Shown here: in pieces, positions 1 through 64,000 of the stretch | Numbering within the stretch: position 1 is the first letter of the stretch | How the letters are laid out: each line of letters starts with the position of its first letter | Source: a virus | DNA: 64,000 nt | Virus record (IMG/VR): IMGVR_UViG_3300017963_000014 | Coordinates: 1 to 64,000 of that record | Strand: one strand, 5' to 3' | Program-made: the position numbers and the translations under genes | Notes under the pieces: generated by a model | What the model saw: the letters and a program-made list of their open reading frames with translations, nothing else | What the model was told of the DNA's origin: nothing | Database searches by the model: none

Positions 1-386
1 AGCTCGGCCGCGAACGAGACCTTCTCGCCCGCGTCCCGCGCCCGGGTCTCCGCGGCGAAGATCCGGAGGCTCTCCTCGAGCGGGACGTCCGCCGCGTGCC
101 TCTCGTCCCGCTTGACCCGCTTCCGAACGACTCGGACCTCCGGGGGGCGGCAGGACTCGGCGCCAGCCTTTAGGACGGCCTTCCGGAGCGCCTCGCGGTC
201 GAACGTCTCGACCCTCTCCTCCGGGACGACGACGACCGGCTTGACCCGCGCGCCCTTGAGTAGGCTCTCGTCCAGGAGGAGGTCCGGGTTCTCGACGAAG
301 TCGAGGAGGACCTCGACGTGCCGGTCGACCGGGAGCTCGACGAACCGCTCGCGCGGCCGCGCGGGGCTAGACCTCAGCGTCTTCAC
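1..386 (-). CDS. Mre11/SbcD capping-domain-like protein, cut by the window edge
   Basis: This reading frame opens at a GTG (384-386), preceded at six bases by GGAGG, and runs off the left edge. It overlaps the end of the previous gene by 20 bases. Near its start it reads RPRERFVELPV, which resembles the strand that follows the phosphoesterase domain in Mre11/SbcD proteins, and later PLEESLRIFAAET, which resembles the C-terminal part of the capping domain. The catalytic phosphoesterase is a separate gene at 672-1418. I infer that the two products form one nuclease. The product could instead be an unrelated small protein, because the match is by eye and the end is missing. Confidence 0.6.
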   Translation of the reverse strand, partial: MKTLRSSPARPRERFVELPVDRHVEVLLDFVENPDLLLDESLLKGARVKPVVVVPEERVETFDREALRKAVLKAGAESCRPPEVRVVRKRVKRDERHAADVPLEESLRIFAAETRARDAGEKVSFAAE

Positions 387-669
387 GGAGGACCTCCAGG
401 AGTTCCGCGAACTCCTCGCGGACGACGGCGCCGACGCGCTTCAGGGCGTCGGATAGGGTCTCGCCCTCGTTCACGGAGACGGTCGAGCCGCAGCCGACCT
501 CGAGCGACTCGTACTTCGCGAGCCGGACCTTCCGCGAGACCTGCGCCCAGACCCGGTCGCCGCCGTCCCGCCGAACCTCGACCTCGAGCTTCTCCGGGGG
601 TCTCCGCTGTATACCGCTCCCCCCGGGGGGAGGGACGAGGTTCTCGGGTCGTAGCTTCTTCTCCGCCAT
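367..669 (-). CDS. Small hypothetical protein between the two Mre11-like parts
   Basis: This 100-residue protein starts two bases after the stop of the phosphoesterase gene. I do not recognise a family with certainty. Its first 30 residues are basic and proline-rich. The middle contains KYESLEVGCGSTV, a strand pattern that resembles short phage proteins with a K-Y-E-x-[IL]-x-V core, and the last 40 residues are predicted helical and acidic. Lying between the nuclease and the capping-domain gene, it is translationally coupled to both. It may be an accessory subunit of the nuclease, but nothing in the sequence proves that. Confidence 0.7.
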   Translation of the reverse strand: MAEKKLRPENLVPPPGGSGIQRRPPEKLEVEVRRDGGDRVWAQVSRKVRLAKYESLEVGCGSTVSVNEGETLSDALKRVGAVVREEFAELLEVLREDAEV

Positions 670-671
670 CC

Positions 672-1418
672 CTAGACCTCCGCGAGGACGACGCCCTTCG
701 GCGAGCGGGCCTCCCCGAAGTCGACATGGATCGAGGAGCCGACGACGGTCACCCGGTCGAGCTCCTGGTGGTGGTGAACGTGCCCCGCGTAGACCCGGAG
801 GACCCGAGGGTCCTCGAGGAGCGCCCGCGGGATCGAGGTCCCGACGTCCCGCTGCGTAACGTCGTCCGGACCCCGCTTCGCCCCCGGGACCTCGAGGTGC
901 GCGAACGCGAGCGCCCGCGCCTTCCGGGGGAGCCCGGACTCGAGCTCCCCCTCCGCGAAGCGATCGAGGAAGCTCTGAGAGTCCTCGAACGCCCCCCGCT
1001 CCCGCGCCTCCGCCTCCGTCACGAACGGGAGGAGGAAGAGAAACTCGCTCCCCTCCCGGACGAGTATCGGTTCCGTAATAACCTCGACCCGCCCCGCGAA
1101 CGCGTCGTCCCGCGCGAGCGCCTCGAGCGGTAGGAGCGAGTTCACGCTACCCCGCGTCCGCTTGTCGTGGTTCCCCGCGAGGACGTAGATCGAGGAAACC
1201 CTCCGCGAGAGCGGGAGGAGGTACTCGAGCGCGACCGCGTACGCCTCCGGCCCCGGACTCGGGGAGTTGAAGAGGTCCCCGAGGTCGACGTAGACGTCCG
1301 GTTTCAGCTCCGACGCGAGCTCGACGATCGCCCGGAGGACCCGCGCCTGCTCCTCGAGCCGCGCGACGCCGTCCGAGACGAGCCCGAGGTGCTTGTCGCC
1401 CGTTACGAGGACCCTCAC
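672..1418 (-). CDS. Mre11/SbcD-type metallophosphoesterase, catalytic domain only
   Basis: The 248-residue protein has the calcineurin-like phosphoesterase motifs in order: GDKHLG (7-12), GDLF (47-50), GNHD (82-85), a histidine near 174 and GHVHHH (212-217). It ends with GSSIHVDFGEA plus KGVVLAEV, the strand pair that closes the catalytic domain in Mre11, SbcD and T4 gp47. Full-length relatives continue for 90-150 more residues into a capping domain, which is missing here and seems to be encoded at 1-386. The expected role is manganese-dependent nuclease work on double-strand ends with a Rad50/SbcC-like ATPase. No such ATPase gene is visible, but it could lie beyond the left edge. Confidence 0.85.
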   Translation of the reverse strand: MRVLVTGDKHLGLVSDGVARLEEQARVLRAIVELASELKPDVYVDLGDLFNSPSPGPEAYAVALEYLLPLSRRVSSIYVLAGNHDKRTRGSVNSLLPLEALARDDAFAGRVEVITEPILVREGSEFLFLLPFVTEAEARERGAFEDSQSFLDRFAEGELESGLPRKARALAFAHLEVPGAKRGPDDVTQRDVGTSIPRALLEDPRVLRVYAGHVHHHQELDRVTVVGSSIHVDFGEARSPKGVVLAEV

Positions 1419-1714
1419 GACGGGAGACCTCCCCTCCCGCCCTCGATCGCGGCGAGCGCCCGGCGGTAGACCTCCTCCTCCCCCTCGTCGAGGACGACGC
1501 CCTCGCGGAAGCGAACGAGGAGCTCTAGGTACGCCGCGGCGTGCGCGACGAGCTTCAGGAGCCCGCGGTCCTCCGCGGGCCAGCCGCCGGTGAGAACGGC
1601 GGAGAGGGAGAGGAACGAGAGGAACTCCCGCTCGGTTATCCCCTCCGGGATCCTACCGGCGAACTCCCGTAGGAACGCCCGGAGTCTACCCCCGCGCTCG
1701 GGGTCAGTCGTCAT
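1415..1714 (-). CDS. Hypothetical helical protein
   Basis: This 99-residue protein overlaps the phosphoesterase start by four bases and the end of the recombinase gene by 11 bases, so it belongs to the same recombination operon. It appears all-helical, with an acidic C-terminal half and a glycine-rich tail. I do not recognise it. Its position between a RecA-like and an Mre11-like gene suggests a recombination or repair accessory role, which is inference only. Confidence 0.7.
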   Translation of the reverse strand: MTTDPERGGRLRAFLREFAGRIPEGITEREFLSFLSLSAVLTGGWPAEDRGLLKLVAHAAAYLELLVRFREGVVLDEGEEEVYRRALAAIEGGRGGLPS

Positions 1715-2873
1715 CCTCGACCTCCTTCGCCTCCTCGGGGGACGGAACCTCCGCGAGGTCTAGCCTCCCGAGCTCCTCCGCGACGCGGGCGAAGCGCGGG
1801 CGGCCGTCCTCCTCCTCCCGGAGCCAGAGTAGGTAGGCCTTCTTCGAGGGCGCGACGAGCTCGCCGCGGTAGAGGTAGCCCTTCCCGGACCGGTACTTCG
1901 CGAGCCCGACGTGGATACTCTCCTCCCGGACCTCCCGCGCGGGGTCGAGCCCCTTCGGGGTCTCCGGCTCGAGGCCGGAGGCGGAGTAGAAGTAGGCGGT
2001 CTCCTCTAGGTGCGGCCCAAGCGAGTTCTTGACTATCTCGACCTCGTGCTTCTGCCCGCAGATCCGGGGCTCCGCGTCCTCGGTCTTGACCCTCGACTTC
2101 GCGCTAACGCGGAGCCGCCAGCCGGCGTCGTACTCGATCGCGACCCCGCCCTTGACCTTGTACCTCTTCTGCCCCGGCCCGGCGTCGAGGTTCTCGACCT
2201 CGCGCCGGACGAAGACGAGGATCTCGTCGCGCTCGAGCGTCGGGAGGATCTTGTCGAGCCACTTCGAGGTTAGCATCGCGCGGAGCGGGTAGCCCCGGGC
2301 CTCGACCTTCCCCTCGATTATCTCCTCGAGCTCCTTCTCCGGGGTGAGCCGGAGGACGGAGTCGAAGACGGCGGCGCAGAAGGCCCCGGGCGGGACCTTC
2401 CCCGCCTCCTTCGCCCTCCGGAACTTCGCCCGGTACTTCTGGTACCTCTCGATCGCCTCCTCGAACGTCCGCGGCTTGTAGTACGCGACCTCCGAGAGGT
2501 CGCCGCAGACGGCGGCGTACCAGGCGAGGTCGACGGCGCGGCACTCGGCGTCGACGAAGAGCCCCCAGCCCCCGGAGGCGTGGACGTCCCCGAGGAGCTC
2601 GGCGCAGAGGAGCGACTTACCGCCGCCCGACTTACCGAAGACGTCGCCGAGCATCCCGCCGGGGATCCCGCCCGAGCGGAGCGCCCGGTTAAGGGACGTT
2701 ATCCGCGTCGGGAGGATCCGGGGGTACTCGACCTCGGACCAGCGGCGGAAGCCCTCGATCCCCGAGAGCGCCGCCCCGAGCGCCTTGCTCCGCGCCGAGA
2801 GCGGGGGAGGGGCGGGGGACTTCTTCTCGGAATCCGTCCCCCGCTTCTCCCGCTTCACCCGCTTCGTCGGCAC
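1704..2873 (-). CDS. RecA/UvsX-like recombinase
   Basis: The 389-residue protein carries a RecA-fold ATPase core. The Walker A motif is GKSGGGKS at 80-87, followed by a strand ending FVDAECR, a Walker-B-like strand CAAVFDSV and later ILVFVRREVEN. The segment PTRITSLNRALRSGGIPGGM before the P-loop is typical of RecA and UvsX. The C-terminal 40 residues are acidic. It should form filaments on single-stranded DNA for strand exchange. Its neighbours, a single-stranded-DNA-binding protein and a UvsY-like protein on one side and an Mre11-like nuclease on the other, make a T4-style recombination module. A RadA/DnaB-type ATPase is the main alternative. Confidence 0.85.
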   Translation of the reverse strand: MPTKRVKREKRGTDSEKKSPAPPPLSARSKALGAALSGIEGFRRWSEVEYPRILPTRITSLNRALRSGGIPGGMLGDVFGKSGGGKSLLCAELLGDVHASGGWGLFVDAECRAVDLAWYAAVCGDLSEVAYYKPRTFEEAIERYQKYRAKFRRAKEAGKVPPGAFCAAVFDSVLRLTPEKELEEIIEGKVEARGYPLRAMLTSKWLDKILPTLERDEILVFVRREVENLDAGPGQKRYKVKGGVAIEYDAGWRLRVSAKSRVKTEDAEPRICGQKHEVEIVKNSLGPHLEETAYFYSASGLEPETPKGLDPAREVREESIHVGLAKYRSGKGYLYRGELVAPSKKAYLLWLREEEDGRPRFARVAEELGRLDLAEVPSPEEAKEVEDDD

Positions 2874-2876
2874 GGG

Positions 2877-4049
2877 CTAGAACTCCTCGTCCTCGCCGAC
2901 GTACTCCGCGCCGCAGCCCGGGTGCGGACACTTCAACGCGTCCGTCGGTACCTTCTCGCGGCACTTCGGGCAGATGTCGTACTCCTCGCCCTCCTTCGGC
3001 TCCCAGGCGAGCTCCTTCTTCGGCGGGTCCTTCTTCTTCCTCACCGTCTTCTTGACCCGCGGCGCCTTCGCCGGCTCCGGCTCCTTCTCGGTCTCCTTCT
3101 CCTCCTTCTCCGACTCCGGTTCCTTCTCCTCCTTCTCGGGCTCCGGCTCCTTCTCCGGTTCCTTCCTCGCCCTCGGCTTCGTCTTCTCCTCCTTCGCCTT
3201 CGGCTTCCGGAAGACCTCCCCGTCGTTCTCGATCTCGATCTCGAGGTCGTCGCGGACGAGGGCGTCGTTCAGGGCGGCGAGCATCGCGTCGGGGTCGGAG
3301 AGCTCGAGCTCGTCCGAGAGGTCGAGGCACTCGCCGTCGAGAAGCTTCATCAGCTCGTCGTCGTCCGGCCGCTCGGCCGGGCGGCCGCGGGCGGAGTACA
3401 TATCCGAGCCGCTCTCGCGGTCGTCGTACTCGATTAGGAAGGGGTAGGGCTCGAAGAAGGGGTTCCCCTTCTCGTCCCCGCTCTCGTCGACCTCGGACTC
3501 GATCTCCTTCCGGATCTCGGTCGCGAGCGACTTCGCGCCGGCGAGGACCTCGAGCGTCAGCTCCTTCGGCCGCTTCTTCTTCGAGTCCTCGACGAGGACG
3601 GCGGCGACGACGAAGTCGCCCTGCGGCTTTAGGTTCTTCCGGAAGTCGTAGCCCTTCAGGCCGAGGATCTCGCCCTTACAGTACTCGACCTTCCCCCGTC
3701 CCTTCCCGACCGAGAGGATCGTCTCGTCCGGGTCGATATCGTCGCGCGTCCGGAGCAGCTCGCGGAGCGCGGAGAACGGGCAGGCCTTCGGGTCGTCGGG
3801 GACGACGTAGGGGACGGCGACGACCTTCTTCTTCCCCGTCTCCTTCCCGTCGTCGTCCTTCTCCGCGACCTCGCGGTTGAAAAAGACCCGGAGACGGTCG
3901 TTTATCTCCGTATCCGGGTGAAGGTAGATCTTAGCGCGCGGCTTCCAGTCCATACGCTCGGACGAGAAGCTCTTCTGCCCGACCTCCCTCAGTCGGTCGA
4001 CCTTCGCCCGCGCGCGGGCGAGTCGCTCTTCCTTCGTCAGTTTCGGCAT
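2877..4049 (-). CDS. Single-stranded-DNA-binding protein with acidic linker and C-terminal zinc ribbon
   Basis: The 390-residue protein starts with a basic helix (KLTKEERLARARAKV), followed by a globular region to about 260 with WKPRAKIYLHP and NPFFEPYPFLIEYDD, patterns of phage gp32-like SSBs. A Lys/Glu/Pro repeat region (about 285-330) and a basic patch follow. The last 34 residues are a CxxC...CxxxxC zinc ribbon (C360, C363, C374, C379) ending GEDEEF. Phage SSBs normally end in the acidic tail that recruits partners, so the appended ribbon is unusual. It lies between the RecA-like and UvsY-like genes. The assignment is by pattern, not alignment. Confidence 0.75.
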   Translation of the reverse strand: MPKLTKEERLARARAKVDRLREVGQKSFSSERMDWKPRAKIYLHPDTEINDRLRVFFNREVAEKDDDGKETGKKKVVAVPYVVPDDPKACPFSALRELLRTRDDIDPDETILSVGKGRGKVEYCKGEILGLKGYDFRKNLKPQGDFVVAAVLVEDSKKKRPKELTLEVLAGAKSLATEIRKEIESEVDESGDEKGNPFFEPYPFLIEYDDRESGSDMYSARGRPAERPDDDELMKLLDGECLDLSDELELSDPDAMLAALNDALVRDDLEIEIENDGEVFRKPKAKEEKTKPRARKEPEKEPEPEKEEKEPESEKEEKETEKEPEPAKAPRVKKTVRKKKDPPKKELAWEPKEGEEYDICPKCREKVPTDALKCPHPGCGAEYVGEDEEF

Positions 4050-4634
4050 TTACTCTCTCCCTTTCCGATTCGCTCGGTTCAGCATATTAGGGTCTAGCCC
4101 GGAGCGGGCTAGAGCTAGGTCGGCCTGCTTCCGGAGCGAGGCCATCCGGGACTGCCACGCCTCGTAGAGCTGCTTCGCGAGCGCCCGGTTCCGCTCGTAG
4201 ACTCGGCGGCGCTTCCGCCAGTCGCGGTAGGCGGGGACGTGCGCGGCGACCCAGTCCTCGACCATGTCGACGGTCACGTGCCCGCTCATTCGCGCGCCCT
4301 TCTTCGCCCTCTCGAGGGACTCGCGGGCCTCCCAGGAGAAGTTGCTGTACGCCGCCCGGTAGTGGAGGTCGAACTCGTCCGCCTCCTCGATCGCGGCCTG
4401 GAGGAGCATCCCCGCGCGGCGAAGGTTCGCCTCCGCGCGGTCGATCGCCCGAAGGACGTGCTCGACGCTCCCCCGCCCGTCGCCGAGGGTCAGGTCCCGC
4501 TCGAGGACGCCCCAGACCTCCTCGACCTTCACGTTCTTCAGGCGCTCGCCGAGGAAGGCGAAGCGCTCCGACCTCCGCTCGTGCTCCGCGAGCGCGGCGG
4601 CGGCGGTCCTCATACCCTTGACGCGAGGCGGCAT
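4050..4634 (-). CDS. Helical protein, possible UvsY-like recombination mediator
   Basis: This 194-residue protein is almost entirely helical and ends one base before the SSB gene begins. Its middle contains FDLHYRAAYSNFSWEARESLE and VEDWVAAHVPAYRDWRK, and the C-terminal third reads AKQLYEAWQSRMASLRKQADL. This layout matches phage UvsY-like mediators, which load UvsX on SSB-covered DNA, and the flanking genes are exactly those partners. Family assignment rests on context and a recalled motif pattern, so a different helical recombination protein is possible. Confidence 0.55.
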   Translation of the reverse strand: MPPRVKGMRTAAAALAEHERRSERFAFLGERLKNVKVEEVWGVLERDLTLGDGRGSVEHVLRAIDRAEANLRRAGMLLQAAIEEADEFDLHYRAAYSNFSWEARESLERAKKGARMSGHVTVDMVEDWVAAHVPAYRDWRKRRRVYERNRALAKQLYEAWQSRMASLRKQADLALARSGLDPNMLNRANRKGRE

Positions 4635-4644
4635 ATACCCTCTC

Positions 4645-7512
4645 CTACCCCGCTCTATCCCGGATGCGCTTCGCCCGCGGAGCGCTACGGAGCTCCTCGA
4701 GGTCGGCCTCGAGGAGGATATCGCCCCTGTTCTCCCGGATCCGCGCGACCGCCTTCGAGACCCGCTTCGGGTCCGCGAGCCAGGTCCGGTAGCGGTCGAC
4801 GAGCTTCCGCCGACGAGCGCGACCCTTGATGAGCCACTTCGACCAGTCGATCACGGGGAAGCAGACCTCGAGGATCCGCTGCGAGGCGGGGAAGATCACG
4901 CGGTCCCAGTAGTACTCGGCGTCGTACGCGATCCCTCCGGCGGCGTCCTCGAAGTCACCCCGCGTTACGCCGGAGAGGTTCGGCTTCGTCCCGGTTACGA
5001 CGTACTCGACCTTCATTCCGACGTAGTACTCCCGCCCGGTCTCCCGAATCTCGGCCGCGAGCTTGACGTGCAGCGGCGTCGTCTTGTACCTCTCCGGGTC
5101 CTTCGATATCCCCTTCCCGATCGAGACCTCGTCGACGGAGAGCTCGCCCTCGGCGCAGCGTCGGAACTCCGGCTCGACGACCCCGCGCTCGATCTCGTCG
5201 CCCGAGAGTCCCTCCGTAAGGATCGCGTCCAGGACCCGCTGCTGGAGGCGGCGAGTCATCCCGGAGCAGTCGCTCCGCATCACCTCGAGGCCCTTAACCT
5301 CGACGTGATCCGTCTTCCCCCCCTTGTGGAGGAGCATCCTCCCGGCGTACCGCTTCTTAACGACGAAGAAGATCCGGTCGTAGACGTCCTCGAACTCGAG
5401 TTCGACCCGATTCCAGTCGAGGTTGCAGTTGAAGCCCCGGAGCTCCTCGAGGTAGCGCTCCTGGCAGTACGCGACGAAGCGGTTCCCGGCGTCGAGTATC
5501 TCCTCGATTCGGGCATCCTCGGAGGGCCAGGTCTTACCGGTCGGCGCGAGCTGAACGAAGACCGAGTCGGTGTCACCGTAGAGAACCGCGAACCCGTTCT
5601 CCTTCGCGTACCGCTCCGTTAGGCGGATGAAGTACCGCCCGCTGAGCGTGATCGCCTCCGCGAGCTCGGTGTCGTAGTACCGGGAGCGGGCGTTACCCAT
5701 GTCGCCGTAGAAGCTCAGCCCGAGGCGCTTGAACGAGTACGCGAGCCGGTAGTAGAGGAGGTAAAGGTCGTCCTGCGTCGTCCCGACCTCCTCGAGCCGC
5801 TTCCCCTGAAGGTCCGTGTACTTCTTCCGCCGCTCGAGCGTCCGGACGAACATCTGCGAGATATACCCCTCGCGGTCCCTCCGGAAGGTCGCGCCGCCCT
5901 TCTCGAGCGTCCCCCCGCCCTCGGTCTCGACCTCGACGAGGGGGCAGCGACAGAGCGAGTCCGGTCCGTTCTCCCGGAGGAACGCCTCGCGATCCTCGAG
6001 CTTGACGATCGTCTCGGGCGAGATGTTAAACGCTCGAACCATCGACGGGTAGAGACTCTTGAAATCTAAAGCCGCCACGTTCTCGTGCATCCCGACGACG
6101 GGGGGGAATACGTAGGCGCCCTCGTACTTCTCGGGCTCGGCGGAGGACCAGTACCGGGTCCGGAAGTGCTCCCCCTCCTTGTACCCCTTCTTTAGGAGGA
6201 GCTGGTCGATCTTCGTCGAGATGTTCCAGTCGTTCGCGAAGCCGTTCGCGATCCGGCAGAAGATCTGCTCGATCGAGACGAACCCCGTAAACTCCTCGAG
6301 CTTCCGGAGAATCCTCGCGTCGTACCGGTTATACTCCTCTAACAATTCGGGCTCGTACCGGTAGAGGTTGATAAACTTCGGTACCACCCCCGGGCGACGC
6401 TCACGGAAGGTCGTACGCCAGTCGATCTTCTGCATCTTCAGGACGCGCTCCCCGATCGAGTCGAGGGCGTAGGAGACGGCGTCCGCGCCCGCCCGCGTAT
6501 AATGCCGCTTGAAGACCGGTAGCGGGTCGGCGAAGAGGTGGTACCGCCAGTCGATCCAGATCCGGTGCTTCCGGAAGCGGTAGAAGATAACGGGAAAGTC
6601 GAATCCGAAACCGTTCCACGCGGCGAGGACGTCGTAGCGCTCGACGCACTCTCGCTTAAAGCGAAGGAGCATCTCCCGCTCGGCGGCGTCCGTCTCCTCC
6701 TCGAGTCGAAGGAACCCCGCGTCCGAGGGGTCGGAGTCGAAGCGGTCGCCCTCCCAGGCGATCGAGAGTATCCGGTTCTGCTCCTTCCTCTCGAACCCCC
6801 CGACGGTATCGTCGGTCTCGATGTCGAGAAACCCCATCCGGTACCGAGCCTGGATTTTTAAATCTACGTCCGTCAGGAACCGCTGCTTCGGCGTTAGGTC
6901 CGCCTCGAGAGGCTCAAGACCCTTCCGACGACACCACTCGACCGCCTCGTGAACAGGCTCCCACCGGTCGCGATCTCGGGGGAAGCGGAGCGCGCCCGGT
7001 CGCTCGCCGAGGAAGTAGGGGGTCGCCCAGCTAGAGGCGCGGTCGGGGTCCCCGACGTTCCGGAAGATCCGCTTGTGATCGATCTTCGGAACCCTCCGCG
7101 AGACGTAGACCCGTACGAACCTCTCGGGGTAGAGCGCGTCGGGCTCGACCCGCCGGGCGTGCCGACGGCAGAGCCAGTCCCAGCTCTCGCTCGGGATCCT
7201 CTCGAACTCCTCCCGCCGGAGGAGGAAGTACCACTCGAAGGGGTGAACCTCCTTAACCCGCCTCCCCGTCGCGGGGTCGCGGCGGAGGAGGACGACGTCC
7301 TCGCCCTCGGACCAGCCGTGGTAGTACTCCTTATCGGAGAAAAAGAACCGCTGGTCCTTCATCTCCTCGAAGTCGGCCGCGCTCTCGAGGTCGACCTCGT
7401 CGCGCGAGTCCCGAACCTCCTTCGAGTCGATCTCCTGTACGTAGAACTTCCGCTTCTCCGCGCCCGCGCCGAAGTCCCCTGCGATCCCCTGAGTGTCGGC
7501 GTCCCCGATCAG
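4645..7512 (-). CDS. Family B DNA polymerase with 3'-5' exonuclease
   Basis: Counted from the ATG at 7362, the 905-residue core has Exo I FLDIETD (D180, E182), Exo II NGFGFDFP (near 250), Exo III YNRYDARIL (D348), Pol A DFKSLYPSM (D433), and Pol C YGDTDSVFV (D597, D599). Motif B reads KRLGLSFYG, where the usual asparagine of KxxxNSxYG is replaced. Length and motif spacing resemble T4/RB69 gp43. The start is uncertain. The ATG at 7773 would overlap the glycosylase gene by 265 bases, a GTG lies at 7593, and a CTG at 7510-7512 overlaps its TGA. I give the last as a working start, and 7362 is the first unambiguous ATG. Confidence 0.93.
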   Translation of the reverse strand: MIGDADTQGIAGDFGAGAEKRKFYVQEIDSKEVRDSRDEVDLESAADFEEMKDQRFFFSDKEYYHGWSEGEDVVLLRRDPATGRRVKEVHPFEWYFLLRREEFERIPSESWDWLCRRHARRVEPDALYPERFVRVYVSRRVPKIDHKRIFRNVGDPDRASSWATPYFLGERPGALRFPRDRDRWEPVHEAVEWCRRKGLEPLEADLTPKQRFLTDVDLKIQARYRMGFLDIETDDTVGGFERKEQNRILSIAWEGDRFDSDPSDAGFLRLEEETDAAEREMLLRFKRECVERYDVLAAWNGFGFDFPVIFYRFRKHRIWIDWRYHLFADPLPVFKRHYTRAGADAVSYALDSIGERVLKMQKIDWRTTFRERRPGVVPKFINLYRYEPELLEEYNRYDARILRKLEEFTGFVSIEQIFCRIANGFANDWNISTKIDQLLLKKGYKEGEHFRTRYWSSAEPEKYEGAYVFPPVVGMHENVAALDFKSLYPSMVRAFNISPETIVKLEDREAFLRENGPDSLCRCPLVEVETEGGGTLEKGGATFRRDREGYISQMFVRTLERRKKYTDLQGKRLEEVGTTQDDLYLLYYRLAYSFKRLGLSFYGDMGNARSRYYDTELAEAITLSGRYFIRLTERYAKENGFAVLYGDTDSVFVQLAPTGKTWPSEDARIEEILDAGNRFVAYCQERYLEELRGFNCNLDWNRVELEFEDVYDRIFFVVKKRYAGRMLLHKGGKTDHVEVKGLEVMRSDCSGMTRRLQQRVLDAILTEGLSGDEIERGVVEPEFRRCAEGELSVDEVSIGKGISKDPERYKTTPLHVKLAAEIRETGREYYVGMKVEYVVTGTKPNLSGVTRGDFEDAAGGIAYDAEYYWDRVIFPASQRILEVCFPVIDWSKWLIKGRARRRKLVDRYRTWLADPKRVSKAVARIRENRGDILLEADLEELRSAPRAKRIRDRAG

Positions 7513-8108
7513 GGACGAGCCGGTTCGGAACCCCTCCCCCGGGGGAGGAGCGCCCTCCGCCAGTTCTCGGCCTCCGTCTCGAGGCGGGTCCACTTCCGGA
7601 GGGTCGCGTTCGGGTGCCGGAGGAGCGTCGCCTCCGCCGTCGTCCCCTCGACCGTCCTCCGGAGCCCGAAGTCGCTTAACCCGAGGGCGACGCCCGCCGC
7701 CCTCCCGAGGACGAGGACCGTCCGGAGGTTCGGGAGTTCGAGTAGTTCCCTTCGAAGGTACCGTTCGGCGCACGTCTCAAGCTCCATTGGGGTCGGGGCG
7801 CGGTTCCCGGGGGTCGCGCACTTCAGGGCGTTCGTCGCGTAGCATCGCCCGAGGTCGAGACCCGAGCGGTCGGCGAGCTCGAGGAAGGCCCGGGTCGAAC
7901 CAGTTAAGAGTACGGGTTCCCCGCCCCGCCTCCGGGTCTCCGCGAGGAGGGGGAGGAGGAAGCAGCCCTCGACCCCGTCCACGGCCCGCCGCGAGGGGTT
8001 GATCCCGACGACCACGACCTCCGCGTCGTCGGGTCCGACGCCGACGCAGCGGGGGAGGCCGGAGGAACCGAGGGTACAGGCTCGGCAGGGGCGGGGGTCG
8101 CACCTCAT
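7509..8108 (-). CDS. Family-4-like uracil-DNA glycosylase (Fe-S) with altered motif A
   Basis: The 199-residue protein has the family 4 cysteine pattern: C8 and C11 at the N-terminus, then NALKC (C97) followed by PGNRAP and C113, which should hold a 4Fe-4S cluster. The HPN at 165-167 matches the usual HPS motif. Motif A is VGINPS (34-39) in place of GEAPG, so the acidic residue of canonical enzymes is absent. It may still excise uracil, or may act on another base. It is coupled by four bases to the upstream ThyA-like gene and lies directly before the polymerase, fitting uracil exclusion or base modification. Confidence 0.8.
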   Translation of the reverse strand: MRCDPRPCRACTLGSSGLPRCVGVGPDDAEVVVVGINPSRRAVDGVEGCFLLPLLAETRRRGGEPVLLTGSTRAFLELADRSGLDLGRCYATNALKCATPGNRAPTPMELETCAERYLRRELLELPNLRTVLVLGRAAGVALGLSDFGLRRTVEGTTAEATLLRHPNATLRKWTRLETEAENWRRALLPRGRGSEPARP

Positions 8109-8653
8109 CGTCCCCCGGTCTCGAGGTGCAGGCTCCCGACGAGGAGCGAGAGCCGCGTCCCCCCGAACCGGTCGGGTAGCCCGGAGACCGCCGCACCGGC
8201 GGCTGCGAGGTTCCCGAGGAGGTCGAGCGGGAGGAGCGGGGCGAGGCGCTCCGAGCGCATGTACGCGACGACCTCGAGGTAGGGGCGCCGGAGGAGCTGG
8301 ATCGCGGTCGGGCAGGCGGGCGGGGGGAGGACCGATACGATCCGACGCGAGCTCGGCTCCTCCCTCCCGATACGCGCCCTGAGATTCCCCGCGTGCCGGA
8401 CGTAGTCCGAAGCCTCCGTCCGGAAGCGCTCCGCGAACCCGACCCCGGGCTCGAGGAGGTCGAGGGCACGTAGGATCGACGGGAGGTCCTCGAAGTCTAG
8501 GACCCGCGGGACGATGTACCTAAACTCGACCCCGCAGTTCTCGACGTAAGTACGCCCATCTACGCAGACGGACTTCCCCGAGGCCCGAAGCTCGACCTCC
8601 TTCCCCCCCGCGAGGACGAGGAGGTCGCGAGCGAGGTCGAAGTTAGTAATCAT
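8105..8653 (-). CDS. ThyA-family nucleotide (hydroxy)methyltransferase-like protein
   Basis: The 182-residue protein shows the C-terminal pattern of thymidylate synthase and nucleotide hydroxymethylases: a candidate catalytic cysteine in PPACPTAIQLLRR (C114), MRSERLAPLLPLDLLGNL (132-149) matching MRSND...GLPYD, and GSLHLE (173-178). The residue equivalent to E. coli ThyA Asn177 appears to be Asp144. In dCMP hydroxymethylase an aspartate at this position favours cytosine. At 182 residues it is shorter than bacterial ThyA (264). Since a ThyX is also present, I infer that it makes a modified pyrimidine nucleotide, but a reduced thymidylate synthase is possible. Confidence 0.65.
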   Translation of the reverse strand: MITNFDLARDLLVLAGGKEVELRASGKSVCVDGRTYVENCGVEFRYIVPRVLDFEDLPSILRALDLLEPGVGFAERFRTEASDYVRHAGNLRARIGREEPSSRRIVSVLPPPACPTAIQLLRRPYLEVVAYMRSERLAPLLPLDLLGNLAAAGAAVSGLPDRFGGTRLSLLVGSLHLETGGR

Positions 8654-9657
8654 CGATTACGCCCCCGACCCTCGGCGAGCTTCTCGGCGTTCCCCCACTC
8701 GTGTGTCGCCGGGGGATCCCCCCGCTCGAGCGCCTTGAGTAACCCGAAGTATTCCCGACGAATCTCCCGCTCGAGGTCGACCTCGGGAAGATCGAGCCGC
8801 TCGCGAACCGCCGCGACCTCCTCGAGGTCGTGTACGAAGTCCCCGAGGTAATCGAGGTCGGGTCGGTAGACCGGGGAGATCGGGACGTCGGAGACGAAGC
8901 GGACGATATCGACGATCTGTCCGTAAGGAAGCCAGCGACCGGAGGCGGCGGGGACTCGACCGGAGAGCCGGACCTCGACCGCGCGGCGGACGAGGAGCGA
9001 TATCCAGGAGTGCGGCGTAACCTCCTTAACGTTCGCGGGGCTAAGGGTGATAAAGGGCTCCCGCTCGTAGAGTCCGGCGGCGCACTTCAGGCAGTCGGCG
9101 ACGCAGGAGTCGCCGTCGCGGATCCCGCCGAAGCCAAACGAGGGGTAGACCTGCAGGAGGAGCTCCGGTTCCCGGGCGAAGGCGTCGACCGCGAAGAGCC
9201 GCCCGGCGAGCTTCGTCAGACCGTAGCGAGTCCGGGGGTTCGCGGGGGTTCGAGACATCGAGATCGGCTTCGCGAGTCCGTAGTCGTCGGGCGAGAGCTC
9301 GGAGGCGGTCGCGAGGAAGACCGTGTAGATCCTCCGCTCCGCTAGAATCCGCGCGAGATCGCGGGGAGCGGCGGCGTTGCAACTCCAGGTCTCCTCCGCG
9401 AGAGTCTCGCAGCGGGTCGTCCCGACGATCGCCCCGGAGTGAACGAAGACGTCCGGCTTCGGGTCGAGGGCGGCTAGCCACTCGAGGTAGCCCTCGCAGC
9501 GGAAGTCCGGCTCGAACTCGCCGGTCGAGGGACTACGCCAGAGTGCGAATAGACGACGATCGGTCGGAGGCTCGAGGCGCTCCCAGCCGAGGGAGGAGAA
9601 CTCGCGGTCGATCTCGCTACCTAGCATCCCGCTCGTACCGGTTACGACGTACCTCAT
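8650..9657 (-). CDS. NAD(P)-dependent epimerase/reductase (extended SDR, RmlD-like)
   Basis: The 335-residue protein begins with RYVVTGTSGMLGSE, a Rossmann TGxxGxxG motif (6-13) of the RmlD type. It has a TAS strand (117-119) and the catalytic YGLTK (145-149). The C-terminal third should form the substrate lobe. Such enzymes reduce, epimerise or dehydrate nucleotide sugars. Its genes on both sides are for pyrimidine nucleotides and it overlaps each by four bases, so it may build or alter a group attached to a DNA base. A role in host surface sugars is the alternative. The substrate cannot be read from the sequence. Confidence 0.8.
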   Translation of the reverse strand: MRYVVTGTSGMLGSEIDREFSSLGWERLEPPTDRRLFALWRSPSTGEFEPDFRCEGYLEWLAALDPKPDVFVHSGAIVGTTRCETLAEETWSCNAAAPRDLARILAERRIYTVFLATASELSPDDYGLAKPISMSRTPANPRTRYGLTKLAGRLFAVDAFAREPELLLQVYPSFGFGGIRDGDSCVADCLKCAAGLYEREPFITLSPANVKEVTPHSWISLLVRRAVEVRLSGRVPAASGRWLPYGQIVDIVRFVSDVPISPVYRPDLDYLGDFVHDLEEVAAVRERLDLPEVDLEREIRREYFGLLKALERGDPPATHEWGNAEKLAEGRGRNR

Positions 9658-10142
9658 CTTCGGAAACCCTCCTCCCCGTTAACGTAGACGACGTCGACTA
9701 CACCGCCGACCCAGGCGAAGACCTCGTCGAACGCGAGAAACTCGGCGTTAAGTCGCCCGTATTCGATAACCTCCCCCCGTCGCTCGATCCGGTTCCGCGC
9801 GGTCTCGAGCGAACTCGTAACGCGGTAGATCTGCTCGACCTCCTCGAGCTGCTTCGCCCGCGCGGCCGGGTTCGCTAGAAACGCCGGGATCGGTCGCTCG
9901 AAGAGCTTGGCGAAGACGAGGGTCGAGACCCAGCCGCGGTCGGCGACGAGGTCGACCCGGGGCGCGAGCTGCTCGAGTAACGAGGCGTGCGCTACGTACC
10001 CCCCGATCCGCGTCTCCTCCGAGTCGAGGCGGAGCCGAACCTTCGCGAGGTCCTCGACGTACGGGATCCCGAGCCGCCGCGCGAGGAGGCGGGCGAACGT
10101 CGTCTTTCCGACCCCGTTCGGACCCTCGACGAGGTGAAGCAT
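9654..10142 (-). CDS. P-loop nucleotide or nucleoside kinase (thymidylate-kinase-like)
   Basis: The 162-residue protein opens with LHLVEGPNGVGKTTFARLLA (Walker A at 7-15) and has VADRGWVSTLVF (D68, R69), the DR motif of thymidylate and deoxynucleoside kinases, followed by a helical lid region with paired arginines. It is shorter than bacterial Tmk (about 210). In phages with hypermodified thymidine, a P-loop kinase phosphorylates 5-hydroxymethyl-dU in DNA, and this gene's neighbours would suit that. A plain dNMP kinase is equally possible. It overlaps the epimerase gene by four bases and ThyX by one base. Confidence 0.75.
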   Translation of the reverse strand: MLHLVEGPNGVGKTTFARLLARRLGIPYVEDLAKVRLRLDSEETRIGGYVAHASLLEQLAPRVDLVADRGWVSTLVFAKLFERPIPAFLANPAARAKQLEEVEQIYRVTSSLETARNRIERRGEVIEYGRLNAEFLAFDEVFAWVGGVVDVVYVNGEEGFRR

Positions 10143-11242
10143 CAGAGCGCCCTCGGCGCGACCAAGTTCCCGGAGGCTCCTCGGGTAAATCCCGCGAACT
10201 GAGCCTCGTACTCGTTCCGCTCTACGATACTCTCCGGGGTATACCCGAGGAGGAAGCGGTCGCGGGTCGTGAGTCGGAAGTCCTCGGGTCGGTCCTCGCC
10301 CGCGGTCGGGATCCGGATCCCGAGCTGCGCCGCGATCGTCTCGCGGTCGGAACAGCTCTCGTTGAACTCCGCGTACTCGTAGTCGAGCTCGGGGTTCCCC
10401 GGGGCGCTTCGGACCGGGTTTCGACCGCAGCTACGGAAGAGGCAGCCGAAGGCCTCCGAGATCGCGTGAGCCCGGTGGTAACAGCAGGCGCCTACGAAGT
10501 CGCAGCGTGGGCGGAGATACGCGGCGAGGAGCGGGAAGGCGTCGGACTTCGCGAGGCGGTCGCGGAGGAGCCAGGCGACGGCGACGGTGTCCTCCGCCTC
10601 GGAGAAGGTCATCCGACGGGCGCAGAGGTTCTTAAGCGCCGCGTAGTTAACGGAGCAGACGAAGCGGTGAACGACCGAGATCGGGAGCGCCGTCCTCGCC
10701 TCCTGCCAGCTCCCGCGCCCGATCTCGACGATCCTCCGGTACACGAACTTCGCCTCCCTCGCGAGGGCTACGAGGTCCGAGAGTTTACCCGCGCTCCGGA
10801 ACGTCGCCTCGTGGAAGCGAAACGCGATGTCTAGGTGGTTGTTATCGCGGGTCCCCATCGACGCCGCGACGAACCCGAGGCGGGCGCGAACGATCTGGTC
10901 GAACGCCCACCTCGAGAGATTCTCGACCGAGAACGTAAACTTCGGCGCCTCGAGCGCGAGCGGTAGCGCCTGCCCCGCGAGAACCGCCCGAACGACCGCC
11001 TCCCGCGACTCGGGCGCGGCGTCCTCCCAGCGGTCGAGGGAGGAGGAGCTCCAAGTCCCCCAGGTCGCGGTCGCCATGCAGTACATCGCCTTATACGGGT
11101 TCACCGGTCCGTCGAGGAGGTCGACGCGAATCCCCTCGACCCCGCGGTAGAAGCGGGTCTCGAACGGCGGGGCGGAGGAGGGGGCGGTCCCCATCAGTTC
11201 GCGGAGGCGGGCTAGTTCGGCGACGCGGTTCTCGGTACTCAT
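10142..11242 (-). CDS. thyX: ThyX-like flavin-dependent thymidylate synthase
   Basis: I place the start at the ATG 11242 because GGGAGGAAGAAGAG precedes it. A longer frame to 11509 would be low-complexity arginine and lies over the previous gene. The 366-residue protein has SVENLSRWAFDQIV (105-118) followed by RARLGFVAASMGTR (119-132), which fits the ThyX signature RHRxxSxxxxSxR with changes, and a later SVNYAALKNLCARR. ThyX makes dTMP from dUMP with FAD and folate. It is longer than usual (about 230-250), with a 90-residue N-terminal extension and a C-terminal extension containing DRETIAAQLGIRI. The altered motif leaves room for a changed substrate. Confidence 0.75.
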   Translation of the reverse strand: MSTENRVAELARLRELMGTAPSSAPPFETRFYRGVEGIRVDLLDGPVNPYKAMYCMATATWGTWSSSSLDRWEDAAPESREAVVRAVLAGQALPLALEAPKFTFSVENLSRWAFDQIVRARLGFVAASMGTRDNNHLDIAFRFHEATFRSAGKLSDLVALAREAKFVYRRIVEIGRGSWQEARTALPISVVHRFVCSVNYAALKNLCARRMTFSEAEDTVAVAWLLRDRLAKSDAFPLLAAYLRPRCDFVGACCYHRAHAISEAFGCLFRSCGRNPVRSAPGNPELDYEYAEFNESCSDRETIAAQLGIRIPTAGEDRPEDFRLTTRDRFLLGYTPESIVERNEYEAQFAGFTRGASGNLVAPRAL

Positions 11243-12216
11243 CTCTTCTTCCTCCCTTCGGCTAACTCGAGGACCACCGCGAGCGCCTCGCGCGGCCCGG
11301 GGACGCGGACGGCGCCGACGAGCTCTACCCCGGCGTTCGCCTCGCCCTCTACGAGGACGACCGGGACGCCGGCGGCGAGGACCTCGCGCGCGACCGCGGG
11401 GTCGTCCTCGACGACCGCGACGGTCCCGGGGAAGTCCCGGAGGATCCGCCGGTGTTTCTCCCGGTCGAAGAGGACGGCGTCCGCGCGGAGGGCGGAGCGG
11501 TTGAGCCACTCGAGCGTATCGGCGTAGATCCGGGATACCCTCCAGTAGGGGCGAGCGGAGAGGACGACCGCGGTTAGACCGGCGGCGCGGAGCCCGTCTA
11601 AGAGCTCCCGCGCCCCCTCCCGAACCCCCTGCTCACGCTTCGCCCCGCTCTCGCGGTAGCGGTCCTTTAAGTTCTGGTACCCGAGCGCCCCGAGCTCCCG
11701 TCGGAGCGCGGCGGTCGAGGAGAACACGAACTCGCCGGGAACCTCCCAGTCCTCGACGTCGAGGCGGGCCCAGTCAAGGAAGCAGCGGGGGTAGTCGTTA
11801 AGGACGCCGTCTAGGTCGACGGCGACGACCGGGTCCTCGGGGGAGAGCGCGCGGAGGCGGGCCTCCATCGCGTAGCGGTACTCGACGACCTCGCTCTTCC
11901 GCTCGAACTCCTCGAGGATCTCCCCGGGGGAGAACCCCCAGACGTTCGCGAGCCCGAGGAGGAACTTAAGGCAGTCGACCCACTCCTCGAGGACGTTCCC
12001 GCGGACGACCGGAGTAGTCCGCCGGTGGTGCATCTTCCAGGAGGTCTCGCCGAGTAGCTCGTGAAGCTCCCCCTCGAGGTGTAGGACGAAGTCCTTCGAC
12101 CACGCGACGCGCTCCGCCGGGGATAGCCGCGCGATCTCGTAGCCGAGGTCCGAGAAGAACCGCTCGTTGAACCGCCTCTGCCGCGCGAGGATCCCCTCGA
12201 GGGAGGTAGCCTTCAC
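11239..12216 (-). CDS. Fusion of all-alpha dUTPase and HAD-family nucleotidase
   Basis: I place the start at the GTG 12216, whose GTGA overlaps the stop of the previous gene. Residues 35-120 look like the dimeric all-alpha dUTPase/MazG-like fold: HLEGELHELLGETSWK (46-61), EEWVDCLKFLLGL (77-89), and a helix with K and R near the end. Residues 129-320 are a HAD phosphatase with DLDGVLND (134-141) like 5'(3')-deoxyribonucleotidases. The first domain would turn dUTP into dUMP. The second would dephosphorylate a deoxynucleotide. Joining them in one chain suggests a channelled clearance or pool-shaping step next to ThyX and ThyA-like enzymes. Confidence 0.8.
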   Translation of the reverse strand: MKATSLEGILARQRRFNERFFSDLGYEIARLSPAERVAWSKDFVLHLEGELHELLGETSWKMHHRRTTPVVRGNVLEEWVDCLKFLLGLANVWGFSPGEILEEFERKSEVVEYRYAMEARLRALSPEDPVVAVDLDGVLNDYPRCFLDWARLDVEDWEVPGEFVFSSTAALRRELGALGYQNLKDRYRESGAKREQGVREGARELLDGLRAAGLTAVVLSARPYWRVSRIYADTLEWLNRSALRADAVLFDREKHRRILRDFPGTVAVVEDDPAVAREVLAAGVPVVLVEGEANAGVELVGAVRVPGPREALAVVLELAEGRKKR

Positions 12217-13136
12217 GAGAGAACCCCCGCGACGTCGTGTAACCGTATCCGGTGGTCCCACCTAGCGAACCTCCCGACGTGCCGGACGAGCCCCGCGTAC
12301 TCGACCTCCGACCGCGGCTCCCCCCGAACCTGGAGGCGGAGCGGCCCGACGAAGTTCGTATCGAAGACGTCCTCGCAGAACCCCGGCGCGAGGACCTCCG
12401 CGGGGTCGCGGTTAAACTCGTAGACGAACCCCTCCCCCTCCGGGAGGAAGGTGACGCGATCGAAGGGGACGCGCGGGTTAGAGACGTAGAGGTAGCGGAG
12501 ACCGGCGGAGGCGGCGTCCCGGACGGGGTCGGCCCAGGCGCGGGCGGCCCCGAGGAACCACTTCGGGCCGGCGTCCCAGGTCCGCTCGAGCTTAGCCGGC
12601 GTTAGCGAGTCGAAGACGGGCGCGGGGAGCGTGTTGACGACCTCCGAGACCGGCAACTTACTAACCCCGTCGAGCTCGACGTCTACCCGTCGCTGAAGTA
12701 TCCAGGGCGCGATGGACGTGACGCGCGCACGGAGTAGCTCGGAACGGACCGTTAGCGCGCGCTCGAGCGCCCGCGTAAGCTCCTCTACCGAGGTACGGAA
12801 GCAGCGGAGGACGCCGGGGGTACCGGAGGAGACCGCGGATCTCGGCGCCCGGCTAGGGTCCCGTCCGCTCCGCCGGAGGTACTCCCGCCGCTCGAGCGGC
12901 GTCGGGTCGGAAGTAACACCGGAGTCGGTCCAGAACCCGAAGCGGACCTCCTCGACCTCGCTCGATAGCCCGAGGTCCTCGAGGACGCGCCCGAGCGCGA
13001 GGGACTCCCAGAGGTAGGAGGGGGCGAGTCGTCGGAGGAGGACGGAACCGCCGAAGATCTCGCCAACGCAGGGGACGCGGAGGAGGTACGCCGCGAGGAG
13101 GCCGACGGGTCCGGCGCCGAGGACGAGTCGACTCAT
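12213..13136 (-). CDS. FAD-dependent oxidoreductase or lyase
   Basis: The 307-residue protein starts SRLVLGAGPVGLLAAYLL, a dinucleotide-binding GxGxxG motif (7-12). The second half has VVNTLPAPVFDSL, as in amine-oxidase and UDP-galactopyranose-mutase-like FAD proteins, and a C-terminal GLVRHVGRFARWDHRIRLHD, resembling the active-site helix start of mutase-like enzymes. The substrate is not evident. FAD enzymes occur in known thymidine hypermodification clusters, and the flanking genes are nucleotide enzymes, so a base-modification role is a fair inference. It overlaps its neighbours by four bases on both sides. Confidence 0.7.
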   Translation of the reverse strand: MSRLVLGAGPVGLLAAYLLRVPCVGEIFGGSVLLRRLAPSYLWESLALGRVLEDLGLSSEVEEVRFGFWTDSGVTSDPTPLERREYLRRSGRDPSRAPRSAVSSGTPGVLRCFRTSVEELTRALERALTVRSELLRARVTSIAPWILQRRVDVELDGVSKLPVSEVVNTLPAPVFDSLTPAKLERTWDAGPKWFLGAARAWADPVRDAASAGLRYLYVSNPRVPFDRVTFLPEGEGFVYEFNRDPAEVLAPGFCEDVFDTNFVGPLRLQVRGEPRSEVEYAGLVRHVGRFARWDHRIRLHDVAGVLS

Positions 13137-13885
13137 CGGCCGCCTCCACCGTAAGCCTCGAAGACCCTGCGCGCCAACTCGAGCGCGGTCTTCTGGAGGT
13201 CCCCGACGTACACCCAGTTCGTCCTCCCGAAGTGCCGCTTCCGTCGCTCCTCCCTATCTAGATGGAGGAGCCCGGGAACCTTCTCCCGCTCGAAGAAGTC
13301 GTCGTCGACGTTAAACTGAAGGTAGAGCCCGCGGAACTTAACCGCGAGCCGACGTACGCCCTCGGGGTCGAAGAACGCGACGTACCGCGGGTTCTCACGA
13401 GGCTTCCAGCCGTCGGGGAGATCCTCCTTAAGGCGCCGAATTATCTCCTTAGCCTCGATCCCCCCGAGGTCACCGTCGCGCTTCCGCTCGCGCCTCCTCC
13501 TCTCGGCCTCCTCGACCGCGGCCCGGAGCGAGTCCGCGTCCCTCCCCCGGGTCGAGACCCCGAGGTTCCGCGCGCGGGAGCGGAGCTCCTCGAGCGAGAG
13601 GGCGGGCTCGCCCTCGTCGTCGCCGAGGACGGCGCCGCAGGCCCAGCAGCGGGGGGAGGTAGCGTTTATCGGGGAGTTACAGCGCCCGCAGGAGTACGAG
13701 AGGTCCTCCCCCCGGGCGCGGAGCGCCTCGAGGACCTCCGCGTACGCGGACTTCAGCGTCTTCGCCCCGACCTCTAGCCCCTCGAACTCCCGGGCGTTCC
13801 GCCGGAGGGTCGGGAGGGCGAGGTACCTCCAGCGCGGGCCCTCGAGCTCCGGGGGGATCGACCCCGTTCCCTTCGCCTTCTTCAT
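13133..13885 (-). CDS. Zinc-ribbon and SAP-like domain protein, function unknown
   Basis: The 250-residue protein has a four-cysteine ribbon (C66, C69, C80, C83), then LSLEELRSRARNLGVSTRG (97-115), which fits a SAP DNA-binding helix pair, and a basic linker (127-137). The last 100 residues form an alpha/beta region ending in a helix. It therefore probably binds DNA or RNA. The start ATG follows GGAGG by four bases. It lies first in the nucleotide-enzyme run and overlaps the FAD gene by four bases, so it could be the DNA-contact part of a base-modification pathway, or an independent regulator. Confidence 0.65.
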   Translation of the reverse strand: MKKAKGTGSIPPELEGPRWRYLALPTLRRNAREFEGLEVGAKTLKSAYAEVLEALRARGEDLSYSCGRCNSPINATSPRCWACGAVLGDDEGEPALSLEELRSRARNLGVSTRGRDADSLRAAVEEAERRRRERKRDGDLGGIEAKEIIRRLKEDLPDGWKPRENPRYVAFFDPEGVRRLAVKFRGLYLQFNVDDDFFEREKVPGLLHLDREERRKRHFGRTNWVYVGDLQKTALELARRVFEAYGGGGR

Positions 13886-13897
13886 CTCGCCTCCTAG

Positions 13898-14515
13898 CTA
13901 GGCTCTATCTAGGAATGTACCCGGGGCGAACGCCCGGCTCGCTAGCTCCCCGAGGAGTAGCTCGACCGGGGGCGCCCGCTCCTCGTCGAGTAGCGCGCGC
14001 CGGAGGAGGACGAGCGCCTCGCCCCGGAGCCGCTCGCCCGCGCGCCGGAGCGCGAGGTCGAGGAGGAGCCGGTCCTCTACCCCGCGGTCGGCGCCGAGCC
14101 GGCGGTCGAGGTCCGCGGGGTCGTCGAGGCAGGGCTCGAGGGAGATCGACTTCGAGAACGTCCGCCGGACGGCGAGGCGGGCGGACTCCTCGCAGAAGTG
14201 CGGGAGCTCGACGAGCTCGACCGGTCCCCTTACGCGGTGCCGCTCCCTCCCGTGCCTCCGGATCGCCGCGCGCTCTAGGAAGGTCCGGCCACAGGGGCAG
14301 AGGTAGACGTAGCGGCGGGCGGCGCGCGAGAGCGCGAGTAGCCCCTCGTTAACGGCGTCGTCGACCTCCGCGAGGACGTTCGCCGAGCCGAAGGAGCGGC
14401 GGGCGGATACGCCGCGGGCGAGGAGCCAGGGTCGGTAGAGGGCGGCGACCGGCGAGAAGTTCCGGTCGGTCGGGTCGGAACGGTAGCGAAGCAGGGCGCG
14501 TTCGGGCTCCTCCAC
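13898..14515 (-). CDS. Sigma-factor-like protein with an inserted C2H2-like finger
   Basis: The start is a GTG (14513-14515) seven bases after AAGGAG. Residues 20-70 read like sigma region 2: VAALYRPWLLARGV followed by EVDDAVNEGLLALSRAARRYVY. A CPCGRTFLERAAIRRHGRERH stretch (C73, C75, H88, H93) resembles a zinc finger inserted at the end of that region. The last 60 residues are helical but lack a clear region 4. I infer a phage sigma or transcription factor, possibly for late genes. A near-consensus promoter lies directly upstream. The assignment is by pattern only. Confidence 0.5.
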   Translation of the reverse strand: MEEPERALLRYRSDPTDRNFSPVAALYRPWLLARGVSARRSFGSANVLAEVDDAVNEGLLALSRAARRYVYLCPCGRTFLERAAIRRHGRERHRVRGPVELVELPHFCEESARLAVRRTFSKSISLEPCLDDPADLDRRLGADRGVEDRLLLDLALRRAGERLRGEALVLLRRALLDEERAPPVELLLGELASRAFAPGTFLDRA

Positions 14516-14562
14516 GGGGGGTCTCCTTCGGTATTTTGTTCTTTCGTCGACGGCGAGGCCGG

Positions 14563-14592
14563 ACTATACGCCCGCGCCTTTCCGCCTGTAAA
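14563..14592 (-). promoter_or_regulatory. Sigma-70-like promoter for the sigma-like gene
   Basis: On the minus strand TTTACA (14587-14592) and TATAGT (14563-14568) are 18 bases apart, each one mismatch from the -35 and -10 consensus. Transcription would begin about 40 bases before the GTG of the sigma-like gene. The same spacing and similar boxes occur at 30434-30463. Confidence 0.6.
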
Positions 14593-14602
14593 GTACTATC
14601 TC

Positions 14603-15352
14603 CTAACTCTCGTCGCCCCCTACGCTTTCCCCTACCCCGAGGCTCGCGGCGGTGTTCAGGACCGAGCGGACGGAGGAGGCGTACCAGCGGGCGCCGGCCT
14701 TCGGGCACTCGCCCGCGTCGTTCAGCTCGGCGGCGATCCGGGAGTACGAGCCGCCGGCCTCGCGGAGCGCGCGGATCCGCTCGAGGAGCGCGGTCTCCGC
14801 GGGGTTCGGAACTAGGCGCTCGCCCTCGCGGTCGAAGCCGAAGGGGGTCCGACCGTAGACGCGGCGGGTTCGGCGACAGCGGGCGGTCGCCTCGCGGCAG
14901 CGGGCGGAGATCATCTCGCGCTCCATCTCCGCGAGGGCGGCGAGGATCGACATCGCGAACCGGCCGTGAGGGGTCGAGCCGTCCATCTGCTCGCGGACCG
15001 AGACGAACCCCCGCCCCGCGTCCCGGAGCCCCGAGACGACCGAGAGGAAGTCGAGCGTCGAGCGCGAGAGCCGGTCGATCGAGTAGACGATCAGCGCGTC
15101 GCCCTCGGCCTCGACCCGCTCGAGCGCCTCCCGGAGCGCCGGCCGCTCGAGCGTCTTCCCCGAGAGCCCGGCGTCGACGAGGACGTCGACGAGCTCGCCG
15201 TCGACGAGCTCGACGTAGGCGCGGCACTTCTCCTCCTGCGCCCCGAGCGAGACGCCCCCGCGGGCCTGCTCCTCTGTACTCACACGCAAGTACGCGTAAT
15301 ATTTAACTTTTCCCTTCGGAGCGATCGTCTTTACCCTCGGGCTTCGCTTCAT
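14603..15352 (-). CDS. Serine site-specific recombinase (resolvase/invertase family)
   Basis: The 249-residue protein has the N-terminal resolvase domain: YAYLRVSTEEQ with catalytic S25, a helix with GAQEEKCRAYV, LSGKTLERPAL, and DALIVYSIDRLSRSTLDF. It continues into PHGRFAMSILAALAEMEREMI, the long helix E. A short recombinase-like region (YGRTPFGFDREG, then AELNDAGECPKAGARWYASSVRSVLN) follows and supplies a helix-turn-helix. It is much shorter than large serine integrases (about 450-550). It may resolve, invert or integrate DNA; no attachment site was found. Its promoter is the 37-bp element at 15377-15413. Confidence 0.88.
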   Translation of the reverse strand: MKRSPRVKTIAPKGKVKYYAYLRVSTEEQARGGVSLGAQEEKCRAYVELVDGELVDVLVDAGLSGKTLERPALREALERVEAEGDALIVYSIDRLSRSTLDFLSVVSGLRDAGRGFVSVREQMDGSTPHGRFAMSILAALAEMEREMISARCREATARCRRTRRVYGRTPFGFDREGERLVPNPAETALLERIRALREAGGSYSRIAAELNDAGECPKAGARWYASSVRSVLNTAASLGVGESVGGDES

Positions 15353-15376
15353 CTTGATCCTCCGTCTCTACTTTAC

Positions 15377-15413
15377 ATCTTATCAGATAGAAAGTATCTG
15401 TCTAGGGGTAAAA
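15377..15413 (-). promoter_or_regulatory. Promoter with palindromic operator, copy 1
   Basis: This 37-bp stretch is identical to 17047-17083. On the minus strand it contains TAGACA (15399-15404) and TAAGAT (15377-15382), 16 bases apart, which fit -35 and -10 boxes. The spacer is filled by a 6-bp inverted repeat with a 5-base gap, CAGATA/TATCTG (15384-15400). The palindrome lies between and partly within the boxes, as expected of an operator. Transcription would reach the recombinase, whose ATG has GGAGG upstream. The regulator that would bind is unknown. Confidence 0.6.
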
Positions 15414-15456
15414 GGAAGGGGGCGAAAGTTTCTCCCACCCTCTCCCCCACCCGGCT

Positions 15457-16935
15457 CTAACTCTGAACGTAGACCAGCTCGCGGCGCGCGCGGGTAATCG
15501 CGACGTAGAGGCAGTTCGACTCCTGCCCGCCCTCCCGGAAGGAGTCCCAGAGCAGGAAGACCCGGTCGCGCTCGAGCCCCTTCGCGCGGTGCGCGGTCGA
15601 GAGCGTCACCCGCGAGTCGTCGTCGACGTCGGAGAAGAGCTCCTCGAGCCGCGCCCGGAGGTCCGGGAGGGTCGAGGCGACGTCGAGGAGCGCGCGGAGG
15701 CAGGCGCAGCGGTCGGAGAGGAGCTCGAAGAGCCCCTCGTCCGCGTCCTTCTCCTCGAGCTTCCGCCGCTCGTCCGCCTCGTACGACTCGAGCCAGCCGA
15801 CGAGGGCCGCGGTCGTCGCGACCCCGTCCCGCTCCTCCGCCTTCCGGAGGACCCCGAGGAGCTGCCCGAGGACGTCCCGGCCCTGGATAGCGGCGGGGAC
15901 CCGGTCCTTCAGGAGCTCGAGGCAGATCGGGAGCAGGGGCGCGTTCGAGCGGCAGAGGACGAAGTCGCCGGGCTCGACCTCCGCGAGGAGCTTCCCCACG
16001 GCGACCGCGCGGACGGTCCCCGGCTCGTTCCCCGCGGCCGCCTCGTAGTCCGGGACAATCCGCTTCGCCTCCGAGACGATCGAAGTCGCGCAGCGGTAGG
16101 TCCGGGGGAGCGGGAGCGTGACGGCGCCGAGGTCGCGGATCATCCTGGTCAGGAAGTCGGAGTCGGCGGCGCGCCAGCCGTAGATCGCCTGCCGGTCGTC
16201 CCCGACCGCGACGAGCCGCCCGCCGGCCTTCACGGAGTTCCGCGCGAGCTCGAGCTGCGCGGGGTTCATGTCCTGCGCCTCGTCGACGACGACGAGGTCG
16301 TGCTTCCAGGGAGAGAGCCCGAAGAAGTGCGGGAACCAGAGCTGGTCGTCGAAGTCGACGCTCGAGCGGTCGTCGGCGGAGAGCTCCATCGCGCGGGAGG
16401 CGAGCCGCGCGAGCGCCGCGAGTTCGCCCGCCTCGTCCGCGACCGCGTAGCGGTTCGCGAGCTCCTCGATCCCGCGGAGGTCCTTCGGGTCCGTTAGCGT
16501 AATCTTCGCGAGCGTCGCGAGCCGCCGGACCTTCCCCTCGGGGGAGATCACCTCGAGCGCGACCGCGGGGAGCGCCACGCACGCCGCCTTCGCCGCCTTC
16601 TTCCCCTTCTCGGGGTCGACCTCGACGCCCTTCCCCCAGGCCTTCCGGACGGTCGCGAGGCCGACGGAGTTCAGGGTCTTCGCGGAGGCGGTCCGCCAGT
16701 CGAGGCCGGCGGCGCCGATCTTGTTCTGGAGGTCCTTCGCGTTCTTCACGTTGAACGCGCAGGTAAGCGTCCGGTTCCGGGGGTTCCGCCGGGCGTAGCG
16801 GATCACGGCCTCGACCATCGTCGTCGTCTTCCCCGTCCCCGCGCGCGCGAGGACGACGAGGTCGCGCCCGCCCTCGTGGATCCGCTCGACCGCGTCGAAG
16901 ATCGCCTCCTGGTACTCGCTCCAGTTCATCGTCAT
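15457..16935 (-). CDS. UvrD/Rep-like superfamily 1 DNA helicase
   Basis: The protein has SF1A motifs: a Q-like helix WSEYQEAIFDAV, Walker A LARAGTGKTTT, motif II VVVDEAQDMNPAQ, motif III GDDRQAIYGWRAAD, and near the C-terminus STAHRAKGLERDRVFLLW and NCLYVAITRARRELVYV. It should unwind DNA 3' to 5' in replication or repair. I place the start at the ATG 16935 because GGAAAGGAGC lies eight bases before it, giving 492 residues. The frame is also open to an ATG at 17040, which would add 35 residues. That ATG would sit at the predicted transcription start, so a leaderless longer form is possible. Confidence 0.9.
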   Translation of the reverse strand: MTMNWSEYQEAIFDAVERIHEGGRDLVVLARAGTGKTTTMVEAVIRYARRNPRNRTLTCAFNVKNAKDLQNKIGAAGLDWRTASAKTLNSVGLATVRKAWGKGVEVDPEKGKKAAKAACVALPAVALEVISPEGKVRRLATLAKITLTDPKDLRGIEELANRYAVADEAGELAALARLASRAMELSADDRSSVDFDDQLWFPHFFGLSPWKHDLVVVDEAQDMNPAQLELARNSVKAGGRLVAVGDDRQAIYGWRAADSDFLTRMIRDLGAVTLPLPRTYRCATSIVSEAKRIVPDYEAAAGNEPGTVRAVAVGKLLAEVEPGDFVLCRSNAPLLPICLELLKDRVPAAIQGRDVLGQLLGVLRKAEERDGVATTAALVGWLESYEADERRKLEEKDADEGLFELLSDRCACLRALLDVASTLPDLRARLEELFSDVDDDSRVTLSTAHRAKGLERDRVFLLWDSFREGGQESNCLYVAITRARRELVYVQS

Positions 16936-17046
16936 CGTTCGGCTCCTTTCCGGGACTCCGAAGGGTTCTCTATCCTCTTTAATCTGTTCTAATATCCTCC
17001 TCGCCCTCGCTATCCGCTCCGCCTTACTGAGCTTATCCATATTCTT

Positions 17047-17083
17047 ATCTTATCAGATAGAAAGTATCTGTCTAGGGGTAAAA
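17047..17083 (-). promoter_or_regulatory. Promoter with palindromic operator, copy 2
   Basis: The 37 bases are identical to 15377-15413 and again lie upstream of a gene, here the helicase. TAGACA and TAAGAT are 16 bases apart with the CAGATA/TATCTG palindrome (17054-17070) between. The predicted start falls at or near the ATG at 17038-17040. Upstream of it, the sequence to 17122 contains CCGTACAGAAACTTTCTATCC, which partly resembles half of the palindrome. Confidence 0.6.
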
Positions 17084-17122
17084 CGCCCCTCCGTACAGAA
17101 ACTTTCTATCCAAGATGAGCAG

Positions 17123-17716
17123 CTAGCCGTAGACGCGGCGAAGCGCGGCACGGTCGCGGGCGGAGAGCCGGCCCGAGCGCTGCTCGGAGGCGACGGGGAA
17201 CATCACGGAGCCGCGCTCCCCGTCGTCGTCGAGCCCGAGCGCGTGCCCGAGCTCGTGGAGGACGACGCGCTCGAGGAGCGGCGTCCCCGGCGCGATCGAG
17301 ACCGTCGCCGAGAGGATCCGGCCGGTCCGGAGGTCGTACCGGTGCTCCGTCGTACCGCCCGCCCCGAGCCCGGGGTCCCGCGGACGGACGTAGACGAGTG
17401 CGGCGGTCGCGCCGACCGGCTCGCGGTCGAGCCGCCAATCTAGGGGAGGGGAGAGCGCCTCGCGCCCGACGGCGTCGTTTAGCTCCGCGCGCGCCGACTC
17501 GAGCGCGGGGTAGACCTCGCCCGGTAGGTCGGGCGAGACGAAGAGGTCGAGGGGGAGGAACGCGCGGTCCCAGCGGAGCTCGACGCCGCCGCGCCGGAGG
17601 AACCCGGGGTCGCCCGGGCGGCGAACGAGGGCGTAGACGAGCCCGGCGAGGGCGGCGAGGAGGATCGCCGCGCCGGCGGCGGTCGTCCAGGGGTTCGCGG
17701 CGAGGAAGGCTAGCAC
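17123..17716 (-). CDS. Membrane-anchored zinc metalloprotease (matrixin/snapalysin-like)
   Basis: The 197-residue protein has one membrane segment (about 11-32) followed by RR, so the rest probably faces outside the cytoplasm. The zinc motif is HELGHALGLDD (H154, E155, H158, D164) with a Met-turn SVMF (M172). The third metal ligand would be aspartate, not the histidine of matrixins, as in snapalysins (family M7). Such proteases are rare in phages. It could cleave host envelope or surface proteins, aid lysis or act on a competing phage. It overlaps the small helix-turn-helix gene by seven bases. Confidence 0.75.
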   Translation of the reverse strand: MLAFLAANPWTTAAGAAILLAALAGLVYALVRRPGDPGFLRRGGVELRWDRAFLPLDLFVSPDLPGEVYPALESARAELNDAVGREALSPPLDWRLDREPVGATAALVYVRPRDPGLGAGGTTEHRYDLRTGRILSATVSIAPGTPLLERVVLHELGHALGLDDDGERGSVMFPVASEQRSGRLSARDRAALRRVYG

Positions 17717-17943
17717 GCGGCCCCCTCTAGGAAGCGCCGCGCCTCCTCGACGTGGACGAGCCAGCCCCGGCGCCCCTCCGGCCGGTGCGCCCGGAGCGCG
17801 CCGGTCCGGACGGCGTAGAGCGCGCCCGCGCGGGTCACCCCGCGGAGCTCCGCGACCTCCGGGAGCGGGAGGAACGTCCGCCGGGGGCGTCGCTCCGCTC
17901 GGGACGGCGGGTCGGAGTCCGAGGACGGGATCGAGATAGGCAT
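17710..17943 (-). CDS. Small MerR/excisionase-like helix-turn-helix protein
   Basis: The 77-residue protein has a disordered Ser/Pro/Arg N-terminus and then TFLPLPEVAELRGVTRAGALYAV, a winged HTH of the excisionase (HTH_17) type, with RRGWLVHVEEARRFLE as the wing and last helix. It may be an excisionase for the serine recombinase or a local repressor acting on the palindromic promoters. It overlaps the protease gene by seven bases and follows the primase. Confidence 0.65.
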   Translation of the reverse strand: MPISIPSSDSDPPSRAERRPRRTFLPLPEVAELRGVTRAGALYAVRTGALRAHRPEGRRGWLVHVEEARRFLEGAAC

Positions 17944-17965
17944 CCGCGGGGGCCTCCTCCGGCCC

Positions 17966-19132
17966 CTAGGCCCGCCTACGGGCGCCCCGGAGCCGGAGAC
18001 GGGCGCGGGGGCGCTCGAGCTCTCCCGGGGCGCGGAGGGCGGCTAGGAGCGCCTCCTCCGGCGCGTCCCCGGGGTCGGTCCCGCGGGGCATCGGCCGGAA
18101 CTCGGCCCGGGTCGAGGCCCCGAGGGCGCCGCGGACGGACTCGAAGAGGGTAGCGCCGCCGGCGTCGCCGTCCGCTAGGTGGATGACGCCCGGCGCCCCC
18201 CGGATCCTCGCGGCCTGCCGCGGGTAGAGCCGCGCCCCGAGGACCGCGACGACGTTCCCGAAGGGGACGTCCGAGACCCCGGGGTTCCGGAGGAGGAGCG
18301 CGCGGACCCGCTCGGCGTCGAGGATCCCCTCGACGAGCGCGACCGGGCGGTCGAGGTCGAGGGGGTCGGGGGCCCAGAGGAGGCCGGCGTCCCGCGGTCC
18401 GGCGACGCCGGGGCAGTAGCGGCCCTTCTCGCGGGAGGGGACGCGGAAGATCGAGCGGACGAACCAGTTCGCGGGCTCGCCGTCCTCGCCCGCGATAGGA
18501 AAGATAATTCCGGGTGCGGTTCTCTTTAGGGTTCGGCCGAAGCGGTCGCTAGCTCGGAGGCTCCGGACGGCGCGGACCCCGAGCTCGAGCGCCCGCGCGA
18601 GCGGGAGCCCGCGACGCTCGGCGAACTCCCGGAACTCCGGGGGCGCGTCCGCGAGCGGGGCGGAGGGGGGCCAGGCGAGGGGGAGGAACTCCGGCCTCGC
18701 GAGGACCGCCTCGCGCCGGCGGAGGACCGCCTCGCCCGCGCGGTCGGCGTCGATCGCCTCCTCGTCGAGGTACTCCCGGCGGAGGAACCGGGCGGCGTCC
18801 CGCCGCTCCTCGGAAGTCGGGGGGCGGTCCCAGGCGTCCGAGCGGACGCGGGCGACGAGGTCGAGGAAGTCGAGCCCGCGGAGCCCGGCCTCGCCGGGGT
18901 GGCTCCAGCAGTTGAAGCGCCCGAGGAGCGAGCCCCCGTCCCGCGCCGGGACGTCCTCGACGCAGACGTGGAAGCTCGGGTTCGCGTCGACGTGCGCGGG
19001 GTCGGGGCACGGGCAGTAGGCGTCCGACCCGACGCGATCGACGACCTCGAGCCCGAGGTCCTCGAGGACCTCCTCGAGGTCGAGCCGCCGGAGGAGGCGC
19101 TGCGTCCGCTCGAGTTCCCGCTTCCGGCCCAC
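17966..19132 (-). CDS. DnaG-type DNA primase
   Basis: The 388-residue protein has a zinc-binding region with C40, C42, H47, C75 and H78 (CHC2-like, with unusual spacing and an inserted loop). A Toprim domain follows, with PVALVEGILDAERVRAL and, later, HLADGDAGGATLFE (D321, D323). It ends in a basic tail. It should make RNA primers for the DnaB-type helicase encoded nearby. A standard DnaG is about 580 residues, so the helicase-interaction domain is short or missing, as is common in phage primases. Confidence 0.88.
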   Translation of the reverse strand: MGRKRELERTQRLLRRLDLEEVLEDLGLEVVDRVGSDAYCPCPDPAHVDANPSFHVCVEDVPARDGGSLLGRFNCWSHPGEAGLRGLDFLDLVARVRSDAWDRPPTSEERRDAARFLRREYLDEEAIDADRAGEAVLRRREAVLARPEFLPLAWPPSAPLADAPPEFREFAERRGLPLARALELGVRAVRSLRASDRFGRTLKRTAPGIIFPIAGEDGEPANWFVRSIFRVPSREKGRYCPGVAGPRDAGLLWAPDPLDLDRPVALVEGILDAERVRALLLRNPGVSDVPFGNVVAVLGARLYPRQAARIRGAPGVIHLADGDAGGATLFESVRGALGASTRAEFRPMPRGTDPGDAPEEALLAALRAPGELERPRARLRLRGARRRA

Positions 19133-19135
19133 GGG

Positions 19136-19399
19136 CTAGGGGTCCTCGCTCGGACCGAGCCCCCGGCGGGCGCGGAGCTTAAGCTCGTCACGAAAAGCAG
19201 ATAGAACCGTAGACGCGCTCCGCTCAGATACCCTCTTAGCCCGCTCGAAGTAGGGCCCCGGGTCGATCCGGAGGGAGTGAAACTCGGCGACGATAGAATC
19301 GAACGCTAAACGCCGCTTATCGAGACTGGAGAGGCAGACGGGCATCGCGTTTAAGCAGTCGCGGAGAATTCCTAGATTTAAAGATCCGATTTTCCCCAT
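19136..19399 (-). CDS. Hypothetical protein
   Basis: This 87-residue protein lies between primase and helicase genes and overlaps the helicase stop by one base. Its codon use is more A+T-rich than the neighbours (LNLGILRDCLNAMPVCLSSLD). No family is recognised. It may be a primase-helicase linker or a recent addition. Confidence 0.6.
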   Translation of the reverse strand: MGKIGSLNLGILRDCLNAMPVCLSSLDKRRLAFDSIVAEFHSLRIDPGPYFERAKRVSERSASTVLSAFRDELKLRARRGLGPSEDP

Positions 19400-20748
19400 T
19401 AGTCAGTCCGCTTCTCGAAGGTCGTCGACTCCTTCCCGATCCGGCAGACCTCGGGGTAGAACTCGAAGCCGACGACAACCTTCTGCGGCCCCCTCCGCTG
19501 CTTCGCGATCTCGACCTCGAGGATATCGTCCTCGGCCGCCTCCGGGTCGTAGTACTTCTCGCGGTGAATCAGGAGTACGAGGTCCGCGACCTCCTCGTAG
19601 CCGCCGGAGTTCTTCAGCTCGTGGAGCTGCGGCCGGAGGTTCGTCGACTTCTTCCCGATCCGCTTGTCGAGCCTCCGGATCTGGTGAACGACGACCGCGC
19701 AGAACTTCCGCCGCTTCGCGAGCTTCTTCAGGCGGCGGAGCGAGTCCGTAACGAGCGAGGGCTTCAGCTCGCCCTTCAGGAGGTACTCGTATATATCGAG
19801 AATTACTAGGTCGTAGCTCTCCTCCTCGACCCGGGCCTCGAGGTCGTCGAGCGAGTCGAGCTCGTCGTCGAAGGAGATGCACTCGTCGTCGAGGATCAGC
19901 TTCGCCGCCTTCTCGATCTTAAAGAGTTCCTCCTCCGTGAGCTGGTCCGGGGTCTTGATCAGCCGCTCCGCCTCGAGCTCGAGGTTCGCGCAGACCATCT
20001 GCTCGACGACCGAGTCCGTCCCCGCCTCGATCGGGGCGGAGAGGACCCGACGCTTCCTCCGGGACTGCCGGCGGGTAAGTACCGAACACAACGTACTTTT
20101 TCCCATACCGGGCCGACCGGCGAGGACGACGACGTCCCCCGGGCGGAGCCCGCGGTAGAGGTGCCGGTCGAGCGGCGTGAAGCCCGTCTCCCGGAAGTTC
20201 TCGGCGCGGTTCCGCGCGACGTCCTCGAGCCCCGCGAACCACTCCCGCCGGAGGCTCTCCCCGCGGCGGAGGCGGGCGTCCCTCCGTCCCTCCCGGAGCT
20301 TCCGGAGGACGCCGAGGGCGGAGGCCTCGGTCTCCGCGAGGTCCGCGTGCGGGTCCTCGAGGTTCGCGTAGAGCTCGGCGAAGTCGTCGGCGGTCCCCGC
20401 CTTCCGCGCGGCCCGGCGGACGAGCCCGAGGTGGAGCGCGAAGTTCCGCTCCGGGAGCGCGGCGAAGTTCCGCTCGAGGTCCGCGAGCCACTTCAGGGGG
20501 AGCTCGCCGTCCGAGAGCTGCGCCGCCGTGTCCCGCGCGTACGCCCCGCCGTCCGCGCGGATCCTCCGGAAGACCTCGACCGCCTTCCGGTTCCGGGGCG
20601 AGACGAACTCCTCCGGCCGGAGGCGGGGGAGCTCGCGGCGCCAGGTTTCGGGGTCGTTCGCGAGGGCGCCGAGGACGATAAGCTCGTTCTCGACGTCGAC
20701 GTCGAGCGAGAGCTCGGAGTTCCCGCGGGGTTTCCTCTCGTCGCTCAT
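19399..20748 (-). CDS. dnaB: DnaB-type replicative DNA helicase
   Basis: The 449-residue protein has the N-terminal helical domain (VENELIVLGALANDPETW, FVSPRNRKAVEVF), a linker, and a RecA-fold core with TGFTPLDRHLYRGLRPGDVVVLAG, Walker A GRPGMGKS (211-218), LVILDIYEYLL as Walker B, VVVHQIRRLDKR and LHELKNSGGYEEVADLVLLIHRE. These are all DnaB signatures. It forms the hexameric fork helicase. The next upstream gene is a DnaC-like loader overlapping by four bases, and primase lies two genes downstream. Confidence 0.93.
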   Translation of the reverse strand: MSDERKPRGNSELSLDVDVENELIVLGALANDPETWRRELPRLRPEEFVSPRNRKAVEVFRRIRADGGAYARDTAAQLSDGELPLKWLADLERNFAALPERNFALHLGLVRRAARKAGTADDFAELYANLEDPHADLAETEASALGVLRKLREGRRDARLRRGESLRREWFAGLEDVARNRAENFRETGFTPLDRHLYRGLRPGDVVVLAGRPGMGKSTLCSVLTRRQSRRKRRVLSAPIEAGTDSVVEQMVCANLELEAERLIKTPDQLTEEELFKIEKAAKLILDDECISFDDELDSLDDLEARVEEESYDLVILDIYEYLLKGELKPSLVTDSLRRLKKLAKRRKFCAVVVHQIRRLDKRIGKKSTNLRPQLHELKNSGGYEEVADLVLLIHREKYYDPEAAEDDILEVEIAKQRRGPQKVVVGFEFYPEVCRIGKESTTFEKRTD

Positions 20749-21380
20749 CTAGACCCCCGGAAGCTCGGGGCGGAGAAGACGATCGACTCGAACTCGTTCA
20801 GGAGGTCGCGGAAGCGCTCGGAGAGCCCGTCGTCGGAGTTGAGCGTGAGGATCGTCGGCGCCTCGAGCGCGAGCCGCCGCTCGATCGTCCGCTCGACGTA
20901 GTGCTCCTCCCCCCGGAACCCCTCGACCCGCGCGACGTCGTCGAGGACGAGGAGCGACGAGGTCTCGAGCCGCTCGCGGAGCGCCTCGCGCCGGTCCTCC
21001 TCCTCGTCGTCGCCCCTGCCGTAGAGCGCGCGGAAGCGGAGGTCGACGAGGTCGGACGCGGGGAGGAAGAGCGGGGCGGTCCGGAGGAAGACCGAGGGAA
21101 TCGAGGCGTAGTACTCGCGGAGTAGCCAGACGGCGGAGCGGGTCTTCCCGCTCCCGATCGAGCCCCGGAGCGCGAGGAGGACCGGCTCCTCCGCCGCGAC
21201 GAGTCGGTCGCGGGCGCGCTCGAGCTTCCGGAGCAGCCCGCGGTAGGCGTCCCGCTCCTTCGAGTCTCGGGGGAGGCTCATATCCGCGAGGTCGAGCCGC
21301 GCGAACTTCCGCGGCGCGTTCGTTCGGCGGACGAGGAGGCGGAGCCACTCGGGGGAGCCCCTCTCGGGTCGACGGTTCAA
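20745..21380 (-). CDS. DnaC-like AAA+ helicase loader
   Basis: The 211-residue protein has Walker A RGSIGSGKTRSAVWLL (72-87), a Walker B SLLVLDDVARVEG and a sensor-like strand APTILTLNSDD, followed by a short C-terminal helix. This is the AAA+ core of DnaC/DnaI loaders. It should place the DnaB ring on origin DNA. It sits between the helicase and initiator genes with four-base overlaps on each side. Confidence 0.85.
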   Translation of the reverse strand: MNRRPERGSPEWLRLLVRRTNAPRKFARLDLADMSLPRDSKERDAYRGLLRKLERARDRLVAAEEPVLLALRGSIGSGKTRSAVWLLREYYASIPSVFLRTAPLFLPASDLVDLRFRALYGRGDDEEEDRREALRERLETSSLLVLDDVARVEGFRGEEHYVERTIERRLALEAPTILTLNSDDGLSERFRDLLNEFESIVFSAPSFRGSR

Positions 21381-22546
21381 ATTATTCCCTCTTTCCTCCA
21401 GCGCTCGGTCTGCTTCCGCGACTCCTCCCGCCAGTAGGCGAGGTCCGCTCCGCGCTCGTCGTTAATCTCCCGGGGCGAGCGCTTACGCCCGCTCCCGGGG
21501 GTTCTATCCAGGGATGCGAGGACGCCGCCGTTGTACGGCGAACCGAAGAAGTACGCGAAGGCGACGGGCTTCCCCCGCGCCGGCGCGGTCGAGAGGACCT
21601 TATCGACGGCGGAGCGCCAGCGCTCTACGGATCCCTCGAGCTGCCGGTCTACGTACGCGCGGACGCCGTGAACCGCCCTCGACCCGTAGTTCCCCGAGCC
21701 GAAGGTCCCGCCGACGAAGTCGGGGTCCTCCCTCCCGAGGACCTCGCGGAAGCGGACGACCCAGTAGCCGACGAGGTCGGCGTTCCGCCAGGAGGCGTCG
21801 GAGTCCCTAGAGCGCCAGGCGAGGTACTCGGGGCGCTCGCTCGGGGTCTCCGCGTACTCCTCCCCCGATCCCGGTTTCGGGATCCTTCTCTTTCGCGGGG
21901 CGCCTTCCTTCTGAGTCGAGGCGGAAGCCGTCCCCCTCTTTCGCGAGGCGCTACCGTCGTCCTCGTAGGGTTCTTCGCCGGCGTCTGCCTCCGGGTCGAC
22001 GTCCCCCGGTTCCTCGAGCGCCGGCGGAGTCGGCGCCCGATCTCTACGGGTACTCTCTTCTACTACTCTCTTAGTGGTATCACCTCGATACCTATCACCT
22101 GTATCACCACGATACCGATCACCGGTATCGCCACGATACCTATCTGGACCGTCTTCCTCCTTTCCGTTTGCTAATACAGAATCTTTCTGTACAGCTTTCT
22201 GTACACGGGTAAGGAGAAGACTCTCCCCCTCCGCGGCGAGCCACTCGGGCCAGAGCGGGCGGTACTCGGTTAGCTTCCTCCCGCCGTCCCGGCGAATACG
22301 CACCTCGAGGAGTCCCTCGCGCTCGAGTTCCCGAACGACCCGGGGGAGGTTTCGACGGTCGATCCCTGAGATCTTCGAGAGTAGTCGGCTCGAGAGATGT
22401 CGGGTTCGGTCGCTTCGGAGGTAGGTGAAGATCCGGGTCCAGACGATCTTCGAGGCGACTCCGACCCGCTTGGTATCCGCGAGGGGTATCGGGTACTTCA
22501 AGAAGAGGTAATCGTCGGGCGAGTGCGGCGACTCAGTCCTCGACAT
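21377..22546 (-). CDS. Replication initiator with winged-helix domain and internal iterons
   Basis: The 389-residue protein has an N-terminal winged helix (about 20-110: KIVWTRIFTYL, SGIDRRNLPRVVRELEREGLLEVR, LWPEWLAAEG). A charged linker contains a threefold repeat of GDRYRGDT-type units (about 130-160), and a C-terminal region after 240 (WRNADLVGYWVVRFREVL) resembles phage initiators that contact a helicase loader. The repeat is encoded by the 24-bp iterons at 22076-22147. The order initiator, loader, helicase and the internal repeats parallel lambda O. The N-terminal domain is related to the two next small genes. Confidence 0.8.
   Translation of the reverse strand: MSRTESPHSPDDYLFLKYPIPLADTKRVGVASKIVWTRIFTYLRSDRTRHLSSRLLSKISGIDRRNLPRVVRELEREGLLEVRIRRDGGRKLTEYRPLWPEWLAAEGESLLLTRVQKAVQKDSVLANGKEEDGPDRYRGDTGDRYRGDTGDRYRGDTTKRVVEESTRRDRAPTPPALEEPGDVDPEADAGEEPYEDDGSASRKRGTASASTQKEGAPRKRRIPKPGSGEEYAETPSERPEYLAWRSRDSDASWRNADLVGYWVVRFREVLGREDPDFVGGTFGSGNYGSRAVHGVRAYVDRQLEGSVERWRSAVDKVLSTAPARGKPVAFAYFFGSPYNGGVLASLDRTPGSGRKRSPREINDERGADLAYWREESRKQTERWRKEGII
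22076..22205. other. Candidate replication origin: iterons plus A+T-richer stretch
   Basis: Three 24-bp repeats lie head to tail at 22076-22099, 22100-22123 and 22124-22147. Each holds a GGTATC/GATACC-type inverted repeat with a five-base gap. They are followed by an A+T-richer stretch with two copies of CTTTCTGTACA (22183-22193 and 22195-22205). All lie inside the initiator gene, as in lambda. The gene's own winged helix is the likely binder. Confidence 0.65.
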
Positions 22547-22886
22547 AGAGCACCTCCTCCCGGAGAAAGCGCTTCCCCTCCTCAGCGATCCAGTCGGGCC
22601 AGAGGAGGCGGTACTCGACGATACCCGCGGTCTCGGTCTCCCCGACCTCGAGGAGACTCAACTCCCGGAGCTCCCCGATAGCCTCCTCGACCTCCGCTCG
22701 CTCGAGCCCGAGAGTCTCCTCTAGGTACCTCGCCGGGAGGGGTTCCTCGTCGCTCGGGTAGAGGAGGCGCGTGTGGATCGCGGACCAGACCTTCGAGGCA
22801 TTCCTTCCGACGCGCTCGCTCGTCGCGAGCGGGAGCGGGACCTCTAGGTGCTGGTAATCGACGGCGGCGGCGCTACGCGGTGGCAT
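22533..22886 (-). CDS. Small winged-helix protein, paralogue of the initiator N-terminus
   Basis: This 117-residue protein is a winged helix alone: LPLATSERVGRNASKVWSAI, then LGLERAEVEEAIGELRELSLL and RLLWPDWIAEEGKRFL. The three blocks match residues 16-110 of the initiator (IPLADTKRVGVASKIVWTRI, LWPEWLAAEGESLL). It probably binds DNA near the origin or tunes initiator expression. It overlaps both neighbouring genes by 14 bases. Confidence 0.75.
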   Translation of the reverse strand: MPPRSAAAVDYQHLEVPLPLATSERVGRNASKVWSAIHTRLLYPSDEEPLPARYLEETLGLERAEVEEAIGELRELSLLEVGETETAGIVEYRLLWPDWIAEEGKRFLREEVLYVED

Positions 22887-23214
22887 CCTCGACCTCCGTC
22901 TCCGAGACCGCCCGGAGGGCGGCGAGGACGCGCTCGCGGGTACCGGGGGCGAGCCAGTCGGGGAAGAGCGGCTCGAGGTCGACGAGGCGCCCGGAGCGGC
23001 GCCTACGAAGGGCGAGGAGTCCCTCGGCCTCGAGGCGGCGGGAGAGTTTGCAGGCCTGCGAGGCGGGCATCCCCGCGCGGCGCCCGACCTCGGAGAGGGT
23101 CAGCGCGACCTCGGGGTCGCGGTACTTCGCCTCGAGCGCGACGCCCCAGAGGATGGCCGGGCTCCGGCGGACTCGTTCGAGGATATCGAGCGGTATCGAG
23201 ACGACGGTAGGCAT
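22873..23214 (-). CDS. Third winged-helix paralogue, possible early regulator
   Basis: I choose the ATG at 23214 because GGGAGG lies ten bases before it. A GTG at 23223 would leave no spacing. The 113-residue protein again shows SIPLDILERVRRSPAILWG, a LSEVGRRAGMPASQACKLSRRLEAEGLL helix-turn-helix and LEPLFPDWLAPG. It is the first gene after the control region and so may bind its repeats. It has diverged more than the second copy. Confidence 0.75.
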   Translation of the reverse strand: MPTVVSIPLDILERVRRSPAILWGVALEAKYRDPEVALTLSEVGRRAGMPASQACKLSRRLEAEGLLALRRRRSGRLVDLEPLFPDWLAPGTRERVLAALRAVSETEVEDATA

Positions 23215-23252
23215 CTTTCTCACTCCTCCCTACAGTTGAATACTTTAGCCCT

Positions 23253-23281
23253 TTTACCCCGAGGTACTACCTTACTAATAG
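23253..23281 (+). promoter_or_regulatory. Candidate rightward promoter of the small RNA
   Basis: TTTACC (23253-23258) and TAATAG (23276-23281) are 17 bases apart. The block CTTTTACCCC at its left also begins the 37-bp promoter elements at 15377 and 17047 when those are read in their own direction. The -10 box is weak, so this promoter is supported mainly by the strong terminator downstream. Confidence 0.45.
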
Positions 23282-23287
23282 TGAAAT

Positions 23288-23417
23288 GTAAATAGGGACT
23301 AGCGCCCGCCCGCGGACCGCGGTATAACCTCGGGGTCGACGGCGCGCGAGAACGCGCCGCACTCCTTCGGGTGGGAACCCCCGGTCGTCCAGAGAGTCGA
23401 CCGGGGGTTTCGTTTTT
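23288..23417 (+). ncRNA. Candidate structured small RNA on the plus strand
   Basis: The only plus-strand transcription unit that I find spans about 130 bases from the promoter at 23253-23281 to a strong intrinsic terminator. It has no open reading frame. It contains stem-loops at CCGCGGACCGCGG and GGCGCGCGAGAACGCGCC before the terminator. Bases 23326-23340 can also pair with the 3' arm of the terminator, giving an alternative fold. Its place upstream of the initiator operon, transcribed away from it, resembles OOP RNA of lambda. Function and exact ends are inferred. Confidence 0.5.
23376..23417 (+). terminator. Strong intrinsic terminator, plus strand
   Basis: AACCCCCGGTCG (23376-23387) and CGACCGGGGGTT (23398-23409) form a perfect 12-bp stem with a ten-base loop, followed by TCGTTTTT. 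Read leftward the stem is followed by CCCACC, so it acts only for rightward RNA. Confidence 0.85.
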
Positions 23418-23425
23418 CTACCACC

Positions 23426-23507
23426 CCGCCGTCCGTTTCTCGGGGGGAACGTTGCAAACCCGTTGTCCGCCGTCCGCTTCTCGGGGGGAACGTTGCAAAA
23501 CCGTTGC
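23426..23507. repeat. Two 41-bp direct repeats
   Basis: Units 23426-23466 and 23467-23507 match at 38 of 41 positions and touch without a spacer. Each holds GGGGGGAACGTTGCAAA, with the palindrome AACGTT and two GTTGC words. They may be binding sites for one of the winged-helix proteins or iterons. With two units and no spacer they are not a CRISPR array. Confidence 0.85.
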
Positions 23508-23523
23508 CCGTATACTTCGCGTT

Positions 23524-23838
23524 CTACCAGATCTTCTCGACCTCGTCTCCGTCGCCCTCTGCCTCCTGGATAAAGGTCTCGCAGGCGGGGCAGTAACCGG
23601 AGTTCCCCCCGAGGACGGGTTCTAAGCAGCCGGGGTAGTCGCAGAGGCGGACGCACGGGAGCCGCCGTATCTTCGCGTGGAAGTACCTCCCCGCGCTCGG
23701 CGCCTCGAGCAGGCAGAAGGCCTCCTCCGCCGCGCCGGGGTAGCGGTAGCGGGCGCCGGAGCGGAAGCGGACGAGGAGGTCCTCGCCGTCGACCGCGACC
23801 GCCGCGAGGTTCGAACTCTCGACCTTGACGGCCTTCAC
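23524..23838 (-). CDS. KTSC-domain protein with a zinc-binding tail
   Basis: Residues 1-60 fit the KTSC domain: VESSNLAAVAVDGEDLLVRFRSGARYRY and APSAGRYFHAKI. The rest carries a four-cysteine cluster (CDYPGC near 70, CPAC near 88) and an acidic end. KTSC domains are common in phages and near nucleic-acid enzymes, but their role is unknown. It is followed by the control region and overlaps the next gene upstream by four bases. Confidence 0.7.
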   Translation of the reverse strand: MKAVKVESSNLAAVAVDGEDLLVRFRSGARYRYPGAAEEAFCLLEAPSAGRYFHAKIRRLPCVRLCDYPGCLEPVLGGNSGYCPACETFIQEAEGDGDEVEKIW

Positions 23839-24323
23839 TTTATACCTCCCTCCGCCTCCCGGGCCTCCGCCGCGAGCTCCCGCGCCCGCCCGGCGACGAT
23901 CCGCTCGAGCGCGGGGGCGAGGAGGAAGAGCGCGTTCGCCTTCCCCCAGGGGGAGAGGCGGGCCCAGCGGATAGCTATCGAACCGAGTTCGACCCGGTAG
24001 GGGGCGGAGCGGTTACTGTCTACGGTTAGGATCGAGAGGACGACCTCGAGAACTCGGTACGCTCCGAGCGCGAGGACGTCCGCGGCGAACCGCTCGGTCC
24101 GCGCGCGGGAGTAGACCTCGCGGAAGCGCGGGCAGTCTCCGGCGTCCTCGGAGAAGGTCGACTCCCGGCAGTCCTCGACGAACTCGCAGTTCCCGCAGTC
24201 GAGCTCGAGGGGCGCTCGCTGCGCGTCCTCCTCGAAGACGAATCCCTCGAGCTCCTCCTGGACGGAGTAAACCCGCCCTCCCGCGGGGGCGGCGGTCCTC
24301 GAGTCCTCCAACTTATCGCCCAT
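23835..24323 (-). CDS. Hypothetical cysteine-cluster protein
   Basis: The 162-residue protein has LDCGNCEFVEDCRES (cysteines near 43, 46, 52) and a fourth cysteine in GDCPRF, which could bind zinc or an Fe-S cluster. The last 80 residues are helical. It overlaps the UvsW-like helicase gene by 11 bases and may be its partner. No family recognised. Confidence 0.65.
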   Translation of the reverse strand: MGDKLEDSRTAAPAGGRVYSVQEELEGFVFEEDAQRAPLELDCGNCEFVEDCRESTFSEDAGDCPRFREVYSRARTERFAADVLALGAYRVLEVVLSILTVDSNRSAPYRVELGSIAIRWARLSPWGKANALFLLAPALERIVAGRARELAAEAREAEGGIK

Positions 24324-25935
24324 CGTTCACCTCCAGCTCCCGGAGGATCTCGCTCGTCAGCTGGACCCGCTCGCCCGGTCTCTCCGAGTACCAGACCCGG
24401 TGCGGGGGCTTGACCGCGTTCGCGACCGCCCGCGCGTGCCCCGGGAGGACGAGGCGGTCCCAGAAGTAGAAGTAGATCGCGTCCGCTTTTCCCGGACTCG
24501 GCCGCTTGAACCGCCCGAACTGCTGCGTAAATCGCCCCGCGTTCGCGGCCGCTGGCGTGCAGCCGAAGCCGCGGTCGAGCCGCGGAACGTCGAGCCCCTC
24601 GTCCGCTACGGAGGTCCCGACCGCGACCCGGAGCGAGCCGTCCTCGAGGCCGGCGGCGACCCGGTCCTGCTCGCGGGCGTCCCGGCCGCCCATCAGGCGG
24701 CCGACCTCGACGCTCCGGCGCTTAAGCCAGGCCTGGAGCTCGAGGCAGAGCTCGCGGCGGTCGGCGAGGAGGAGGCAGCTCCGCCCGGCCCGGACCTCCG
24801 GGAGGAGGTACTCGAGGATCCGCGCGCGCCGGAGCGGGTCGCGGGTCGCCTCCTCGAGGAGGTCCGCGTAGGTGTTCAGCGGACCGCGCCACTTCGTCGC
24901 CCTCGCCCACCTCCGGGCGGCGGAGACCGCGTTCTCGCGCTCGAGCCGCTCGAAGCCCTCGGCCGCTAGGCGACGCTCCCAGTTCAGGTCGAACTCGAGC
25001 TCGGTCGGGACTAAGACGACGTCGACCGGGACGACCCGCCCGGCGCGGTCGAGGTCCTCGTCCCGGATCTCGAAGAGGACCCGCGGGCGCCGACTCGAGA
25101 GCGCGGGCCCCGGGACCTCCTCCCCGAAGACCTGCGCCGTGAACGGCTCCCGCCCGTCCCGCCGCTTGAGCGTCGCGGTCGCGCCGAAGCGGTTCCGCGC
25201 CGGGAGGGAGTTCACGACCTCGGAGAAGGAGTTAGCCGGCGCGTGGTGGACCTCGTCGAGGATCACGGTACCGAAGCGCCGCCCCCAGGCGGGGTCCGCC
25301 TTCAGGCGGTTCCGGACGGAAGGGATCAGACCGATAAGGATCAGACCGTCTCGCTTCGCCTTCCCGTAGAGGACGCCGACCGCGCGCTCCCGGAGCCCGT
25401 AGTGCTCGGCCGCGCGCTCGACCCACTGCCGGAGGATCCGCTCCGTGTGGCAGAGCACTAGCGTCCGCTCCCCGAGCTCGGCCGCGACCGCGAGGAGGAT
25501 AGTGGTTTTGCCTGCCCCACACGGAGCGAGCAGTAGCCCCGCGCGCCGGCGGACGAGCGCCCGGACCGCGCTCCGCTGGTCCGCCCCGAGCTCCCAGCCC
25601 CCCGGGGTCCGGAAGCGGAGCCCGGTCGGTCCGGTCTCGCGGACGGTTCGGTCGACGACCGGGAAGAGCCCGGCGCCCGCTCGCCGCGCGAGGAGGCGGA
25701 GGACCGCGAGCCGGCCGCGGGGGAGGACGAGGAGGTCCGGTCCGTCGCGCTCGACGAGGGAGAGCGCGCGGGGGACGTTCCCGGTCCAGAGCCCCATCGA
25801 CCGCTTCTTGAAGTACTCCGGGTTCGCGACCTCGAACGCCTCCGTAAGCTCCCGGACCGAGAGCCCCGCGACCTTCAGTACGGAGCGGCGGACCCGGAGG
25901 CGGGAGTCGACGACGACCTCGATCGTGTTTCTCAT
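24313..25935 (-). CDS. Superfamily 2 helicase (UvsW/XPB-like)
   Basis: The 540-residue protein has SF2 motifs: GADQRSAVRALVRR as a Q-motif-like start, Walker A LAPCGAGKTTILL (137-149), VLCHTERILRQWVERA as Ia, VILDEVHHAPANSF (motif II, DEVH), FGATATLKRRDG (III), SCLLLADRRELCLEL (IV) and VAVGTSVADEGLDVPRLDRGFG (V), then QQFGRFKRPSPGKADAIYFYF (VI). GATATLKRRDG points to the XPB/UvsW group, which remodels forks and R-loops and directs recombination-dependent replication. It starts the replication block after the accessory genes. Confidence 0.9.
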   Translation of the reverse strand: MRNTIEVVVDSRLRVRRSVLKVAGLSVRELTEAFEVANPEYFKKRSMGLWTGNVPRALSLVERDGPDLLVLPRGRLAVLRLLARRAGAGLFPVVDRTVRETGPTGLRFRTPGGWELGADQRSAVRALVRRRAGLLLAPCGAGKTTILLAVAAELGERTLVLCHTERILRQWVERAAEHYGLRERAVGVLYGKAKRDGLILIGLIPSVRNRLKADPAWGRRFGTVILDEVHHAPANSFSEVVNSLPARNRFGATATLKRRDGREPFTAQVFGEEVPGPALSSRRPRVLFEIRDEDLDRAGRVVPVDVVLVPTELEFDLNWERRLAAEGFERLERENAVSAARRWARATKWRGPLNTYADLLEEATRDPLRRARILEYLLPEVRAGRSCLLLADRRELCLELQAWLKRRSVEVGRLMGGRDAREQDRVAAGLEDGSLRVAVGTSVADEGLDVPRLDRGFGCTPAAANAGRFTQQFGRFKRPSPGKADAIYFYFWDRLVLPGHARAVANAVKPPHRVWYSERPGERVQLTSEILRELEVNDGR

Positions 25936-25963
25936 CTCTACGGGGGTCTATCTCGAGATGAGT

Positions 25964-26428
25964 CTACTTCGCCGCCGCCGCCCGCTGCTCGAGTGCCTCG
26001 AGGCTCGCCTCCGGCGGTCGGAGCCGCGGGAGCCTCGTCGCCCGCGGGAGCGCCGGGAGCGGCGCCGGCGCGTCCTCGCGCTCCAGGCTCCGGCGGAGCG
26101 GCGCCCGAACCCTCCGGCGGAGCGCGAGCTCGAGGACCGCGCGCGAGAGCCGGTCGAGGTCCCCCCGGAGCTCGCCCCGGAGCCGCTCGCTCCGGCGCTC
26201 CGAGGCCTCCGCGAGTCGGTCGAGGTCCCTCCGGAGTCCCTCGAGCCGCCCCTGGAGCTCCGCGACCCGCCGGGCCTTCTCCTCGTTTACCTTCTCGAGC
26301 GTCCCGCGGGAGGCGGCGTCGCAGCCGCGGACCGCGGAGAAGGCGCCGGGCGCGGAGAGGACCGCGTAGGCTAGTAGGAGCGCGAGCGCGCGGCCGCGGG
26401 TCTGCGTCTGCGTATCCGCCTCGGGCAT
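25964..26428 (-). CDS. Signal-anchored coiled-coil protein, possible spanin
   Basis: The 154-residue protein has a hydrophobic N-terminal segment (about 13-32) ending near a cysteine (AVRGC), then a long Arg/Glu/Leu coiled coil (about 45-105) and a Pro/Arg region. This shape suits an inner-membrane spanin or other envelope protein. The lipobox is poor. It forms a small cluster with the next two genes, of which the third is also membrane-bound. Confidence 0.55.
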   Translation of the reverse strand: MPEADTQTQTRGRALALLLAYAVLSAPGAFSAVRGCDAASRGTLEKVNEEKARRVAELQGRLEGLRRDLDRLAEASERRSERLRGELRGDLDRLSRAVLELALRRRVRAPLRRSLEREDAPAPLPALPRATRLPRLRPPEASLEALEQRAAAAK

Positions 26429-26430
26429 CG

Positions 26431-26811
26431 TCAGGTCTTCCTCGGGGCGAGCGCGGCCGCGGGGACCGCGGGGTAGCCCGGACCGGTCCGGGACCTCCGG
26501 CTCCGCCGAACCTCCTCCCGGAGGCGCTCGGCGAGTCCCCGGACGTCCTCGGTCGCGCGCTCGGCGAGCTCGGCGGCCGCGAGCGCCCGGCGCCGGGGGT
26601 TCGGCGAGGCTAGCTCGCGGCGGATCCGGAGCGCGTCGCGGAGCGCGTCCTCCTCGACGATCCCGCGGTTCCGGAGCAGCTCGGCGAGGACCTCGTCCTC
26701 GCTCATCCCGCGGGCGAAGCGCTCGAGCTCCTCGACCCTCGACTTCGGGACCGCCCCGATCGAGACGAGGACGGCCGCGAGGGACTCGCCCCCGTTCGGA
26801 CCGCGGCTCAC
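26431..26811 (-). CDS. Hypothetical protein with GspE-N-like helical domain
   Basis: Residues 10-60 (LAAVLVSIGAVPKSRVEEL, SEDEVLAELLRNRGIVEEDAL) resemble the N-terminal helical domain of GspE/PilB-type ATPases, which can bind nucleotides or partner proteins, but there is no ATPase domain. The rest is a basic coiled coil and a proline-rich end. Function is unknown; it overlaps the small membrane gene by four bases. Confidence 0.55.
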   Translation of the reverse strand: MSRGPNGGESLAAVLVSIGAVPKSRVEELERFARGMSEDEVLAELLRNRGIVEEDALRDALRIRRELASPNPRRRALAAAELAERATEDVRGLAERLREEVRRSRRSRTGPGYPAVPAAALAPRKT

Positions 26812-27053
26812 GAGAAGGACCTCCGGAGCTCGCGGATCTCGTCCCGCGAGCTCTCTAGCGTCGCTCGGAACTCCGCGGTACTCCCGACGTACTTCTCCGA
26901 GAGCGTGTAGAGCCGGTCGGAGAGCGCGACGCAGCGGCGCCAGAGGACGGCGACCGCGAGGGAGAGGGAGGCGCAGAGGAGCCCCCAGGGGGCGCCGGAC
27001 TCGAGGAGGCCTTCGAGGAGGGGGGTCATCGGGCGGGTTCCGCTCCTTCTCAT
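26808..27053 (-). CDS. Small membrane protein, possible holin or spanin partner
   Basis: The 81-residue protein has one membrane helix (about 22-40, APWGLLCASLSLAVAVLW) and a charged coiled-coil C-terminus. The ATG at 27053 has GGAAAGAG upstream, but this site lies within a perfect hairpin (CGGAAA/TTTCCG, 27055-27069) that could hide it. A second ATG is at 27029. A holin or spanin role is possible but unproven. Confidence 0.5.
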   Translation of the reverse strand: MRRSGTRPMTPLLEGLLESGAPWGLLCASLSLAVAVLWRRCVALSDRLYTLSEKYVGSTAEFRATLESSRDEIRELRRSFS

Positions 27054-27082
27054 CGGAAACTCTTTCCGACTCCGTAGAGGGT

Positions 27083-27111
27083 AACCCGCCTAACTAAATT
27101 CGGGCGGGGTT
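27083..27111 (-). terminator. Stem-loop after the 279-residue structural gene
   Basis: AACCCGCC and GGCGGGGTT pair with one bulged base around a 12-base loop, just after the stop at 27123. No T-run follows in either direction, so it may be a pause, processing or Rho-assisted site and not a standard terminator. Confidence 0.4.
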
Positions 27112-27122
27112 ATGCGCTCGCG

Positions 27123-27962
27123 CTAGCTCAGAACCGCGTCGATCGCGTCGGAGAGCCCGTTCGAGCGGACGCGGATCCGCGCTATATCCGAGGCGACGAG
27201 CCCGGTCAGCGCGGCGTGAGTCAGCTCGATCGAGGCGTCGGTCCAGGTCGCGGCGGGCGTCGGACCCGTGTTCGACTTCGGGAGCGCCGCTACGCCGGCG
27301 ACCGAGAGCGAGTTCGCGGCGAAGTTCCCGACCCCGCCGGCGAGCGCGGTCTCGGGCGTCGCGGGCGTCGCGGTCCCGACGCCGCCGCCGGTGCACATCA
27401 ACCGCCCCTTCGCGGTCGCGTCCGAGTTGACGAACGTCGCGATCGCGTTCGCGGTGTCGACCCCGGCGTTGAAGCCGATCGTCCACTTCGTCCCGTCGAA
27501 CGCGACCGAGAGCGAGCCGGTGTTAACGAGCTCGAGCGTCTGCCCGGAGTCCCCCGGGGTCAGGAGCTCGAAGTCGACCTGGTCGGCGCCGCTCCCGATC
27601 GTGATTCCGTCCGGGAGCTGCCCCTGGAGCAGGTCCGAACCGAGGACGACGACGTCGCCGCCGGCGGCCGCTACCGCGCCGTCGACCGCGTCGAGTAGCG
27701 GCGGGGCGTCCATCGCGGCGCGGGCGGACCAGACCTCGGCGAAGCGCTCGAGCTCGAGGTTCGTCAGCGGCGCGCCGCCGTCGAAGACGACCTCGGAGTC
27801 CGCCGCGAGGACGTCAGCCGCGAGGACGCGTTGCCAGTCGCGGTGAATGAGGAGAATCGACGCCGGGATAACGCCGCTCGCGTCGTTCGCGAGGCTCCCG
27901 ACGTAGGGGGAGACCCGGTCTCCGCCGCTCACGTTCTTAACTGTTACCAGCTTCTCGGACAT
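27123..27962 (-). CDS. Putative virion or fibre-associated protein
   Basis: The 279-residue protein is rich in Ala, Gly, Thr and Val, with low charge and predicted beta strands, as in phage structural proteins. The N-terminus (LVTVKNVSGGDRVSPYVG) and the middle (DGITIGSGADQVDFELLTPGDSGQTLEL) look like jelly-roll or Ig-like segments. No family is recognised. It follows the tailspike and the small zinc protein, so a tail or host-contact role is likely. Confidence 0.6.
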   Translation of the reverse strand: MSEKLVTVKNVSGGDRVSPYVGSLANDASGVIPASILLIHRDWQRVLAADVLAADSEVVFDGGAPLTNLELERFAEVWSARAAMDAPPLLDAVDGAVAAAGGDVVVLGSDLLQGQLPDGITIGSGADQVDFELLTPGDSGQTLELVNTGSLSVAFDGTKWTIGFNAGVDTANAIATFVNSDATAKGRLMCTGGGVGTATPATPETALAGGVGNFAANSLSVAGVAALPKSNTGPTPAATWTDASIELTHAALTGLVASDIARIRVRSNGLSDAIDAVLS

Positions 27963-28030
27963 CTTCTCGCCCTCTCGTTAGGGGGGTTTCTAGGGTTTAC
28001 TTCCGCCGTTCGCCGCGCGCGCCTACGTCG

Positions 28031-28255
28031 TCAGCCGGCGCGAGCGCGGGCCTCGCTCATCCGGCGGTTGAAGCAGCGGTCGCACCTACGGTGCTCCGCC
28101 GGTACCTCCGGGTCCCGGGCGCCCTTCCCGCATTGCGGGCAGCAGGGGCGGCCGCAGTCGGCGCAGACGTACTTCGGGAGGTCCTCGCCCGGGGGCGAGC
28201 GGAAGCCGCAGCCCTTCTCGGCCGGGTCGCAGTAGCCGTTGGCCCAAATCGCCAT
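28031..28255 (-). CDS. Small zinc-finger protein
   Basis: The 74-residue protein has eight cysteines in CxxxxxxC, CADCGRPCCPQCG and CDRC groups, which could bind two zinc ions in a B-box or ribbon arrangement, and a basic helical end. It is placed among virion genes. It may be a regulator or a small structural protein. A perfect 20-bp palindrome lies just before its AGGAGAG ribosome binding site. Confidence 0.7.
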   Translation of the reverse strand: MAIWANGYCDPAEKGCGFRSPPGEDLPKYVCADCGRPCCPQCGKGARDPEVPAEHRRCDRCFNRRMSEARARAG

Positions 28256-28270
28256 CTTCTCTTCTCTCCT

Positions 28271-28290
28271 CGCGCGGTTATAACCGCGCG
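28271..28290. promoter_or_regulatory. Perfect 20-bp palindrome in the leader of the zinc-finger gene
   Basis: CGCGCGGTTATAACCGCGCG is fully self-complementary. As RNA it forms a hairpin with a short A+U centre directly before AGGAGAG. As DNA it could bind a dimeric regulator. Confidence 0.7.
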
Positions 28291-28319
28291 CTTTGGGGTT
28301 AACGCGGCGTTACCTACCT

Positions 28320-30131
28320 CTACGGTTCCTGACTGAGCTGCGAGCGGACGTTCGCGACGGAGCCGCTCCAGGGGTCGGAGATCCCGATCGAAGTCTGAGC
28401 CCCGGCGAACCCGTCGGGGTGCGCGACGAACCCGTCGAGCGAGATCTCGCCGCCGGAGGCGGAGAAGCCCGAGAGGTCCTCGGTCCCGTTCTCGAACTGT
28501 ATCGAGCTCCCGTCCGGCGCCTTGATGCAGAACCCCGAGTTCCCCGTCCCCGTGATCTTCCCCTCGATCCGGATATCCGAGCCGCGGGCGTAGATCGGGT
28601 CGACCGCGTTCGAGATGTCGACGTTGTTCCCGAGCGTCACGCCGCCGTTGATCGCGGTGATCCCCCCGAGCGTCGGGAAGGGGTACCCGAACGGACGAAA
28701 CCCGCCGAGGTAGCACTCCTCCCACTCGACGACGAGGTCGAGCTTCCCGTTCCCGATCTGCGTGTTCGCGAACGTCGAACCCTCGCGGACGCGTACGCCG
28801 GCGCCGGGGCAGGAGTTGCAGGTCAGCTGCTCGCCGACCGCGCCGTAGAAGTTGACGAACCCGCCGCACCACTGCACGAGCCCGTCGTTGAAGTAAATCG
28901 ACGCCGGACCGCCGACGACGCCGACGCCGGCGAAGTTCCCGGCGAGGTCGGAGCCGCCGCCCATGACGGCGGGGTCGCGCGGGGTATTGTAGAACCCGCA
29001 GGCGTTGTCGCGCGCGTACGCGATCTCCCAGCGCCAGAGGTTCCCGACCCCGAGCTGCGCGCCCTTGTCGATCACGCAGGCGGCGACCTTCACGCCGCCC
29101 TTCGTGATCGTGAACGGGAGGTTCCCCGCGAGCGTGAAGCGCTGGATCCAGAGCGTACCCTCGCCCGAGACCGCCCACTTCCCGACCCGCGTACTCGCGT
29201 CGAACGAGAACGGTGCGCCGTTGACCGTGATCGTCGAGCTCGGCCGGACGATATCGAACTGAACCAGTCCCGGGTCCGCCGGAAACTCCCGCCCCTCGGT
29301 ACACGGCGAGAAGTTCGAACCGTCGTGCGTCGAGACCGTCCAGATCCCGGCGCCGGGGCCGGTGTAGACGCGGAGCATCTCGCCCTTGAGCGTATTCGGG
29401 GTAAGCGCGAGGCCGGAGTAGCCGATCGAGGTCAGGGAGGAGGCGTCCGCCGTGAACGGCGACCCGCCGTTGTCGAGAACGACCGTGAGCCCGTCGCCGC
29501 CGTCGATCACGCAGTCGTTCCGGTCGAAGATCGAGAGCAGGACCGACTCGACCGGACCGAGCGTGTGGTCCCCGGGCGCGTGCAGGACGAACGGGTGCTT
29601 GAATCCGATCTGGGCGAGAACCGCGATCGCGCGGTTGAATGTCTTCCACGGACCGACGCCGCCCGCCCCGGGAGTGTCCGAGAGACCGTCGTTCGAGTCG
29701 TCGCCCGCGACGGTGTCGACCCAGTACTCGCGCGCCGCGGTCGAGAGCTTCGTCAGCCGCTCGTCGGCCTCGGTCAGGTACGGGTTCGAGGCCGAGGGGG
29801 TCCCGGCCGATCCCGCGAGCGCCGCCTTCTCGTCCGCGGAGAGCGGGGCCCCGCCGACGACGAGCGACCCGGTGTTGTACTCCGGGAAGCCGTCCCAGAC
29901 GAAGTCGATTTCGCCGAGGACGCGCTGCGCCTCGAGCAGGGAGTAGTCCGCGAGCTCGAGACCGCCGTCGACTCCGTTGACGGGGTCGACCGTTTTGCTC
30001 GGTTTCAGCTCCGAGGTCAGGTCGAGCGGGGTCCCCCGGTTCGGGGGATCGGCGCTCAGCGGTAGGGTTCGGATCGGGTTCCCGGCCGCGAGGTCTACGT
30101 CGGCGGCGGTCTTGTTGAAGCCGTAGAGCAT
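28320..30131 (-). CDS. Tailspike with beta-helix domain
   Basis: The 603-residue protein has a leading linker to about 130, then REYWVDTVAGDDSNDGLS and GPWKTFNRAIAVL, the standard opening of right-handed beta-helix spikes (pectate-lyase-like). Repeated short strands rich in Gly, Asn and Val (TITVNGAPFSF, GGITAINGGVTLGNNVDIS) continue to about 570. It probably binds or cuts a surface polysaccharide. The catalytic residues cannot be placed. It is followed by the zinc-finger gene. Confidence 0.75.
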   Translation of the reverse strand: MLYGFNKTAADVDLAAGNPIRTLPLSADPPNRGTPLDLTSELKPSKTVDPVNGVDGGLELADYSLLEAQRVLGEIDFVWDGFPEYNTGSLVVGGAPLSADEKAALAGSAGTPSASNPYLTEADERLTKLSTAAREYWVDTVAGDDSNDGLSDTPGAGGVGPWKTFNRAIAVLAQIGFKHPFVLHAPGDHTLGPVESVLLSIFDRNDCVIDGGDGLTVVLDNGGSPFTADASSLTSIGYSGLALTPNTLKGEMLRVYTGPGAGIWTVSTHDGSNFSPCTEGREFPADPGLVQFDIVRPSSTITVNGAPFSFDASTRVGKWAVSGEGTLWIQRFTLAGNLPFTITKGGVKVAACVIDKGAQLGVGNLWRWEIAYARDNACGFYNTPRDPAVMGGGSDLAGNFAGVGVVGGPASIYFNDGLVQWCGGFVNFYGAVGEQLTCNSCPGAGVRVREGSTFANTQIGNGKLDLVVEWEECYLGGFRPFGYPFPTLGGITAINGGVTLGNNVDISNAVDPIYARGSDIRIEGKITGTGNSGFCIKAPDGSSIQFENGTEDLSGFSASGGEISLDGFVAHPDGFAGAQTSIGISDPWSGSVANVRSQLSQEP

Positions 30132-30155
30132 CTTTCCGTCTCCTTCCGAGGGTTA

Positions 30156-30171
30156 CCGACGCTTAGGTCGG
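30156..30171 (-). promoter_or_regulatory. Intercistronic hairpin before the tailspike
   Basis: CCGAC and GTCGG pair around a six-base loop, spanning the stop codon of the upstream gene. The tailspike ribosome binding site GGAAGGAG follows. It is one of several such hairpins in the late genes. Confidence 0.45.
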
Positions 30172-30411
30172 GACTCCGTTCGCGTTGACCCAGGCGGTTC
30201 CGTTCCACCAGTTCGGGGCGCCGTCCGAGACGTTGAAGATCCACTCCCCGACCTGGTTCCCCGCCGTCGGGCGGGTCGAGGTCGAGTAGACCCGGGTCCG
30301 GAGCTCGTTCAGGAGCCGCGGGAGGTGACCGGCGGGTTCGCTTAGGGGCTCGGTGAGGTTGCTTCCGCCCTGGAAGTGGTCGTCCTTCAAGGGGAATTGA
30401 TTCAGGGGCAT
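30163..30411 (-). CDS. Small tail-associated protein
   Basis: The 82-residue protein ends with GNQVGEWIFNVSDGAPNWWNGTAWVNANG, a pattern often found in phage fibre proteins in a short strand-turn module (WWNGTAWV). The N-terminus is polar. It could be a fibre tip, chaperone or adaptor for the spike encoded next. It has its own promoter at 30434-30463. Confidence 0.6.
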   Translation of the reverse strand: MPLNQFPLKDDHFQGGSNLTEPLSEPAGHLPRLLNELRTRVYSTSTRPTAGNQVGEWIFNVSDGAPNWWNGTAWVNANGVPT

Positions 30412-30433
30412 CTACCCGTCCTTTCGCTCGAAG

Positions 30434-30463
30434 ACTATCTGTACGGAACGGGTAAAGAGTAAA
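30434..30463 (-). promoter_or_regulatory. Promoter for the tailspike operon
   Basis: TTTACT (30458-30463) and GATAGT (30434-30439) are 18 bases apart, the same spacing as TTTACA and TATAGT at 14563-14592. It follows directly on the terminator of the lysis operon. Confidence 0.5.
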
Positions 30464-30477
30464 CCCCCGGCCGGGGG
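30454..30477 (-). terminator. Intrinsic terminator after the lysis-like operon
   Basis: CCCCCGGCCGGGGG (30464-30477) can fold with a GGCC loop, and on the minus strand it is followed by TTTACTCTTT. It lies after the stop of the spanin-like gene. Confidence 0.6.
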
Positions 30478-30505
30478 CGATCTCCGCGAGAATGAGGGGA
30501 GAGCG

Positions 30506-30991
30506 CTACCGCGAGGCGCCGACCGCGCCGACGCAGGCGCCGGCGCCGGCGATCAGGCCGGCGACGAGCGAGACGTACGGGGTTTTGTACCAGGGGATCG
30601 CCGGCGAGGCGAGCGCCCGCTCGTAGATCCGGCGCTCCCTCGCGAGCGCCTCCTCCGCCGCCGCCCGCTTCGCCCGCTCCTCCCTAAGCTCCGCCTTACC
30701 CCGCCTCCGCTCGGCCTCGAGCTCCGCCTTCGCCCGCTCCCGCGCGGCCTTTAACTCGACCGCGGCCCGTCTCTCGACCCGCTCGACCTCCGCGACGAGC
30801 TTCGCGAGGGTATCGGTCGAGAGGAGAACCCCGTCGAACGGGGCGGGTTTACCGCGCTCGAGCTTGACCCGCCGCTCAGTTTCCGCCCCCGCCGAAGGAT
30901 CGGCCCAGGATCGAGTCGAGACGCTCGAGCAGAGCGTCGGGATCGTTAGCAAGCTCGCGAGCGCGAGCGCGCGCGTTCTCGTCGGCCTCAT
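30506..30991 (-). CDS. Spanin-like envelope protein
   Basis: The 161-residue protein has an N-terminal signal-like segment (ALALASLLTIPTLC), then GKPAPFDGVLLSTDTLAKLV, a motif found in Rz-type and related phage lysis proteins. A long Arg/Glu/Ala coiled coil (about 70-130) and a C-terminal membrane helix (YVSLVAGLIAGAGACVGAV) follow. It starts inside the previous gene (116 bases of overlap) with GGAG before its ATG. Overlap of two coiled-coil membrane genes is typical of spanin pairs, though the exact pairing differs from Rz/Rz1. Confidence 0.65.
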   Translation of the reverse strand: MRPTRTRALALASLLTIPTLCSSVSTRSWADPSAGAETERRVKLERGKPAPFDGVLLSTDTLAKLVAEVERVERRAAVELKAARERAKAELEAERRRGKAELREERAKRAAAEEALARERRIYERALASPAIPWYKTPYVSLVAGLIAGAGACVGAVGASR

Positions 30992-31241
30992 CTAACTCCG
31001 CCTTTCGCCGGGAGGCGACCTCCCGGAGCTCGGTTTCCAGTTCCCGCGCGACCCGCTCGGCCTCGACCCGCTTCTCCCGCTCGGCCTCGAAGTTCGCGCG
31101 GATCCGCGTACTCTCGCTCTCCGCGAGCGCCGCGCGGTCGACGTCTCGGCGGGACCCGAACCTCCGGAGGAGGAGCCAGAGCCCGAGGGCGACGAGAGCC
31201 GCGAGGCCGGCGCCGAGGAGGAGCCATCCCCACCAGGGCAT
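30876..31241 (-). CDS. Inner-membrane spanin-like protein
   Basis: The 121-residue protein has an N-terminal membrane helix (WGWLLLGAGLAALVALGLWLLL) and a long coiled coil reaching to about 95, as in Rz-type i-spanins. It ends GRSFGGGGN. Its 3' third overlaps the start of the next gene in another frame. Upstream is a holin-like gene that it overlaps by one base. Confidence 0.65.
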   Translation of the reverse strand: MPWWGWLLLGAGLAALVALGLWLLLRRFGSRRDVDRAALAESESTRIRANFEAEREKRVEAERVARELETELREVASRRKAELDEADENARARARELANDPDALLERLDSILGRSFGGGGN

Positions 31242-31840
31242 CAGCTAGGTTCCCCGTTCGGCTTCGAGGCGGCGACCGCGGCCTCCGCCTCGGGGATCTT
31301 CGCGAGGATCATCGCGCGGAGCTTCCGGCGGGCCTTCTCCGAGCCGCCGAACCGGGCGTCGACGGACTCGACGAACTCCCAGGCCCAGCGCTCCTTCTCC
31401 GCGCTGGGACTCTTCGGCTTACCCTCCCCGAGCGCGGACGCCGCCTTCTTCTCCGCGTAGAGCGCGGCCTTCCCGCCGAGCGCGTCGAGGGTCTCTAGAT
31501 CGACCTTTAAACCTATCTTCCGGAGTAGGGCGAAGAGGAGGACGGAGAGGACCGGGACGAAGATCGCGAGGGTAGCTTTGATGACGTCGACGAGGAGCGC
31601 CTGCCACCAGCTCTGTCTCTCCCCGTCCCTCGACTTCGTCTCCCCCGCCGGGTCCTTCGCTTCGTCCCCAGGTTTCTTTGTATCGTCCCTCGGAGCCTTC
31701 GTCTCGCCCGCGGGGGCGTTCGGGGGAAGGGTTTCTCCCGATAGTACAGCTCCGCCGCCCCCTCCGTCCGGGGCGGCCGAGAGCGAGGCGGGGGCGAGGA
31801 GTAGGGAGAGGATCAGGGTTAGAAGTAGGGTCGGTTTCAT
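31241..31840 (-). CDS. Holin-like protein with signal peptide
   Basis: The 199-residue protein has an N-terminal signal segment (LLLTLILSLLLAPASLSAA), a charged Pro/Lys linker to about 75, and WWQALLVDVIKATLAIFVPVLSVLLFALL (one long membrane helix). The C-terminus is rich in Lys and Glu (ALYAEKKAASALGEG, SAEKERWAWEFVES), as in superfamily 6 holins. It probably opens the membrane at lysis. No endolysin follows, so the lytic enzyme must be elsewhere. Confidence 0.6.
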   Translation of the reverse strand: MKPTLLLTLILSLLLAPASLSAAPDGGGGGAVLSGETLPPNAPAGETKAPRDDTKKPGDEAKDPAGETKSRDGERQSWWQALLVDVIKATLAIFVPVLSVLLFALLRKIGLKVDLETLDALGGKAALYAEKKAASALGEGKPKSPSAEKERWAWEFVESVDARFGGSEKARRKLRAMILAKIPEAEAAVAASKPNGEPS

Positions 31841-31869
31841 TTCGCGTTCTCCTTTCGAGAGAGGTTTAA

Positions 31870-34389
31870 CTACTCCTTCGGGCCCGAGAGAACCTGCTCG
31901 TCCCAGACCTCGAGGTGATCGAACTCGCAGGTCCGGACTACGGCGTCCCCGAAGTTCCGGAATCGGAAGAACGGGCGAACCCGCTTATCCGCCCACTCCC
32001 CCGCGGCGAGCCCGCCCGGGCGGACGGTCGCGGTAGAGGGAAAGGACATCCCGGTCATCCAGTACTCGACTGAGTTCGTCGAGAGGTCGAGGACGAAGTA
32101 GAAGTCAGCCCAGCCGTCGTCGTCGTTGATTAACCCCGTTAGATCGGGGGGAGCGGCGACGTTCGCGGAGGGGTTCAGGGCGTTCGTAATGCAGTAAAGC
32201 TCCCAGTTCGCGGCCTGTACCCCGGTATTGTTGTTTATCCGGAACCCGACGACGTTGTTCGCCGGAGACCCGGTATAGATCCCGAATTCTAGGTACATAT
32301 ACGTCGAGTCGCCGTGAAGCCGCGCCCGTCCGTAGAACCGGAGCCGACGGAAGACCTCCGGCGGACCCGTTCGCCGTAGAACCGCGAGCGGGGTCGAGCT
32401 CTGCTGAAACCCGTCCCCGTCTGCGATCCCCGCGGTCTCGAGCGCCATTACGTCGCCCTGCGCCTGCATCCCCGCGAGGAACGTATCGTCGTTGAACCCG
32501 TAGTTCCCACCGTTCCCGACGATCGCGGCGGTCCAGTACTCGTTCGGTAGAGTCGCGAGCGGGTTATAGGCGAAGCGCTCTATCCAGCGGTGCGAGTCCG
32601 CGAGCCGGGCGCCCGGCTCGAGGCGCATAACCTCGGCCTCGGAGTCGTGTGTAAAGACGCCCACGATCCGGTGACTCGGTCGCCCGCCGTAGATCGAAGG
32701 GTGCGGCATCGGGCGGACGTTCAGCGCGTACTTGTCCGCGGCGCCCGCGCCGATAACCTGCGTCCGGAAGTCGATCCCTAGCTTCCCGTGGACGTTCTGC
32801 TCCCCCGCGACCGTCCCTAACCACTCCCCGGTCTGGAGCTTCGCCCCCGGTGACCCGGCGGCGGTGAAGAACTCGACGAACGCCGCGTTCAGCGGTTCGG
32901 CGTACCCGGTTACGGGGCTCTTCCGCGCGGTCAGGATCCGGACCCTCCCGGCGTCCCCGAGGGGGAGCACGTTGAAGTCCGCGGCGTTCCCCGCCCCGTC
33001 CTGAAGCGCTACGGTCGTCCCGTTCCAGAACGAGATCTTACTCCCCGGGGGGACGCCCGTCAGGACGTCGCCGCCGGCGACGACGAAGCGGGGGATCACG
33101 ATCCGGACGGTGCAGGTCCCGGCGGGCCAGCCGCCGGGGACCGCGTCGGGGATCGCCCGGAGCGTGAGCGAGTTCGCGGTGAAGGATTCGATCAGGTAGA
33201 GCCCCTGCTGTACGCAGTCCTCGAGGACGACCATGTGGATCTGTGGCGAGATCTGGAGCGACGCCGCGAGGAGGTTTACCGCGCCGCGGGTCAGGTTAAC
33301 GACGTCCGCCCCGGCGAAGGACCCGGGCTCGCCGGAGAGGAGGTCGGTACCGGAGGAGAGCGGCTGGACCGACGCGATAGGAATACCCCGCTCGTTCGAG
33401 AGGAACTGAAGCTGCGCCTGGAACTCTAGCGTCGGGTCGAGGCGAACGAGTCGGCGCTGCCCCCACCACGTGTCGAAGCTCCCCGCCGCGCCGTCCGGGG
33501 TCGTGTCCTCGAGCGCCCCGGCGTCTACCGTTACCCTCCTTCCGCTTCCGTCCGCTCCCGCCGGTCCGCCGTCGTAGGCGAGGTCGCGAGTCGGGTTAAG
33601 TCCGGCGGAGACGTCGATCTGCTGCGACGTGTCGAACGCGCTCGGCTGTACCCCCGCCCCCGCCCCCGTGACGCTCCCGAGGAACGCGAACGGATCGGTT
33701 ACCCGTAGATCCGTGTTCCTCCGGATCGTTACCCCGGTCGCCGCGACCGCGTAGTCGCCGGCCGTCGTCGAGACCGCCCCCTGCCCTAGCGTCCCGACCG
33801 TCGTTACGACGTTCTTTCCGCCGACCCAGGCGACGGTCAGGTCGCGCTCGATCGCTACCGACTCGTCGAGCGTCTTCGGGACGTTCAGCCAGACGGTTAC
33901 CTTCCGCCCCGCGTGCGAGACCCCGACCTCGAAGACGGAGTCGACCTCGAGCTGTATCGTCCCCCCGAGGTCGGTAACGGCGTCCGGAACGCCGGAGACG
34001 CCTACGGAGTCCTCGAGGAGGTCGTAGAACTTCGTGCTTATCCGCGGGTTCGACTGGACGCCGCTCGGGATCAGGCAGTGTCGAGCCCCGACGTAGTACG
34101 TAACCCCGAGCGCGTTCTCGAGATAGATCTGCTCCGCCGCCGCGGCGTCGAGGATCAGGACGTGCCCCTCCCCGTCGAGGAGCTCGACCGGTAGCGTCGA
34201 GACCTTGATCCGATCCGTACCGTCGCCCTGTAGAACCGCCGTCCCGAAGACCCCGCGGCGGGAGCCCCACATCCGACGGGCGTTCTCGAGGATCTGAAGA
34301 AGGAGGTAGTCGAAGAACGTGTCCTTCGCCCGCTGCTGCGGCACGTGCCGCTTGTCTACGAAGTTCGTGCGGTTGTTCCCGGTCGGCAT
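31870..34389 (-). CDS. Large tail fibre or baseplate-associated protein
   Basis: The 839-residue protein begins NRTNFVDKRHVPQQRAKDTFFDYLL and continues with beta-rich, low-charge sequence that suits a fibre or baseplate decoration. The C-terminal 200 residues (RLRFYGRARLHGDSTYMYLEFGI, DFYFVLDLSTNSVEYWM, CEFDHLEVWDEQV) resemble a concanavalin or laminin-G-like jelly roll, a carbohydrate-binding fold. It lies directly downstream of the gpI-like gene, where tail fibre genes normally lie. Confidence 0.65.
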   Translation of the reverse strand: MPTGNNRTNFVDKRHVPQQRAKDTFFDYLLLQILENARRMWGSRRGVFGTAVLQGDGTDRIKVSTLPVELLDGEGHVLILDAAAAEQIYLENALGVTYYVGARHCLIPSGVQSNPRISTKFYDLLEDSVGVSGVPDAVTDLGGTIQLEVDSVFEVGVSHAGRKVTVWLNVPKTLDESVAIERDLTVAWVGGKNVVTTVGTLGQGAVSTTAGDYAVAATGVTIRRNTDLRVTDPFAFLGSVTGAGAGVQPSAFDTSQQIDVSAGLNPTRDLAYDGGPAGADGSGRRVTVDAGALEDTTPDGAAGSFDTWWGQRRLVRLDPTLEFQAQLQFLSNERGIPIASVQPLSSGTDLLSGEPGSFAGADVVNLTRGAVNLLAASLQISPQIHMVVLEDCVQQGLYLIESFTANSLTLRAIPDAVPGGWPAGTCTVRIVIPRFVVAGGDVLTGVPPGSKISFWNGTTVALQDGAGNAADFNVLPLGDAGRVRILTARKSPVTGYAEPLNAAFVEFFTAAGSPGAKLQTGEWLGTVAGEQNVHGKLGIDFRTQVIGAGAADKYALNVRPMPHPSIYGGRPSHRIVGVFTHDSEAEVMRLEPGARLADSHRWIERFAYNPLATLPNEYWTAAIVGNGGNYGFNDDTFLAGMQAQGDVMALETAGIADGDGFQQSSTPLAVLRRTGPPEVFRRLRFYGRARLHGDSTYMYLEFGIYTGSPANNVVGFRINNNTGVQAANWELYCITNALNPSANVAAPPDLTGLINDDDGWADFYFVLDLSTNSVEYWMTGMSFPSTATVRPGGLAAGEWADKRVRPFFRFRNFGDAVVRTCEFDHLEVWDEQVLSGPKE

Positions 34390-34407
34390 CTCTAGAGCGT
34401 CCTTTCC

Positions 34408-37164
34408 CTACCGGCTGCTAACCGGCGGTCCGATCCGAACGAGGTCGATCGGCTTCTCCGCGACCTCGACGTAGGTGGAGTTTAGGCGCTGCCCCGCCGC
34501 CGCCGCCAGCCCGAGGCGACCCGACGCGGGGAACGTCCCGGTCGCCTCGACGAGGAGGTTCCCGTCTAGGAAGGCCTGGACCCGATCCCCCTCGACGTCC
34601 GCGTGCAGGATGTACCCTACCCCCGGGTCGAAACCCGGGAGCGAGTACGAGCCTAGCGTCGTCCGAACTCCCCCGACGACCGCGTCGAGGAGGAAGTCCG
34701 CACCGAGCGTCCCGGTCGGGGATAGCCGAAGCGCGAGGAAGTTGTCCTCGTCCGCGAGGTTAAACCGCAGCTCCCCCCACGCCGCGGCCGCCGCGCTCTC
34801 GAGCCGGAGGTCCGCGCGGACGATCGGCTCGGTCCAGGTAACGTCCGCGAGGACGTTCGTCCGGACGAAGCTCTCGGCGCCGGCGTCGTAGAGCTCGACC
34901 TCGCCGGCGACGTAGTCGAAGGAGGCGCCGCCGGACTCGACGACCCAGGGCGACTCCTTGCGGAATCCGTCGAGGAAGGCGACGTAGCGGACGAAGTACC
35001 GCTCGTTCGCCGGGCGGAGCACCGCGACGAGCCCCTCGACGAGGACCCGGTTCACGTCCCGGCCCTGTACCGAGACGTACGACGTGTACTCGCTCGGGTC
35101 CGTCCCCGCGCGGTAGTCGTCGGGGTCGGTCGAGGGCGCGCCGCCCTGGTCCATATCCCCCTCGACGTACGCCGAGAGGTTCCCCTCGACGTCCGCGGTC
35201 CAGGTCCCGTCTTCCGTAGTCCGCGAGGGGAGCGCGAGGATCCGGACGTCCCGCGGGGTCGCGCCGGGAGCGCCGCCGACGAGCTCGAGGTTCTCTAGGA
35301 GCGTCGAGAGGTCGAAGCGGAGGGCGGAGCCGTCCCAGGAGACCGAGTCGGGGCGGGCGGAGGTCGTCATCTCCGGGCGGTCGGTTAGCCAGAGGTCGGC
35401 GCCGCCGACGCCGGTCCAGCCGAGCTCCCACTCCTCGAGGAGGCAGCGGAGGTCGAACCAGTTCTCGACGTTGACCTGCGCGCGGAGCGTCGTCTCTAGC
35501 GCGTACTCGAGACCGTTCTCCGTTCCGCGCCGCTTCCAGAACCGAACCGCGAGGTGAATAAGCGTCCTTAGCTCCCCCTCGTCGAGCCCGGCGACGAGAT
35601 CGTCGTAGCGCGAGGTTAGGCCGACGATCCAGCGGAGGAAGTCGAGCGCCTCCGCCGGCGCCCGCTCCGGGTCCTTAAGGTCGAGGAGGGCGTAGATCCG
35701 GGCGTAGAGCGCGCGCCACTCGACGTCATAGGAGCCGTCGCAGATCCGCTCGACGAGCCTCCCCCCGTCCCGCTGGTCCGCGTCCCGGAGCGACTGGAGG
35801 AGGAAGAGGTAGATCCGGTGCGGGAAGTAGACCTCCCGCTCGACCTCCTCCGCCGCGGGGAGGACCTCGAACGAGATCGAGTCGTCGAGCGTCTCGGAAA
35901 AGACGGTCTTAACGACGTACGCGACCTCGATCGTCGCTCCCGCCTCGAACGGGCGCTCGCGCCGGAGGACGTAGACGAAGCGCTTCGAGGTAACCTCCGT
36001 TACCTCGACGGTCCAGCCCTCGACGCCGGGGGCGCCGCCGGGTCCGAACCAAGCGATCTCGCCGTCGATCGTTATCAGGGTCTCGCCCGGCTCGATATCG
36101 TCGACCTCGCTCTCGAAGTCGAGGAGGATCGGCGCGTTTCCGAGTACCCCGGTATCCGCGTCCTCGGGCGAGGACTCCTTTAGGTAGGGAGGGGGACCCG
36201 CGGCGGAGTAGACCCCGACCGCCGTTACGAGGTTCGCGTCGGGCCAGGTCGGGGAGGACCAGGAGCTTCCGTCGGTCGTCTCGTACCGGACGTTACTCGT
36301 CAGGTTCACGTTCGCGGCGACGACGAGGTTCGCGTCGACCCCTACGATCGTCTCCGCCGGGGAGAGCGGGGAGTTGCCCGCGACGCCCGAGGTGAACTGG
36401 ATCGCCCAGGCGGAGCCGTTCCAGAACGAGACCCGGTCGTTAGAGACGTTCCGGCCGAAGACCCAGATCGCGGAGTCGGAGGCGGCCCAGACCCCGGCGA
36501 GGTCGTTTATCGAGACGGAGCCGCCGACGAGGGACCAGGTCGCGCCGTCGTAGCGGACCACGCGACCGATACCGTCGGCCTGGGAGGTCCAGGCGAGGTA
36601 GAGGACGCCGCCTAGCGCCCAGGCGTCGACGACGTAGCGGAACCCGACCGTGAGCCCGATCGCGGTCGCCATCTCCGAGAAGCGGTTCGACCAGCTCGAA
36701 CCGTCGTCGTTCGAGTAGTAGAGGTTTAGCCCGGCCTGGTCCGTTACCCAGAGCTCGCCCGCGGCCGTAACCGCGACGTGCCCGTTTACCGTCGCGCTCG
36801 GGAGGTCGGTTAGACCGGCCCAGACGCTTCCGTTGAACTTGTCGACCTTCGCCCCCCGAACGGCGTAGACCGCGTTAGCGGCGAAGGCGAACGCGTTCGC
36901 CTGGGGGCCCGTAACGCCCGCCGTCGCCTTGTACGCCCAGGTCCCGGGGGAGCCGGGCGTGAAGTGACACCACTCGCTCCCGGCGTTCCCGCGCCAGCAG
37001 ATTATCCCGCCGCCGGGAACCCCTACGAGCGCGTCGCCCGCGGTCGAGGGACCGAACGCGGGCTGCGGGGAGAAGACCTTCCAGGGCGGGGCGACGCCGG
37101 GGTCCCGCTCGTAGAGGACCTTCGACGGGCCGGAGATCGCTATCGGTCGGTAGGCGGGCGACAT
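34408..37164 (-). CDS. Baseplate gpI-like protein fused to a beta-propeller-like head
   Basis: The 918-residue protein has three parts. Residues 1-325 carry repeated W-, G- and D-rich strand units (LYYSNDDGSSWSNRF, VRYDGATWSLVGG, VSFWNGSAWAIQF, YETTDGSSWSS), which look like a sialidase- or kelch-type propeller with Asp-boxes. Residues 330-435 are Ig-like. Residues 445-570 (RDADQRDGGRLVERICDG, PAEALDFLRWIVGL, RGTENGLEYALE) match the P2 gpI-type baseplate wedge protein. The C-terminus (about 760-910) resembles a laminin-G-like fold. P2 gpI alone is about 180 residues, so this is a much enlarged form. Confidence 0.75.
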   Translation of the reverse strand: MSPAYRPIAISGPSKVLYERDPGVAPPWKVFSPQPAFGPSTAGDALVGVPGGGIICWRGNAGSEWCHFTPGSPGTWAYKATAGVTGPQANAFAFAANAVYAVRGAKVDKFNGSVWAGLTDLPSATVNGHVAVTAAGELWVTDQAGLNLYYSNDDGSSWSNRFSEMATAIGLTVGFRYVVDAWALGGVLYLAWTSQADGIGRVVRYDGATWSLVGGSVSINDLAGVWAASDSAIWVFGRNVSNDRVSFWNGSAWAIQFTSGVAGNSPLSPAETIVGVDANLVVAANVNLTSNVRYETTDGSSWSSPTWPDANLVTAVGVYSAAGPPPYLKESSPEDADTGVLGNAPILLDFESEVDDIEPGETLITIDGEIAWFGPGGAPGVEGWTVEVTEVTSKRFVYVLRRERPFEAGATIEVAYVVKTVFSETLDDSISFEVLPAAEEVEREVYFPHRIYLFLLQSLRDADQRDGGRLVERICDGSYDVEWRALYARIYALLDLKDPERAPAEALDFLRWIVGLTSRYDDLVAGLDEGELRTLIHLAVRFWKRRGTENGLEYALETTLRAQVNVENWFDLRCLLEEWELGWTGVGGADLWLTDRPEMTTSARPDSVSWDGSALRFDLSTLLENLELVGGAPGATPRDVRILALPSRTTEDGTWTADVEGNLSAYVEGDMDQGGAPSTDPDDYRAGTDPSEYTSYVSVQGRDVNRVLVEGLVAVLRPANERYFVRYVAFLDGFRKESPWVVESGGASFDYVAGEVELYDAGAESFVRTNVLADVTWTEPIVRADLRLESAAAAAWGELRFNLADEDNFLALRLSPTGTLGADFLLDAVVGGVRTTLGSYSLPGFDPGVGYILHADVEGDRVQAFLDGNLLVEATGTFPASGRLGLAAAAGQRLNSTYVEVAEKPIDLVRIGPPVSSR

Positions 37165-37174
37165 TCCGGGGCTC

Positions 37175-39634
37175 CTACGCGCTCGGCGGGACGATCGTTA
37201 TAACGAACGACCCGGAGTCGGGGAAGGGGAGCTCGTCCTCGAGGAGCTCGACGTCGCTCGCGGGCGAGAGGACGTCGACGTCGAAGACGTTCCCGGGCGA
37301 GATCGCGAAGACCTCGGCCGAGATCCGCGAGAGCGGGACCCGTCCGCCGAAGCGCCAGACGTACTTAACCCCGCCCTTCCCGTCGGACTCGAGCGCGGTC
37401 GGGTTGAGGAACGCGACGAGACGAGTAATAACGAGCGCCTCGGTAAGCTCCGCCGTCGCCTCGATCGCGATCGTCGGTCCGAGTAGCCGCGGCGAGAAGT
37501 TATCTACCGTTACCTCCGCGTTAGCGCCGCCGACCCCTCCCTCGCCCGTTACGGGGTCGCCGTTGAAGTACTCCTCGAGCTCCGCCTTGTCCTCGGCCGA
37601 GATCAGGACCCCGTTCGTCCCGACGACGACGAGTCGAATCGTCTTCGGTCCGTAGCCCTCCTCGACCGCCTTCGCCCGGACGACCGGGCGGGAGCCGCGG
37701 GAGTTCGTCCAGGCCACCGCTAGCGTCTCGTACTCGTCCGGGGCGCACGCCGTCCGGCCGGTCCGGAGCGACGCCGGACCGGCCTCCTTAACGAGCGCGA
37801 GCGACTCCTCGTCCGCGCCCTCGGCGATCTTCCAGCCCGAGGCGGGGCGGGGGTTCGTTACGGAGGCGATCAGGGAGCCTCCGTCGGAGTTGACGACGAC
37901 CGTGTTCGCCCCAACGTTCCCGTCGTTCGCGGCCTCGACCCGGTACTCGAACCGGATGTTATCCGTCCCGAGCGGCGGGACTCTCCCGCGCTCCCCGTCC
38001 CCGAAGGCGACCGTTAGGACCCCGCGCGAGTCCTGATCGACGACGAAGTGCCGGTCCGTCGAGCCGGAGGTCAGGAGTCGCTCGTCGAGCGCCGTTAGGT
38101 TCTCCCACTCGACCTCGCCCCCGCCCTCGTCGACCCAGACCCGGACGGTGTTCCGGAGCCCGGGCGAGACCCCGAGCTCGAACCGCTGACTCGGCCTCCC
38201 GTTCGAGCTCCGGAGGTCCTCCGTGTCGACCGTCCGCCCCTGTACCCCCGTCTCCAGTACGTACTGTGACCCCCCGTCGATTATCGCACGATCTAAGATC
38301 GGCGCGGTCGGGGTAGAGACCGAGACGAGGCGGTAGCGGATGAAGAACCCGCTCGAACCGTTTACCTCGAGCGGTTGCCAGTTCTCGCGAAGCCCCTGCG
38401 GTAGCTCGTACTCGACCGATCCGTCGGCGGAGAGGTCGGAGGTCCCGTCGACGAGCTCGGGGAGGGGGTTCCAGTCGGTACCGACGACGTAGTCCGCTAC
38501 GTCGAACGAGGGTGTCCCGGTCTGCCCGAGGAACGCCGTAACGTCGAGGACGTTCTTCCCCCCGACGAAGCTCGAGGGGAGGAGCTCGGAGATCCCGGTC
38601 GGGAGGTACCGCGCGCGGACGAGCGCGCCGCTCCGGTCGGGGGTCCCGAGAAGGGACGAGAGGTCGAAGCGGAGGAACCCGCCCTCGTCCGTGACCGCGT
38701 CCGGGTTCTCGTCCTCCTCGTCCGGGTCGTAGTACTCCCAGACCCCGGAGATCCCGGCCCCGACGGTGTCGAACGTCAGGTCGAGCGGGGTCCAGAGGAC
38801 CCAGAAGCTACCGACGTAGAGCTTATCCCCCGCCTCCGGGTCCGCCCAGGGCGTGAAGTCCGGCGCGCCCGCGGTGTTTAACGCGGTCGAGCCGTCGGCG
38901 GTGTACGCTCGGATCCGCCAGGTCAGGTTCGTCTCCGGCGCGAAGAGCGGGTCCGGGTTCCCGAGCGTCCCCGCGAGCTTTACCCGCGATACCGCGCCGC
39001 TCGCGAGGATCGCCGCGAGTCGGAAGACCCCACCGTTCCCGTAGATCGAGTCCTCTACCTCGACCTCCTTCCCGATATCCCCGACGGTTACCGCCATCGA
39101 CGTCGACTGGAGCGCCGTCGGGTCCTCGAGAACGGTCTCCCCGTCCGTCCCCGAGCGGTCGAGCTCGAGCCCGAAGGCGGCGTCGACTACGTTCGAGGGA
39201 CCGACGTAGGACTCCTCGAGTACCTCGAACGGGACCGGCTCCGCGTCCTCGGTCCGTCGGGTCTCGAAGAGCGCCGCCGCCTCGTGCAGTTGCTCCGACG
39301 CCCCCGGAACCCGCGAGAGCTCGAGGAGGAGTTCGACGGTCGCGGGCGAGTAGTCCTTGATGTAGTAGTCGATCAGCCGGAGGAGGAGCCGGACCGAGTC
39401 CTGGAGGTGCGCCGTCGGTACGTACCCCTCCTGCGCGACGAGGTCGAGTAGGACGTTGTTGTAGTGCCCGACGAGCGCGTAGCTTCGCTCCCCCTGGATG
39501 AAGGGCTCCTCCTCGACCTCGGACGTGATCTCGGGCGCGTTAACCCGGTTGAAGAGCCGGAGCCTCCGGAGGAGGTCGGCGTAATACGTACCCGAAAACT
39601 CGTAATCCGGTACCACTATTCTGGTGCTAGCCAT
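37175..39634 (-). CDS. Baseplate wedge protein (gpJ/gp6-like)
   Basis: The 819-residue protein is between gpI-like and gp25-like genes, the expected place of Baseplate_J. The C-terminal part has PDEYETLAVAWTNSRGSRPVVRAKAVEEG and TIRLVVVGTNGVLISAEDKAELEEYFNG, followed by VDNFSPRLLGPTIAIEATAEL, features of this family. N-terminal residues (YADLLRRLRLFNRVNAPEIT) form a helical region with added beta domains in the middle. The family core is about 300 residues; the extra domains explain the size. Confidence 0.8.
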   Translation of the reverse strand: MASTRIVVPDYEFSGTYYADLLRRLRLFNRVNAPEITSEVEEEPFIQGERSYALVGHYNNVLLDLVAQEGYVPTAHLQDSVRLLLRLIDYYIKDYSPATVELLLELSRVPGASEQLHEAAALFETRRTEDAEPVPFEVLEESYVGPSNVVDAAFGLELDRSGTDGETVLEDPTALQSTSMAVTVGDIGKEVEVEDSIYGNGGVFRLAAILASGAVSRVKLAGTLGNPDPLFAPETNLTWRIRAYTADGSTALNTAGAPDFTPWADPEAGDKLYVGSFWVLWTPLDLTFDTVGAGISGVWEYYDPDEEDENPDAVTDEGGFLRFDLSSLLGTPDRSGALVRARYLPTGISELLPSSFVGGKNVLDVTAFLGQTGTPSFDVADYVVGTDWNPLPELVDGTSDLSADGSVEYELPQGLRENWQPLEVNGSSGFFIRYRLVSVSTPTAPILDRAIIDGGSQYVLETGVQGRTVDTEDLRSSNGRPSQRFELGVSPGLRNTVRVWVDEGGGEVEWENLTALDERLLTSGSTDRHFVVDQDSRGVLTVAFGDGERGRVPPLGTDNIRFEYRVEAANDGNVGANTVVVNSDGGSLIASVTNPRPASGWKIAEGADEESLALVKEAGPASLRTGRTACAPDEYETLAVAWTNSRGSRPVVRAKAVEEGYGPKTIRLVVVGTNGVLISAEDKAELEEYFNGDPVTGEGGVGGANAEVTVDNFSPRLLGPTIAIEATAELTEALVITRLVAFLNPTALESDGKGGVKYVWRFGGRVPLSRISAEVFAISPGNVFDVDVLSPASDVELLEDELPFPDSGSFVITIVPPSA

Positions 39635-39650
39635 CTCTCGGTCCGTCCTC

Positions 39651-40061
39651 TCAGCCGCTACGCGGGCTAGTCCGGTTCGAGTCGACGAGGTTCCCCTCGA
39701 ACTCCCGCTCCTCGTCCGCCTCGAGGTCGACGTAGCGGACGTTCGCGATCAGCTCCTCGCCCTCCGCCCGCGTTTCGATCCCCCGCTCCGGGTCGAGTCG
39801 CGCGATCCCGGCCGCGCGGATCCGACGAAAGAAGCGCGTAACGTCCCTCCGGGCGGTCGAGGCGGCGGCGGAGGAGTTCACCTTGAAGATCGTCCGCTCC
39901 GAGACCCCGACGTCGACGCCGTCGCCGCGGAGGAACGGGTTCTGCGATAGGTTCGGGGTCAACCCCGTTCGGATCGTCTGGTCCGTGTACGGCGTCCCCT
40001 GGATAAGGACCGCGCCGCCGCGGCGGTTGACTCTTACGGGTACGGCGAAGCCTCGGGCCAT
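39651..40061 (-). CDS. gpW/gp25-like baseplate protein
   Basis: The 136-residue protein has the right length and position (next to gpV-like and gpJ-like genes). It reads RTGLTPNLSQNPFLRGDGVDVG, a central helix (ARRDVTRFFRRIRAAGI), and strands (ELIANVRYVDLEADEEREFEGNLV) like the T4 gp25/P2 gpW fold. The usual glutamate-containing loop is not clearly present. Assignment depends mostly on synteny. Confidence 0.55.
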   Translation of the reverse strand: MARGFAVPVRVNRRGGAVLIQGTPYTDQTIRTGLTPNLSQNPFLRGDGVDVGVSERTIFKVNSSAAASTARRDVTRFFRRIRAAGIARLDPERGIETRAEGEELIANVRYVDLEADEEREFEGNLVDSNRTSPRSG

Positions 40062-40068
40062 CGTCTCT

Positions 40069-40737
40069 CTACTCCGTCTTGACCCGCGTCGAGAGCCAGC
40101 TCGACGCGGCGTTCCGAAGGGCGGTTACCGCCGGTTTGTAGGCGGTCCAGGCGTTCACGAGGTCCGTGAACCCGACGTTAAGCGGGAGGAGGGGGGGAGC
40201 GCCGCTCGCGGTCACCAGCTTCCCGAGTCCTATGAGGATGTCCGTCGCGAGCGTCTCCTCCGCCGCGAGGTAGGCGTCGAGCGCGGAGTTCAGCGTGTCG
40301 CCCCGGACGACCGGGTGCGTCGCCTCCTCTAAACCGAGCCGGAGGGCGGCGGAGACGAGCGCGGTGAGCGCCTTCGCCCGGTCCTGGAGGAAGACCTCCG
40401 CCCCGAACTTCACCCCGCCGCGGCTCGTCGGGTCGCTCCGGAACTCCGCCGGGATCGGGTCCCGGTCCGTGTAGCGGAAGCCCGTTACCCGGGCGTCGAT
40501 CTCCTCCGTCCCCCGCTCGGGGTCGGCCTCGACCTCGAGGACCGCGAGCGCGTCCTCGTTCGGGGGGTAGTAGAAGCCCTCGCCGCCGCCGGCGAAGGGG
40601 AAGTCGACGGGGAACCAGGCGTCGTCGCCCTCTAGCGGGACTCCCTCTACGAGGGTCCCGGCCTCGACCCGCGCCCGACCCTGCCGCTCCGGGTCCGCGG
40701 CGGAGACGACCCGCGCGAAGTGCTTCTCCGGCCTCAT
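40069..40737 (-). CDS. Baseplate spike protein, gpV/gp5 OB-fold
   Basis: The 222-residue protein starts with an OB-fold: KHFARVVSAADPERQGRARVEA, DDAWFPVDFPFAGGGEGFYYPPNEDALAVLEVE. This matches gpV and gp5 N-terminal domains that attach the spike to the hub. The second half is alpha-helical where a beta-helix needle would be expected, so the tip may be a separate protein or a short trimer of helices. It is coupled by one base to the hub gene. Confidence 0.75.
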   Translation of the reverse strand: MRPEKHFARVVSAADPERQGRARVEAGTLVEGVPLEGDDAWFPVDFPFAGGGEGFYYPPNEDALAVLEVEADPERGTEEIDARVTGFRYTDRDPIPAEFRSDPTSRGGVKFGAEVFLQDRAKALTALVSAALRLGLEEATHPVVRGDTLNSALDAYLAAEETLATDILIGLGKLVTASGAPPLLPLNVGFTDLVNAWTAYKPAVTALRNAASSWLSTRVKTE

Positions 40738-41942
40738 TACTGCTCGGCCTCCTCCCCCCGGACCGCCGAGGTGTTCTCGGGCGAGCCGAGGACGCTCCGA
40801 AGGACCCGCTTCCGCGCGTCGAACCGGACCTCGTAGAGGCTCCGGGCTTGCTGCTTGTGAACGACCCGCCGCAGTACCCAGTCCCCGGAGTACCGGGGTC
40901 CGAGCCCCTCGAAGTCGTGGATCTGCCCCCGCCGGAGGTCGGGCGAGCCGACGATAACGCCGGAGCCCGAGACGAACTCGCGCTCGCGCGCGGAGTACCA
41001 GGCGGCGGCCCAGCGCTTCGCCTCCGCGGTAGAGCGGAAGGCGAGCCCGGCGACCGCCTCCTCCCGCTGCCCGTGCGTCGTGACCGTGACCGCCGGCCCG
41101 TTCGGGATCTTCTCCTGGAGCCTCTCGAGCCCGATCGCCGCGTTGAACCCCGTCCGCTCCGCCTCCTTGCTCCGGACCTTAACCGTGACGCGGTGCAGCT
41201 TCCTCGTCTTCGGGTCGGTCCAGGAGACCTCGAGCTCCGTCGTCTGCGACGATATCGAGGTCCGCGGCGAGAACTCGAGGAGCGTCGCGTCCGCCTCGCC
41301 GGTCCCGTAGACGAAGCGGCGCCGCTCCTCCTGCCCCTGCGCATCCGGCGGTCCGAAGTAGCCGATCCAGGCCCGCTGCTCCGTGTCCCAGTAGACCTGG
41401 ACGACGAAGTCGTGCAGCTTCGCGAGCCGACGGAGAAACTCCCAGCGGTTCGTCCCCTTCTTCCGCGTCCGCGTCTGGAGCCGCTTCGTCCGGTAGACGA
41501 ACGGGACGACCCCGGCGGAGCGGAAGACGGCGGAGGCGATATCCGAGTCCGTCTGCCTCGAGTAGCTCTTCCCGCGGTCGCGGCCGGGGACGGTCATCAG
41601 GTCGAAGGAGGCGTCGACCGCGACGACGCGGAGGTTCGGGATACCGCCCCGGGGGAAGCTCGGCTCGGGGGCGACGATGAAGCCACGGTTCATAAAGCGG
41701 AGCGGCTTCCCGGCGTAGCCCATCCAGAGGTCGAGTTCGTTACCCTCCGCGAATACCCTCTCGTCGAGGAAGCGGAAGTCGACGTTGTTTACGTCGATCG
41801 AGATCTTACTCGCCACGTTCTCCCCCTCCTCGTACTCGACGCGCGAGACGAAGGAGGTTACGTCCTCGCCGAGACCCTTCCCCTCGACCGAGAGGAGGAA
41901 GCGGGGGGCGAGTAGGTCGGTGTTCGGGGCGAAGGACGGCAT
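40737..41942 (-). CDS. Baseplate hub protein, gpD/gp27-like
   Basis: The 401-residue protein has the late-control gpD/hub pattern: PRFLLSVEGKGLGEDVTSFVSRVEYEEG, DLWMGYAGKPLRFMNRGFI, LRVVAVDASFDLMTVPGRDR, SDIASAVFRSAG, and GTNRWEFLRRLAKLHDFVVQVYWD. It forms the ring between tube and spike. The LysM gene is just upstream and the spike gene just downstream, as in PBSX- and Mu-type tails. Confidence 0.8.
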   Translation of the reverse strand: MPSFAPNTDLLAPRFLLSVEGKGLGEDVTSFVSRVEYEEGENVASKISIDVNNVDFRFLDERVFAEGNELDLWMGYAGKPLRFMNRGFIVAPEPSFPRGGIPNLRVVAVDASFDLMTVPGRDRGKSYSRQTDSDIASAVFRSAGVVPFVYRTKRLQTRTRKKGTNRWEFLRRLAKLHDFVVQVYWDTEQRAWIGYFGPPDAQGQEERRRFVYGTGEADATLLEFSPRTSISSQTTELEVSWTDPKTRKLHRVTVKVRSKEAERTGFNAAIGLERLQEKIPNGPAVTVTTHGQREEAVAGLAFRSTAEAKRWAAAWYSAREREFVSGSGVIVGSPDLRRGQIHDFEGLGPRYSGDWVLRRVVHKQQARSLYEVRFDARKRVLRSVLGSPENTSAVRGEEAEQ

Positions 41943-41948
41943 CTCGCG

Positions 41949-42776
41949 CTAGAACTCCTCCGGCGAGCCGTCGGCGTAGATAGCGAGGTACCGGTCGCGG
42001 TTCCGGAGCTCGAGGAGCCGCCGGAGGTTCTCCTCCGCCGCCTCGTAACCCGGTCCCGTCCGGAAGCCGTGAAACGCCGGCCGTAGCCGGAGCGTCCGGA
42101 GGTAGTCCTCCGGGAAGACGTGGACCCCGTCGTTCGGCCGGAGGTCCGCGAGCGGCATGCCCGGGACGCGCGGGTTTAGCTGCCGGAGTAGGACCCCGAG
42201 GAGCGCGTCCCCGTACTCGTCGCGCGCGATCGTCTCGTAGGTGTCCCCGGCCCGCGCCCGTCTGACCCGCGTGAACTGCTGCGGTACCGAGGGATCGGTC
42301 ACGACCCAGTCGACCTCCTCGTACCGGAGGAGAGTGATCGTTAGCGAGACCCCCCGGAGCGTCCCGTCCTCGCGGACCTCGTCGTAGGTTACGCCGCCGA
42401 TCGATCGGACGAGGCAGTCGAAGCGGAGCGTCGCGAGCGAGCCGAGCCCGAAGTTACAGACCGGCGGTCGCCCGAGGTCGGAGTTCCGACGAACGAGCGT
42501 CTCGAGTCGGACGAGCCGGTCCTCGACCGTGAAGTCCTCGCTGTCCGCGGCCCAGAGCTTCGCGCGGAAGGAGACCTCCTCGACCTCGCCCGATATCCAC
42601 TGGAGGATCGGCCGATCGAGACCGACGCTCTCGCCGACCGCGATCGAGCCCGCGACCGTCTTCGATAGGTCCTGCGGCGTGAACTGCCCGACTATATCGT
42701 CCCCGCGGTCGAGGTCGGTCAGGACCCAGAGCTTCGGATCCAGGCCTAGTCCTCCGATACCGGCGTTCGAGGCCAT
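41949..42776 (-). CDS. Tail protein with LysM-like domain
   Basis: The 275-residue protein has a beta-rich first half (ILQWISGEVEEVSFRAKLW, NFGLGSLATLRFDCLVRSIG) and a LysM-like segment ARAGDTYETIARDEYGDALLGVLLRQLNPRV plus DGVHVFPEDY. PBSX XkdP-type proteins have this design and lie between tape measure and hub. It probably joins the tube tip to the hub. Confidence 0.7.
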   Translation of the reverse strand: MASNAGIGGLGLDPKLWVLTDLDRGDDIVGQFTPQDLSKTVAGSIAVGESVGLDRPILQWISGEVEEVSFRAKLWAADSEDFTVEDRLVRLETLVRRNSDLGRPPVCNFGLGSLATLRFDCLVRSIGGVTYDEVREDGTLRGVSLTITLLRYEEVDWVVTDPSVPQQFTRVRRARAGDTYETIARDEYGDALLGVLLRQLNPRVPGMPLADLRPNDGVHVFPEDYLRTLRLRPAFHGFRTGPGYEAAEENLRRLLELRNRDRYLAIYADGSPEEF

Positions 42777-42781
42777 TTACC

Positions 42782-45283
42782 CTAACCTCCCGCCCCGACC
42801 GGGGAGAGGTTCCCCGAGAGTAGGAGCGAGCGGTCGCCCGGTCGGAGTCGACCGCCGCGCTCGAGCTCGTCGAGCTGCACCTCCGCTACCGCCCGCGCGA
42901 GCTCGCGCCCGTCGACGGTTAGCGGGACCTCGATCCGGTAGGTTCCCCCGCCCCCGCCCGCGGACGCCGGGGAAGGCGATACCCGCCCGGGGTCCCCGGT
43001 ACCGAGCGCTCCCGCGGTAGCCGCCCCGAGGAGTCCCCCGGGGGTTCGCGAGGTTACCGCCGCCGCGAGCTCCGCGCGGTCGAGTAGGACGTCGCCGGGG
43101 GAGGCGTTAACGTACCCGCCGGAGCGGACGAGCGCATCGCCCGCCGGAGCCGGGGTCGGGGTCGTCTTAGCCGGGCGCGTCGCGGGGAACCGCGCGAGCT
43201 GCGTCGAGATCGACGCTAGCGCCCCCGCGATCTGCTCCTGCGTGAAGTTGTTCCTCCGGAGCGTCTCCGCGATCTTCGCCTCCGCGAAACCGCGCGTAAC
43301 CGCCCGGCGCTCTCCCCCGGCCTCCGTAACGAACCCGCTCTTGATCCCCGCGAGGTTCGCCGAGATCTGCCGCGCGGTCGTCTTCGCGACGTCCTCCGGA
43401 CTCGCCGCCGCCTGCCGGAACCCCTTCCCCCCGAGCGCCTGCGAGAAGAACCGCCCGAGGTCCCCGGAGCGTATCTCGTTGTAGAGATCGATTATCGCGC
43501 GCCAGCCCGCGACGACGCGCTCGATCACCTTCAGGATCGCGGCGAAGGCGGCCCCGACGACGGTTCCGAAGGTCTTCCAGCCCTCGGTCGAGCCCTGCAC
43601 CCCCAGGATCGAGGCGAGGAGTCGACCGAACGCGCGCCCGAGCCCCTTGATCTGATTCCAGAGTTCGCCGAGGACGCCCGATCCGGAGATCGCGTTCGTG
43701 AATCCTTGCCAGAGCGCGCGAGCGTTGTCCAACCCCATCGATAGCGCCAGGAGAGCGCCGACGATCCCGACCGGACCGAGGATACCGAGGAGCGGCCCCA
43801 GGATCTTCACGACCCCGAGGGCGATACTCCCGAAGCCCCCGAGAAGCTTAGTTACCCCGAAGAGCGCGATCGAGACCGGTCCGATCGCCGCGAGTAGTAG
43901 GGCGAACTTCGTAACTACCGCCGCGATTCCCCGAGCTCCGGAGTCGCCGGTGAAGCCGAACCACTTCGCTACGCTCTTCAGCGAAGCGATCACGCTCGAG
44001 ATCGCGGACTTCGCCGCCTCGAAACCCTCCTTGATCCCCTTCGCGATCTCGAGGTAGACGGGCGGCATCTTCTCGAGGATCGCGAGCGTCTTCGGGTCCG
44101 TTATCTGCTCGCCCTGCACGACCCGGAGCGCTACCGAGAGGTTCGAGAGCATCAGCGTGATCCTCGCGATCCCGCTGGAAAACCCGCTCCCTACGAACGT
44201 GAAGAGCGCGTTATTCGTCGCCTCGAGCGCGGAGCGGAAGAGGACGATCTTCTGCGAGAGGGGGAGCATCATAATCTCGACCATCGTCTTCGCGGTCGCG
44301 CCCGTCTCCTTCCGGAGCTCCGCTAGCGTCTTGTTGAACTTAGCTAGGTTCGCCTTATCGAGCGCGCTCCCGATCGCGAGCCCGCGTACCCCGAAGATCT
44401 TCGCCGCGATCGCGGCCCGCTTCGACCGCTTCTCGAACTTCCCGAGCTTGTTGGTAATCGCCGTAAAGAGCCCGACGACGTCCCCTTGGTCGATAAGCTC
44501 CGAGACGACGTCCATCGAGATCCCGAGCTGCGCGATCCCGCTCTTCGCCTCCTTCGTCGGCTTGATCAGCCTCGTTATCGCCGTCCGGAAGGCGGTCCCG
44601 GAGAGGGTAGCCTTCAGGCCGATATCTGCGAGCGAACCTAGGATCGCCGCCGTGTCCGCTAGCGGCGCCCCGACCTGCCGCGCCGAGACGCTCGCGAACT
44701 TTAGCCCCTGCTGGAGCTCGGACATATTCGTGTTCGTCCGCGCCGAGGTCAGCGCGAGGACGCCCGCGACGCTCGCCGCCTCCTTCGCGTCGATCGAGAA
44801 GCCGCGTAGGTTCGAGGCGACCATATCCGCGGCCTCCGCGAGTCCGATCCCCTCGGCCGCCGCCGCGGCTAAGGTACCCTCGACCGCGCCGGCGACCTCG
44901 TCGACCTCGAGGCCGGCGCGCTTAAGGGCGGTCATCGCGTCGACTGCCTCGGAGGCGGAGAACTTCGTCGTCGCGCCCATCGTCTTCGCGAGGGACTCGA
45001 GGCCCTTCGTCATATCCCCGGTCGTGTCGAGCGAGACCGCGCGGAGCTTGCTCATCGCGGTCTCGAACTTCATCCCGTCGCGGAGCATCAGACCGAAGGC
45101 GGCGGTAACGGGGGCGGAGGCGAGCGCGATCGAGCCGAGCCCGCGCCCGACGAACGCGGCGCCCCTCCCGATCCCCGCGAACTGCGTCTTTAGCGCGGAG
45201 GCGGCTCGACCGAGGCGCCCCATCGCGGCGGTCGCCCCCTTGTCGACGAACTCGAGGATCGCGGCGAGACCGAACTTCCTCAT
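42782..45283 (-). CDS. Tail tape measure protein
   Basis: The 833-residue protein has the phage tail tape measure core: MGRLGRAASALKTQF, ETAMSKLRAVSLDTTGDMTK, GATTKFSASEAVDAMTALKRAG, ASVSARQVGAPLADTAAILG and ATLSGTAFRTAITRLIKP (about 20-280). Hydrophobic segments follow (about 480-540, VVTKFALLLAAIGPVSIALFG and LGPLLGILGPVGIVGALLAL). It sets tail length, and may insert in the membrane during DNA entry. The gene is of medium size, suggesting a tail near 100 nm or less. Confidence 0.88.
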   Translation of the reverse strand: MRKFGLAAILEFVDKGATAAMGRLGRAASALKTQFAGIGRGAAFVGRGLGSIALASAPVTAAFGLMLRDGMKFETAMSKLRAVSLDTTGDMTKGLESLAKTMGATTKFSASEAVDAMTALKRAGLEVDEVAGAVEGTLAAAAAEGIGLAEAADMVASNLRGFSIDAKEAASVAGVLALTSARTNTNMSELQQGLKFASVSARQVGAPLADTAAILGSLADIGLKATLSGTAFRTAITRLIKPTKEAKSGIAQLGISMDVVSELIDQGDVVGLFTAITNKLGKFEKRSKRAAIAAKIFGVRGLAIGSALDKANLAKFNKTLAELRKETGATAKTMVEIMMLPLSQKIVLFRSALEATNNALFTFVGSGFSSGIARITLMLSNLSVALRVVQGEQITDPKTLAILEKMPPVYLEIAKGIKEGFEAAKSAISSVIASLKSVAKWFGFTGDSGARGIAAVVTKFALLLAAIGPVSIALFGVTKLLGGFGSIALGVVKILGPLLGILGPVGIVGALLALSMGLDNARALWQGFTNAISGSGVLGELWNQIKGLGRAFGRLLASILGVQGSTEGWKTFGTVVGAAFAAILKVIERVVAGWRAIIDLYNEIRSGDLGRFFSQALGGKGFRQAAASPEDVAKTTARQISANLAGIKSGFVTEAGGERRAVTRGFAEAKIAETLRRNNFTQEQIAGALASISTQLARFPATRPAKTTPTPAPAGDALVRSGGYVNASPGDVLLDRAELAAAVTSRTPGGLLGAATAGALGTGDPGRVSPSPASAGGGGGTYRIEVPLTVDGRELARAVAEVQLDELERGGRLRPGDRSLLLSGNLSPVGAGG

Positions 45284-45496
45284 CTACCGACTCCTCGCGC
45301 GCCCCCCGCGGGGCGGTCTCCTCCGCCGCCTCTCCGCCGCTTCCCGCGAGCGCTTCAGACGCGCGAGCGTCCAGCGGCGTTTCTCCGGGCTCATCGCCCG
45401 GACGTCCTCGCTCCGGATAGCACCCCCGGAGCCTACGAGAATCGCGAACTCCTCCTCCCAGAGCTGCTCCCGCGGCGTTACCGGGAGGAACTCGCG
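45284..45496 (-). CDS. Tail-assembly chaperone, -1 frameshift extension
   Basis: This 70-residue extension has no start of its own. It begins after the slippery site and ends one base before the tape measure ATG. It reads REFLPVTPREQLWEEEF, then a basic helical end (RRWTLARLKRSREAAERRRRR). A -1 shift would give a fusion of about 364 residues, matching the G and GT type pair that surrounds the tape measure during tail assembly. The frame is conserved in length and composition, which supports real coding. Confidence 0.75.
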   Translation of the reverse strand, partial: REFLPVTPREQLWEEEFAILVGSGGAIRSEDVRAMSPEKRRWTLARLKRSREAAERRRRRPPRGGRARSR

Positions 45497-46377
45497 AAAA
45501 AAACGTCGTACGTCCAGGGGATCGCCGCGGTGAAGGTATCCCCGCACTTCGGGCAGCGGTCGGAGACCTGCATCACCGGCCCGCCGCCGAGCGCGTCGAT
45601 CTCGGAGACGACGCGGTTGATCTCCCGGGTCCTCATCGTCCGGAGGTGCTCCGCCGTGAGGAACGTCGGCCCCGCGGGCGCGCCCTCGATCCCGACGACC
45701 CCGCTCGAGATCATCGCGAGCTTCAGCTTCGCGGCGTTCGAGAACATCCCGGGGTTGTCCTCGATCATCGCCCAGCGGACGGGCGCGATCTTCAGTACCT
45801 TCAGTCGCTTGCCCGCGAACTCTACCCCGTGCTCGAGCTCTACCCGCCCCTCCGGAACCTCGTCGAAGGTCTTGACCTCGATCGTCCGGAGGTCGGCCGA
45901 GAACTTCGGGATCTCGTACCCGCAGCGGTCGCACTCGACGTCCTTGAGCTTTAACTCCACGCCCTCGGCCGCGATCCGGACCCAGACGTAGGCGTAGAGG
46001 GCGTCGGCGAAGAAGAGGCGGCGAACGAGGAGCCGCCGCTGACTCCGCTTCAGCTCCCGGACGTCGATCGTCCCGACGCGGGTTAGGCCGGCGGCGATCA
46101 CCTCGGACATATAGGTCGCGAGGTTTATCTTCCGATCCTTCTCCGAGATCTCGCCGAGCGACTCCTCGACCGCGTAGTTCCAGTCGACGACCTCGAAGTC
46201 CGCGTGCTTCGTCCCGTCCGCGTCTACGAACCCCGTCGGGAACCGCTTCCCGAGCTCGTCGAGCGTCGGGAGCTTCGCCCCCGAGCTAGACGGGTCGCCG
46301 TCGAGCCGCGCGAGCTCCGGCGGAACCGGTCCCAGCGGTCCCGGGTCCGTCCTCTCCTCCGTCGATTCGTTCTGCAT
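45478..46377 (-). CDS. Tail-assembly chaperone, short form, with zinc ribbon
   Basis: The 299-residue protein sits directly before the tape measure gene and ends in WTYDVFFASSSR after a slippery run. It has two CxxC pairs, CDRCG (near 167) and CPKCG (near 278), which may bind zinc in one ribbon. Between them is a region of helices (AIMISS-type KLKLAMISSGVVG). Typical short-form chaperones are 100-160 residues, so this one is long and carries extra parts. The ATG follows GGAGGG with a hairpin upstream. Confidence 0.7.
   Translation of the reverse strand: MQNESTEERTDPGPLGPVPPELARLDGDPSSSGAKLPTLDELGKRFPTGFVDADGTKHADFEVVDWNYAVEESLGEISEKDRKINLATYMSEVIAAGLTRVGTIDVRELKRSQRRLLVRRLFFADALYAYVWVRIAAEGVELKLKDVECDRCGYEIPKFSADLRTIEVKTFDEVPEGRVELEHGVEFAGKRLKVLKIAPVRWAMIEDNPGMFSNAAKLKLAMISSGVVGIEGAPAGPTFLTAEHLRTMRTREINRVVSEIDALGGGPVMQVSDRCPKCGDTFTAAIPWTYDVFFASSSR
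45496..45502 (-). promoter_or_regulatory. Programmed -1 frameshift site
   Basis: On the minus strand the bases are TTTTTTC within GAC GTT TTT TTC GCG. This is the X XXY YYZ heptamer U UUU UUC in the right frame, seven codons from the zero-frame stop. Slippage leads into the extension that ends at 45284. Confidence 0.8.
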
Positions 46378-46394
46378 CTCGTTCCCTCCAGTCG

Positions 46395-46411
46395 GGACCC
46401 TCCGCGGGTCC
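46395..46411 (-). promoter_or_regulatory. Hairpin in the chaperone leader
   Basis: GGACCC and GGGTCC pair around a five-base loop, ending seven bases before the GGAGGG ribosome binding site of the chaperone. The whole 46378-46523 gap has no reading frame. Confidence 0.5.
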
Positions 46412-46523
46412 GTTGCGAGGTCTAAAGGTCCGCTCCCCCCGCGGTCGCCCCGGTCGCCGGCGCCGTCCCCCGGGAGGGAGACGACTTACCCGGTCCGTGG
46501 GCGCCCCGCGCGCCAACGAGCGA

Positions 46524-46961
46524 CTAGATCGGGAGGATCCGGTCGCCCTTGAACGTCCAGGTCGTCACGTCGAGATCGCCCTCGTTCTCCATCTCGAGGT
46601 CCGCGGTTTCTCTCATCGACGGGAACGTCCCGAGGAGGTTGTAGCTCTTGACCTGGAGGTTCGAGACGGAGCGCTTCAGGAGCGTCGCCGCCCGCTTGTA
46701 CCCCGGCGTCCCGAGCTGCGCCGCGAGGAACCAGGCCTCGAGGTACGCGTTCTCGACCGCGTGGTGTGTCGGGTGCGTCGCCGTCGTCTCGAAGCTCTTC
46801 GTGTTACCGCCGCTCGCGACCGTCCGGTCCGGGAGGTCGACGGTCTCGAGCTCCTCGGGGATCCCGTCGAAGGTCACGAACGTCAGGATCGGCGGACCGC
46901 CGACGACGATCAGCTCGTAGTTGTTGACCGGAATATGGTCTGGAAGGATCATACCTTTCAT
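46524..46961 (-). CDS. Tail tube protein
   Basis: The 145-residue protein lies between the sheath region and the chaperone, where the tube gene belongs. It has VNNYELIVVGGPPILTFVTFDGIPEELETVDLPDRTVASGG and a C-terminal strand NEGDLDVTTWTFKGDRILPI, the beta-sandwich pattern of T4 gp19-like tubes (about 150-170 residues). It would stack in rings to form the inner tail channel. Confidence 0.75.
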   Translation of the reverse strand: MKGMILPDHIPVNNYELIVVGGPPILTFVTFDGIPEELETVDLPDRTVASGGNTKSFETTATHPTHHAVENAYLEAWFLAAQLGTPGYKRAATLLKRSVSNLQVKSYNLLGTFPSMRETADLEMENEGDLDVTTWTFKGDRILPI

Positions 46962-46984
46962 TTCGCGACCCTCTCTCCTTCTCG

Positions 46985-47000
46985 CCCCCTATCCCGGGGG
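46985..47000 (-). promoter_or_regulatory. Hairpin in the tail tube leader
   Basis: CCCCC and GGGGG pair around a short loop; GAGAAGGAGAG follows on the minus strand and leads to the tube ATG. It may control processing or initiation. Confidence 0.45.
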
Positions 47001-47039
47001 ACGGTTTCTCCGCGCGCGGGTCTCCCTCCGGATCGCCGC

Positions 47040-47351
47040 CTACTGCTCGGCGAAGAACCGGAAGACGCCGTCGGCGGCGTTAACGTCGTCGGCGCCGCCG
47101 AGCGAGAAGCCGGTCGGGAGCAGCGTCGGTCCGCCGGTCGTCTCGAGCGTCCGGGTACCGTCGGCGGCGGTCTTGAAGTAGCTCCCGTCCGCCATACCCT
47201 CGAGGTGCTCGACCTTCACGAGCGCGGTCTCGGTCCGCTCGATCGTCAGTCGCCGGGGCTTGAACCCGACCTTGTCCTCGGCGATCACCAGGGGCGCGAC
47301 GCCCGTTCCGACGTAGCTCCCGCTCACGTTCCGTGCGATTCCGCTAGCCAT
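47040..47351 (-). CDS. Small virion protein between sheath and tube
   Basis: The 103-residue protein is beta-rich: GSYVGTGVAPLVIAEDKVGF, PRRLTIERTETALVKVEHLEG, TRTLETTGGPTLLPTGFSLG. I do not recognise a family. Its size, low charge and place suggest a small structural protein, for instance a decoration or capsid-stabilising protein moved to the tail module. Confidence 0.55.
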   Translation of the reverse strand: MASGIARNVSGSYVGTGVAPLVIAEDKVGFKPRRLTIERTETALVKVEHLEGMADGSYFKTAADGTRTLETTGGPTLLPTGFSLGGADDVNAADGVFRFFAEQ

Positions 47352-47371
47352 CGTAACTCTCTCTCCTTTCG

Positions 47372-47389
47372 CTCCCCCGCGCGGGGGAG
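47372..47389 (-). promoter_or_regulatory. 18-bp perfect palindrome between sheath and small virion gene
   Basis: CTCCCCCGCGCGGGGGAG is self-complementary and forms a strong GC hairpin. CGAAAGGAGAG, the ribosome binding site of the 103-residue gene, follows. No T-run is present, so it is not a standard terminator. Confidence 0.55.
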
Positions 47390-47423
47390 GGGTTCCGATT
47401 CGAAGTATACCCGCCAGGGGGCT

Positions 47424-49778
47424 CTAGACGACCGCGTCGAAGATCCCGGCGCGTCCGATCACGACGCGGAACCGCTCGACGGTGTCGGCGAGCTTCAGCG
47501 TCAGCTCCGCGTTAAGGTCCCCGTCCGCGAGCGTCGCGTCCGTGTTGTTCTCGGAGTCGATCTTCAGCTCGAACGCCTCGCCGTCGAACTTCCGACCGCG
47601 GAGCGCGCCCTTAACCCACTCCGGGAGGAAGTAGTCGCGGAAGGAGGTCGCGACGCGCTGCCAGGCGGTCTCGTTGTTGATCGCGAAGACGATCCAGTCG
47701 AAGTTCTCCCGAATCACGTTCTCGTAGTGCGACATCTGGCACCGCTGGTGGTACCACCTCCACTCGCTCGTCGGCGAGAGCGTCCGGTCGCCCCAGATAA
47801 TAACGACGCCCTGCCGGAACTTCACGACGTTCAGCCCCTGCGGGTTCAGCCGCTCCTCGTCGAGCTCCGGCTGCGTCTCCGCGTCCCCGGTCGGGAGCTC
47901 GAGGACCTCCGGAAGCGTTACCTCGATCCCCGCCGGCGCCTTGTGGTACCCCTCGTACTGCCGCGCGACGAGCGCCTCGCGGCCGAGGATCATCCCGACG
48001 AGGGTCTGCTCCTTCAGCGGCGTGACCTCCGCCCCCGGCGTCGCGTCCGGGTCCGGGACCGAGCCGAATGAAGGCCAGTCCGTCGAGGCGTACTCGGAGC
48101 GGCCGAGGGTACCGTTGACCCAGTCGATCGCCTCGGCCTCGGTCGTGTACTGCTTCGGAACCTGGACCTTGAAGCTGTAGTTCCGCGCCGCCGCGTACTC
48201 GACCCCCGAGCGCTGGAGTGTCGCGGAGGTCAGGCCCGGGGTAGCGAGCTTCACGAGCCCCTTGTTCTTCCCGAAGATCTTGTTCAGCGTCGAGACGTTC
48301 GGGTCGAACGCGTCGAGGAAGTCCGCGTCCGTTACCGGCGACCCGTTGTGCCCGCCCTCGAACTCCTGCGCGTACTCGAGCAGGAAGAGGTCGCCCGCGG
48401 CGATCGAGCCGCCGTCGGTGAGGTCGAGGCCGGCGCGAACCGAGACGCTGTCCCGGTCGTTGGCGTCGATCCGGAACGCGAGGTTCGGCGTCCCGACGAA
48501 GTCGGGGTAGACGAGCCCGCCGACGAGCTCGTCCGGGATCAGCGCGAGGACCTCGATCACGACCTCGTCGCCGTCGACGAGGGCGGTCCCGCCGTTCGTC
48601 ACGGTCACGGTCCCGATCTCGGGACCGAGGTTAGTAGCTACGCCGGTGAACGCGGCCTGGAGGACGTCGAGCGGACCGATCGAGGTAGTCCAGCGGATAT
48701 CCGCGCCCGCGTTCTCGACCGTCCCCGTGAGGATCTGCGACCGAACCGCCGCGCCCTTGACGAAGACCGTCGTCGGGTCCGCCCCCGCGACCGGGGAGTC
48801 TACCGTGACGTCCGGGTCCGGAAGCGTGAGCGTGAGCGCCGTCAGCGTCTTGCTCTGCCCGTAGAAGTTCGCCGGCCGGACCGCCGCGACGGTCTTGTCC
48901 CCGACGTAGAGGTCCTCGGCGAAGATCTCCCGGTTCGACGGGTCCTGGTTGATCACGTTAACCCAGTAGTTCGCCTTCGTCGGGTCGGTCGAGAGGTTCC
49001 GGTACCGACTCGAGACCTCGGCGCCGTCGACGAATACGCGGAGCGAGAACTCGGTCGAGGGGTTCTCGTCGCCGTCGCCGACGATAACCGCGAGGTGATC
49101 GTCGTTACCGAGGTAGTCGACGTTATCGCGCGTCAGGACGTAGCGGTTCGCCGGGCTTCCACCGCCGGCGGCCCAGTCCGCGGCGAGGTCCTGGTCCGCC
49201 TCGACCGAGATTACGCCCGCGGCGGTATTCCCTACGATCCGGTAGGTCTTCGTCGTGACCTTCTTGAGGTCGAGCGTTCCGCCGGCCCACTCGTTCTCGA
49301 TCATCGCGTCGCCGGTGTCGAGCGTCGTCGCCGTTAGGTCGCCGCCGCCGGTGATCTCGTCGATATACGTCTCGCGCCGACCGCCCCAGACCCCGCCGTT
49401 CTTCGCGTAGAGCTTCCCGAGGACCTTTCGACCGGAGGCGGGCGGCGCCGCCGTCCCCTGCCGGGTGTAGAGCGTGAGCTCCGCCCGCTTCTCGTCGCCG
49501 GCCGTGACGCGGTACGGGATCAGCTCGCCCGCGCCGCGCCCCATCTTGTAGAAGTCCTGCGCCGCCTTCGGCGCGTCCCCCTGCGGGATCCTCCCTCCGT
49601 ACCGACGGTCGAAGTCGATCCGACCCGAGGGGAACCCGGGCTCGCCCACCTCGCCCCGCTCGTACTCGCCGAGTAGGACGGTAACGCCGAGGGGGGCCTC
49701 CTGGATCTCCTTCTGCGCCTCCCGCTCCTCGACCGAGACGCCGGCTCCTTTCACGGGCCCGAATCTTCTAACGGTCAT
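47424..49778 (-). CDS. Tail sheath protein
   Basis: The 784-residue protein starts VRRFGPVKGAGVSVEERE and reads APLGVTVLLGEYERGEVG, the N-terminal pattern of sheath proteins. The C-terminal third has NPQGLNVVKFRQGVVIIWGDRT, RWYHQRCQMSHYENVIRENFDWIVFAINNETAWQRV and DGEAFELKIDSENNTDAT, the conserved core that contracts. Two inserted beta domains lie in the middle. It shows that the phage is a contractile-tail phage. Confidence 0.88.
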   Translation of the reverse strand: MTVRRFGPVKGAGVSVEEREAQKEIQEAPLGVTVLLGEYERGEVGEPGFPSGRIDFDRRYGGRIPQGDAPKAAQDFYKMGRGAGELIPYRVTAGDEKRAELTLYTRQGTAAPPASGRKVLGKLYAKNGGVWGGRRETYIDEITGGGDLTATTLDTGDAMIENEWAGGTLDLKKVTTKTYRIVGNTAAGVISVEADQDLAADWAAGGGSPANRYVLTRDNVDYLGNDDHLAVIVGDGDENPSTEFSLRVFVDGAEVSSRYRNLSTDPTKANYWVNVINQDPSNREIFAEDLYVGDKTVAAVRPANFYGQSKTLTALTLTLPDPDVTVDSPVAGADPTTVFVKGAAVRSQILTGTVENAGADIRWTTSIGPLDVLQAAFTGVATNLGPEIGTVTVTNGGTALVDGDEVVIEVLALIPDELVGGLVYPDFVGTPNLAFRIDANDRDSVSVRAGLDLTDGGSIAAGDLFLLEYAQEFEGGHNGSPVTDADFLDAFDPNVSTLNKIFGKNKGLVKLATPGLTSATLQRSGVEYAAARNYSFKVQVPKQYTTEAEAIDWVNGTLGRSEYASTDWPSFGSVPDPDATPGAEVTPLKEQTLVGMILGREALVARQYEGYHKAPAGIEVTLPEVLELPTGDAETQPELDEERLNPQGLNVVKFRQGVVIIWGDRTLSPTSEWRWYHQRCQMSHYENVIRENFDWIVFAINNETAWQRVATSFRDYFLPEWVKGALRGRKFDGEAFELKIDSENNTDATLADGDLNAELTLKLADTVERFRVVIGRAGIFDAVV

Positions 49779-49792
49779 CTCCGATTCCTCCT

Positions 49793-49804
49793 GTCTGGAG
49801 AGAC
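49793..49804 (-). promoter_or_regulatory. Small hairpin in the sheath leader
   Basis: GTCT and AGAC pair around four bases, immediately before AGGAGG, the sheath ribosome binding site. The stem is short, so the support comes from its place in a series. Confidence 0.3.
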
Positions 49805-49813
49805 GCGCTCATC

Positions 49814-51148
49814 CTAGTGCGTCTCGGGGGTCGAGGCGGGGACCGGGGCCCCGCTCGCGAGCGCGTCCGACTCCCGCCGGGAGTCGACGTTCGCCCAGGT
49901 GGTCTTGACGGCGAGCACGCCGAAGGTGTCTCGCTCCGGCCGGAGCTGCGCGGCGACGTCTACGAGGTCGAACCGGGTCTTGAACGCCCGGACGTCCCCG
50001 ACGTCGCCCTCGATCGGAACGGCCGAGAATTGCTCACGAAGTATCGTTCTAAACCGCCGGTCCGTCGCCCTCGAGCGAACGAAGGGTCCGACCTCTCCGG
50101 GCGGCCCGGCGACGATCGCGCGGGTCGCGGCCTCGAGTAGACCCGCCTGCTCCCGGCTCCTGTCGGTTCGGAGCTCCATCTCTATCCGGTAGGTCGTTCG
50201 GTGCGGGGGCAGGATCTCAACGGCTTCTCCGGTGTCACTCCGTACGGTACCCCTCGCCGCGAACGCCGGGTAATCGGATGAGGAGACCGAGTCCGCGTCC
50301 CGTAGCGCGACCTGCGGGACCTTCCCGATCTCGAGGAAGTCCTCCGAGGTGTCCCAGGCGACGACCGGGCGGACCCGTAGGACGGGGTAGGGGACGCCGC
50401 CGACCGGGATCGGGGCGGAGAGCGAAATTACCCGCGTCCCCGGGTCGTACGAGGCGAGGAGGTCGACGAGGAGGTTCGGGTCGTTCGAGAGGTCGTACAC
50501 CTCCTCGACGTCGACTATCTGTAAACCCGCGTCGTCGCGGTAGTCGTCGAGATCGATCGAGGCGACCGGAGCGGTAACCACCGGCGGTAGCGCGAGCCGG
50601 AGCCGGAAGTCGAGCGCCTCCTGGTAGGTCGCGGTCAGGGAGTCGACGAGGGCGTCGGCGTACCAGTCGACGGTACCCTCCCAGAGGAGGGAGAGGCAGG
50701 CGACGGAGGGGGTAACGCGGTCGTCGGTCGTCCGGAGGTTTAGGACCGGCGCGAACTCCCGCGTCGACTTTACGTCGTACGTCGGGAGCGCCGCGTTAAG
50801 CTCCTCGATCGTGTTCCACTCCCCCGGGTTCGGGGCGCGCCAGGAGCCGCCGTCGAAGTAGAACTCCCCCGCGCCGTCGAAGAGCCGGAACCCGACGGAG
50901 GTCCCCTCCGGGAGCTCGGCCTCGAGCTGCGCGATCAGGAGCTTTCGAACCGCCTCCGGCCGGGCTATCGGCGGGCGGACGTAGAGGTCGGCGTCGGTCG
51001 GGTAGCGGAAGGCGGCGTTTAGCTTCAGCTCCGCGCGGAAGGTCCGGGGGTCGACCCGGACCTTCGCCGGGTCGGAGAGGGTACTCCCCGCGATCGCGTC
51101 GAAGCCGCGGCCGGGTTCCCAGTAGAAGTCGGTGATTACTCGACTCAT
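49814..51148 (-). CDS. Neck or tail-terminator region structural protein
   Basis: The 444-residue protein lies between the gp10/gpS-like gene and the sheath. It has an N-terminal strand region (DFYWEPGRGFDAIAGS), a central DLYVRPPIARPEAVRKLLIAQLEAELPEG, and a C-terminal PERDTFGVLAVKTTWANVDS, a strand set seen in tail terminators and completion proteins. I cannot name the family. Overlap by four bases with the next upstream gene supports a joint role at the head-tail joint. Confidence 0.55.
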   Translation of the reverse strand: MSRVITDFYWEPGRGFDAIAGSTLSDPAKVRVDPRTFRAELKLNAAFRYPTDADLYVRPPIARPEAVRKLLIAQLEAELPEGTSVGFRLFDGAGEFYFDGGSWRAPNPGEWNTIEELNAALPTYDVKSTREFAPVLNLRTTDDRVTPSVACLSLLWEGTVDWYADALVDSLTATYQEALDFRLRLALPPVVTAPVASIDLDDYRDDAGLQIVDVEEVYDLSNDPNLLVDLLASYDPGTRVISLSAPIPVGGVPYPVLRVRPVVAWDTSEDFLEIGKVPQVALRDADSVSSSDYPAFAARGTVRSDTGEAVEILPPHRTTYRIEMELRTDRSREQAGLLEAATRAIVAGPPGEVGPFVRSRATDRRFRTILREQFSAVPIEGDVGDVRAFKTRFDLVDVAAQLRPERDTFGVLAVKTTWANVDSRRESDALASGAPVPASTPETH

Positions 51149-51741
51149 AACCCGTTAAGGGTAGCTTTGACGGACTCGCCGAAGGCTAACTCAATGCGGG
51201 GGACCGCGGCCTCGAACGGCTCCCGGAGGAAGGGGCGACCGCGGACGCGCCAGGTCCGCGCGCCCTCGCCGCCCTTCCCCTCGAACCGGACCTTCCCGCC
51301 CCGGCGCTTCCGGAGCTCGGCGAAGACCGCGGCCCGGACCTTCTCCGTGACGCGGATCACGAACCCCTCGTGAAGCGAGACCGCGACGTCGACGAGTCCC
51401 CGACCCCCGGCGTTCCGCGCGGTCCGGAGCACGCCGACGGCGCCGCGGAGCCGGACCGCGACCGCGTTCGAGCCCTTCGCGCTGACCCCCGTCCGGATCC
51501 CCGCCCGGAGGTCGCCGCGGTCAACGAGCGGGCGAGAGCTACCCTTGATTAGGACCGTGAGCGGGGAGTTCGGAACCCCGTGCCGCTCCCCGTCGATGTA
51601 CCCGACGACGTCCCGGCGGAGGAGCTCGACCTGCCGCCTCATCTCCCGCCGGACCTTCTTCCGGAACTCCCTCCGAGCCCGCTTAGGTTCGAGGAAGCGG
51701 AGGAACTTAGCCCAGTCTCCGCCGAGACGGAACTTAAGCAC
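51145..51741 (-). CDS. Tail completion/morphogenesis protein (HK97 gp10 or gpS-like)
   Basis: The 198-residue protein has a basic helical start (KRARREFRKKVRREMRRQVELLRRDVVGYI) and PLVDRGDLRAGI, a hallmark of phage virion-morphogenesis and gp10-like proteins. It ends with RGRPFLREPFEAAVPRIELAFGESV, the conserved end of this group. It probably finishes the tail before joining to the head. Confidence 0.7.
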   Translation of the reverse strand: MLKFRLGGDWAKFLRFLEPKRARREFRKKVRREMRRQVELLRRDVVGYIDGERHGVPNSPLTVLIKGSSRPLVDRGDLRAGIRTGVSAKGSNAVAVRLRGAVGVLRTARNAGGRGLVDVAVSLHEGFVIRVTEKVRAAVFAELRKRRGGKVRFEGKGGEGARTWRVRGRPFLREPFEAAVPRIELAFGESVKATLNGL

Positions 51742-52195
51742 CCCCGCCCCCGAGCCGGTCCGTGAACTGGACCTCGAGCAGCGTCAGCCCGTCCTGGTCC
51801 GGGTACCCCGCGACGTCCCGGAACCAGGCGATGTACAGCGAGGTCGAGCGGCGTCCGACCCGGGAGATCCGATCCCCGCGGGAGAGGAAGATCGTCAGGG
51901 TCCCGTCCGGGTTCTCCTCCGCGAGGTTCCAGGCGAGGAGGTCGACGACGCGGAAGAGGAGGTAGCCGGCCCACTTCTCCTCGACGCCGGCGGGGTGGTA
52001 GTCCGGCTTCCGGATACTCCCCCGGTTGTAGTCGACCTGCGCCTCGACCTCGACCGGTTCCCCGAGCCCGGGCCCGCCGCCGAGCCGCCAGACCTGCCGG
52101 ACCGGCTCCCGCGCGACGGGGTCGAAGACGGTAGAGCCCTCGACCTTGCGCTCGAGGACGACCGGGAGCGGGTGAATTAGATTAGGGACGGGCAA
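51734..52195 (-). CDS. Head-tail joining (neck) protein
   Basis: The 153-residue protein has a beta-rich pattern with VEVEAQVDYNRGSIRKPDYHPAG and DLLAWNLAEENPDGTLTIFLSRGDRIS, ending DGLTLLEVQFTDRL. Its size and place before the gp10-like gene suit a head-closure or stopper protein. No family is recognised with certainty. Confidence 0.5.
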   Translation of the reverse strand: MPVPNLIHPLPVVLERKVEGSTVFDPVAREPVRQVWRLGGGPGLGEPVEVEAQVDYNRGSIRKPDYHPAGVEEKWAGYLLFRVVDLLAWNLAEENPDGTLTIFLSRGDRISRVGRRSTSLYIAWFRDVAGYPDQDGLTLLEVQFTDRLGGGGA

Positions 52196-52206
52196 TTCCG
52201 ATTCTC

Positions 52207-53202
52207 CTAAATCCGGGGCCCGAAGCGCCGGTTCACCGTCCGCGGGGCCCCGACCTTTATCGGCGCGCGGTACGCCGCGAGGATCTGGTCGACCTCTGGG
52301 TCGCCGGTCGTCGAGTGCAGCTTCGACCCGACGAACGGGTCGCCGTACCTCCGACGATGCCGGTCCGTCTCCTCCTCGACGATCGGACCGAACGCGGTCG
52401 AGCCCCCGCCGCCGACGACGGAGTAGAGTCCGCGGGAGGAGCGGGCGACGAGCTTCTTGATCGCGTACTTAATCGGCTCCGGCGTACTCCCGTCGGTCTC
52501 TACGTACCCGAAGGTCCCGTCGAGGACCTGGTTCTGCTCCCCGACCTCGAAGACCGCCGAGGTCGTCCCGAGGTAGCCCGTCCCCTCGAAGATCGAGCGC
52601 GAGCCGGAGAGGAGCTTCACCCGGGGGTTCCGCCGGTCGTCCTGCCCCGATCCCCCCCGTCCGGCGTAGACCTTGTACGTCCCGGGGTCCGCGGCGGAGG
52701 CGCTCCCGTTGAGGTAGAGCGCCGCGATCGAGATAATCGGTACCGGGAGCTGTAGGAGCGCCGTCCCCGTCCCGTCCCGGACCCAGTCGAACGCCCGGGG
52801 CGTGAACCAGAGCCGGGTGCAGCGCTCGACGAAGGCCTGCCAGGTCAGGATCCGGGAGAGGAGCTGCGCGTCCGAGACGGAGGCGGGGACGCCCTCGGCC
52901 CTCATCTCGTCGAGCGTTACGTAGAGCGCGTCGGTCTCCCCGAGGATCGGGTCCGAGAGCGAACTCTCCTGGAGCGTCGTCGTGTTGAAGTAGCTCGTCT
53001 TGTACCAGTCCGTCGGACTCCCGCCGAGGTCGTCGTAGTAGTAGACCGAGACGCCCGCGACGAACGGGATCCGGGTCGCGGGGGTCGTGATCTCGACGTA
53101 CGGACCGCCCTCGACCGCGGCTCGGAAAACGCGAATGACGTCGAAGATCGTTACGACGTTCTCGATCTTGTTGACGTTTATCGTTACCTTGATAACGGGC
53201 AT
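52207..53202 (-). CDS. Head-tail connector with an added N-terminal domain
   Basis: The 331-residue protein has residues 95-250 like gp6/YqbG head-tail connectors: YVTLDEMRAEGVPASVSDAQLLSRILTWQAFVERCTRLWFTPR. The N-terminal 90 residues (DVIRVFRAAVEGGPYVEI, VSVYYYDDLGGSPTDWYKTSYFN) look like a fibronectin- or Ig-type fold. The C-terminal part is rich in Arg. Typical connectors are 100-150 residues. It should bind below the portal. Confidence 0.65.
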   Translation of the reverse strand: MPVIKVTINVNKIENVVTIFDVIRVFRAAVEGGPYVEITTPATRIPFVAGVSVYYYDDLGGSPTDWYKTSYFNTTTLQESSLSDPILGETDALYVTLDEMRAEGVPASVSDAQLLSRILTWQAFVERCTRLWFTPRAFDWVRDGTGTALLQLPVPIISIAALYLNGSASAADPGTYKVYAGRGGSGQDDRRNPRVKLLSGSRSIFEGTGYLGTTSAVFEVGEQNQVLDGTFGYVETDGSTPEPIKYAIKKLVARSSRGLYSVVGGGGSTAFGPIVEEETDRHRRRYGDPFVGSKLHSTTGDPEVDQILAAYRAPIKVGAPRTVNRRFGPRI

Positions 53203-53204
53203 CG

Positions 53205-53582
53205 CTAGCTAACCTCCTTCGCCCCGATTATGCGCGGCCGGAGATTCGTCGCCGCGAGGAGCTTCGGGACGAGCTCGACCGCGGCCGAGAGGCTCGGGAC
53301 GCCCCCGTCGGCCCCGCCGGTCGAGAGGACTTCAGTATCGTAGTACGCGTAGAGGACGTCCCCCGGATCGTCCGCCGCGCCCTGACTCGGGAGCGGGGGG
53401 AGCTTCATTCGGAAGGTCCCGGCGTCGGGGTCGAGCTCGACCCAGCCGTTCTCGAGCTCGCGCTTCAGCTGCTGCCCGTTTAGGAAGACGACTAGCGAGT
53501 CCGCGCGGTAGTGCGTCGGGACGGAGAAGTCGCGGTTCACGCCGTCTACGACGCCGGCGACGGGTTCGAGGCGGGAGGGCAT
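53205..53582 (-). CDS. Small structural protein, paralogue A
   Basis: The 125-residue protein reads VAGVVDGVNRDFSVPTHYRADSLVVFLNGQQLKRE and DPGDVLYAYYD, the same module as the next gene (GTIDGVNKDF, PGTLRALRNGRLLARD, PVPGDVVYVFF). This module is frequent in phage structural genes and probably forms a small beta sandwich. A 25-residue C-terminal tail with a helix is extra. The adjacent neck genes suggest a virion part, but the role is unknown. Confidence 0.6.
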   Translation of the reverse strand: MPSRLEPVAGVVDGVNRDFSVPTHYRADSLVVFLNGQQLKRELENGWVELDPDAGTFRMKLPPLPSQGAADDPGDVLYAYYDTEVLSTGGADGGVPSLSAAVELVPKLLAATNLRPRIIGAKEVS

Positions 53583-53821
53583 TACGGGGTCTCCTCCGCG
53601 AAGAAGACGTAGACGACGTCCCCCGGGACCGGCGCTCGACGGAGGCGGAAGGTCCCGAGCGGGGGGTCGAGCTCGTCGTACCCGTCTTCGAAGTCGCGCG
53701 CGAGTAGTCTCCCGTTCCGGAGCGCGCGGAGCGTCCCGGGCTCGTACGGGAGGGGCGCGGCGAAGTCCTTGTTGACCCCGTCGATCGTCCCGAGCGCCTC
53801 GAGTAGTCGGGTCTGAGCCAC
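53582..53821 (-). CDS. Small structural protein, paralogue B
   Basis: The 79-residue protein is the bare version of the module described for the previous gene: GTIDGVNKDFAAPLPYEPGTL, then FEDGYDELDPPLGTFRLRRAPVPGDVVYVFF. It overlaps the other copy by one base, so a tandem duplication is likely. It may form a fibre or adhesin base. Confidence 0.6.
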   Translation of the reverse strand: MAQTRLLEALGTIDGVNKDFAAPLPYEPGTLRALRNGRLLARDFEDGYDELDPPLGTFRLRRAPVPGDVVYVFFAEETP

Positions 53822-53839
53822 GCTTCGCCGCTCTCCTTC

Positions 53840-54250
53840 CTACGCGTACTGTACCTCTAGGAATAAGACCCCGTCGATCGTCCCGTCGGGGGTAAGACCG
53901 GGGGAGGAGCCCCAGAGGATCCCGACCTCGTCGCCCTTATCCGCGACGATCTCCCCGGGGGTTATCTCCCAGATCTTCTTAGACCCGGAGTCGACGTCTA
54001 CGTACTTCCCCGTCGGTACCCCGTTCTTAGTAAGCTCGAAGCGGAGAAAGCCTCCCGTTACCGACTCGCTAAGGACGATCCCGACGGTTACGAGTGAGGC
54101 GATACGGGGTAGCGGGAACTCGACGATACTCGCGGGGAATCCCGCGATCGGGAGCGACGCGCCCGTCGTCTCCCCCGCCGCGAAGTCGCTCCCGCTCCAG
54201 AAGACGGGGAGGAAGGCCCGGGGGCTCTTTACGGTGGTCTCGTTCGACAT
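53840..54250 (-). CDS. Putative virion surface or fibre protein
   Basis: The 136-residue protein is beta-rich, with ASIVEFPLPRIASLVTVGIVLSESVTGG, RFELTKNGVPTGK and DGTIDGVLFLEVQYA, a jelly-roll-like pattern. It is in the small-protein set between neck and head genes. No family is recognised; a decoration or adhesin role is inferred from its neighbours. Confidence 0.55.
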   Translation of the reverse strand: MSNETTVKSPRAFLPVFWSGSDFAAGETTGASLPIAGFPASIVEFPLPRIASLVTVGIVLSESVTGGFLRFELTKNGVPTGKYVDVDSGSKKIWEITPGEIVADKGDEVGILWGSSPGLTPDGTIDGVLFLEVQYA

Positions 54251-54251
54251 A

Positions 54252-54860
54252 TCAGAAGGCCTCCGCCTTCACCCCGATGATCTGGATCGCGACGTCCGAG
54301 GTGTCGCTCGCGTGCGACCCGTCCCGCCCGACCTGAAGCGCGAGCGCGTCGTCCTCCTCGAAGGAGGAAGCGTCGAGGTAGAGGACCGCCCCGAAGACCT
54401 CGCCGATCGTATCGTAGGAGACGGTAACGTCGACGTACTGCGCGTCGGCCCAGCCCTCGGAGGAGTCGTCCCCGACCCCCTGCGCCTTCGCCCGCGCCCC
54501 GATCCGAACGACGGTCCCGGTTCCGCTCTCCTTGAGGATGAACTTAGCGGAGACCTTCAGCGAGGCCTTCGAGTTACTCTCGTGCGGCCAGCGCCCCTGG
54601 ATCGCCCCCCAGCCCGTCGCGCCCGCGGCGACCTCGATCGCCGGTCGATCGTTAGCGACCACCGAGGTAGCGCCCGGGAGGACCGCCTCTACGTAGGGGT
54701 CGGTTACGACGTCCCTCGGGCAGCGGCACTCGAGGACGCCGAGTCCGTTGGGGTCCAGCGAGTGCGCGGGGTTCGTGGGGCACTCCGTCGGGGTGTCCTG
54801 GGACCAGACGTACTTGTACGCACCCTCGGTCGCGCAGCGGATCCGGTAGTACTTCAGCAT
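54252..54860 (-). CDS. Putative virion protein with N-terminal Cys module
   Basis: The 202-residue protein begins with YYRIRCATEGAYKYVWSQDTPTECPTNPAHSLDP, a Cys/His set (C9, C27, H32, and C45, C47) that may bind zinc. A beta-sandwich-like second half follows (SLKVSAKFILKESGTGTVVRI, YVDVTVSYDTIGEVFGAVLYLD). Modules with CPTNPAHS occur near phage fibre genes. Function is unknown. Confidence 0.55.
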   Translation of the reverse strand: MLKYYRIRCATEGAYKYVWSQDTPTECPTNPAHSLDPNGLGVLECRCPRDVVTDPYVEAVLPGATSVVANDRPAIEVAAGATGWGAIQGRWPHESNSKASLKVSAKFILKESGTGTVVRIGARAKAQGVGDDSSEGWADAQYVDVTVSYDTIGEVFGAVLYLDASSFEEDDALALQVGRDGSHASDTSDVAIQIIGVKAEAF

Positions 54861-54868
54861 CCGACCCC

Positions 54869-55381
54869 CTAGAAGAGGATGAGGATCGCGTGGATCCTCA
54901 CCCGGTTATTCCCCCCACCCCCCGTCCGCTTAACCTCGATCGAGAGCGACGTCGGCGCCGTCGGTACGTTCGAGATCGCCCCGAGGTCCGTTACCGTCGG
55001 GTACGCGTTCGCGGTCGAGACCGAGGCGATCGTCTGCGCGTTCGGTACGTCGTAGAGTCTGCACTCCACGGAGGTCGCGCCGTTCGGGTCGAGGATAGCC
55101 TTGATCGAAGTCGGCGCTCCGACGAGGTTCGAACCGGGGAAGAGGTAGTCGCAGACCCTCGTGTAGTCGGTGTTCGCCGTCTCGAAGTACGGGGTACCGT
55201 TAAGTCCGCTGGCCCCGAACGAGATCGCGACGTGCGCGCCCGGGCGGAGGGACTCCCAGACCCCGCTTCGGTACACGCGGAGCCTACCGAGCGCGGAGTC
55301 GAAGTAGATCAGCCCCTCCGAGGGACTCGCGGGCGGGGTCGCGACCGGTTCGAGGAGCGCGGACTGTAGGCTTAGCGGCAT
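54869..55381 (-). CDS. Putative fibre-associated protein
   Basis: The 170-residue protein reads ASPSEGLIYFDSALGRLRVYRSGVWESLR, the short strand-turn module that begins phage fibres, then a jelly-roll-like region with VECRLYDVPNAQTIASVSTANAYPTVTDLG and a last basic strand. It shares the leading module with the next gene (SPVEGQIWYNVTEKKLKLYRNG). It is probably a receptor-binding or adaptor protein. Confidence 0.6.
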   Translation of the reverse strand: MPLSLQSALLEPVATPPASPSEGLIYFDSALGRLRVYRSGVWESLRPGAHVAISFGASGLNGTPYFETANTDYTRVCDYLFPGSNLVGAPTSIKAILDPNGATSVECRLYDVPNAQTIASVSTANAYPTVTDLGAISNVPTAPTSLSIEVKRTGGGGNNRVRIHAILILF

Positions 55382-56776
55382 CTACGCGCTCTCGCCGTCC
55401 TTCATCGCGATCCAGTTCATCTGGAGGAGGTTCGCGACGTTGTTCGCCCCGACGTTGATCGTAAACCCCCCGGCGACCTGCGACTCGACGACCGGCGAGA
55501 ACTGCTGGTTATTCTGTGTAACCGGCGTCAGGACGACCGCGTAGTTCGCGTCCCCGAACGCGGTCGCGAACGTTACCGTCGCCCTCTTCGGGTTCCCGGC
55601 GAAGGAGCCGACGGGGACCCTCCCCGCCTTCTGGTCGAGCGCCTGCTGATCGAGCGCGTCGTCGATCCCCTTGAGGTGCGCCGTCAGGTGGTCGACGTCC
55701 GTAACCTCCGGCGGCGAGGTGTCCGGCGTATAGTTCGTCGGCGTGAAGTCGATGTCGAGCCGGTCCCCGTCGACCTCGTCCCCCCCGTCCTTGATGTGCC
55801 GCGCCGCGTGCGCCGAGACGTCGACCCCGTCGACGAGGTTCACGTTCGTTACGTTGTTTCCCCCCATATCGAGGTCGCCGGCCATCGCGCGGGCGCCGGA
55901 GACGAGGAGGTACTGCGTGTGGTCGTCGTTCCCGAGTCCGATCAGCGCCGAGTGCTGGACCGCGTTCCCGAACGACCCCCAGACCGAGCCGTTGAAGAAG
56001 TAGTATATGTTCTCGTCCTCGACCTTCAGCGCGAAGCCCTCGTTCGGGGTCGTGAAGATCCAGGCGCTCGCGCCGTCCCACTCCGCGATATCGTCCTTCT
56101 TCCCGTTCCAGGCGTCCTCGGAGAACTCGACGCTCCCGTCCGCGGTCGCGTCCGTCAGGTCCTCGTTTACCGTAATCTCCGTGTTCGGCGCGTTGTAGAC
56201 GATCGACGCTACCGTATACGTCCCGTCGTTTCCGGTCGAGCCGACGATATCGAACTCCTCGGTCGCCGATAGCTCCGCCGTCTTGTCCCCGGCGATCGAG
56301 ACGACCTCCGTCGCGGGGTTCACCGCGACGATCGCGTAGGAGTGAACCCCGACTATGTACCGGTCCCCTCCGACCGGGACCGCCGGGGGCTTCGCGAGGT
56401 CCTTGTCGAGGACGGAGTTCTGCCAGTCGAGCCCCTTTAGCTTCGAGTTAATCTGCTCGGTCGTCCAGCTCTCGCTCGCCGCGTTGAACCCCGCGCCGCT
56501 CCCGCCTACGTTCGTGATATCGTTACCGCCCATATCGACGTCGCCGGCGAGCGTCGGACTAGCCGTCCGCGCCTGCTCGAGCGTCGTCGTGTGCGGGTTC
56601 GCGGTCGAGGTCGAGTGCGCCGTGAACGTTACGTTGTCGACAAGCGTATCCGTCGAGCCGTTCCGGTAGAGCTTCAGCTTCTTCTCGGTAACGTTGTACC
56701 AGATCTGCCCCTCTACCGGACTCCCGGGGTCGGAGGTAAGCTCGTCGAACTCGATCGCGAGTATCTTTAAGCCCAT
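55382..56776 (-). CDS. Tail-fibre-like protein with shared C-terminal domain
   Basis: The 464-residue protein starts with SPVEGQIWYNVTEKKLKLYRNG and contains two stretches DVDMGGNDITNVGG and DLDMGGNNVTNVNL that are repeated. A middle part (GGDRYIVGVHSYAIV, DDIAEWDGASAWIFTTPNEGFALKV) resembles DUF2793-type fibre modules. The last 75 residues (GSFAGNPKRATVTFATAFGDANYAVVL) are closely related to the end of the next gene. It is probably a receptor-binding fibre or capsid fibre. Confidence 0.7.
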   Translation of the reverse strand: MGLKILAIEFDELTSDPGSPVEGQIWYNVTEKKLKLYRNGSTDTLVDNVTFTAHSTSTANPHTTTLEQARTASPTLAGDVDMGGNDITNVGGSGAGFNAASESWTTEQINSKLKGLDWQNSVLDKDLAKPPAVPVGGDRYIVGVHSYAIVAVNPATEVVSIAGDKTAELSATEEFDIVGSTGNDGTYTVASIVYNAPNTEITVNEDLTDATADGSVEFSEDAWNGKKDDIAEWDGASAWIFTTPNEGFALKVEDENIYYFFNGSVWGSFGNAVQHSALIGLGNDDHTQYLLVSGARAMAGDLDMGGNNVTNVNLVDGVDVSAHAARHIKDGGDEVDGDRLDIDFTPTNYTPDTSPPEVTDVDHLTAHLKGIDDALDQQALDQKAGRVPVGSFAGNPKRATVTFATAFGDANYAVVLTPVTQNNQQFSPVVESQVAGGFTINVGANNVANLLQMNWIAMKDGESA

Positions 56777-56777
56777 A

Positions 56778-57239
56778 TCACGTCTCTCCGTTAGCGATCG
56801 CGTGCCACCCGACGCGATCGAGGTTGGCTAGGTTCCCCGAGCCGAGGTCGACGTCGAACCCCGCGGCGGTCTTCGACGTGACGCCGGGGGCGTAGATCTT
56901 CCCGTTGATCGTCTCGACCGCGAGGGTAACGGCGTAGTCCGCGGAGGGGTAGGCGGTCGCGAACGCGACCGTCGCCCGCTTCGGGGTCCCGGAGAAGTCG
57001 CCGGGGATCAGGACCCCGGACTTGATCTCCCGCTCCGCGAGCGCGGAGAGCGTAACGACCGGGACGTCGAACCACTTCGAGGAGGAGGACCCGAGGATTC
57101 GGAGCACCTGACTACAGAGATACGATAGCGTATTCGCTAGGTTTACCGCGTTCGCGTCGTGCTGCGTCGGGTCGAGCGAGTCGTCGATCGCCCCGCGCTC
57201 GCTGTGTATCGAGTCCTGTCTAAGCCTAGGTCTGGCCAC
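56778..57239 (-). CDS. Short protein with the same adhesin-like C-terminal domain
   Basis: The start is a GTG at 57239 with GGAGC upstream. The 153-residue protein has a helical N-terminus (DANAVNLANTLSYLCSQVLRI) followed by GDFSGTPKRATVAFATAYPSADYAVTLAVET and ANLDRVGWHAI, the same domain as the last 75 residues of the previous gene. It may be a short fibre or cap that shares its binding target. It is separated from the head genes by 53 bases. Confidence 0.65.
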   Translation of the reverse strand: MARPRLRQDSIHSERGAIDDSLDPTQHDANAVNLANTLSYLCSQVLRILGSSSSKWFDVPVVTLSALAEREIKSGVLIPGDFSGTPKRATVAFATAYPSADYAVTLAVETINGKIYAPGVTSKTAAGFDVDLGSGNLANLDRVGWHAIANGET

Positions 57240-57292
57240 GGGGGCGCGCTCCAGACGTTAGGGTAGAGACGGAAGTATCCGAGACCCTATCG

Positions 57293-57658
57293 CTATGAAC
57301 CCGCCGAAGGTATCCACCTCGGACGCCCCCGGCGGTCGAGGTCGACTCGAACCCGTCCCGCGCGCTCGCCCGCGCGGAGGAGGATCGAGAGCGCGACGCC
57401 CCCGACCTCGACCCGGAGCCGCTCTCCCGCGAGCGTCCCCGAACGGTCGTGGAGGACCTCCGCGCGGTACCGAACCTCCCCCCGGAAGCGCCGGGGGAGT
57501 GGGAGGTCGACCCGCCCGGCGTCGCTCCGGAGGGCGAGCGAGGTTACGGAGGAGAGGAAGGCGGGGTCGCGGGAGGAGGCCTCCCAGGCGCGGAGCTCGG
57601 GGGGGTTCGAGAGGTCCCAGAGCAGGGTCTGCCCGTCCCGGAGGGTCGCTAGAAGCAT
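57293..57658 (-). CDS. Hypothetical protein near head genes
   Basis: The 121-residue protein is beta-rich in its first half (TLRDGQTLLWDLSNPPEL) and then has VSLALRSDAGRVDLPLP-like strands and GERLRVEVGGVALSILLRAG, ending with many arginines. It has no recognised family. It may be a capsid-associated or neck protein. Confidence 0.55.
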   Translation of the reverse strand: MLLATLRDGQTLLWDLSNPPELRAWEASSRDPAFLSSVTSLALRSDAGRVDLPLPRRFRGEVRYRAEVLHDRSGTLAGERLRVEVGGVALSILLRAGERAGRVRVDLDRRGRPRWIPSAGS

Positions 57659-57667
57659 TCGGCGGGG

Positions 57668-58096
57668 CTAGCGCTCGCTCGGCTTCGTCGCCGGGGGCTT
57701 CGCCGCCGGCTTCGACTTCGCGGGCTTCTCCAGGCGAACCGGATTCGGCTCGGGGGGCTTGACCTTCCCGCGCTTCCGGAGGACCTCGAGTCGCCTCCCC
57801 GGCGGGAGGTGCCCGATCCCCTCCCGCTCCGCGAGTCGCTCGACCTCGGCCTCGGACGCTCCGCGTCGGTCGACTCGCTTGCTCTCGACGTACTTCGCGA
57901 CTCGAAGCCTAGCGAATAGCTTCGGCTCCTTCTTCTCGATCCACTCGAGCTCCTCCCGAGTGATCGCCCGCGGGATCCCCGCGAAGAGTCGGAGCGCGCC
58001 GAAGCAACTTCGATTCTTCGGCGCCTCCTTCCCCTCGGGGAACTCGATCTCGACCGAGCCCTGCGAACGGAGCACGACCGTTACCTTTTCGCTCAT
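57668..58096 (-). CDS. Hypothetical basic-tailed protein
   Basis: The 142-residue protein has TVVLRSQGSVEIEFPEGKEAPKNRSC, a helical middle (ITREELEWIEKKEPKLFARLRV) and a Lys/Pro-rich tail (EKPAKSKPAAKPPATKP). The tail suggests that it binds nucleic acid or a virion surface. It overlaps the next gene upstream by four bases. Confidence 0.55.
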   Translation of the reverse strand: MSEKVTVVLRSQGSVEIEFPEGKEAPKNRSCFGALRLFAGIPRAITREELEWIEKKEPKLFARLRVAKYVESKRVDRRGASEAEVERLAEREGIGHLPPGRRLEVLRKRGKVKPPEPNPVRLEKPAKSKPAAKPPATKPSER

Positions 58097-58449
58097 TTCG
58101 ACTCGCCTCCTTCCCGGGGCGCGAGGTCCCGGACCTCGAACCGACCGTTCCGGCGAACCCGTCGGAGGACGCGAGGGTCGAGGATCGGGACCGGTCGGTT
58201 CCGTCGGAACCTAACGCCCCTAACCTCGAACGTATCGCCCTCGACGAGCTCGACGATCCCCGGTCGCTCCTCCGGAGGGACCTCCGGGGTCGCGACCCTC
58301 GGGGGTTCCGGCGCCTTCGGTGACTCCGGCTCCGGTTCCCTCGTCGGCGTCGTCTCCGGCTCCGGCTTCCGCTCGACCTCGTCCGCGACTACCTTCGTCC
58401 GCGGACTCCGTCGGGCGGGAGCGGGGGGTTTACCGCTAGGTTTCTTCAT
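58093..58449 (-). CDS. Hypothetical Pro/Glu-rich protein
   Basis: The 118-residue protein has a long disordered segment rich in Pro, Glu and Arg (about 1-65), then a short folded part GIVELVEGDTFEVRGVRFRRNRPVPIL. It lies between the capsid gene and a basic-tailed protein, so a head-decoration or scaffold-adaptor role is possible, but I do not recognise a family. Confidence 0.55.
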   Translation of the reverse strand: MKKPSGKPPAPARRSPRTKVVADEVERKPEPETTPTREPEPESPKAPEPPRVATPEVPPEERPGIVELVEGDTFEVRGVRFRRNRPVPILDPRVLRRVRRNGRFEVRDLAPREGGESK

Positions 58450-58525
58450 AAGGCACCTCCTCCGCGTCGCGGGGGGCTCGAGTCCCTACCTAGAGAAGAG
58501 ACCCGGACCCCCGGCGTCCGTGGCT

Positions 58526-59719
58526 CTACTCGATCCCGATGTTGATGCCCTTAACGACCGCGGTGACCTCCTCGATCTGGACCGTGTACTTCGTCGTGAT
58601 CGCGAACTGGTTAACGCCCGCGTAGATCTCGCGCGCGGTCTCGATCCGGATGTCCCGGCCGATCCCCATGATAAGATTCTGGAAATTGGCCAGCGCGATC
58701 TGCGCGAGCGTCCGGTACGTAACCTTGTACGGACCCGCGACGGCCATCCCCTGCGCGGCGACGGTCGTGATCTCGCCCGTCGTCCGGTCGACCGTGTAGT
58801 CCGTCCCCTCGACGTACGGGGTAACCGGGGTCGAGCCGAGGGTAACGGGGGTGATGATCACCTCGTCCGAGATCGGACCGTACCGGAGCGACTGCGTGTC
58901 GGGCGCGGCGCCGAAGGTCACGTGCTCGACGACCTTCGGATCGGGGTCGAGGAGCGGGACCGGGACCAGCGGCACGCCGTAGACCGGGATCGAGTTCGAG
59001 GAGGTCATCGCGTTGTCGCCCGCGGTCGTCGCGCGCGAGGCGACCTTCTCCCTCCAGTTCTGCTCGATATCGAGGGCGAGCAGGAACCGGAGGTCCCGGC
59101 GCGTGCGGCGGAACTTGACCGGCATCGCCTTGATCATCCCGGAGAAGACCTTCAGCGACGCGTTCTCCCCCTCCGCGTCGTAGATATTCCCGGCGTCCAT
59201 CAGCCGCCACCAGCCGTCGAAGAGCGCGAGGAAGGTATCCTTGATCACCTTGTCCGTCGCGCCGCCGTCGAACAGGTCGTTCTCGATCTGGGCGACCCCG
59301 AGGGTGTCGCCGTTGACCATCCCCTCCTCCATATCGTTCGCGGTCTGCGTCGCCATCAGCCGGACGACGGTGTCCTCGACCGCCTCGCCCTCGATATTCA
59401 GCTCGGCGAAGTTGTCCGAGATCTCGAACGGGGTCATGATCTCGCGCGGCGTGAGGACGACCTTCGAGGTCGTTACCCCCCGGCGGATACCGGGGTCACG
59501 GGCCTCCTCCTTCGGGACGCTCACGCGGCGACCGACGCCGATCTTGTCGATCTGGAGGTTCTCCGGACGGAACCGGACGACGCGGACGGCGCCGCGTAGC
59601 TCCGTGACGTCGATCACGAAGTCGATGAACTGATCCGACTGCTCGTCGTTCAGCTTCCCGCCGGCGGCAAGGTCGTTGCTGGTGATAATCGCTCTCTGGA
59701 CGAGTTCCTCGTTCGTCAT
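58526..59719 (-). CDS. Major capsid protein (HK97 fold)
   Basis: The 397-residue protein follows the protease-scaffold gene and has the length and pattern of HK97-type capsid proteins: an N-terminal helix (NEELVQRAIITSNDLAAGG), RKVVLTPREIMTPFEISDNFAE-like P-domain strands, RDLRFLLALDIEQNWREKV and NSIPVYGVPLVPVPLL, then a C-terminal set with NQFAITTKYTVQIEEVTAVVKGINI. The region 59748-59766 has a leader hairpin before AAGGAG. After the stop, a weak hairpin followed by TCTCTTCTCT (about 58498-58519) may end some transcripts. Confidence 0.85.
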   Translation of the reverse strand: MTNEELVQRAIITSNDLAAGGKLNDEQSDQFIDFVIDVTELRGAVRVVRFRPENLQIDKIGVGRRVSVPKEEARDPGIRRGVTTSKVVLTPREIMTPFEISDNFAELNIEGEAVEDTVVRLMATQTANDMEEGMVNGDTLGVAQIENDLFDGGATDKVIKDTFLALFDGWWRLMDAGNIYDAEGENASLKVFSGMIKAMPVKFRRTRRDLRFLLALDIEQNWREKVASRATTAGDNAMTSSNSIPVYGVPLVPVPLLDPDPKVVEHVTFGAAPDTQSLRYGPISDEVIITPVTLGSTPVTPYVEGTDYTVDRTTGEITTVAAQGMAVAGPYKVTYRTLAQIALANFQNLIMGIGRDIRIETAREIYAGVNQFAITTKYTVQIEEVTAVVKGINIGIE

Positions 59720-59747
59720 TTTCTCTACCCTTTCTCCTTAGTTCCCT

Positions 59748-59766
59748 CGTCGGTTACCTACCGACG
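59748..59766 (-). promoter_or_regulatory. Hairpin in the capsid-gene leader
   Basis: CGTCGGT and ACCGACG form a 7-bp stem with a five-base loop. AAGGAG and the capsid ATG follow. It may protect or process the abundant capsid message. Confidence 0.55.
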
Positions 59767-59796
59767 TTCACTTCTCTCTCGGTTTCGCTCGCGGTC

Positions 59797-61560
59797 TCAG
59801 CCGTTTCGGTTTCGACCGGAGAAGCGCTCGGTGACCACGCCGATCGCGCTCCCGGCCCACTTGCTCACGGGCTTCTCCGGCTCCGGCGCCGGCGGGGTCG
59901 TAGTCGCCCCCGGCGCGCTCTCGCCCCTCGCCTCGGCCCGGATCTTCTCCGTCCGCTCGCCCTGCTCCTTGACCTCCTTCTCGAGGCCCGCGAGCCGATC
60001 GTCGATCGGGGCGAGGGCAGACTTCACGGCGTCGGCGACGATCTTACCGACGTCGACTTCGGGGGAAGCCGGGGGCGGCGGCGCCTCGGTCTCCGGATGA
60101 TTCGAGGGCTCGGTCGGGGCCGGGGTCTCCCCGCCCTCCCGCTTCTCCGTCGAGGCTTCCGGGGGCTTCGGGGGTTCCTCGCTCGGGGGCTTCGGGGGCT
60201 TCTGGGGCTCGGGACTGGGCTGATTCTCGGCGCCCTCCCGCTTCTCCGTCGTCTCCTGCTTCTGTTCTGGGCTCGTCATCTTATCCTTCCTCCTCTTGAT
60301 GAAAAACAACTCCTCCTCGTTCGCGCCGGCGTCGACGACGGAGAACTCCTCGACGACTAGTCCGACGAACCAGTTCTCGATCGGGTCTTCCTCGCCCTTC
60401 TCGACCCGCTCGAAGTTCCTACGCTTCGCGAGCGCGAGCTCCTCCGGTCCGTCCGGCCCGACCTCGTCAGCCGAGACCCGGCGGGCGCGCCCGCCGAAGG
60501 AGAGCCCGTTTAGCTGCCCGTTCCGGACCTTCTCGACGATCGGGGGGTCGTCGGAGAAGAGCTGGACGTACCACGTCCCGTCCGCGATCTTCTTCGTCCC
60601 GCCGTCCGGGAGCGGGAAGTCGAGGTCGGTCGGCGCGATCACGTTCTGGATCAGCGTGACCTTGTCCGAGACGTCCTTCTTGTGCATCAGCCCGATCGTC
60701 CCGAAGTCCCGCATAAACCCTTCGTTCGCCCGCGCGATCTCGGCCTTCGTCTGCGCGTCCCCCTCCGAGTCCGCGACGTTCGGCTTCGCGACGATACCGA
60801 AGAACCGGACCTCCTTCGAAGGGTCCTCCCCCTCGTCCTCGGACTTCGCGACGAAAATCTCGCCCCGCTTCGCGAACCGGACGAACTTCGAGAGCTCGTC
60901 CTTGAGGTCCGCGGGAAGGAGCGCGTCGAGCGGGTCCTCGGGGTCGAAAGAGGGCTCGATCCCGAAGCGTAGCTCCGCCCGAACGATCCGCTCGTGCACG
61001 ATCGCCTTCGACCGCTCGAGCTCGTAAGTCCCGGCGTTCTGCTTGAACCGTACCCGCGCGTTAGCCGCCCGCTCCTCGGTCTCGACCGGGAACTTAAGGT
61101 TCACGGGGTCGGCGTAGAGGTTCTCCTCCGTCGGACCGTCCGCGGGGAAGGAGAGGTTCTCGCCCTTCCCCTCGAGCGCCTCGATCCCCCAGCGCTCGGC
61201 GCGCGCGGCCTGCGCCTCCCGCTTCTCCTCGTTCGAGGCGTCCGCGTCCGGTACCGCCCGGCGGACGGGCTCGTCCCGCCGCTCGCGGGGGGTCCCGACG
61301 AGGGCGACGACGTCGCGCGAGAGCTTCTCCCGCCGGAGCGAGCCGTCCTCGAAGTCCCCCTCCGCGCGGACGCGGGCGAGGATAACGTCCCGGCGCTGCC
61401 GGACCTCGCTCGGCTTCAGCCCGTGGTTGACGGCGAACGCCTTCGCCGCGGCGACCCCCCGGAACTTGTCGAGCGCGAGCTCGAGCGCCGCGACGCTCTC
61501 GACCGTCAGGTTGAAGGGGAGCAGGAGCGCGTTACCGCGCGCGATCTTCTCCTCGTCCAT
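59797..61560 (-). CDS. Prohead protease fused to a scaffold-like C-terminus (XkdF-like)
   Basis: The 587-residue protein has a domain with ADPVNLKFPVETEERAANARVRF (about 150-225), a protease region EVRFFGIVAKPNVADSEGDAQTKAEI, then LMHKKDVSDKVTLIQ and DGTWYVQLFSDDPPIVEKVRNGQLNGLSFGG (about 260-370), as in XkdF-like prohead proteases. The remaining 150 residues are Pro/Glu-rich and end in a coiled coil (DRLAGLEKEVKEQGERTEK), like a scaffold. It would shape the procapsid and then cut it out. The catalytic residues are not assigned with confidence. Confidence 0.75.
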   Translation of the reverse strand: MDEEKIARGNALLLPFNLTVESVAALELALDKFRGVAAAKAFAVNHGLKPSEVRQRRDVILARVRAEGDFEDGSLRREKLSRDVVALVGTPRERRDEPVRRAVPDADASNEEKREAQAARAERWGIEALEGKGENLSFPADGPTEENLYADPVNLKFPVETEERAANARVRFKQNAGTYELERSKAIVHERIVRAELRFGIEPSFDPEDPLDALLPADLKDELSKFVRFAKRGEIFVAKSEDEGEDPSKEVRFFGIVAKPNVADSEGDAQTKAEIARANEGFMRDFGTIGLMHKKDVSDKVTLIQNVIAPTDLDFPLPDGGTKKIADGTWYVQLFSDDPPIVEKVRNGQLNGLSFGGRARRVSADEVGPDGPEELALAKRRNFERVEKGEEDPIENWFVGLVVEEFSVVDAGANEEELFFIKRRKDKMTSPEQKQETTEKREGAENQPSPEPQKPPKPPSEEPPKPPEASTEKREGGETPAPTEPSNHPETEAPPPPASPEVDVGKIVADAVKSALAPIDDRLAGLEKEVKEQGERTEKIRAEARGESAPGATTTPPAPEPEKPVSKWAGSAIGVVTERFSGRNRNG

Positions 61561-61573
61561 CGTTACTACCTCC

Positions 61574-62578
61574 TTAACTCTCCGGAACTACTACAGTTCG
61601 ACATCTTCCGTGATACGGCGGTAACGCCAACCCGGCGTTCGCTAGGTCGCCGCGCTCCGCGAGCTCGCGGGCCTCGGCCGCGGTACGCCAGCCGGCGATC
61701 GACTTCACGTCCTCCGGGTCCTCGGCCGAGACGAGCCGGTCGACGAGCGAGCGGCCCTCGGAGACGGCGAAGGTCCGGTTATGCATAAAGCGACAAATTT
61801 CCGAGGTCCTTTCGTCTAAAACCGCCTCTATTCTGTACCTTACGAAGCCCCCGGCCTCGAACGCGGAGACCGAGCCGAAGGCGAGCCCCCGCGTCCGGAC
61901 GTCGCCCGCTAGCTGCGCGAAGTACGCCTCGGGCGAGCCGCGGTAGGTCCCGGGGACGGCGGCCATCGGGAAGGTCCCGTTAACCGCGCCGCGGAGGATC
62001 TGCCCTACCTCGAGCCGCCCGAGTCCGCGGAGGGCGGCCTCGCGCTCGACCGTCGCGAGGATCGTCCGCGAGAGGTGCCGCCCCCAGTACTCGCCGATCC
62101 AGTAGACGCCCTGGTTCGAGAGCGACCCGATCTCCCGGATGTTACCCCGGGTCAGCGTCAGCTCGATCCTTCGACCGGACTCGCCCGCGAGGTCCCGGAC
62201 CCGGCGCTTCGCCCCGAGGTAGAACGCCCCGAGGGCGATCCCGAGCGAGGTCAGGGCGGAGGAGGTGTCGCGCTCGCGCATCCGCGCGTCGGTCCTCCCG
62301 AGGAGCCGCTCGACCTCCGGGATCGAGACCGCCTCCGCCGGGAGGTCGAGGAGCTCGTCGACGAGGATCGGGTCGAGGTCGCCGCGCCAGTCGTCGAGGA
62401 GCTCGCGCGAGAGCCTCCGCTCGGCCGCGGTCGCGCGGTCCTCGACCTTCGCGACCTCCCGCCCGACCCGCTCCTCGACTGCGTCGACGAGGGCGAAGAG
62501 CTCCTCGTCCCCGAGTCCCCGGAGGAAATCCGGAGTAACGGACGCGGCGAAGCGGGGGTCGAGGTCGGGGAGGAGCAT
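61574..62578 (-). CDS. Minor head protein, Mu gpF-like
   Basis: The 334-residue protein ends with the phage Mu F-like domain: EAVLDERTSEICRFMHNRTFAV and, after a linker, LALPPYHGRCRTVVVPES (DERTS, C, PPxHxxCR). The N-terminal half is helical. It lies directly after the portal, as in Mu and SPP1-type heads, and probably enters the procapsid or is ejected with the DNA. Confidence 0.85.
   Translation of the reverse strand: MLLPDLDPRFAASVTPDFLRGLGDEELFALVDAVEERVGREVAKVEDRATAAERRLSRELLDDWRGDLDPILVDELLDLPAEAVSIPEVERLLGRTDARMRERDTSSALTSLGIALGAFYLGAKRRVRDLAGESGRRIELTLTRGNIREIGSLSNQGVYWIGEYWGRHLSRTILATVEREAALRGLGRLEVGQILRGAVNGTFPMAAVPGTYRGSPEAYFAQLAGDVRTRGLAFGSVSAFEAGGFVRYRIEAVLDERTSEICRFMHNRTFAVSEGRSLVDRLVSAEDPEDVKSIAGWRTAAEARELAERGDLANAGLALPPYHGRCRTVVVPES
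61585..61599 (-). promoter_or_regulatory. Hairpin before the protease gene
   Basis: GAACT and AGTTC pair around a five-base loop inside the last codons of the Mu F-like gene. AAGGAGGT, a strong ribosome binding site, follows, so re-initiation may depend on this structure. Confidence 0.4.
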
Positions 62579-64000
62579 CTAGGCGTCCCCCTCCCCCTCG
62601 CGGAGGTCGAGCGCCGGCGGGACGAAGCCACCGAAGCGCCGGGCGGCCTCCGCCCGGAGGAGCTCGGCGAGCCGCTCGAGCGGCTCGTCCGCGCGATCGA
62701 CCGTTCCGGCGGGCTCGAGGTCGCGGTCGCGCTCGCCCTCGGTCGCGACCTGAAGCCCCGCCCGCCCCTGCGACGTCGGTTCCCCCCCGCCGGGGGCGGC
62801 GGAGGCGGAGTTCGTCTTCATGATCTCCGCGAGCGTAAGCGAGAAGGGCTTGTCCGGGTCGAGCAGCTTCGGGTCGACCTCGCCGAGGTCCTCGTTCACG
62901 ATCCGGGAGAGAATCTTCCGCGCGATCCGCGGGGTCGCCCCACCGGTCTTCTCCCCGCCCGCGAGGATCCGAACGAGATCCGCGTTCTCCGCGACGTTCG
63001 GCCCGTTCGAGCGGAAGACGGAGTTAACGATATTCAGCCGGAGGAGGACGTCCCGCGTGAAGAACCGGTCGACCTTGTCCCGCTCCGGCTCGAATACCTG
63101 CTCGTCCCCGAGCCTCCTCGAGGCGTCGACGACGTCCCCGGAGTAGTCCTCGGCCTTCCCTACGAATAGCGAGGGGAAGCGCCAGACCCGGCGGACGGAC
63201 TCGTCGTTCGCCGCCTTGTAGTTGACGAAGAGCGCGTCCGTGTGCTGCTCCTTCGTCAGCGGCGTTATATCGATCTTCATCGAGCCGGGGTCGCGCATTC
63301 CCTCCATCACCGGCTCGGCCTCGATAAGGAGGAACTTCGAGTAGTTGTCGTCCCCCTGGATCGCCGCCTCGACGAACTCGTCGATACGCTCGATCGACTC
63401 GTCGTCGAGCTTCCCGTTCGATACCGAGATCGCGAGCGACGGGACGTTGTTGTTCTTGAACGTCGTGTAGTTGATCTCCTCCGACGCGCGGGAGCCCATG
63501 ATCGCGAAGAGGTTCCCGATATAGCGCGGGAGCCCGTAGGGGGAGCGCGGGCAGTAGATCCGCTGGTGTCTAACCGGGTTCGCCGCGTCCGCGACGGGGA
63601 AGCCGACGAAGGAGTTCGTCCGGACGACGACGCTCCCGTTCGAGAGCGTAAAGCGCGTCGCCCGCTCCTTGTTCCCCTCCGTGAGCTGCTCCCTCGTTAC
63701 GACCTCGCCCGTCCGGGAGGAGATCAGGCGGGGGTCGCCGAGCTCCTTGAACCAGACCGCGCGCCCGCCCTCGAGGACCTGTACGTACCTCCGGAACCGC
63801 TTCCTCCGGAGGTGCTCCTCCCTCCGGTACCGGACCTCGACCGGGAGCTGCTTCCGGACCGCCGCCTCGCCCTCCCCCGGCTCGGGGGGAGCGAGCTCGC
63901 CCGGCTCCCCCGCCGGGGGCGGGGGCGGGAAGGAGACCTCCTTTACGACGCGGTAGTCGACGTACTCCGTCGGCTCGTCGTCCGGCTTCGTGATCCGCAT
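62579..64000 (-). CDS. Portal protein, cut by the right window edge
   Basis: The frame is open to the last base and begins inside the window at an ATG that is probably internal, because portal proteins usually have 80-100 residues before PVRHQRIYCPRSPYGLPRYIG. That segment, with ASEEINYTTFKNNNVPSLAISV and FLLIEAEPVMEGMRDPGSMKIDI, matches PBSX XkdE-like portals. Its C-terminal 100 residues are acidic and disordered. It would be the DNA gate of the head. Terminase is expected beyond the right edge. Confidence 0.8.
   Translation of the reverse strand: MRITKPDDEPTEYVDYRVVKEVSFPPPPPAGEPGELAPPEPGEGEAAVRKQLPVEVRYRREEHLRRKRFRRYVQVLEGGRAVWFKELGDPRLISSRTGEVVTREQLTEGNKERATRFTLSNGSVVVRTNSFVGFPVADAANPVRHQRIYCPRSPYGLPRYIGNLFAIMGSRASEEINYTTFKNNNVPSLAISVSNGKLDDESIERIDEFVEAAIQGDDNYSKFLLIEAEPVMEGMRDPGSMKIDITPLTKEQHTDALFVNYKAANDESVRRVWRFPSLFVGKAEDYSGDVVDASRRLGDEQVFEPERDKVDRFFTRDVLLRLNIVNSVFRSNGPNVAENADLVRILAGGEKTGGATPRIARKILSRIVNEDLGEVDPKLLDPDKPFSLTLAEIMKTNSASAAPGGGEPTSQGRAGLQVATEGERDRDLEPAGTVDRADEPLERLAELLRAEAARRFGGFVPPALDLREGEGDA

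Follow-up and report, generated by a model that had tools for sequence, protein, structure and literature searches.

A recurrent gene module of uncultured phages, with a divergent ThyX and a UGM-like FAD enzyme, probably makes a C5-substituted deoxypyrimidine nucleotide

A run of eight genes in a phage genome (101.8 kb, 69% GC) probably represents a pathway that leads from dUMP, at the stage of free nucleotides, to a C5-substituted deoxypyrimidine nucleotide destined for phage DNA. The product, in its triphosphate form, would take the place of an ordinary base in the DNA and is most likely of the deoxyuridine type. This reading builds on the observed gene set, its conservation, the gene fusions, the family assignments and the residue changes, all of which are shown here. 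The run lies on the minus strand at positions 7509 to 13885 of the window, the whole stretch of 64,000 nucleotides that was analyzed, and the gene for a family B DNA polymerase comes next. All eight ORFs were found, and the enzyme classes that the preliminary description had given to them hold by Pfam, profiles and predicted structures. The genes are the following:

4645 to 7773, minus strand: family B DNA polymerase (PF00136, E 4.3e-46), downstream of the glycosylase gene, linked to the module but not one of its enzymes
7509 to 8108, minus strand: Fe-S type uracil-DNA glycosylase (UDG) homolog (PF03167, E 2.7e-13) with four Cys and the motif A GINPS
8105 to 8653, minus strand: shortened thymidylate-synthase-fold protein (ThyA-like), related to T4 dCMP hydroxymethylase by profile and invariant residues
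8650 to 9657, minus strand: extended SDR of the RmlD / NDP-sugar epimerase family, with YGLTK as YxxxK active site, a recurrent accessory gene
9654 to 10142, minus strand: P-loop (deoxy)nucleotide kinase (AAA_33, E 3.8e-6; phrog_761 thymidylate kinase, 2.5e-10)
10142 to 11242, minus strand: divergent ThyX-type enzyme (similar to flavin-dependent thymidylate synthase) whose C-terminus is extended by a Cys-rich segment, a core module gene
11239 to 12261, minus strand: fusion of an all-alpha dUTPase (MazG type) and a HAD phosphatase (NT5C deoxyribonucleotidase-like)
12213 to 13136, minus strand: FAD-dependent enzyme with the UDP-galactopyranose mutase (UGM) / amine oxidase / renalase fold, a core module gene
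13133 to 13885, minus strand: zinc-ribbon/SAP protein with CxxC pairs, the start of the overlapped run

Neighboring genes overlap by 1–4 nt, mostly in the ATGA manner (zinc-ribbon/FAD, ThyX/dUTPase, kinase/ThyX, SDR/kinase, ThyA-like/SDR and UDG/ThyA-like), and therefore the run looks like a single operon. The same gene set recurs in about two dozen uncultured phages that otherwise differ widely, and a chance grouping is thereby excluded. Loci were found with ThyX as bait and, independently, with the FAD protein as bait, and the search with the FAD protein alone retrieves the whole gene set. Of the 24 distinct loci that contain the FAD gene, every one also has the dUTPase and the kinase, and 22 have a ThyX-like gene, the two remaining contigs ending before the place of ThyX. 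These 24 loci span 23–71% GC and have PolA, PolB or PolIII replicases. The majority of loci also contain the short ThyA-like gene and/or the SDR. Several members are fused to one another, i.e., dUTPase to HAD in most loci, FAD to dUTPase in L044, and the kinase to the ThyA-like protein in L039, while additional enzymes vary (an aldo/keto reductase and a radical SAM enzyme in L041, SAM methyltransferases in L018 and L019). It had been proposed that the genes form a functional unit, and the constant company of FAD, dUTPase and kinase genes together with the fusions shows that the module is genuine. All relatives are metagenomic, and no named phage with the module was found in INPHARED.

The FAD gene is present in 13 of 14 records; the protein has no named relative among the INPHARED phages, and the Pfam search gave no match. 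Its AF2 model (pLDDT 79, pTM 0.82) matches UGM and renalase structures in the PDB at E-values of about 3e-9 (UGM 2.5e-9). UGM is also the top match of a profile of 10 sequences, with a weak E-value of only 0.006, for a protein of about 300 aa. The arginine of the UGM motif PFYR is matched by F225/R227, a PFxR arginine being shared, and most sequences have a GxGxxGL-type FAD-binding motif. Taken together, the fold and the weak profile scores suggest that the protein resembles UGM. The SDR matches PF01370 (Epimerase, E 3.2e-10) and PF04321 (RmlD, E 3.4e-7), and it adjoins the module in L002, L004, L018, L024, the L032-L038/L040 group and L043. The comparison of the neighborhoods of SDR and FAD homologs, which had been suggested at the outset, has thus revealed a recurrent set around the FAD gene with the SDR as a repeated member, and the epimerase belongs to the module. 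The preliminary description had placed an epimerase outside the known versions of thymidine hypermodification and had considered that the final base may be new; the recurrence of the SDR makes a base that is not made by the known versions plausible.

The ThyX-like protein matches PF02511 (Thy1) above the cut-off (E 8.3e-11, 42.4 bits), and its start is best placed at 11242, the start at 11509 in the ORF table making it too long. Its AF2 model (pLDDT 78.7) matches ThyX structures at an E-value of 1e-7, and PolB of polyoxin biosynthesis, a ThyX paralog, is among the fold matches. The arginines that contact flavin and dUMP (R119, R121, R132 and R210) are kept, but H53, H79, S88 and Y91 (Thermotoga maritima numbering) are lost in all 14 aligned sequences, while the ThyX of a Moorella phage in the same alignment retains these four residues. 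In the T. maritima enzyme the pteridine of the folate lies stacked against H53, and mutation of Y91 lowers flavin oxidation 1000-fold (PMC11940539). The loss of both residues makes it doubtful that the module enzyme performs ordinary folate-dependent dTMP synthesis. An intermediate of the ThyX reaction is trapped by water as hydroxymethyl-dUMP (PMC4913046), and the ThyX paralog PolB is used in the biosynthesis of polyoxin nucleosides (PMC5954106); both observations speak for the preferred reading. Apart from one match of 25% in Moorella phage MTATph1, around whose ThyX no module genes are annotated, the enzyme has no named relative in INPHARED phages, and none in GTDB genomes.

The dUTPase is present in every FAD-bearing locus that is long enough. 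The dUTPase-HAD fusion of the window has a HAD domain and matches dUTPase_2 (PF08761, E 4.6e-6) as well as phrog_173 and phrog_415, the HAD homolog of L026 matches NT5C above the cut-off (E 1.7e-7), and the true start probably lies downstream of the listed GTG. The best-scoring kinase homolog (L026) has a Thymidylate_kin match above the cut-off, and judged by this homolog the enzyme resembles a dNMP (thymidylate) kinase. Such a kinase suggests that the chemistry takes place on free nucleotides and not after their polymerization into DNA. A dCMP deaminase is encoded in 9 of 9 records, in the window phage elsewhere in the genome. It should be mentioned that an ordinary thymidylate supply could likewise account for the combination of ThyX and kinase with dUTPase and dCMP deaminase, which counts against the preferred reading.

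If thymidylate supply were the sole function, dCMP deaminase, dUTPase, ThyX and dTMP kinase would lead to dTTP, HAD would be a housekeeping nucleotidase, and the FAD protein, the ThyA-like protein and the SDR would be unrelated neighbors or regulators of the same pathway. The four classic steps are all present in the analyzed records. In addition, full-length ThyA was not found, the PF00303 matches, seen in 2 of 9 records, being confined to the C-terminal half of the short protein, and therefore these phages may need the module ThyX for dTMP; the check for a second ThyX covered the genome of the window. However, FAD, dUTPase and kinase genes accompany ThyX in every long-enough locus, the FAD search alone retrieves the set, fusions tie FAD to dUTPase and the kinase to the ThyA-like protein, and the ThyX-like enzyme has lost residues needed for folate-dependent methylation. 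The FAD protein, the SDR and a shortened ThyA are all superfluous for dTMP synthesis, and this explanation is rather unlikely.

The ThyA-like gene, which by itself has no Pfam match, is present in 8 of 14 records. A profile of seven sequences has T4 dCMP hydroxymethylase (1b49) as the best PDB match (E 1.2e-16), eight orders of magnitude ahead of thymidylate synthases. The catalytic Cys114, an Arg-Ser pair, a His and an Asp that replaces Asn177 of thymidylate synthases are invariant, and the length is 154–218 aa versus 246 aa for T4 gp42, with the middle folate-binding segment shortened in the alignment. The Asp is typical of a specificity for dCMP, not dUMP, an observation that counts against the preferred reading. 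A modified cytosine could be envisaged, for which the ThyA-like protein would hydroxymethylate dCMP as in T4, the kinase would phosphorylate hm-dCMP, FAD protein and SDR would tailor the product, the all-alpha enzyme would remove dCTP, and ThyX would just make dTMP. The best PDB match and the invariant dCMP-specificity Asp are in agreement with this, and T4 has a comparable precursor enzyme set. However, the ThyA-like gene is missing in L004, L005, L006 and L024, which keep ThyX, FAD, HAD and kinase, the constant divergent member is ThyX, and the ThyA-like protein is shorter than gp42. Of the two glycosyltransferase families searched, GT1 was found in no record and GT2 only in the 194-kb record. 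We regard a modified cytosine as unlikely; DNA glycosylation was discarded on the results for these two families.

The uracil glycosylase belongs with the polymerase. In the window its gene precedes that of the family B polymerase, whose position is conserved in L002-L006, and in module phages it often abuts the polymerase or is fused with it, e.g., with PolA in L024 and with PolIII alpha in L017, L019 and L039. This linkage was rejected as proof of DNA modification, since PaBG, which is not known as modified, has the fusion too. The zinc-ribbon/SAP assignment is weak by Pfam (E 0.074, under the cut-off), but in L041 the FAD gene has a homolog of it as neighbor (E 2.3e-12, from a search of a small set of sequences). 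It is probably an accessory DNA-binding protein; a role as tailoring enzyme was dropped, as no support was found.

For the pathway from dUMP to a C5-substituted nucleotide, we infer the order of steps, the substrates of the tailoring enzymes, the structure of the product and its entry into DNA as follows. The dCMP deaminase and the dUTPase domain would supply dUMP, and the ThyX-like flavoenzyme would add a carbon unit at C5 by an altered chemistry. Tailoring of the substituent may then fall to the shortened hydroxymethylase-like protein and the UGM-like FAD enzyme, joined by the SDR in those phages that have it. The thymidylate-kinase-like enzyme would take the product to the diphosphate, dUTPase and HAD nucleotidase would keep competing ordinary nucleotides low, the phage polymerase would incorporate the modified nucleotide, and the polymerase-linked UDG would clear residual uracil. 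ThyX and UGM folds are both known to make flavin N5-carbon adducts. It is conceivable, but quite unlikely, that C5 of dUMP receives a carbon chain derived from a sugar through the joint action of a ThyX that no longer uses the usual folate pocket, the UGM-like enzyme and the SDR, which would yield an undescribed class of base as a ready dNTP; the small UGM-like enzyme would then act, together with the SDR, on a nucleotide-linked sugar.

If the proposed C5 pathway is correct, a widespread group of uncultured phages uses ThyX as the basis of a route to a modified base in DNA, a route to which the analysis found no complete precedent. This would widen the known DNA chemistry, offer enzymes for the synthesis of modified nucleotides and explain orphan phage genes.

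Comparison with known systems begins with the thymidine hypermodification of the Pseudomonas phages M6 and PaMx11, which likewise groups a TS-fold enzyme, a P-loop kinase, a FAD protein and dCMP deaminase in the replication region. A variant of post-replicative 5-hmdU hypermodification (M6, ViI, PaMx11 type) would place the hydroxymethyl group on DNA, followed by activation by the kinase, attachment of an amino acid and trimming by the FAD enzyme. However, the amino acid:DNA transferase ADDT (PF18724) and the helical domain of 5-hmdU DNA kinase HMUDK_hel (PF18723) are absent from 13 of 13 module records and present in both controls (M6 and PaMx11). The module has ThyX instead of a full ThyA, a thymidylate-kinase-like kinase and an SDR, and by sequence its FAD protein is unrelated to gp47, the FAD lyase of PaMx11 (DAO type). 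Comparison by phmmer and profiles with the PaMx11/M6 tailoring enzymes revealed similarity for TS and the deaminase and a weak signal for the kinase, and otherwise none. The known pathway is thereby ruled out, and a variant of it is very improbable; of the likeness suggested earlier, a unit with pyrimidine C5 chemistry is retained, while membership in the known systems is not. It is extremely improbable that the product is a free nucleotide or nucleoside kept out of DNA, acting as an inhibitor or signal as in polyoxin chemistry, because, although PolB is among the ThyX fold matches and tailoring by SDR, FAD and radical SAM enzymes is usual for nucleoside antibiotics, the replicase association, the UDG-polymerase fusions, the dUTPase and the dCMP deaminase argue against it.

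The phage SPO1, in which 5-hydroxymethyluracil replaces thymine at the level of the nucleotide pool, shares dCMP deaminase, dUTPase, a UDG fused to or beside the polymerase, and a nucleotidase-like HAD. It differs by its annotated ThyA-type dUMP hydroxymethylase, which was not found for the module, and by a trimeric dUTPase, and a ThyX-like/UGM-like/SDR set is not annotated in the stretches of SPO1 that were read. The ThyA-like protein can be aligned along its own length with T4 gp42, the Cys, the Arg-Ser pair, the Asp and the His being conserved, but it lacks the middle segment and is optional, and matching glycosyltransferases were not found among GT1 and GT2. With ThyX and polyoxin PolB, the module enzyme shares the fold and the flavin/nucleotide arginines; it differs by the four lost residues and the Cys-rich extension. 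The modified base of Bacillus phage SP-15, 5-dihydroxypentyluracil, is reported as nucleoside triphosphate. A direct homology was ruled out by the profile search, which in bases 1-194000 gave no significant FAD or ThyX match, including gp130, and no convincing ThyA-like protein. The likeness lies in the Thy1/ThyX proteins gp9 and gp130, the SDR-like gp129 directly before gp130, the kinase- and HAD-like gp134/gp135 close to it, the UDG gp100 and the dCMP deaminase gp219, and if the pathway proposed here is correct, it would offer a comparison for SP-15-like phages, in which ThyX is present.

The run lies on the minus strand of the window, which covers bases 1-64,000 of a virus record of 101,796 bp and has a GC content of 65-73% along its length. 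The order of transcription is:

13885-13133, minus, zinc/SAP protein (first)
13136-12213, minus, FAD protein
12261-11239, minus, dUTPase-HAD
11242-10142, minus, ThyX-like protein
10142-9654, minus, kinase
9657-8650, minus, SDR
8653-8105, minus, short ThyA-like protein
8108-7509, minus, UDG
7773-4645, minus, DNA polymerase B (last)

Most neighbouring genes overlap by 1-4 nt, and therefore the run is probably co-translated. The ORF table starts the ThyX-like gene at 11509; the ATG at 11242 is the more likely start, judging by relatives and by the purine-rich GGAGG ahead of it. The UDG and PolB genes are read in different frames and share up to 265 nt (7509-7773), and the PolB part of this overlap (PRVKRL) is also kept in contig L004, a locus without UDG. 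In the window clade, the high-GC relatives with PolB, the module is immediately preceded by a gene (window 13898-14515) whose product may be a sigma-like protein into which a Cys/His finger is inserted; it weakly matches a gene beside the module in contig L041. A serine recombinase gene upstream (14603-15352) is kept throughout the clade (about 60-74% identity), and near the replication genes a small protein is encoded (17123-17716) whose C-terminus is of the matrixin (M10 metallopeptidase) type.

The module is real. The first IMG/VR search with the ThyX-like protein as bait yielded five high-GC relatives with nearly identical gene order, and growing alignments led to contigs of 23-46% GC carrying other polymerases. 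The preliminary description had proposed to inspect the neighbourhood of SDR and FAD homologues. A separate FAD-profile search retrieved further contigs (20-27% identity), and each one with enough flank again has dUTPase/HAD, kinase and ThyX-like genes, most a ThyA-like gene and nine an SDR; the FAD loci L032, L033, L035 and L038 stop before the ThyX position of close relatives. At a profile E below 1e-4, 28 contigs were tallied, 25 after merging contigs whose FAD proteins are at least 95% identical. The FAD gene is present in 24 of these 25, dUTPase and kinase in all 24 FAD-bearing contigs, HAD in 23 and the ThyX-like gene in 22, the remaining two being truncated; L029, a 16-kb fragment, is the only one with ThyX alone. 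A ThyA-like gene was found in 8 of 14 records searched whole. The relatives are all metagenomic contigs retrieved via conserved peptide patterns, and thus a partial sample; named phages and GTDB genomes gave no match at the sensitivity used. The SDR lies next to the module in the window clade, in the L032-L040 group and in L018, L024 and L043, and is therefore a recurrent accessory and no passer-by; the earlier inclusion of the epimerase in the cluster is borne out.

Most loci have a dUTPase-HAD fusion, L044 a FAD-dUTPase fusion, L039 a kinase-ThyA-like fusion, and L018 and L019 an added SAM methyltransferase gene. In L041, two genes lie between kinase and ThyX, one for an aldo/keto reductase that ends in an Fe-S-like tail (12324-13361) and one for a radical SAM-SPASM protein (13793-14926), and in L004 a ParB-like, a small and a PAPS-reductase/DUF3440 gene (12634-14939) replace ThyA-like and UDG genes. 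Inteins or intein-like inserts are found in ThyX (L019 9989-11434, between RMKF and CEADATVAFAWL), PolIII alpha (L019 5737-9960), PolB (L005 about 14179-15362, at the GDS/DT motif) and UDG (L018 14446-16152).

From gene content, co-occurrence, fusions and residues we infer the following steps. A dCMP deaminase, present in 9/9 records tested (87,875-88,669 in the window's genome), and dUTPase would supply dUMP, to which the ThyX-like protein would attach a carbon at C5. The FAD protein, the hydroxymethylase-like (short ThyA-like) protein and the SDR would tailor the C5 substituent, the kinase would phosphorylate the product, and dUTPase and HAD would remove competing nucleotides. The polymerase would incorporate the product and UDG would clean up; UDG stands before PolB in the window clade and is fused to PolA in L024 and to PolIII alpha in L017, L019 and L039. 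Outside the module, the window's genome also encodes a class II ribonucleotide reductase (89,540-92,284; 9540-12284 in its piece L008) and a second short epimerase-like stretch (94,385-94,498).

Pfam matches in the run are UDG, Epimerase/RmlD, AAA kinase, Thy1 and dUTPase_2, and the L026 homologues of HAD and kinase pass curated cut-offs as NT5C 5'-deoxyribonucleotidase and thymidylate kinase, respectively. AlphaFold2 gave a pTM of 0.82 for both the FAD and the ThyX-like protein. By Foldseek the FAD model groups with UDP-galactopyranose mutase (UGM), renalase and amine oxidases; UGMs top the list of a 10-sequence profile, weakly (E 0.006), and the invariant Arg227 matches the arginine of UGM PFYR in the profile alignment. 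The short ThyA-like protein of the window has no Pfam match, and a profile built from seven members hits T4 deoxycytidylate hydroxymethylase with an E of 1.2e-16 and thymidylate synthases from about 1e-8. Cys146, Arg166, Ser167 and His206 are invariant (L010 numbering), as is Asp176, which aligns with an Asp of T4 gp42 and an Asn of thymidylate synthases. An Asp at this Asn position confers dCMP specificity. Because of this Asp, a cytosine derivative may be the product.

The ThyX-like model matches ThyX structures, among them polyoxin PolB, a ThyX-fold enzyme. Alignment of 14 module sequences (excluding the more divergent L044 ThyX and paired genes of L036, L037 and L040) revealed that they keep the arginines corresponding to R78, R80, R90 and R174 of the T. 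maritima enzyme (Tm). H53 has been replaced, usually by Ala and otherwise by Ser, Glu or Thr, H79 by Ala, Thr or Met, S88 by Gly and Y91 by Asp, whereas one phage ThyX without the module keeps all four. In published structures H53 stacks on the folate pteridine and Y91 is catalytic, its mutation lowering flavin oxidation 1000-fold (PMC11940539). The loss of these four residues argues, at the sequence level, against plain thymidylate synthesis by module ThyX. Acid traps ThyX intermediates as hydroxymethyl-dUMP (PMC4913046) and polyoxin biosynthesis employs a ThyX paralogue (PMC5954106), and thus there is precedent for redirecting the fold to modified nucleotides. Cys247, Cys253, Cys272 and Cys297 of the C-terminal extension are invariant where the sequence is complete, and perhaps form a metal or Fe-S site. 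L036 has two adjacent ThyX-like genes (18078-18893 and 18859-19608) with complementary motif loss, the first keeping GCRDNNKSD, the second RARVG and RRLMFCEEEF; L037 and L040 have the same arrangement, which by its motifs looks like a split hetero-oligomeric ThyX.

The preliminary description had seen kinship with known thymidine hypermodification, which was not supported: ADDT and HMUDK_hel are missing from all 13 module records, in a search positive in the hypermodified Pseudomonas phages M6 and PaMx11, and the PaMx11 FAD lyase belongs to the DAO family, with no similarity found to the module FAD protein. Of two glycosyltransferase families searched for, GT1 turned up in no record and GT2 in a single one of 194 kb. 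SPO1 has long been known to carry 5-hydroxymethyluracil. A UDG domain is likewise part of its polymerase (E 3.4e-22), and the same stretch of its genome has annotated genes for dUMP hydroxymethylase, dCMP deaminase and dUTPase. PaBG also has a UDG-polymerase fusion, and therefore this linkage is only suggestive as a pointer to modified DNA. SP-15 is a useful analogue of the module phages: its 5-dihydroxypentyluracil was reported as a nucleoside triphosphate, and of its two Thy1 proteins one is encoded immediately after an SDR-like gene. Profile searches over 194 kb of SP-15 gave no homologue of the FAD or ThyX protein of the module.

Follow-up and report, generated by a model that had tools for sequence, protein, structure and literature searches.

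In phage lambda, the promoter pO lies at the start of gene O, faces pR and yields the OOP RNA, and the replication origin is located inside O itself (PMC3985674). When pO is lost, more of the transcription from pR enters O-P and the origin, and replication suffers, whereas the OOP RNA itself leaves the stability of the O-P mRNA unchanged (PMC3985674). Phage cis-antisense RNAs such as P22 sar, lambda aQ and the asRNAs of PAK_P4 are likewise small counter-transcripts on the mRNAs that they cross (PMC12197685). These last act on named genes, whereas the candidate unit considered here lies wholly in a non-coding gap.

The DNA analysed (hereafter the window) consists of bases 1-64000 of the 101,796-bp virus record IMGVR_UViG_3300017963_000014, which has a GC content of 69% and the proteins of which include a tail sheath, tape measure, portal, terminase, DNA polymerase, primase, DnaB and a DnaC-like loader; the source phage is a myovirus and its host is probably bacterial. 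To our knowledge, no phage counter-transcript beside a replication operon was previously known in this phage group. All of the window's predicted genes point leftward, and it contains neither a tRNA nor an Rfam family at the gathering threshold. A prior sequence-only reading had proposed a rightward small RNA as the only rightward unit in 64 kb, in a region with no rightward gene: this holds for the window, but the same record does carry rightward genes at 67220-67948 and 71735-74143, both beyond it.

The gap in question is bounded on its right by the gene for a KTSC-domain protein (23524-23838, minus strand; Pfam PF13619), upstream of which a ResIII-type helicase was recognised by protein annotation (24313-25935, minus), and on its left by the gene for a small winged-helix protein (22873-23214, minus) with a weak MarR/IclR-like match below the Pfam cut-offs. 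There then follow a small protein akin to the N-terminal domain of the initiator of a relative, L015 (22533-22886, minus; tblastn 33%), a predicted replication initiator with a winged-helix N-terminal domain (21377-22546, minus; AlphaFold pLDDT 83.6), a DnaC-like helicase loader (20745-21380, minus; PHROG 50 and 3277) and a DnaB-like replicative helicase (19399-20748, minus; Pfam PF03796, PHROG 19). Foldseek neighbours of the N-terminal domain of the initiator comprised winged-helix regulators, RepA-type initiators (4pql, 5kbj, 4pt7), the DnaD N-terminal domain (2v79) and phage replication initiators. A repeat search located three 24-bp dyad repeats within the initiator gene (22076-22148, minus), each of the form GTATCGNGGNGATAC, and the initiator genes of four other lineages likewise contain tandem repeats, with different sequences. 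The window's repeats are probably origin iterons of the lambda-O type, and the putative origin is situated about 1.2 kb from the gap. The suggestion that the place of the unit beside the initiator operon recalls that of OOP was thus borne out by position, the operon being made up of an initiator gene that has iterons inside it, followed by the genes for a DnaC-like loader and DnaB. A protein-coding function for the gap was rejected, codon scores being negative in all six frames, including that of a 129-aa ORF at 23267-23656.

The gap contains a hairpin with a perfect 12-bp stem (AACCCCCGGTCG/CGACCGGGGGTT, 23376-23387/23398-23409, plus strand) and a loop of 10 nt, followed by the T tract TTTCGTTTTT (23408-23417, plus). 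Nine of the 12 pairs are G-C, the tail on the rightward strand is TCGTTTTTCT, and TTTCGTTTTTCT stands directly after the stem, as in an intrinsic (Rho-independent) terminator. When the record (101,796 bp, both strands) was searched for perfect stems of 8 bp or longer followed by a T-rich tail, this hairpin was the sole match, equivalent to one site per 204 kb of strand, and the same search of local shuffles returned none. When all T-rich tails were ranked by folding energy, the hairpin (-26.0 kcal/mol) was surpassed in the record solely by an irregular 49-nt fold within a coding region at 83326. A stock terminator scan overlooked the hairpin because its loop limit is 8 nt, which the 10-nt loop exceeds. 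The perfect stem and the T-run usable by rightward RNA only, both claimed at the outset, were therefore upheld by the location of the T tract on the rightward strand and by the uniqueness of the match; deployment of the hairpin as a leftward terminator was rejected, its leftward side having no T tract in the window. The orientation is evident from the sequence, and we consider with high confidence, on the evidence of the sequence and its predicted folding, that the rightward terminator is real.

Relatives were found with the terminase for the structural module, and with the SF1 helicase, ResIII helicase and DnaB for the replication module, which together gave five syntenic lineages: the window, L015 (G011), L018 (G014), L131 and L132/L133. 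All five exhibit a common order of ResIII helicase, KTSC, (small winged-helix genes), initiator, DnaC-like loader, DnaB and primase. In L015, the DnaB of which is 57% identical to that of the window, the gap between KTSC and initiator genes is about 125 nt and energy ranking identified a counterpart hairpin of -25.2 kcal/mol at 5155-5192 on the minus strand, corresponding to the window's plus strand. This hairpin comprises 10 pairs, one mismatch and 4 pairs, and its tail is GGGTTTCCTTTTTCT. No canonical terminator in that genome is stronger, and it occupies the same gap in the same orientation as the window's; the chance of the strongest terminator falling in a gap-sized target on one strand is p ~6e-4. 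The two tails have GGGTTTCSTTTTTCT in common and align as GGGTTTC[G/C]TTTTTCT with a score of 26 versus 17.6 ± 2.5 for shuffles, 0.8% of which reach it, and beyond terminator and tail no clear common sequence was found between the window and L015 RNAs. The gap terminator is absent in L018, L131 and L132/L133, where the gaps measure only 70, 57 and 99 nt respectively, and lengths of 57-99 nt in these element-less relatives are as expected inside one operon. The gap element is thus patchy, being present in two of the five lineages and missing from L018 even though this is the closest to the window in several proteins; its absence from three lineages, L018 included, implies that it is dispensable. 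Such patchiness would fit a chance hairpin, an explanation that is nonetheless highly improbable given the shuffle and scan frequencies above, the location in a non-coding gap and the counterpart in the orthologous gap; a relic or chance origin is unlikely because the position is common to one diverged relative.

Further searches for relatives yielded little. Searching the region's DNA in the relatives gave chance words only, no comparable element was found in the low-GC distant DnaB relatives L136 and L137, the SF1 helicase retrieved only distant helicases from bacterial genomes, and single-protein searches with DnaB or the small winged-helix protein returned no relatives. Some separate observations were made on the relatives themselves. 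A perfect 10-bp hairpin with a TTTTA tail, directed against the genes and adjoining the iterons inside the initiator gene, is present in L018 at 4889-4911 (minus), and is given little weight because it is located within coding sequence. L018 also carries large, intein-like in-frame insertions at 1514-2430 (ResIII helicase) and 6877-7829 (DnaB), and the L015 polymerase match is split in a similar way.

Two repeat structures flank the hairpin. Just right of the terminator, a repeat search located two 41-bp direct repeats (23426-23507) with the dyad AACG-N9-CGTT, which are found nowhere else in the record, constitute its highest-scoring tandem array and, together with the iterons of the initiator gene, make up its top two. 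To the left, a 16-bp inverted repeat of 88% identity has its arms at 23256-23271 and 23321-23336, and could be an operator or, given an earlier RNA start, a closing helix. The gap thus houses both this inverted repeat and the top-scoring tandem array, the unit of which has a dyad, and a replication origin is probably some 1.2 kb away. This would suit a DNA-level element with an incidental T tract, the repeats serving as operators or as an accessory part of the origin, whether through protein binding, hairpin extrusion or priming on single strands. We regard this as improbable, since the T tract, for which a DNA hairpin has no need, is on the same side of the hairpin and in nearly the same letters in the window and L015, and both the 41-bp repeats and the inverted-repeat arm are absent in G011.

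The sequence-only reading had also placed a promoter-like element at the right distance from the terminator. This was not sustained by scoring against the sigma-70 consensus, since the best plus-strand score of the region was reached by 34% of its shuffles, and the gap was no better than shuffles on either strand. The phage does possess a repeated promoter-like element of the form TTTTMCCYCTRGACARATACTTTCTATCTGATAAGAT, which occurs six times in near-identical form, four of the copies pointing leftward and two rightward: repeat comparison located P1 (15361-15421, minus) and P2 (17031-17091, minus) within the window, and the remaining copies at record positions 69204-69264 (minus), 70661-70721 (minus), 71684-71744 (plus) and 72575-72635 (plus). 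Its layout is TGGACA/TAGACA-16-TAAGAT with an extended -10 and a conserved spacer containing the dyad AGATACTTTCTATCT, and in most copies a start codon lies 7-9 nt past the -10, as for leaderless mRNA. The element is also conserved in relatives, occurring 10 times in G011 and 3 times in G014, and is therefore a family trait; a DNA search for its core in viral contigs gave seven low-GC chance matches and was set aside. At 15418-15448 and 17061-17105 (both minus; regions 15353-15456 and 17041-17122), promoter elements are overlapped or preceded by weak hairpins that resemble terminators. The word GTACAGAAA, possibly a regulator site, recurs at 22183-22205 in the window (two tandem copies near the iterons) and at record positions 17093 (plus), 70741 (minus) and 76666 (minus), near promoter elements.

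Smith-Waterman comparison with P1, the closest copy, revealed a diverged rightward copy of the element, Q, at 23249-23301 (plus), which the 16-bp inverted repeat overlaps. The alignment score of 38 was reached by none of 1000 shuffles (14.5 ± 2.8), Q was the genome's top match to P1 outside the six element copies, and the three occurrences of TTTTACCCC in the genome are those in P1, P2 and Q. With respect to a promoter of its own, such as OOP possesses, the unit combines this significant likeness with decayed hexamers (-35 CGAGGT, -10 TGAAAT) and the chance-level sigma-70 score. These comparisons lend good support to the view that Q descends from a rightward promoter element, though not to its present activity, which is inferred. 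The only notable promoter-like site in the L015 gap is also rightward (TAGACG-17-TACCGT, extended -10, score 7.2 versus 1.7 in the other direction), and the distance from predicted start to start codon is 66-81 nt in L015 (initiator) and about 80 nt in the window (first gene).

These rightward sites are pertinent to a reading in which there is no dedicated small RNA, and the hairpin simply stops stray rightward transcripts, originating in the promoter region or within the initiator operon, before they become antisense to the helicase genes. Such a function would be served by a strong terminator just ahead of the end of the next gene (the L015 copy overlaps the last codons of the KTSC gene) and would be compatible with sigma-70 scores nearby at chance; it leaves unexplained both the rightward element copy, which precedes the hairpin by about 80 nt, and the rightward promoter-like site of L015, and no second such site exists anywhere in the genome. 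We consider it a somewhat unlikely account of the locus.

With its start taken from Q and its end from the T tract, the predicted small RNA would extend from 23294 to 23417 (plus, ~124 nt), and a discrete rightward RNA of this kind is probably made. The overall fold has a z-score of -4.3 because of the terminator, the part upstream (23294-23374) being on its own no more folded than its composition predicts (z = -0.2); classification as a structured RNA by z-score was rejected, the signal coming from the terminator alone. An RNA starting instead near 23256 could form a 10-bp closing helix (z = -2.2 without the terminator), but its start would then fall upstream of the promoter copy Q. The further proposal of an alternative fold without termination was found to hold in part: a pairing of 23326-23340 with the 3' arm of the terminator can indeed be drawn (duplex -11.8 kcal/mol), but when forced it gives -53.2 versus -66.3 kcal/mol and hence costs 13.1 kcal/mol. 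An attenuator or riboswitch with two exclusive folds was rejected, there being no alternative of comparable energy, and given that penalty and no sign of conservation the anti-terminator idea is weak. Rfam searches at gathering and lax thresholds produced nothing but sub-threshold terminator shapes, the best scoring 22.2 bits (threshold 55) and 18.4 bits (threshold 70), and a blastn search of 22600-24300 against 50,697 phage records gave no match.

One segment of the predicted RNA, CACUCCUUC (near 23361), could form nine contiguous pairs, one of them G-U, with GGGAGGAGUG at the ribosome-binding site of the first gene of the initiator operon. A base-pairing small RNA, acting in trans or on that gene, would then lower its translation, a role to which we assign a low probability: by a hand estimate, an RNA of this size should by chance contain an equally long match to a purine-rich ribosome-binding site, and the target gene is absent from L015.

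The reading that we prefer, albeit tentatively and with slightly less than even confidence, is that of a pO-like counter-transcript that works against leftward transcription entering the initiator operon. Polymerase would start at Q, near 23294, heading away from the initiator genes, and be released at the hairpin and T tract (23376-23417), short of the KTSC gene. Were leftward transcription to read through across the gap, the rightward RNA of ~125 nt would be exactly antisense to the segment of leftward mRNA that links the helicase and KTSC genes with those of the initiator operon. The unit would most likely act mainly in cis, through opposing polymerases and possibly an RNA duplex, so that fewer leftward transcripts would reach the operon and the putative iteron origin within its initiator gene, much as pO acts on transcription from pR in lambda, and in this way replication might be affected; the unit's own terminator would keep rightward transcription short. 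The role in lysogeny raised by the sequence-only reading found no footing, with no integrase or CI-like repressor among the proteins scanned, which represented part of the gene set.

Compared with known systems, the counter-transcript so proposed resembles lambda OOP in its shortness, in its place between the preceding gene and the initiator operon, in pointing away from the initiator and in ending, as judged by sequence and energy, at an intrinsic terminator; as in lambda O-ori-P, putative iterons are located inside the initiator gene and a helicase loader comes next in the operon. By way of contrast, no homology to oop was found (no blastn match in the phage collection and no Rfam match), the phage, a myovirus not related to lambda, has a polymerase, primase and DnaB of its own, two small genes separate the unit from the initiator, and no cII-like target or lysogeny gene was seen. 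Whereas OOP is antisense to the 3' end of cII, the window's RNA would end at about 23417, 107 nt short of the end of the KTSC gene at 23524, and it is in L015 that the hairpin overlaps the KTSC end. The unit is not filed as OOP because no homology to oop was found and it does not overlap a cII-like gene, although it may work like pO/OOP. Within its own family it resembles the terminator-promoter pairs, in which weaker hairpins with T-rich tails stand ahead of promoter elements (15418-15448, minus, in the window; 19255-19283 in G011), but those are oriented with the genes and come before the promoter, while the gap hairpin faces against the genes and comes after the element copy.

The phage-wide promoter element and the iteron-like repeats in the initiator genes of five lineages provide handles for this uncultured group. 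It is conceivable, though we would give it limited credence, that counter-transcription at lambda-type origins arose more than once, that a lineage unrelated to lambda built its own equivalent of pO/OOP from its own promoter element and, taking the L018 hairpin into account, that control of operon-opposing transcription near the origin is a general design rule. If the RNA is made, the lambda arrangement, in which opposing transcription stands next to an origin embedded in the initiator gene, would have a second, independent example in this large myovirus. As no cII-like gene turned up in this phage, the comparison would also help to distinguish the general feature of pO/OOP, interference with transcription at the origin, from the antisense control of cII and lysogeny, which is particular to lambda.
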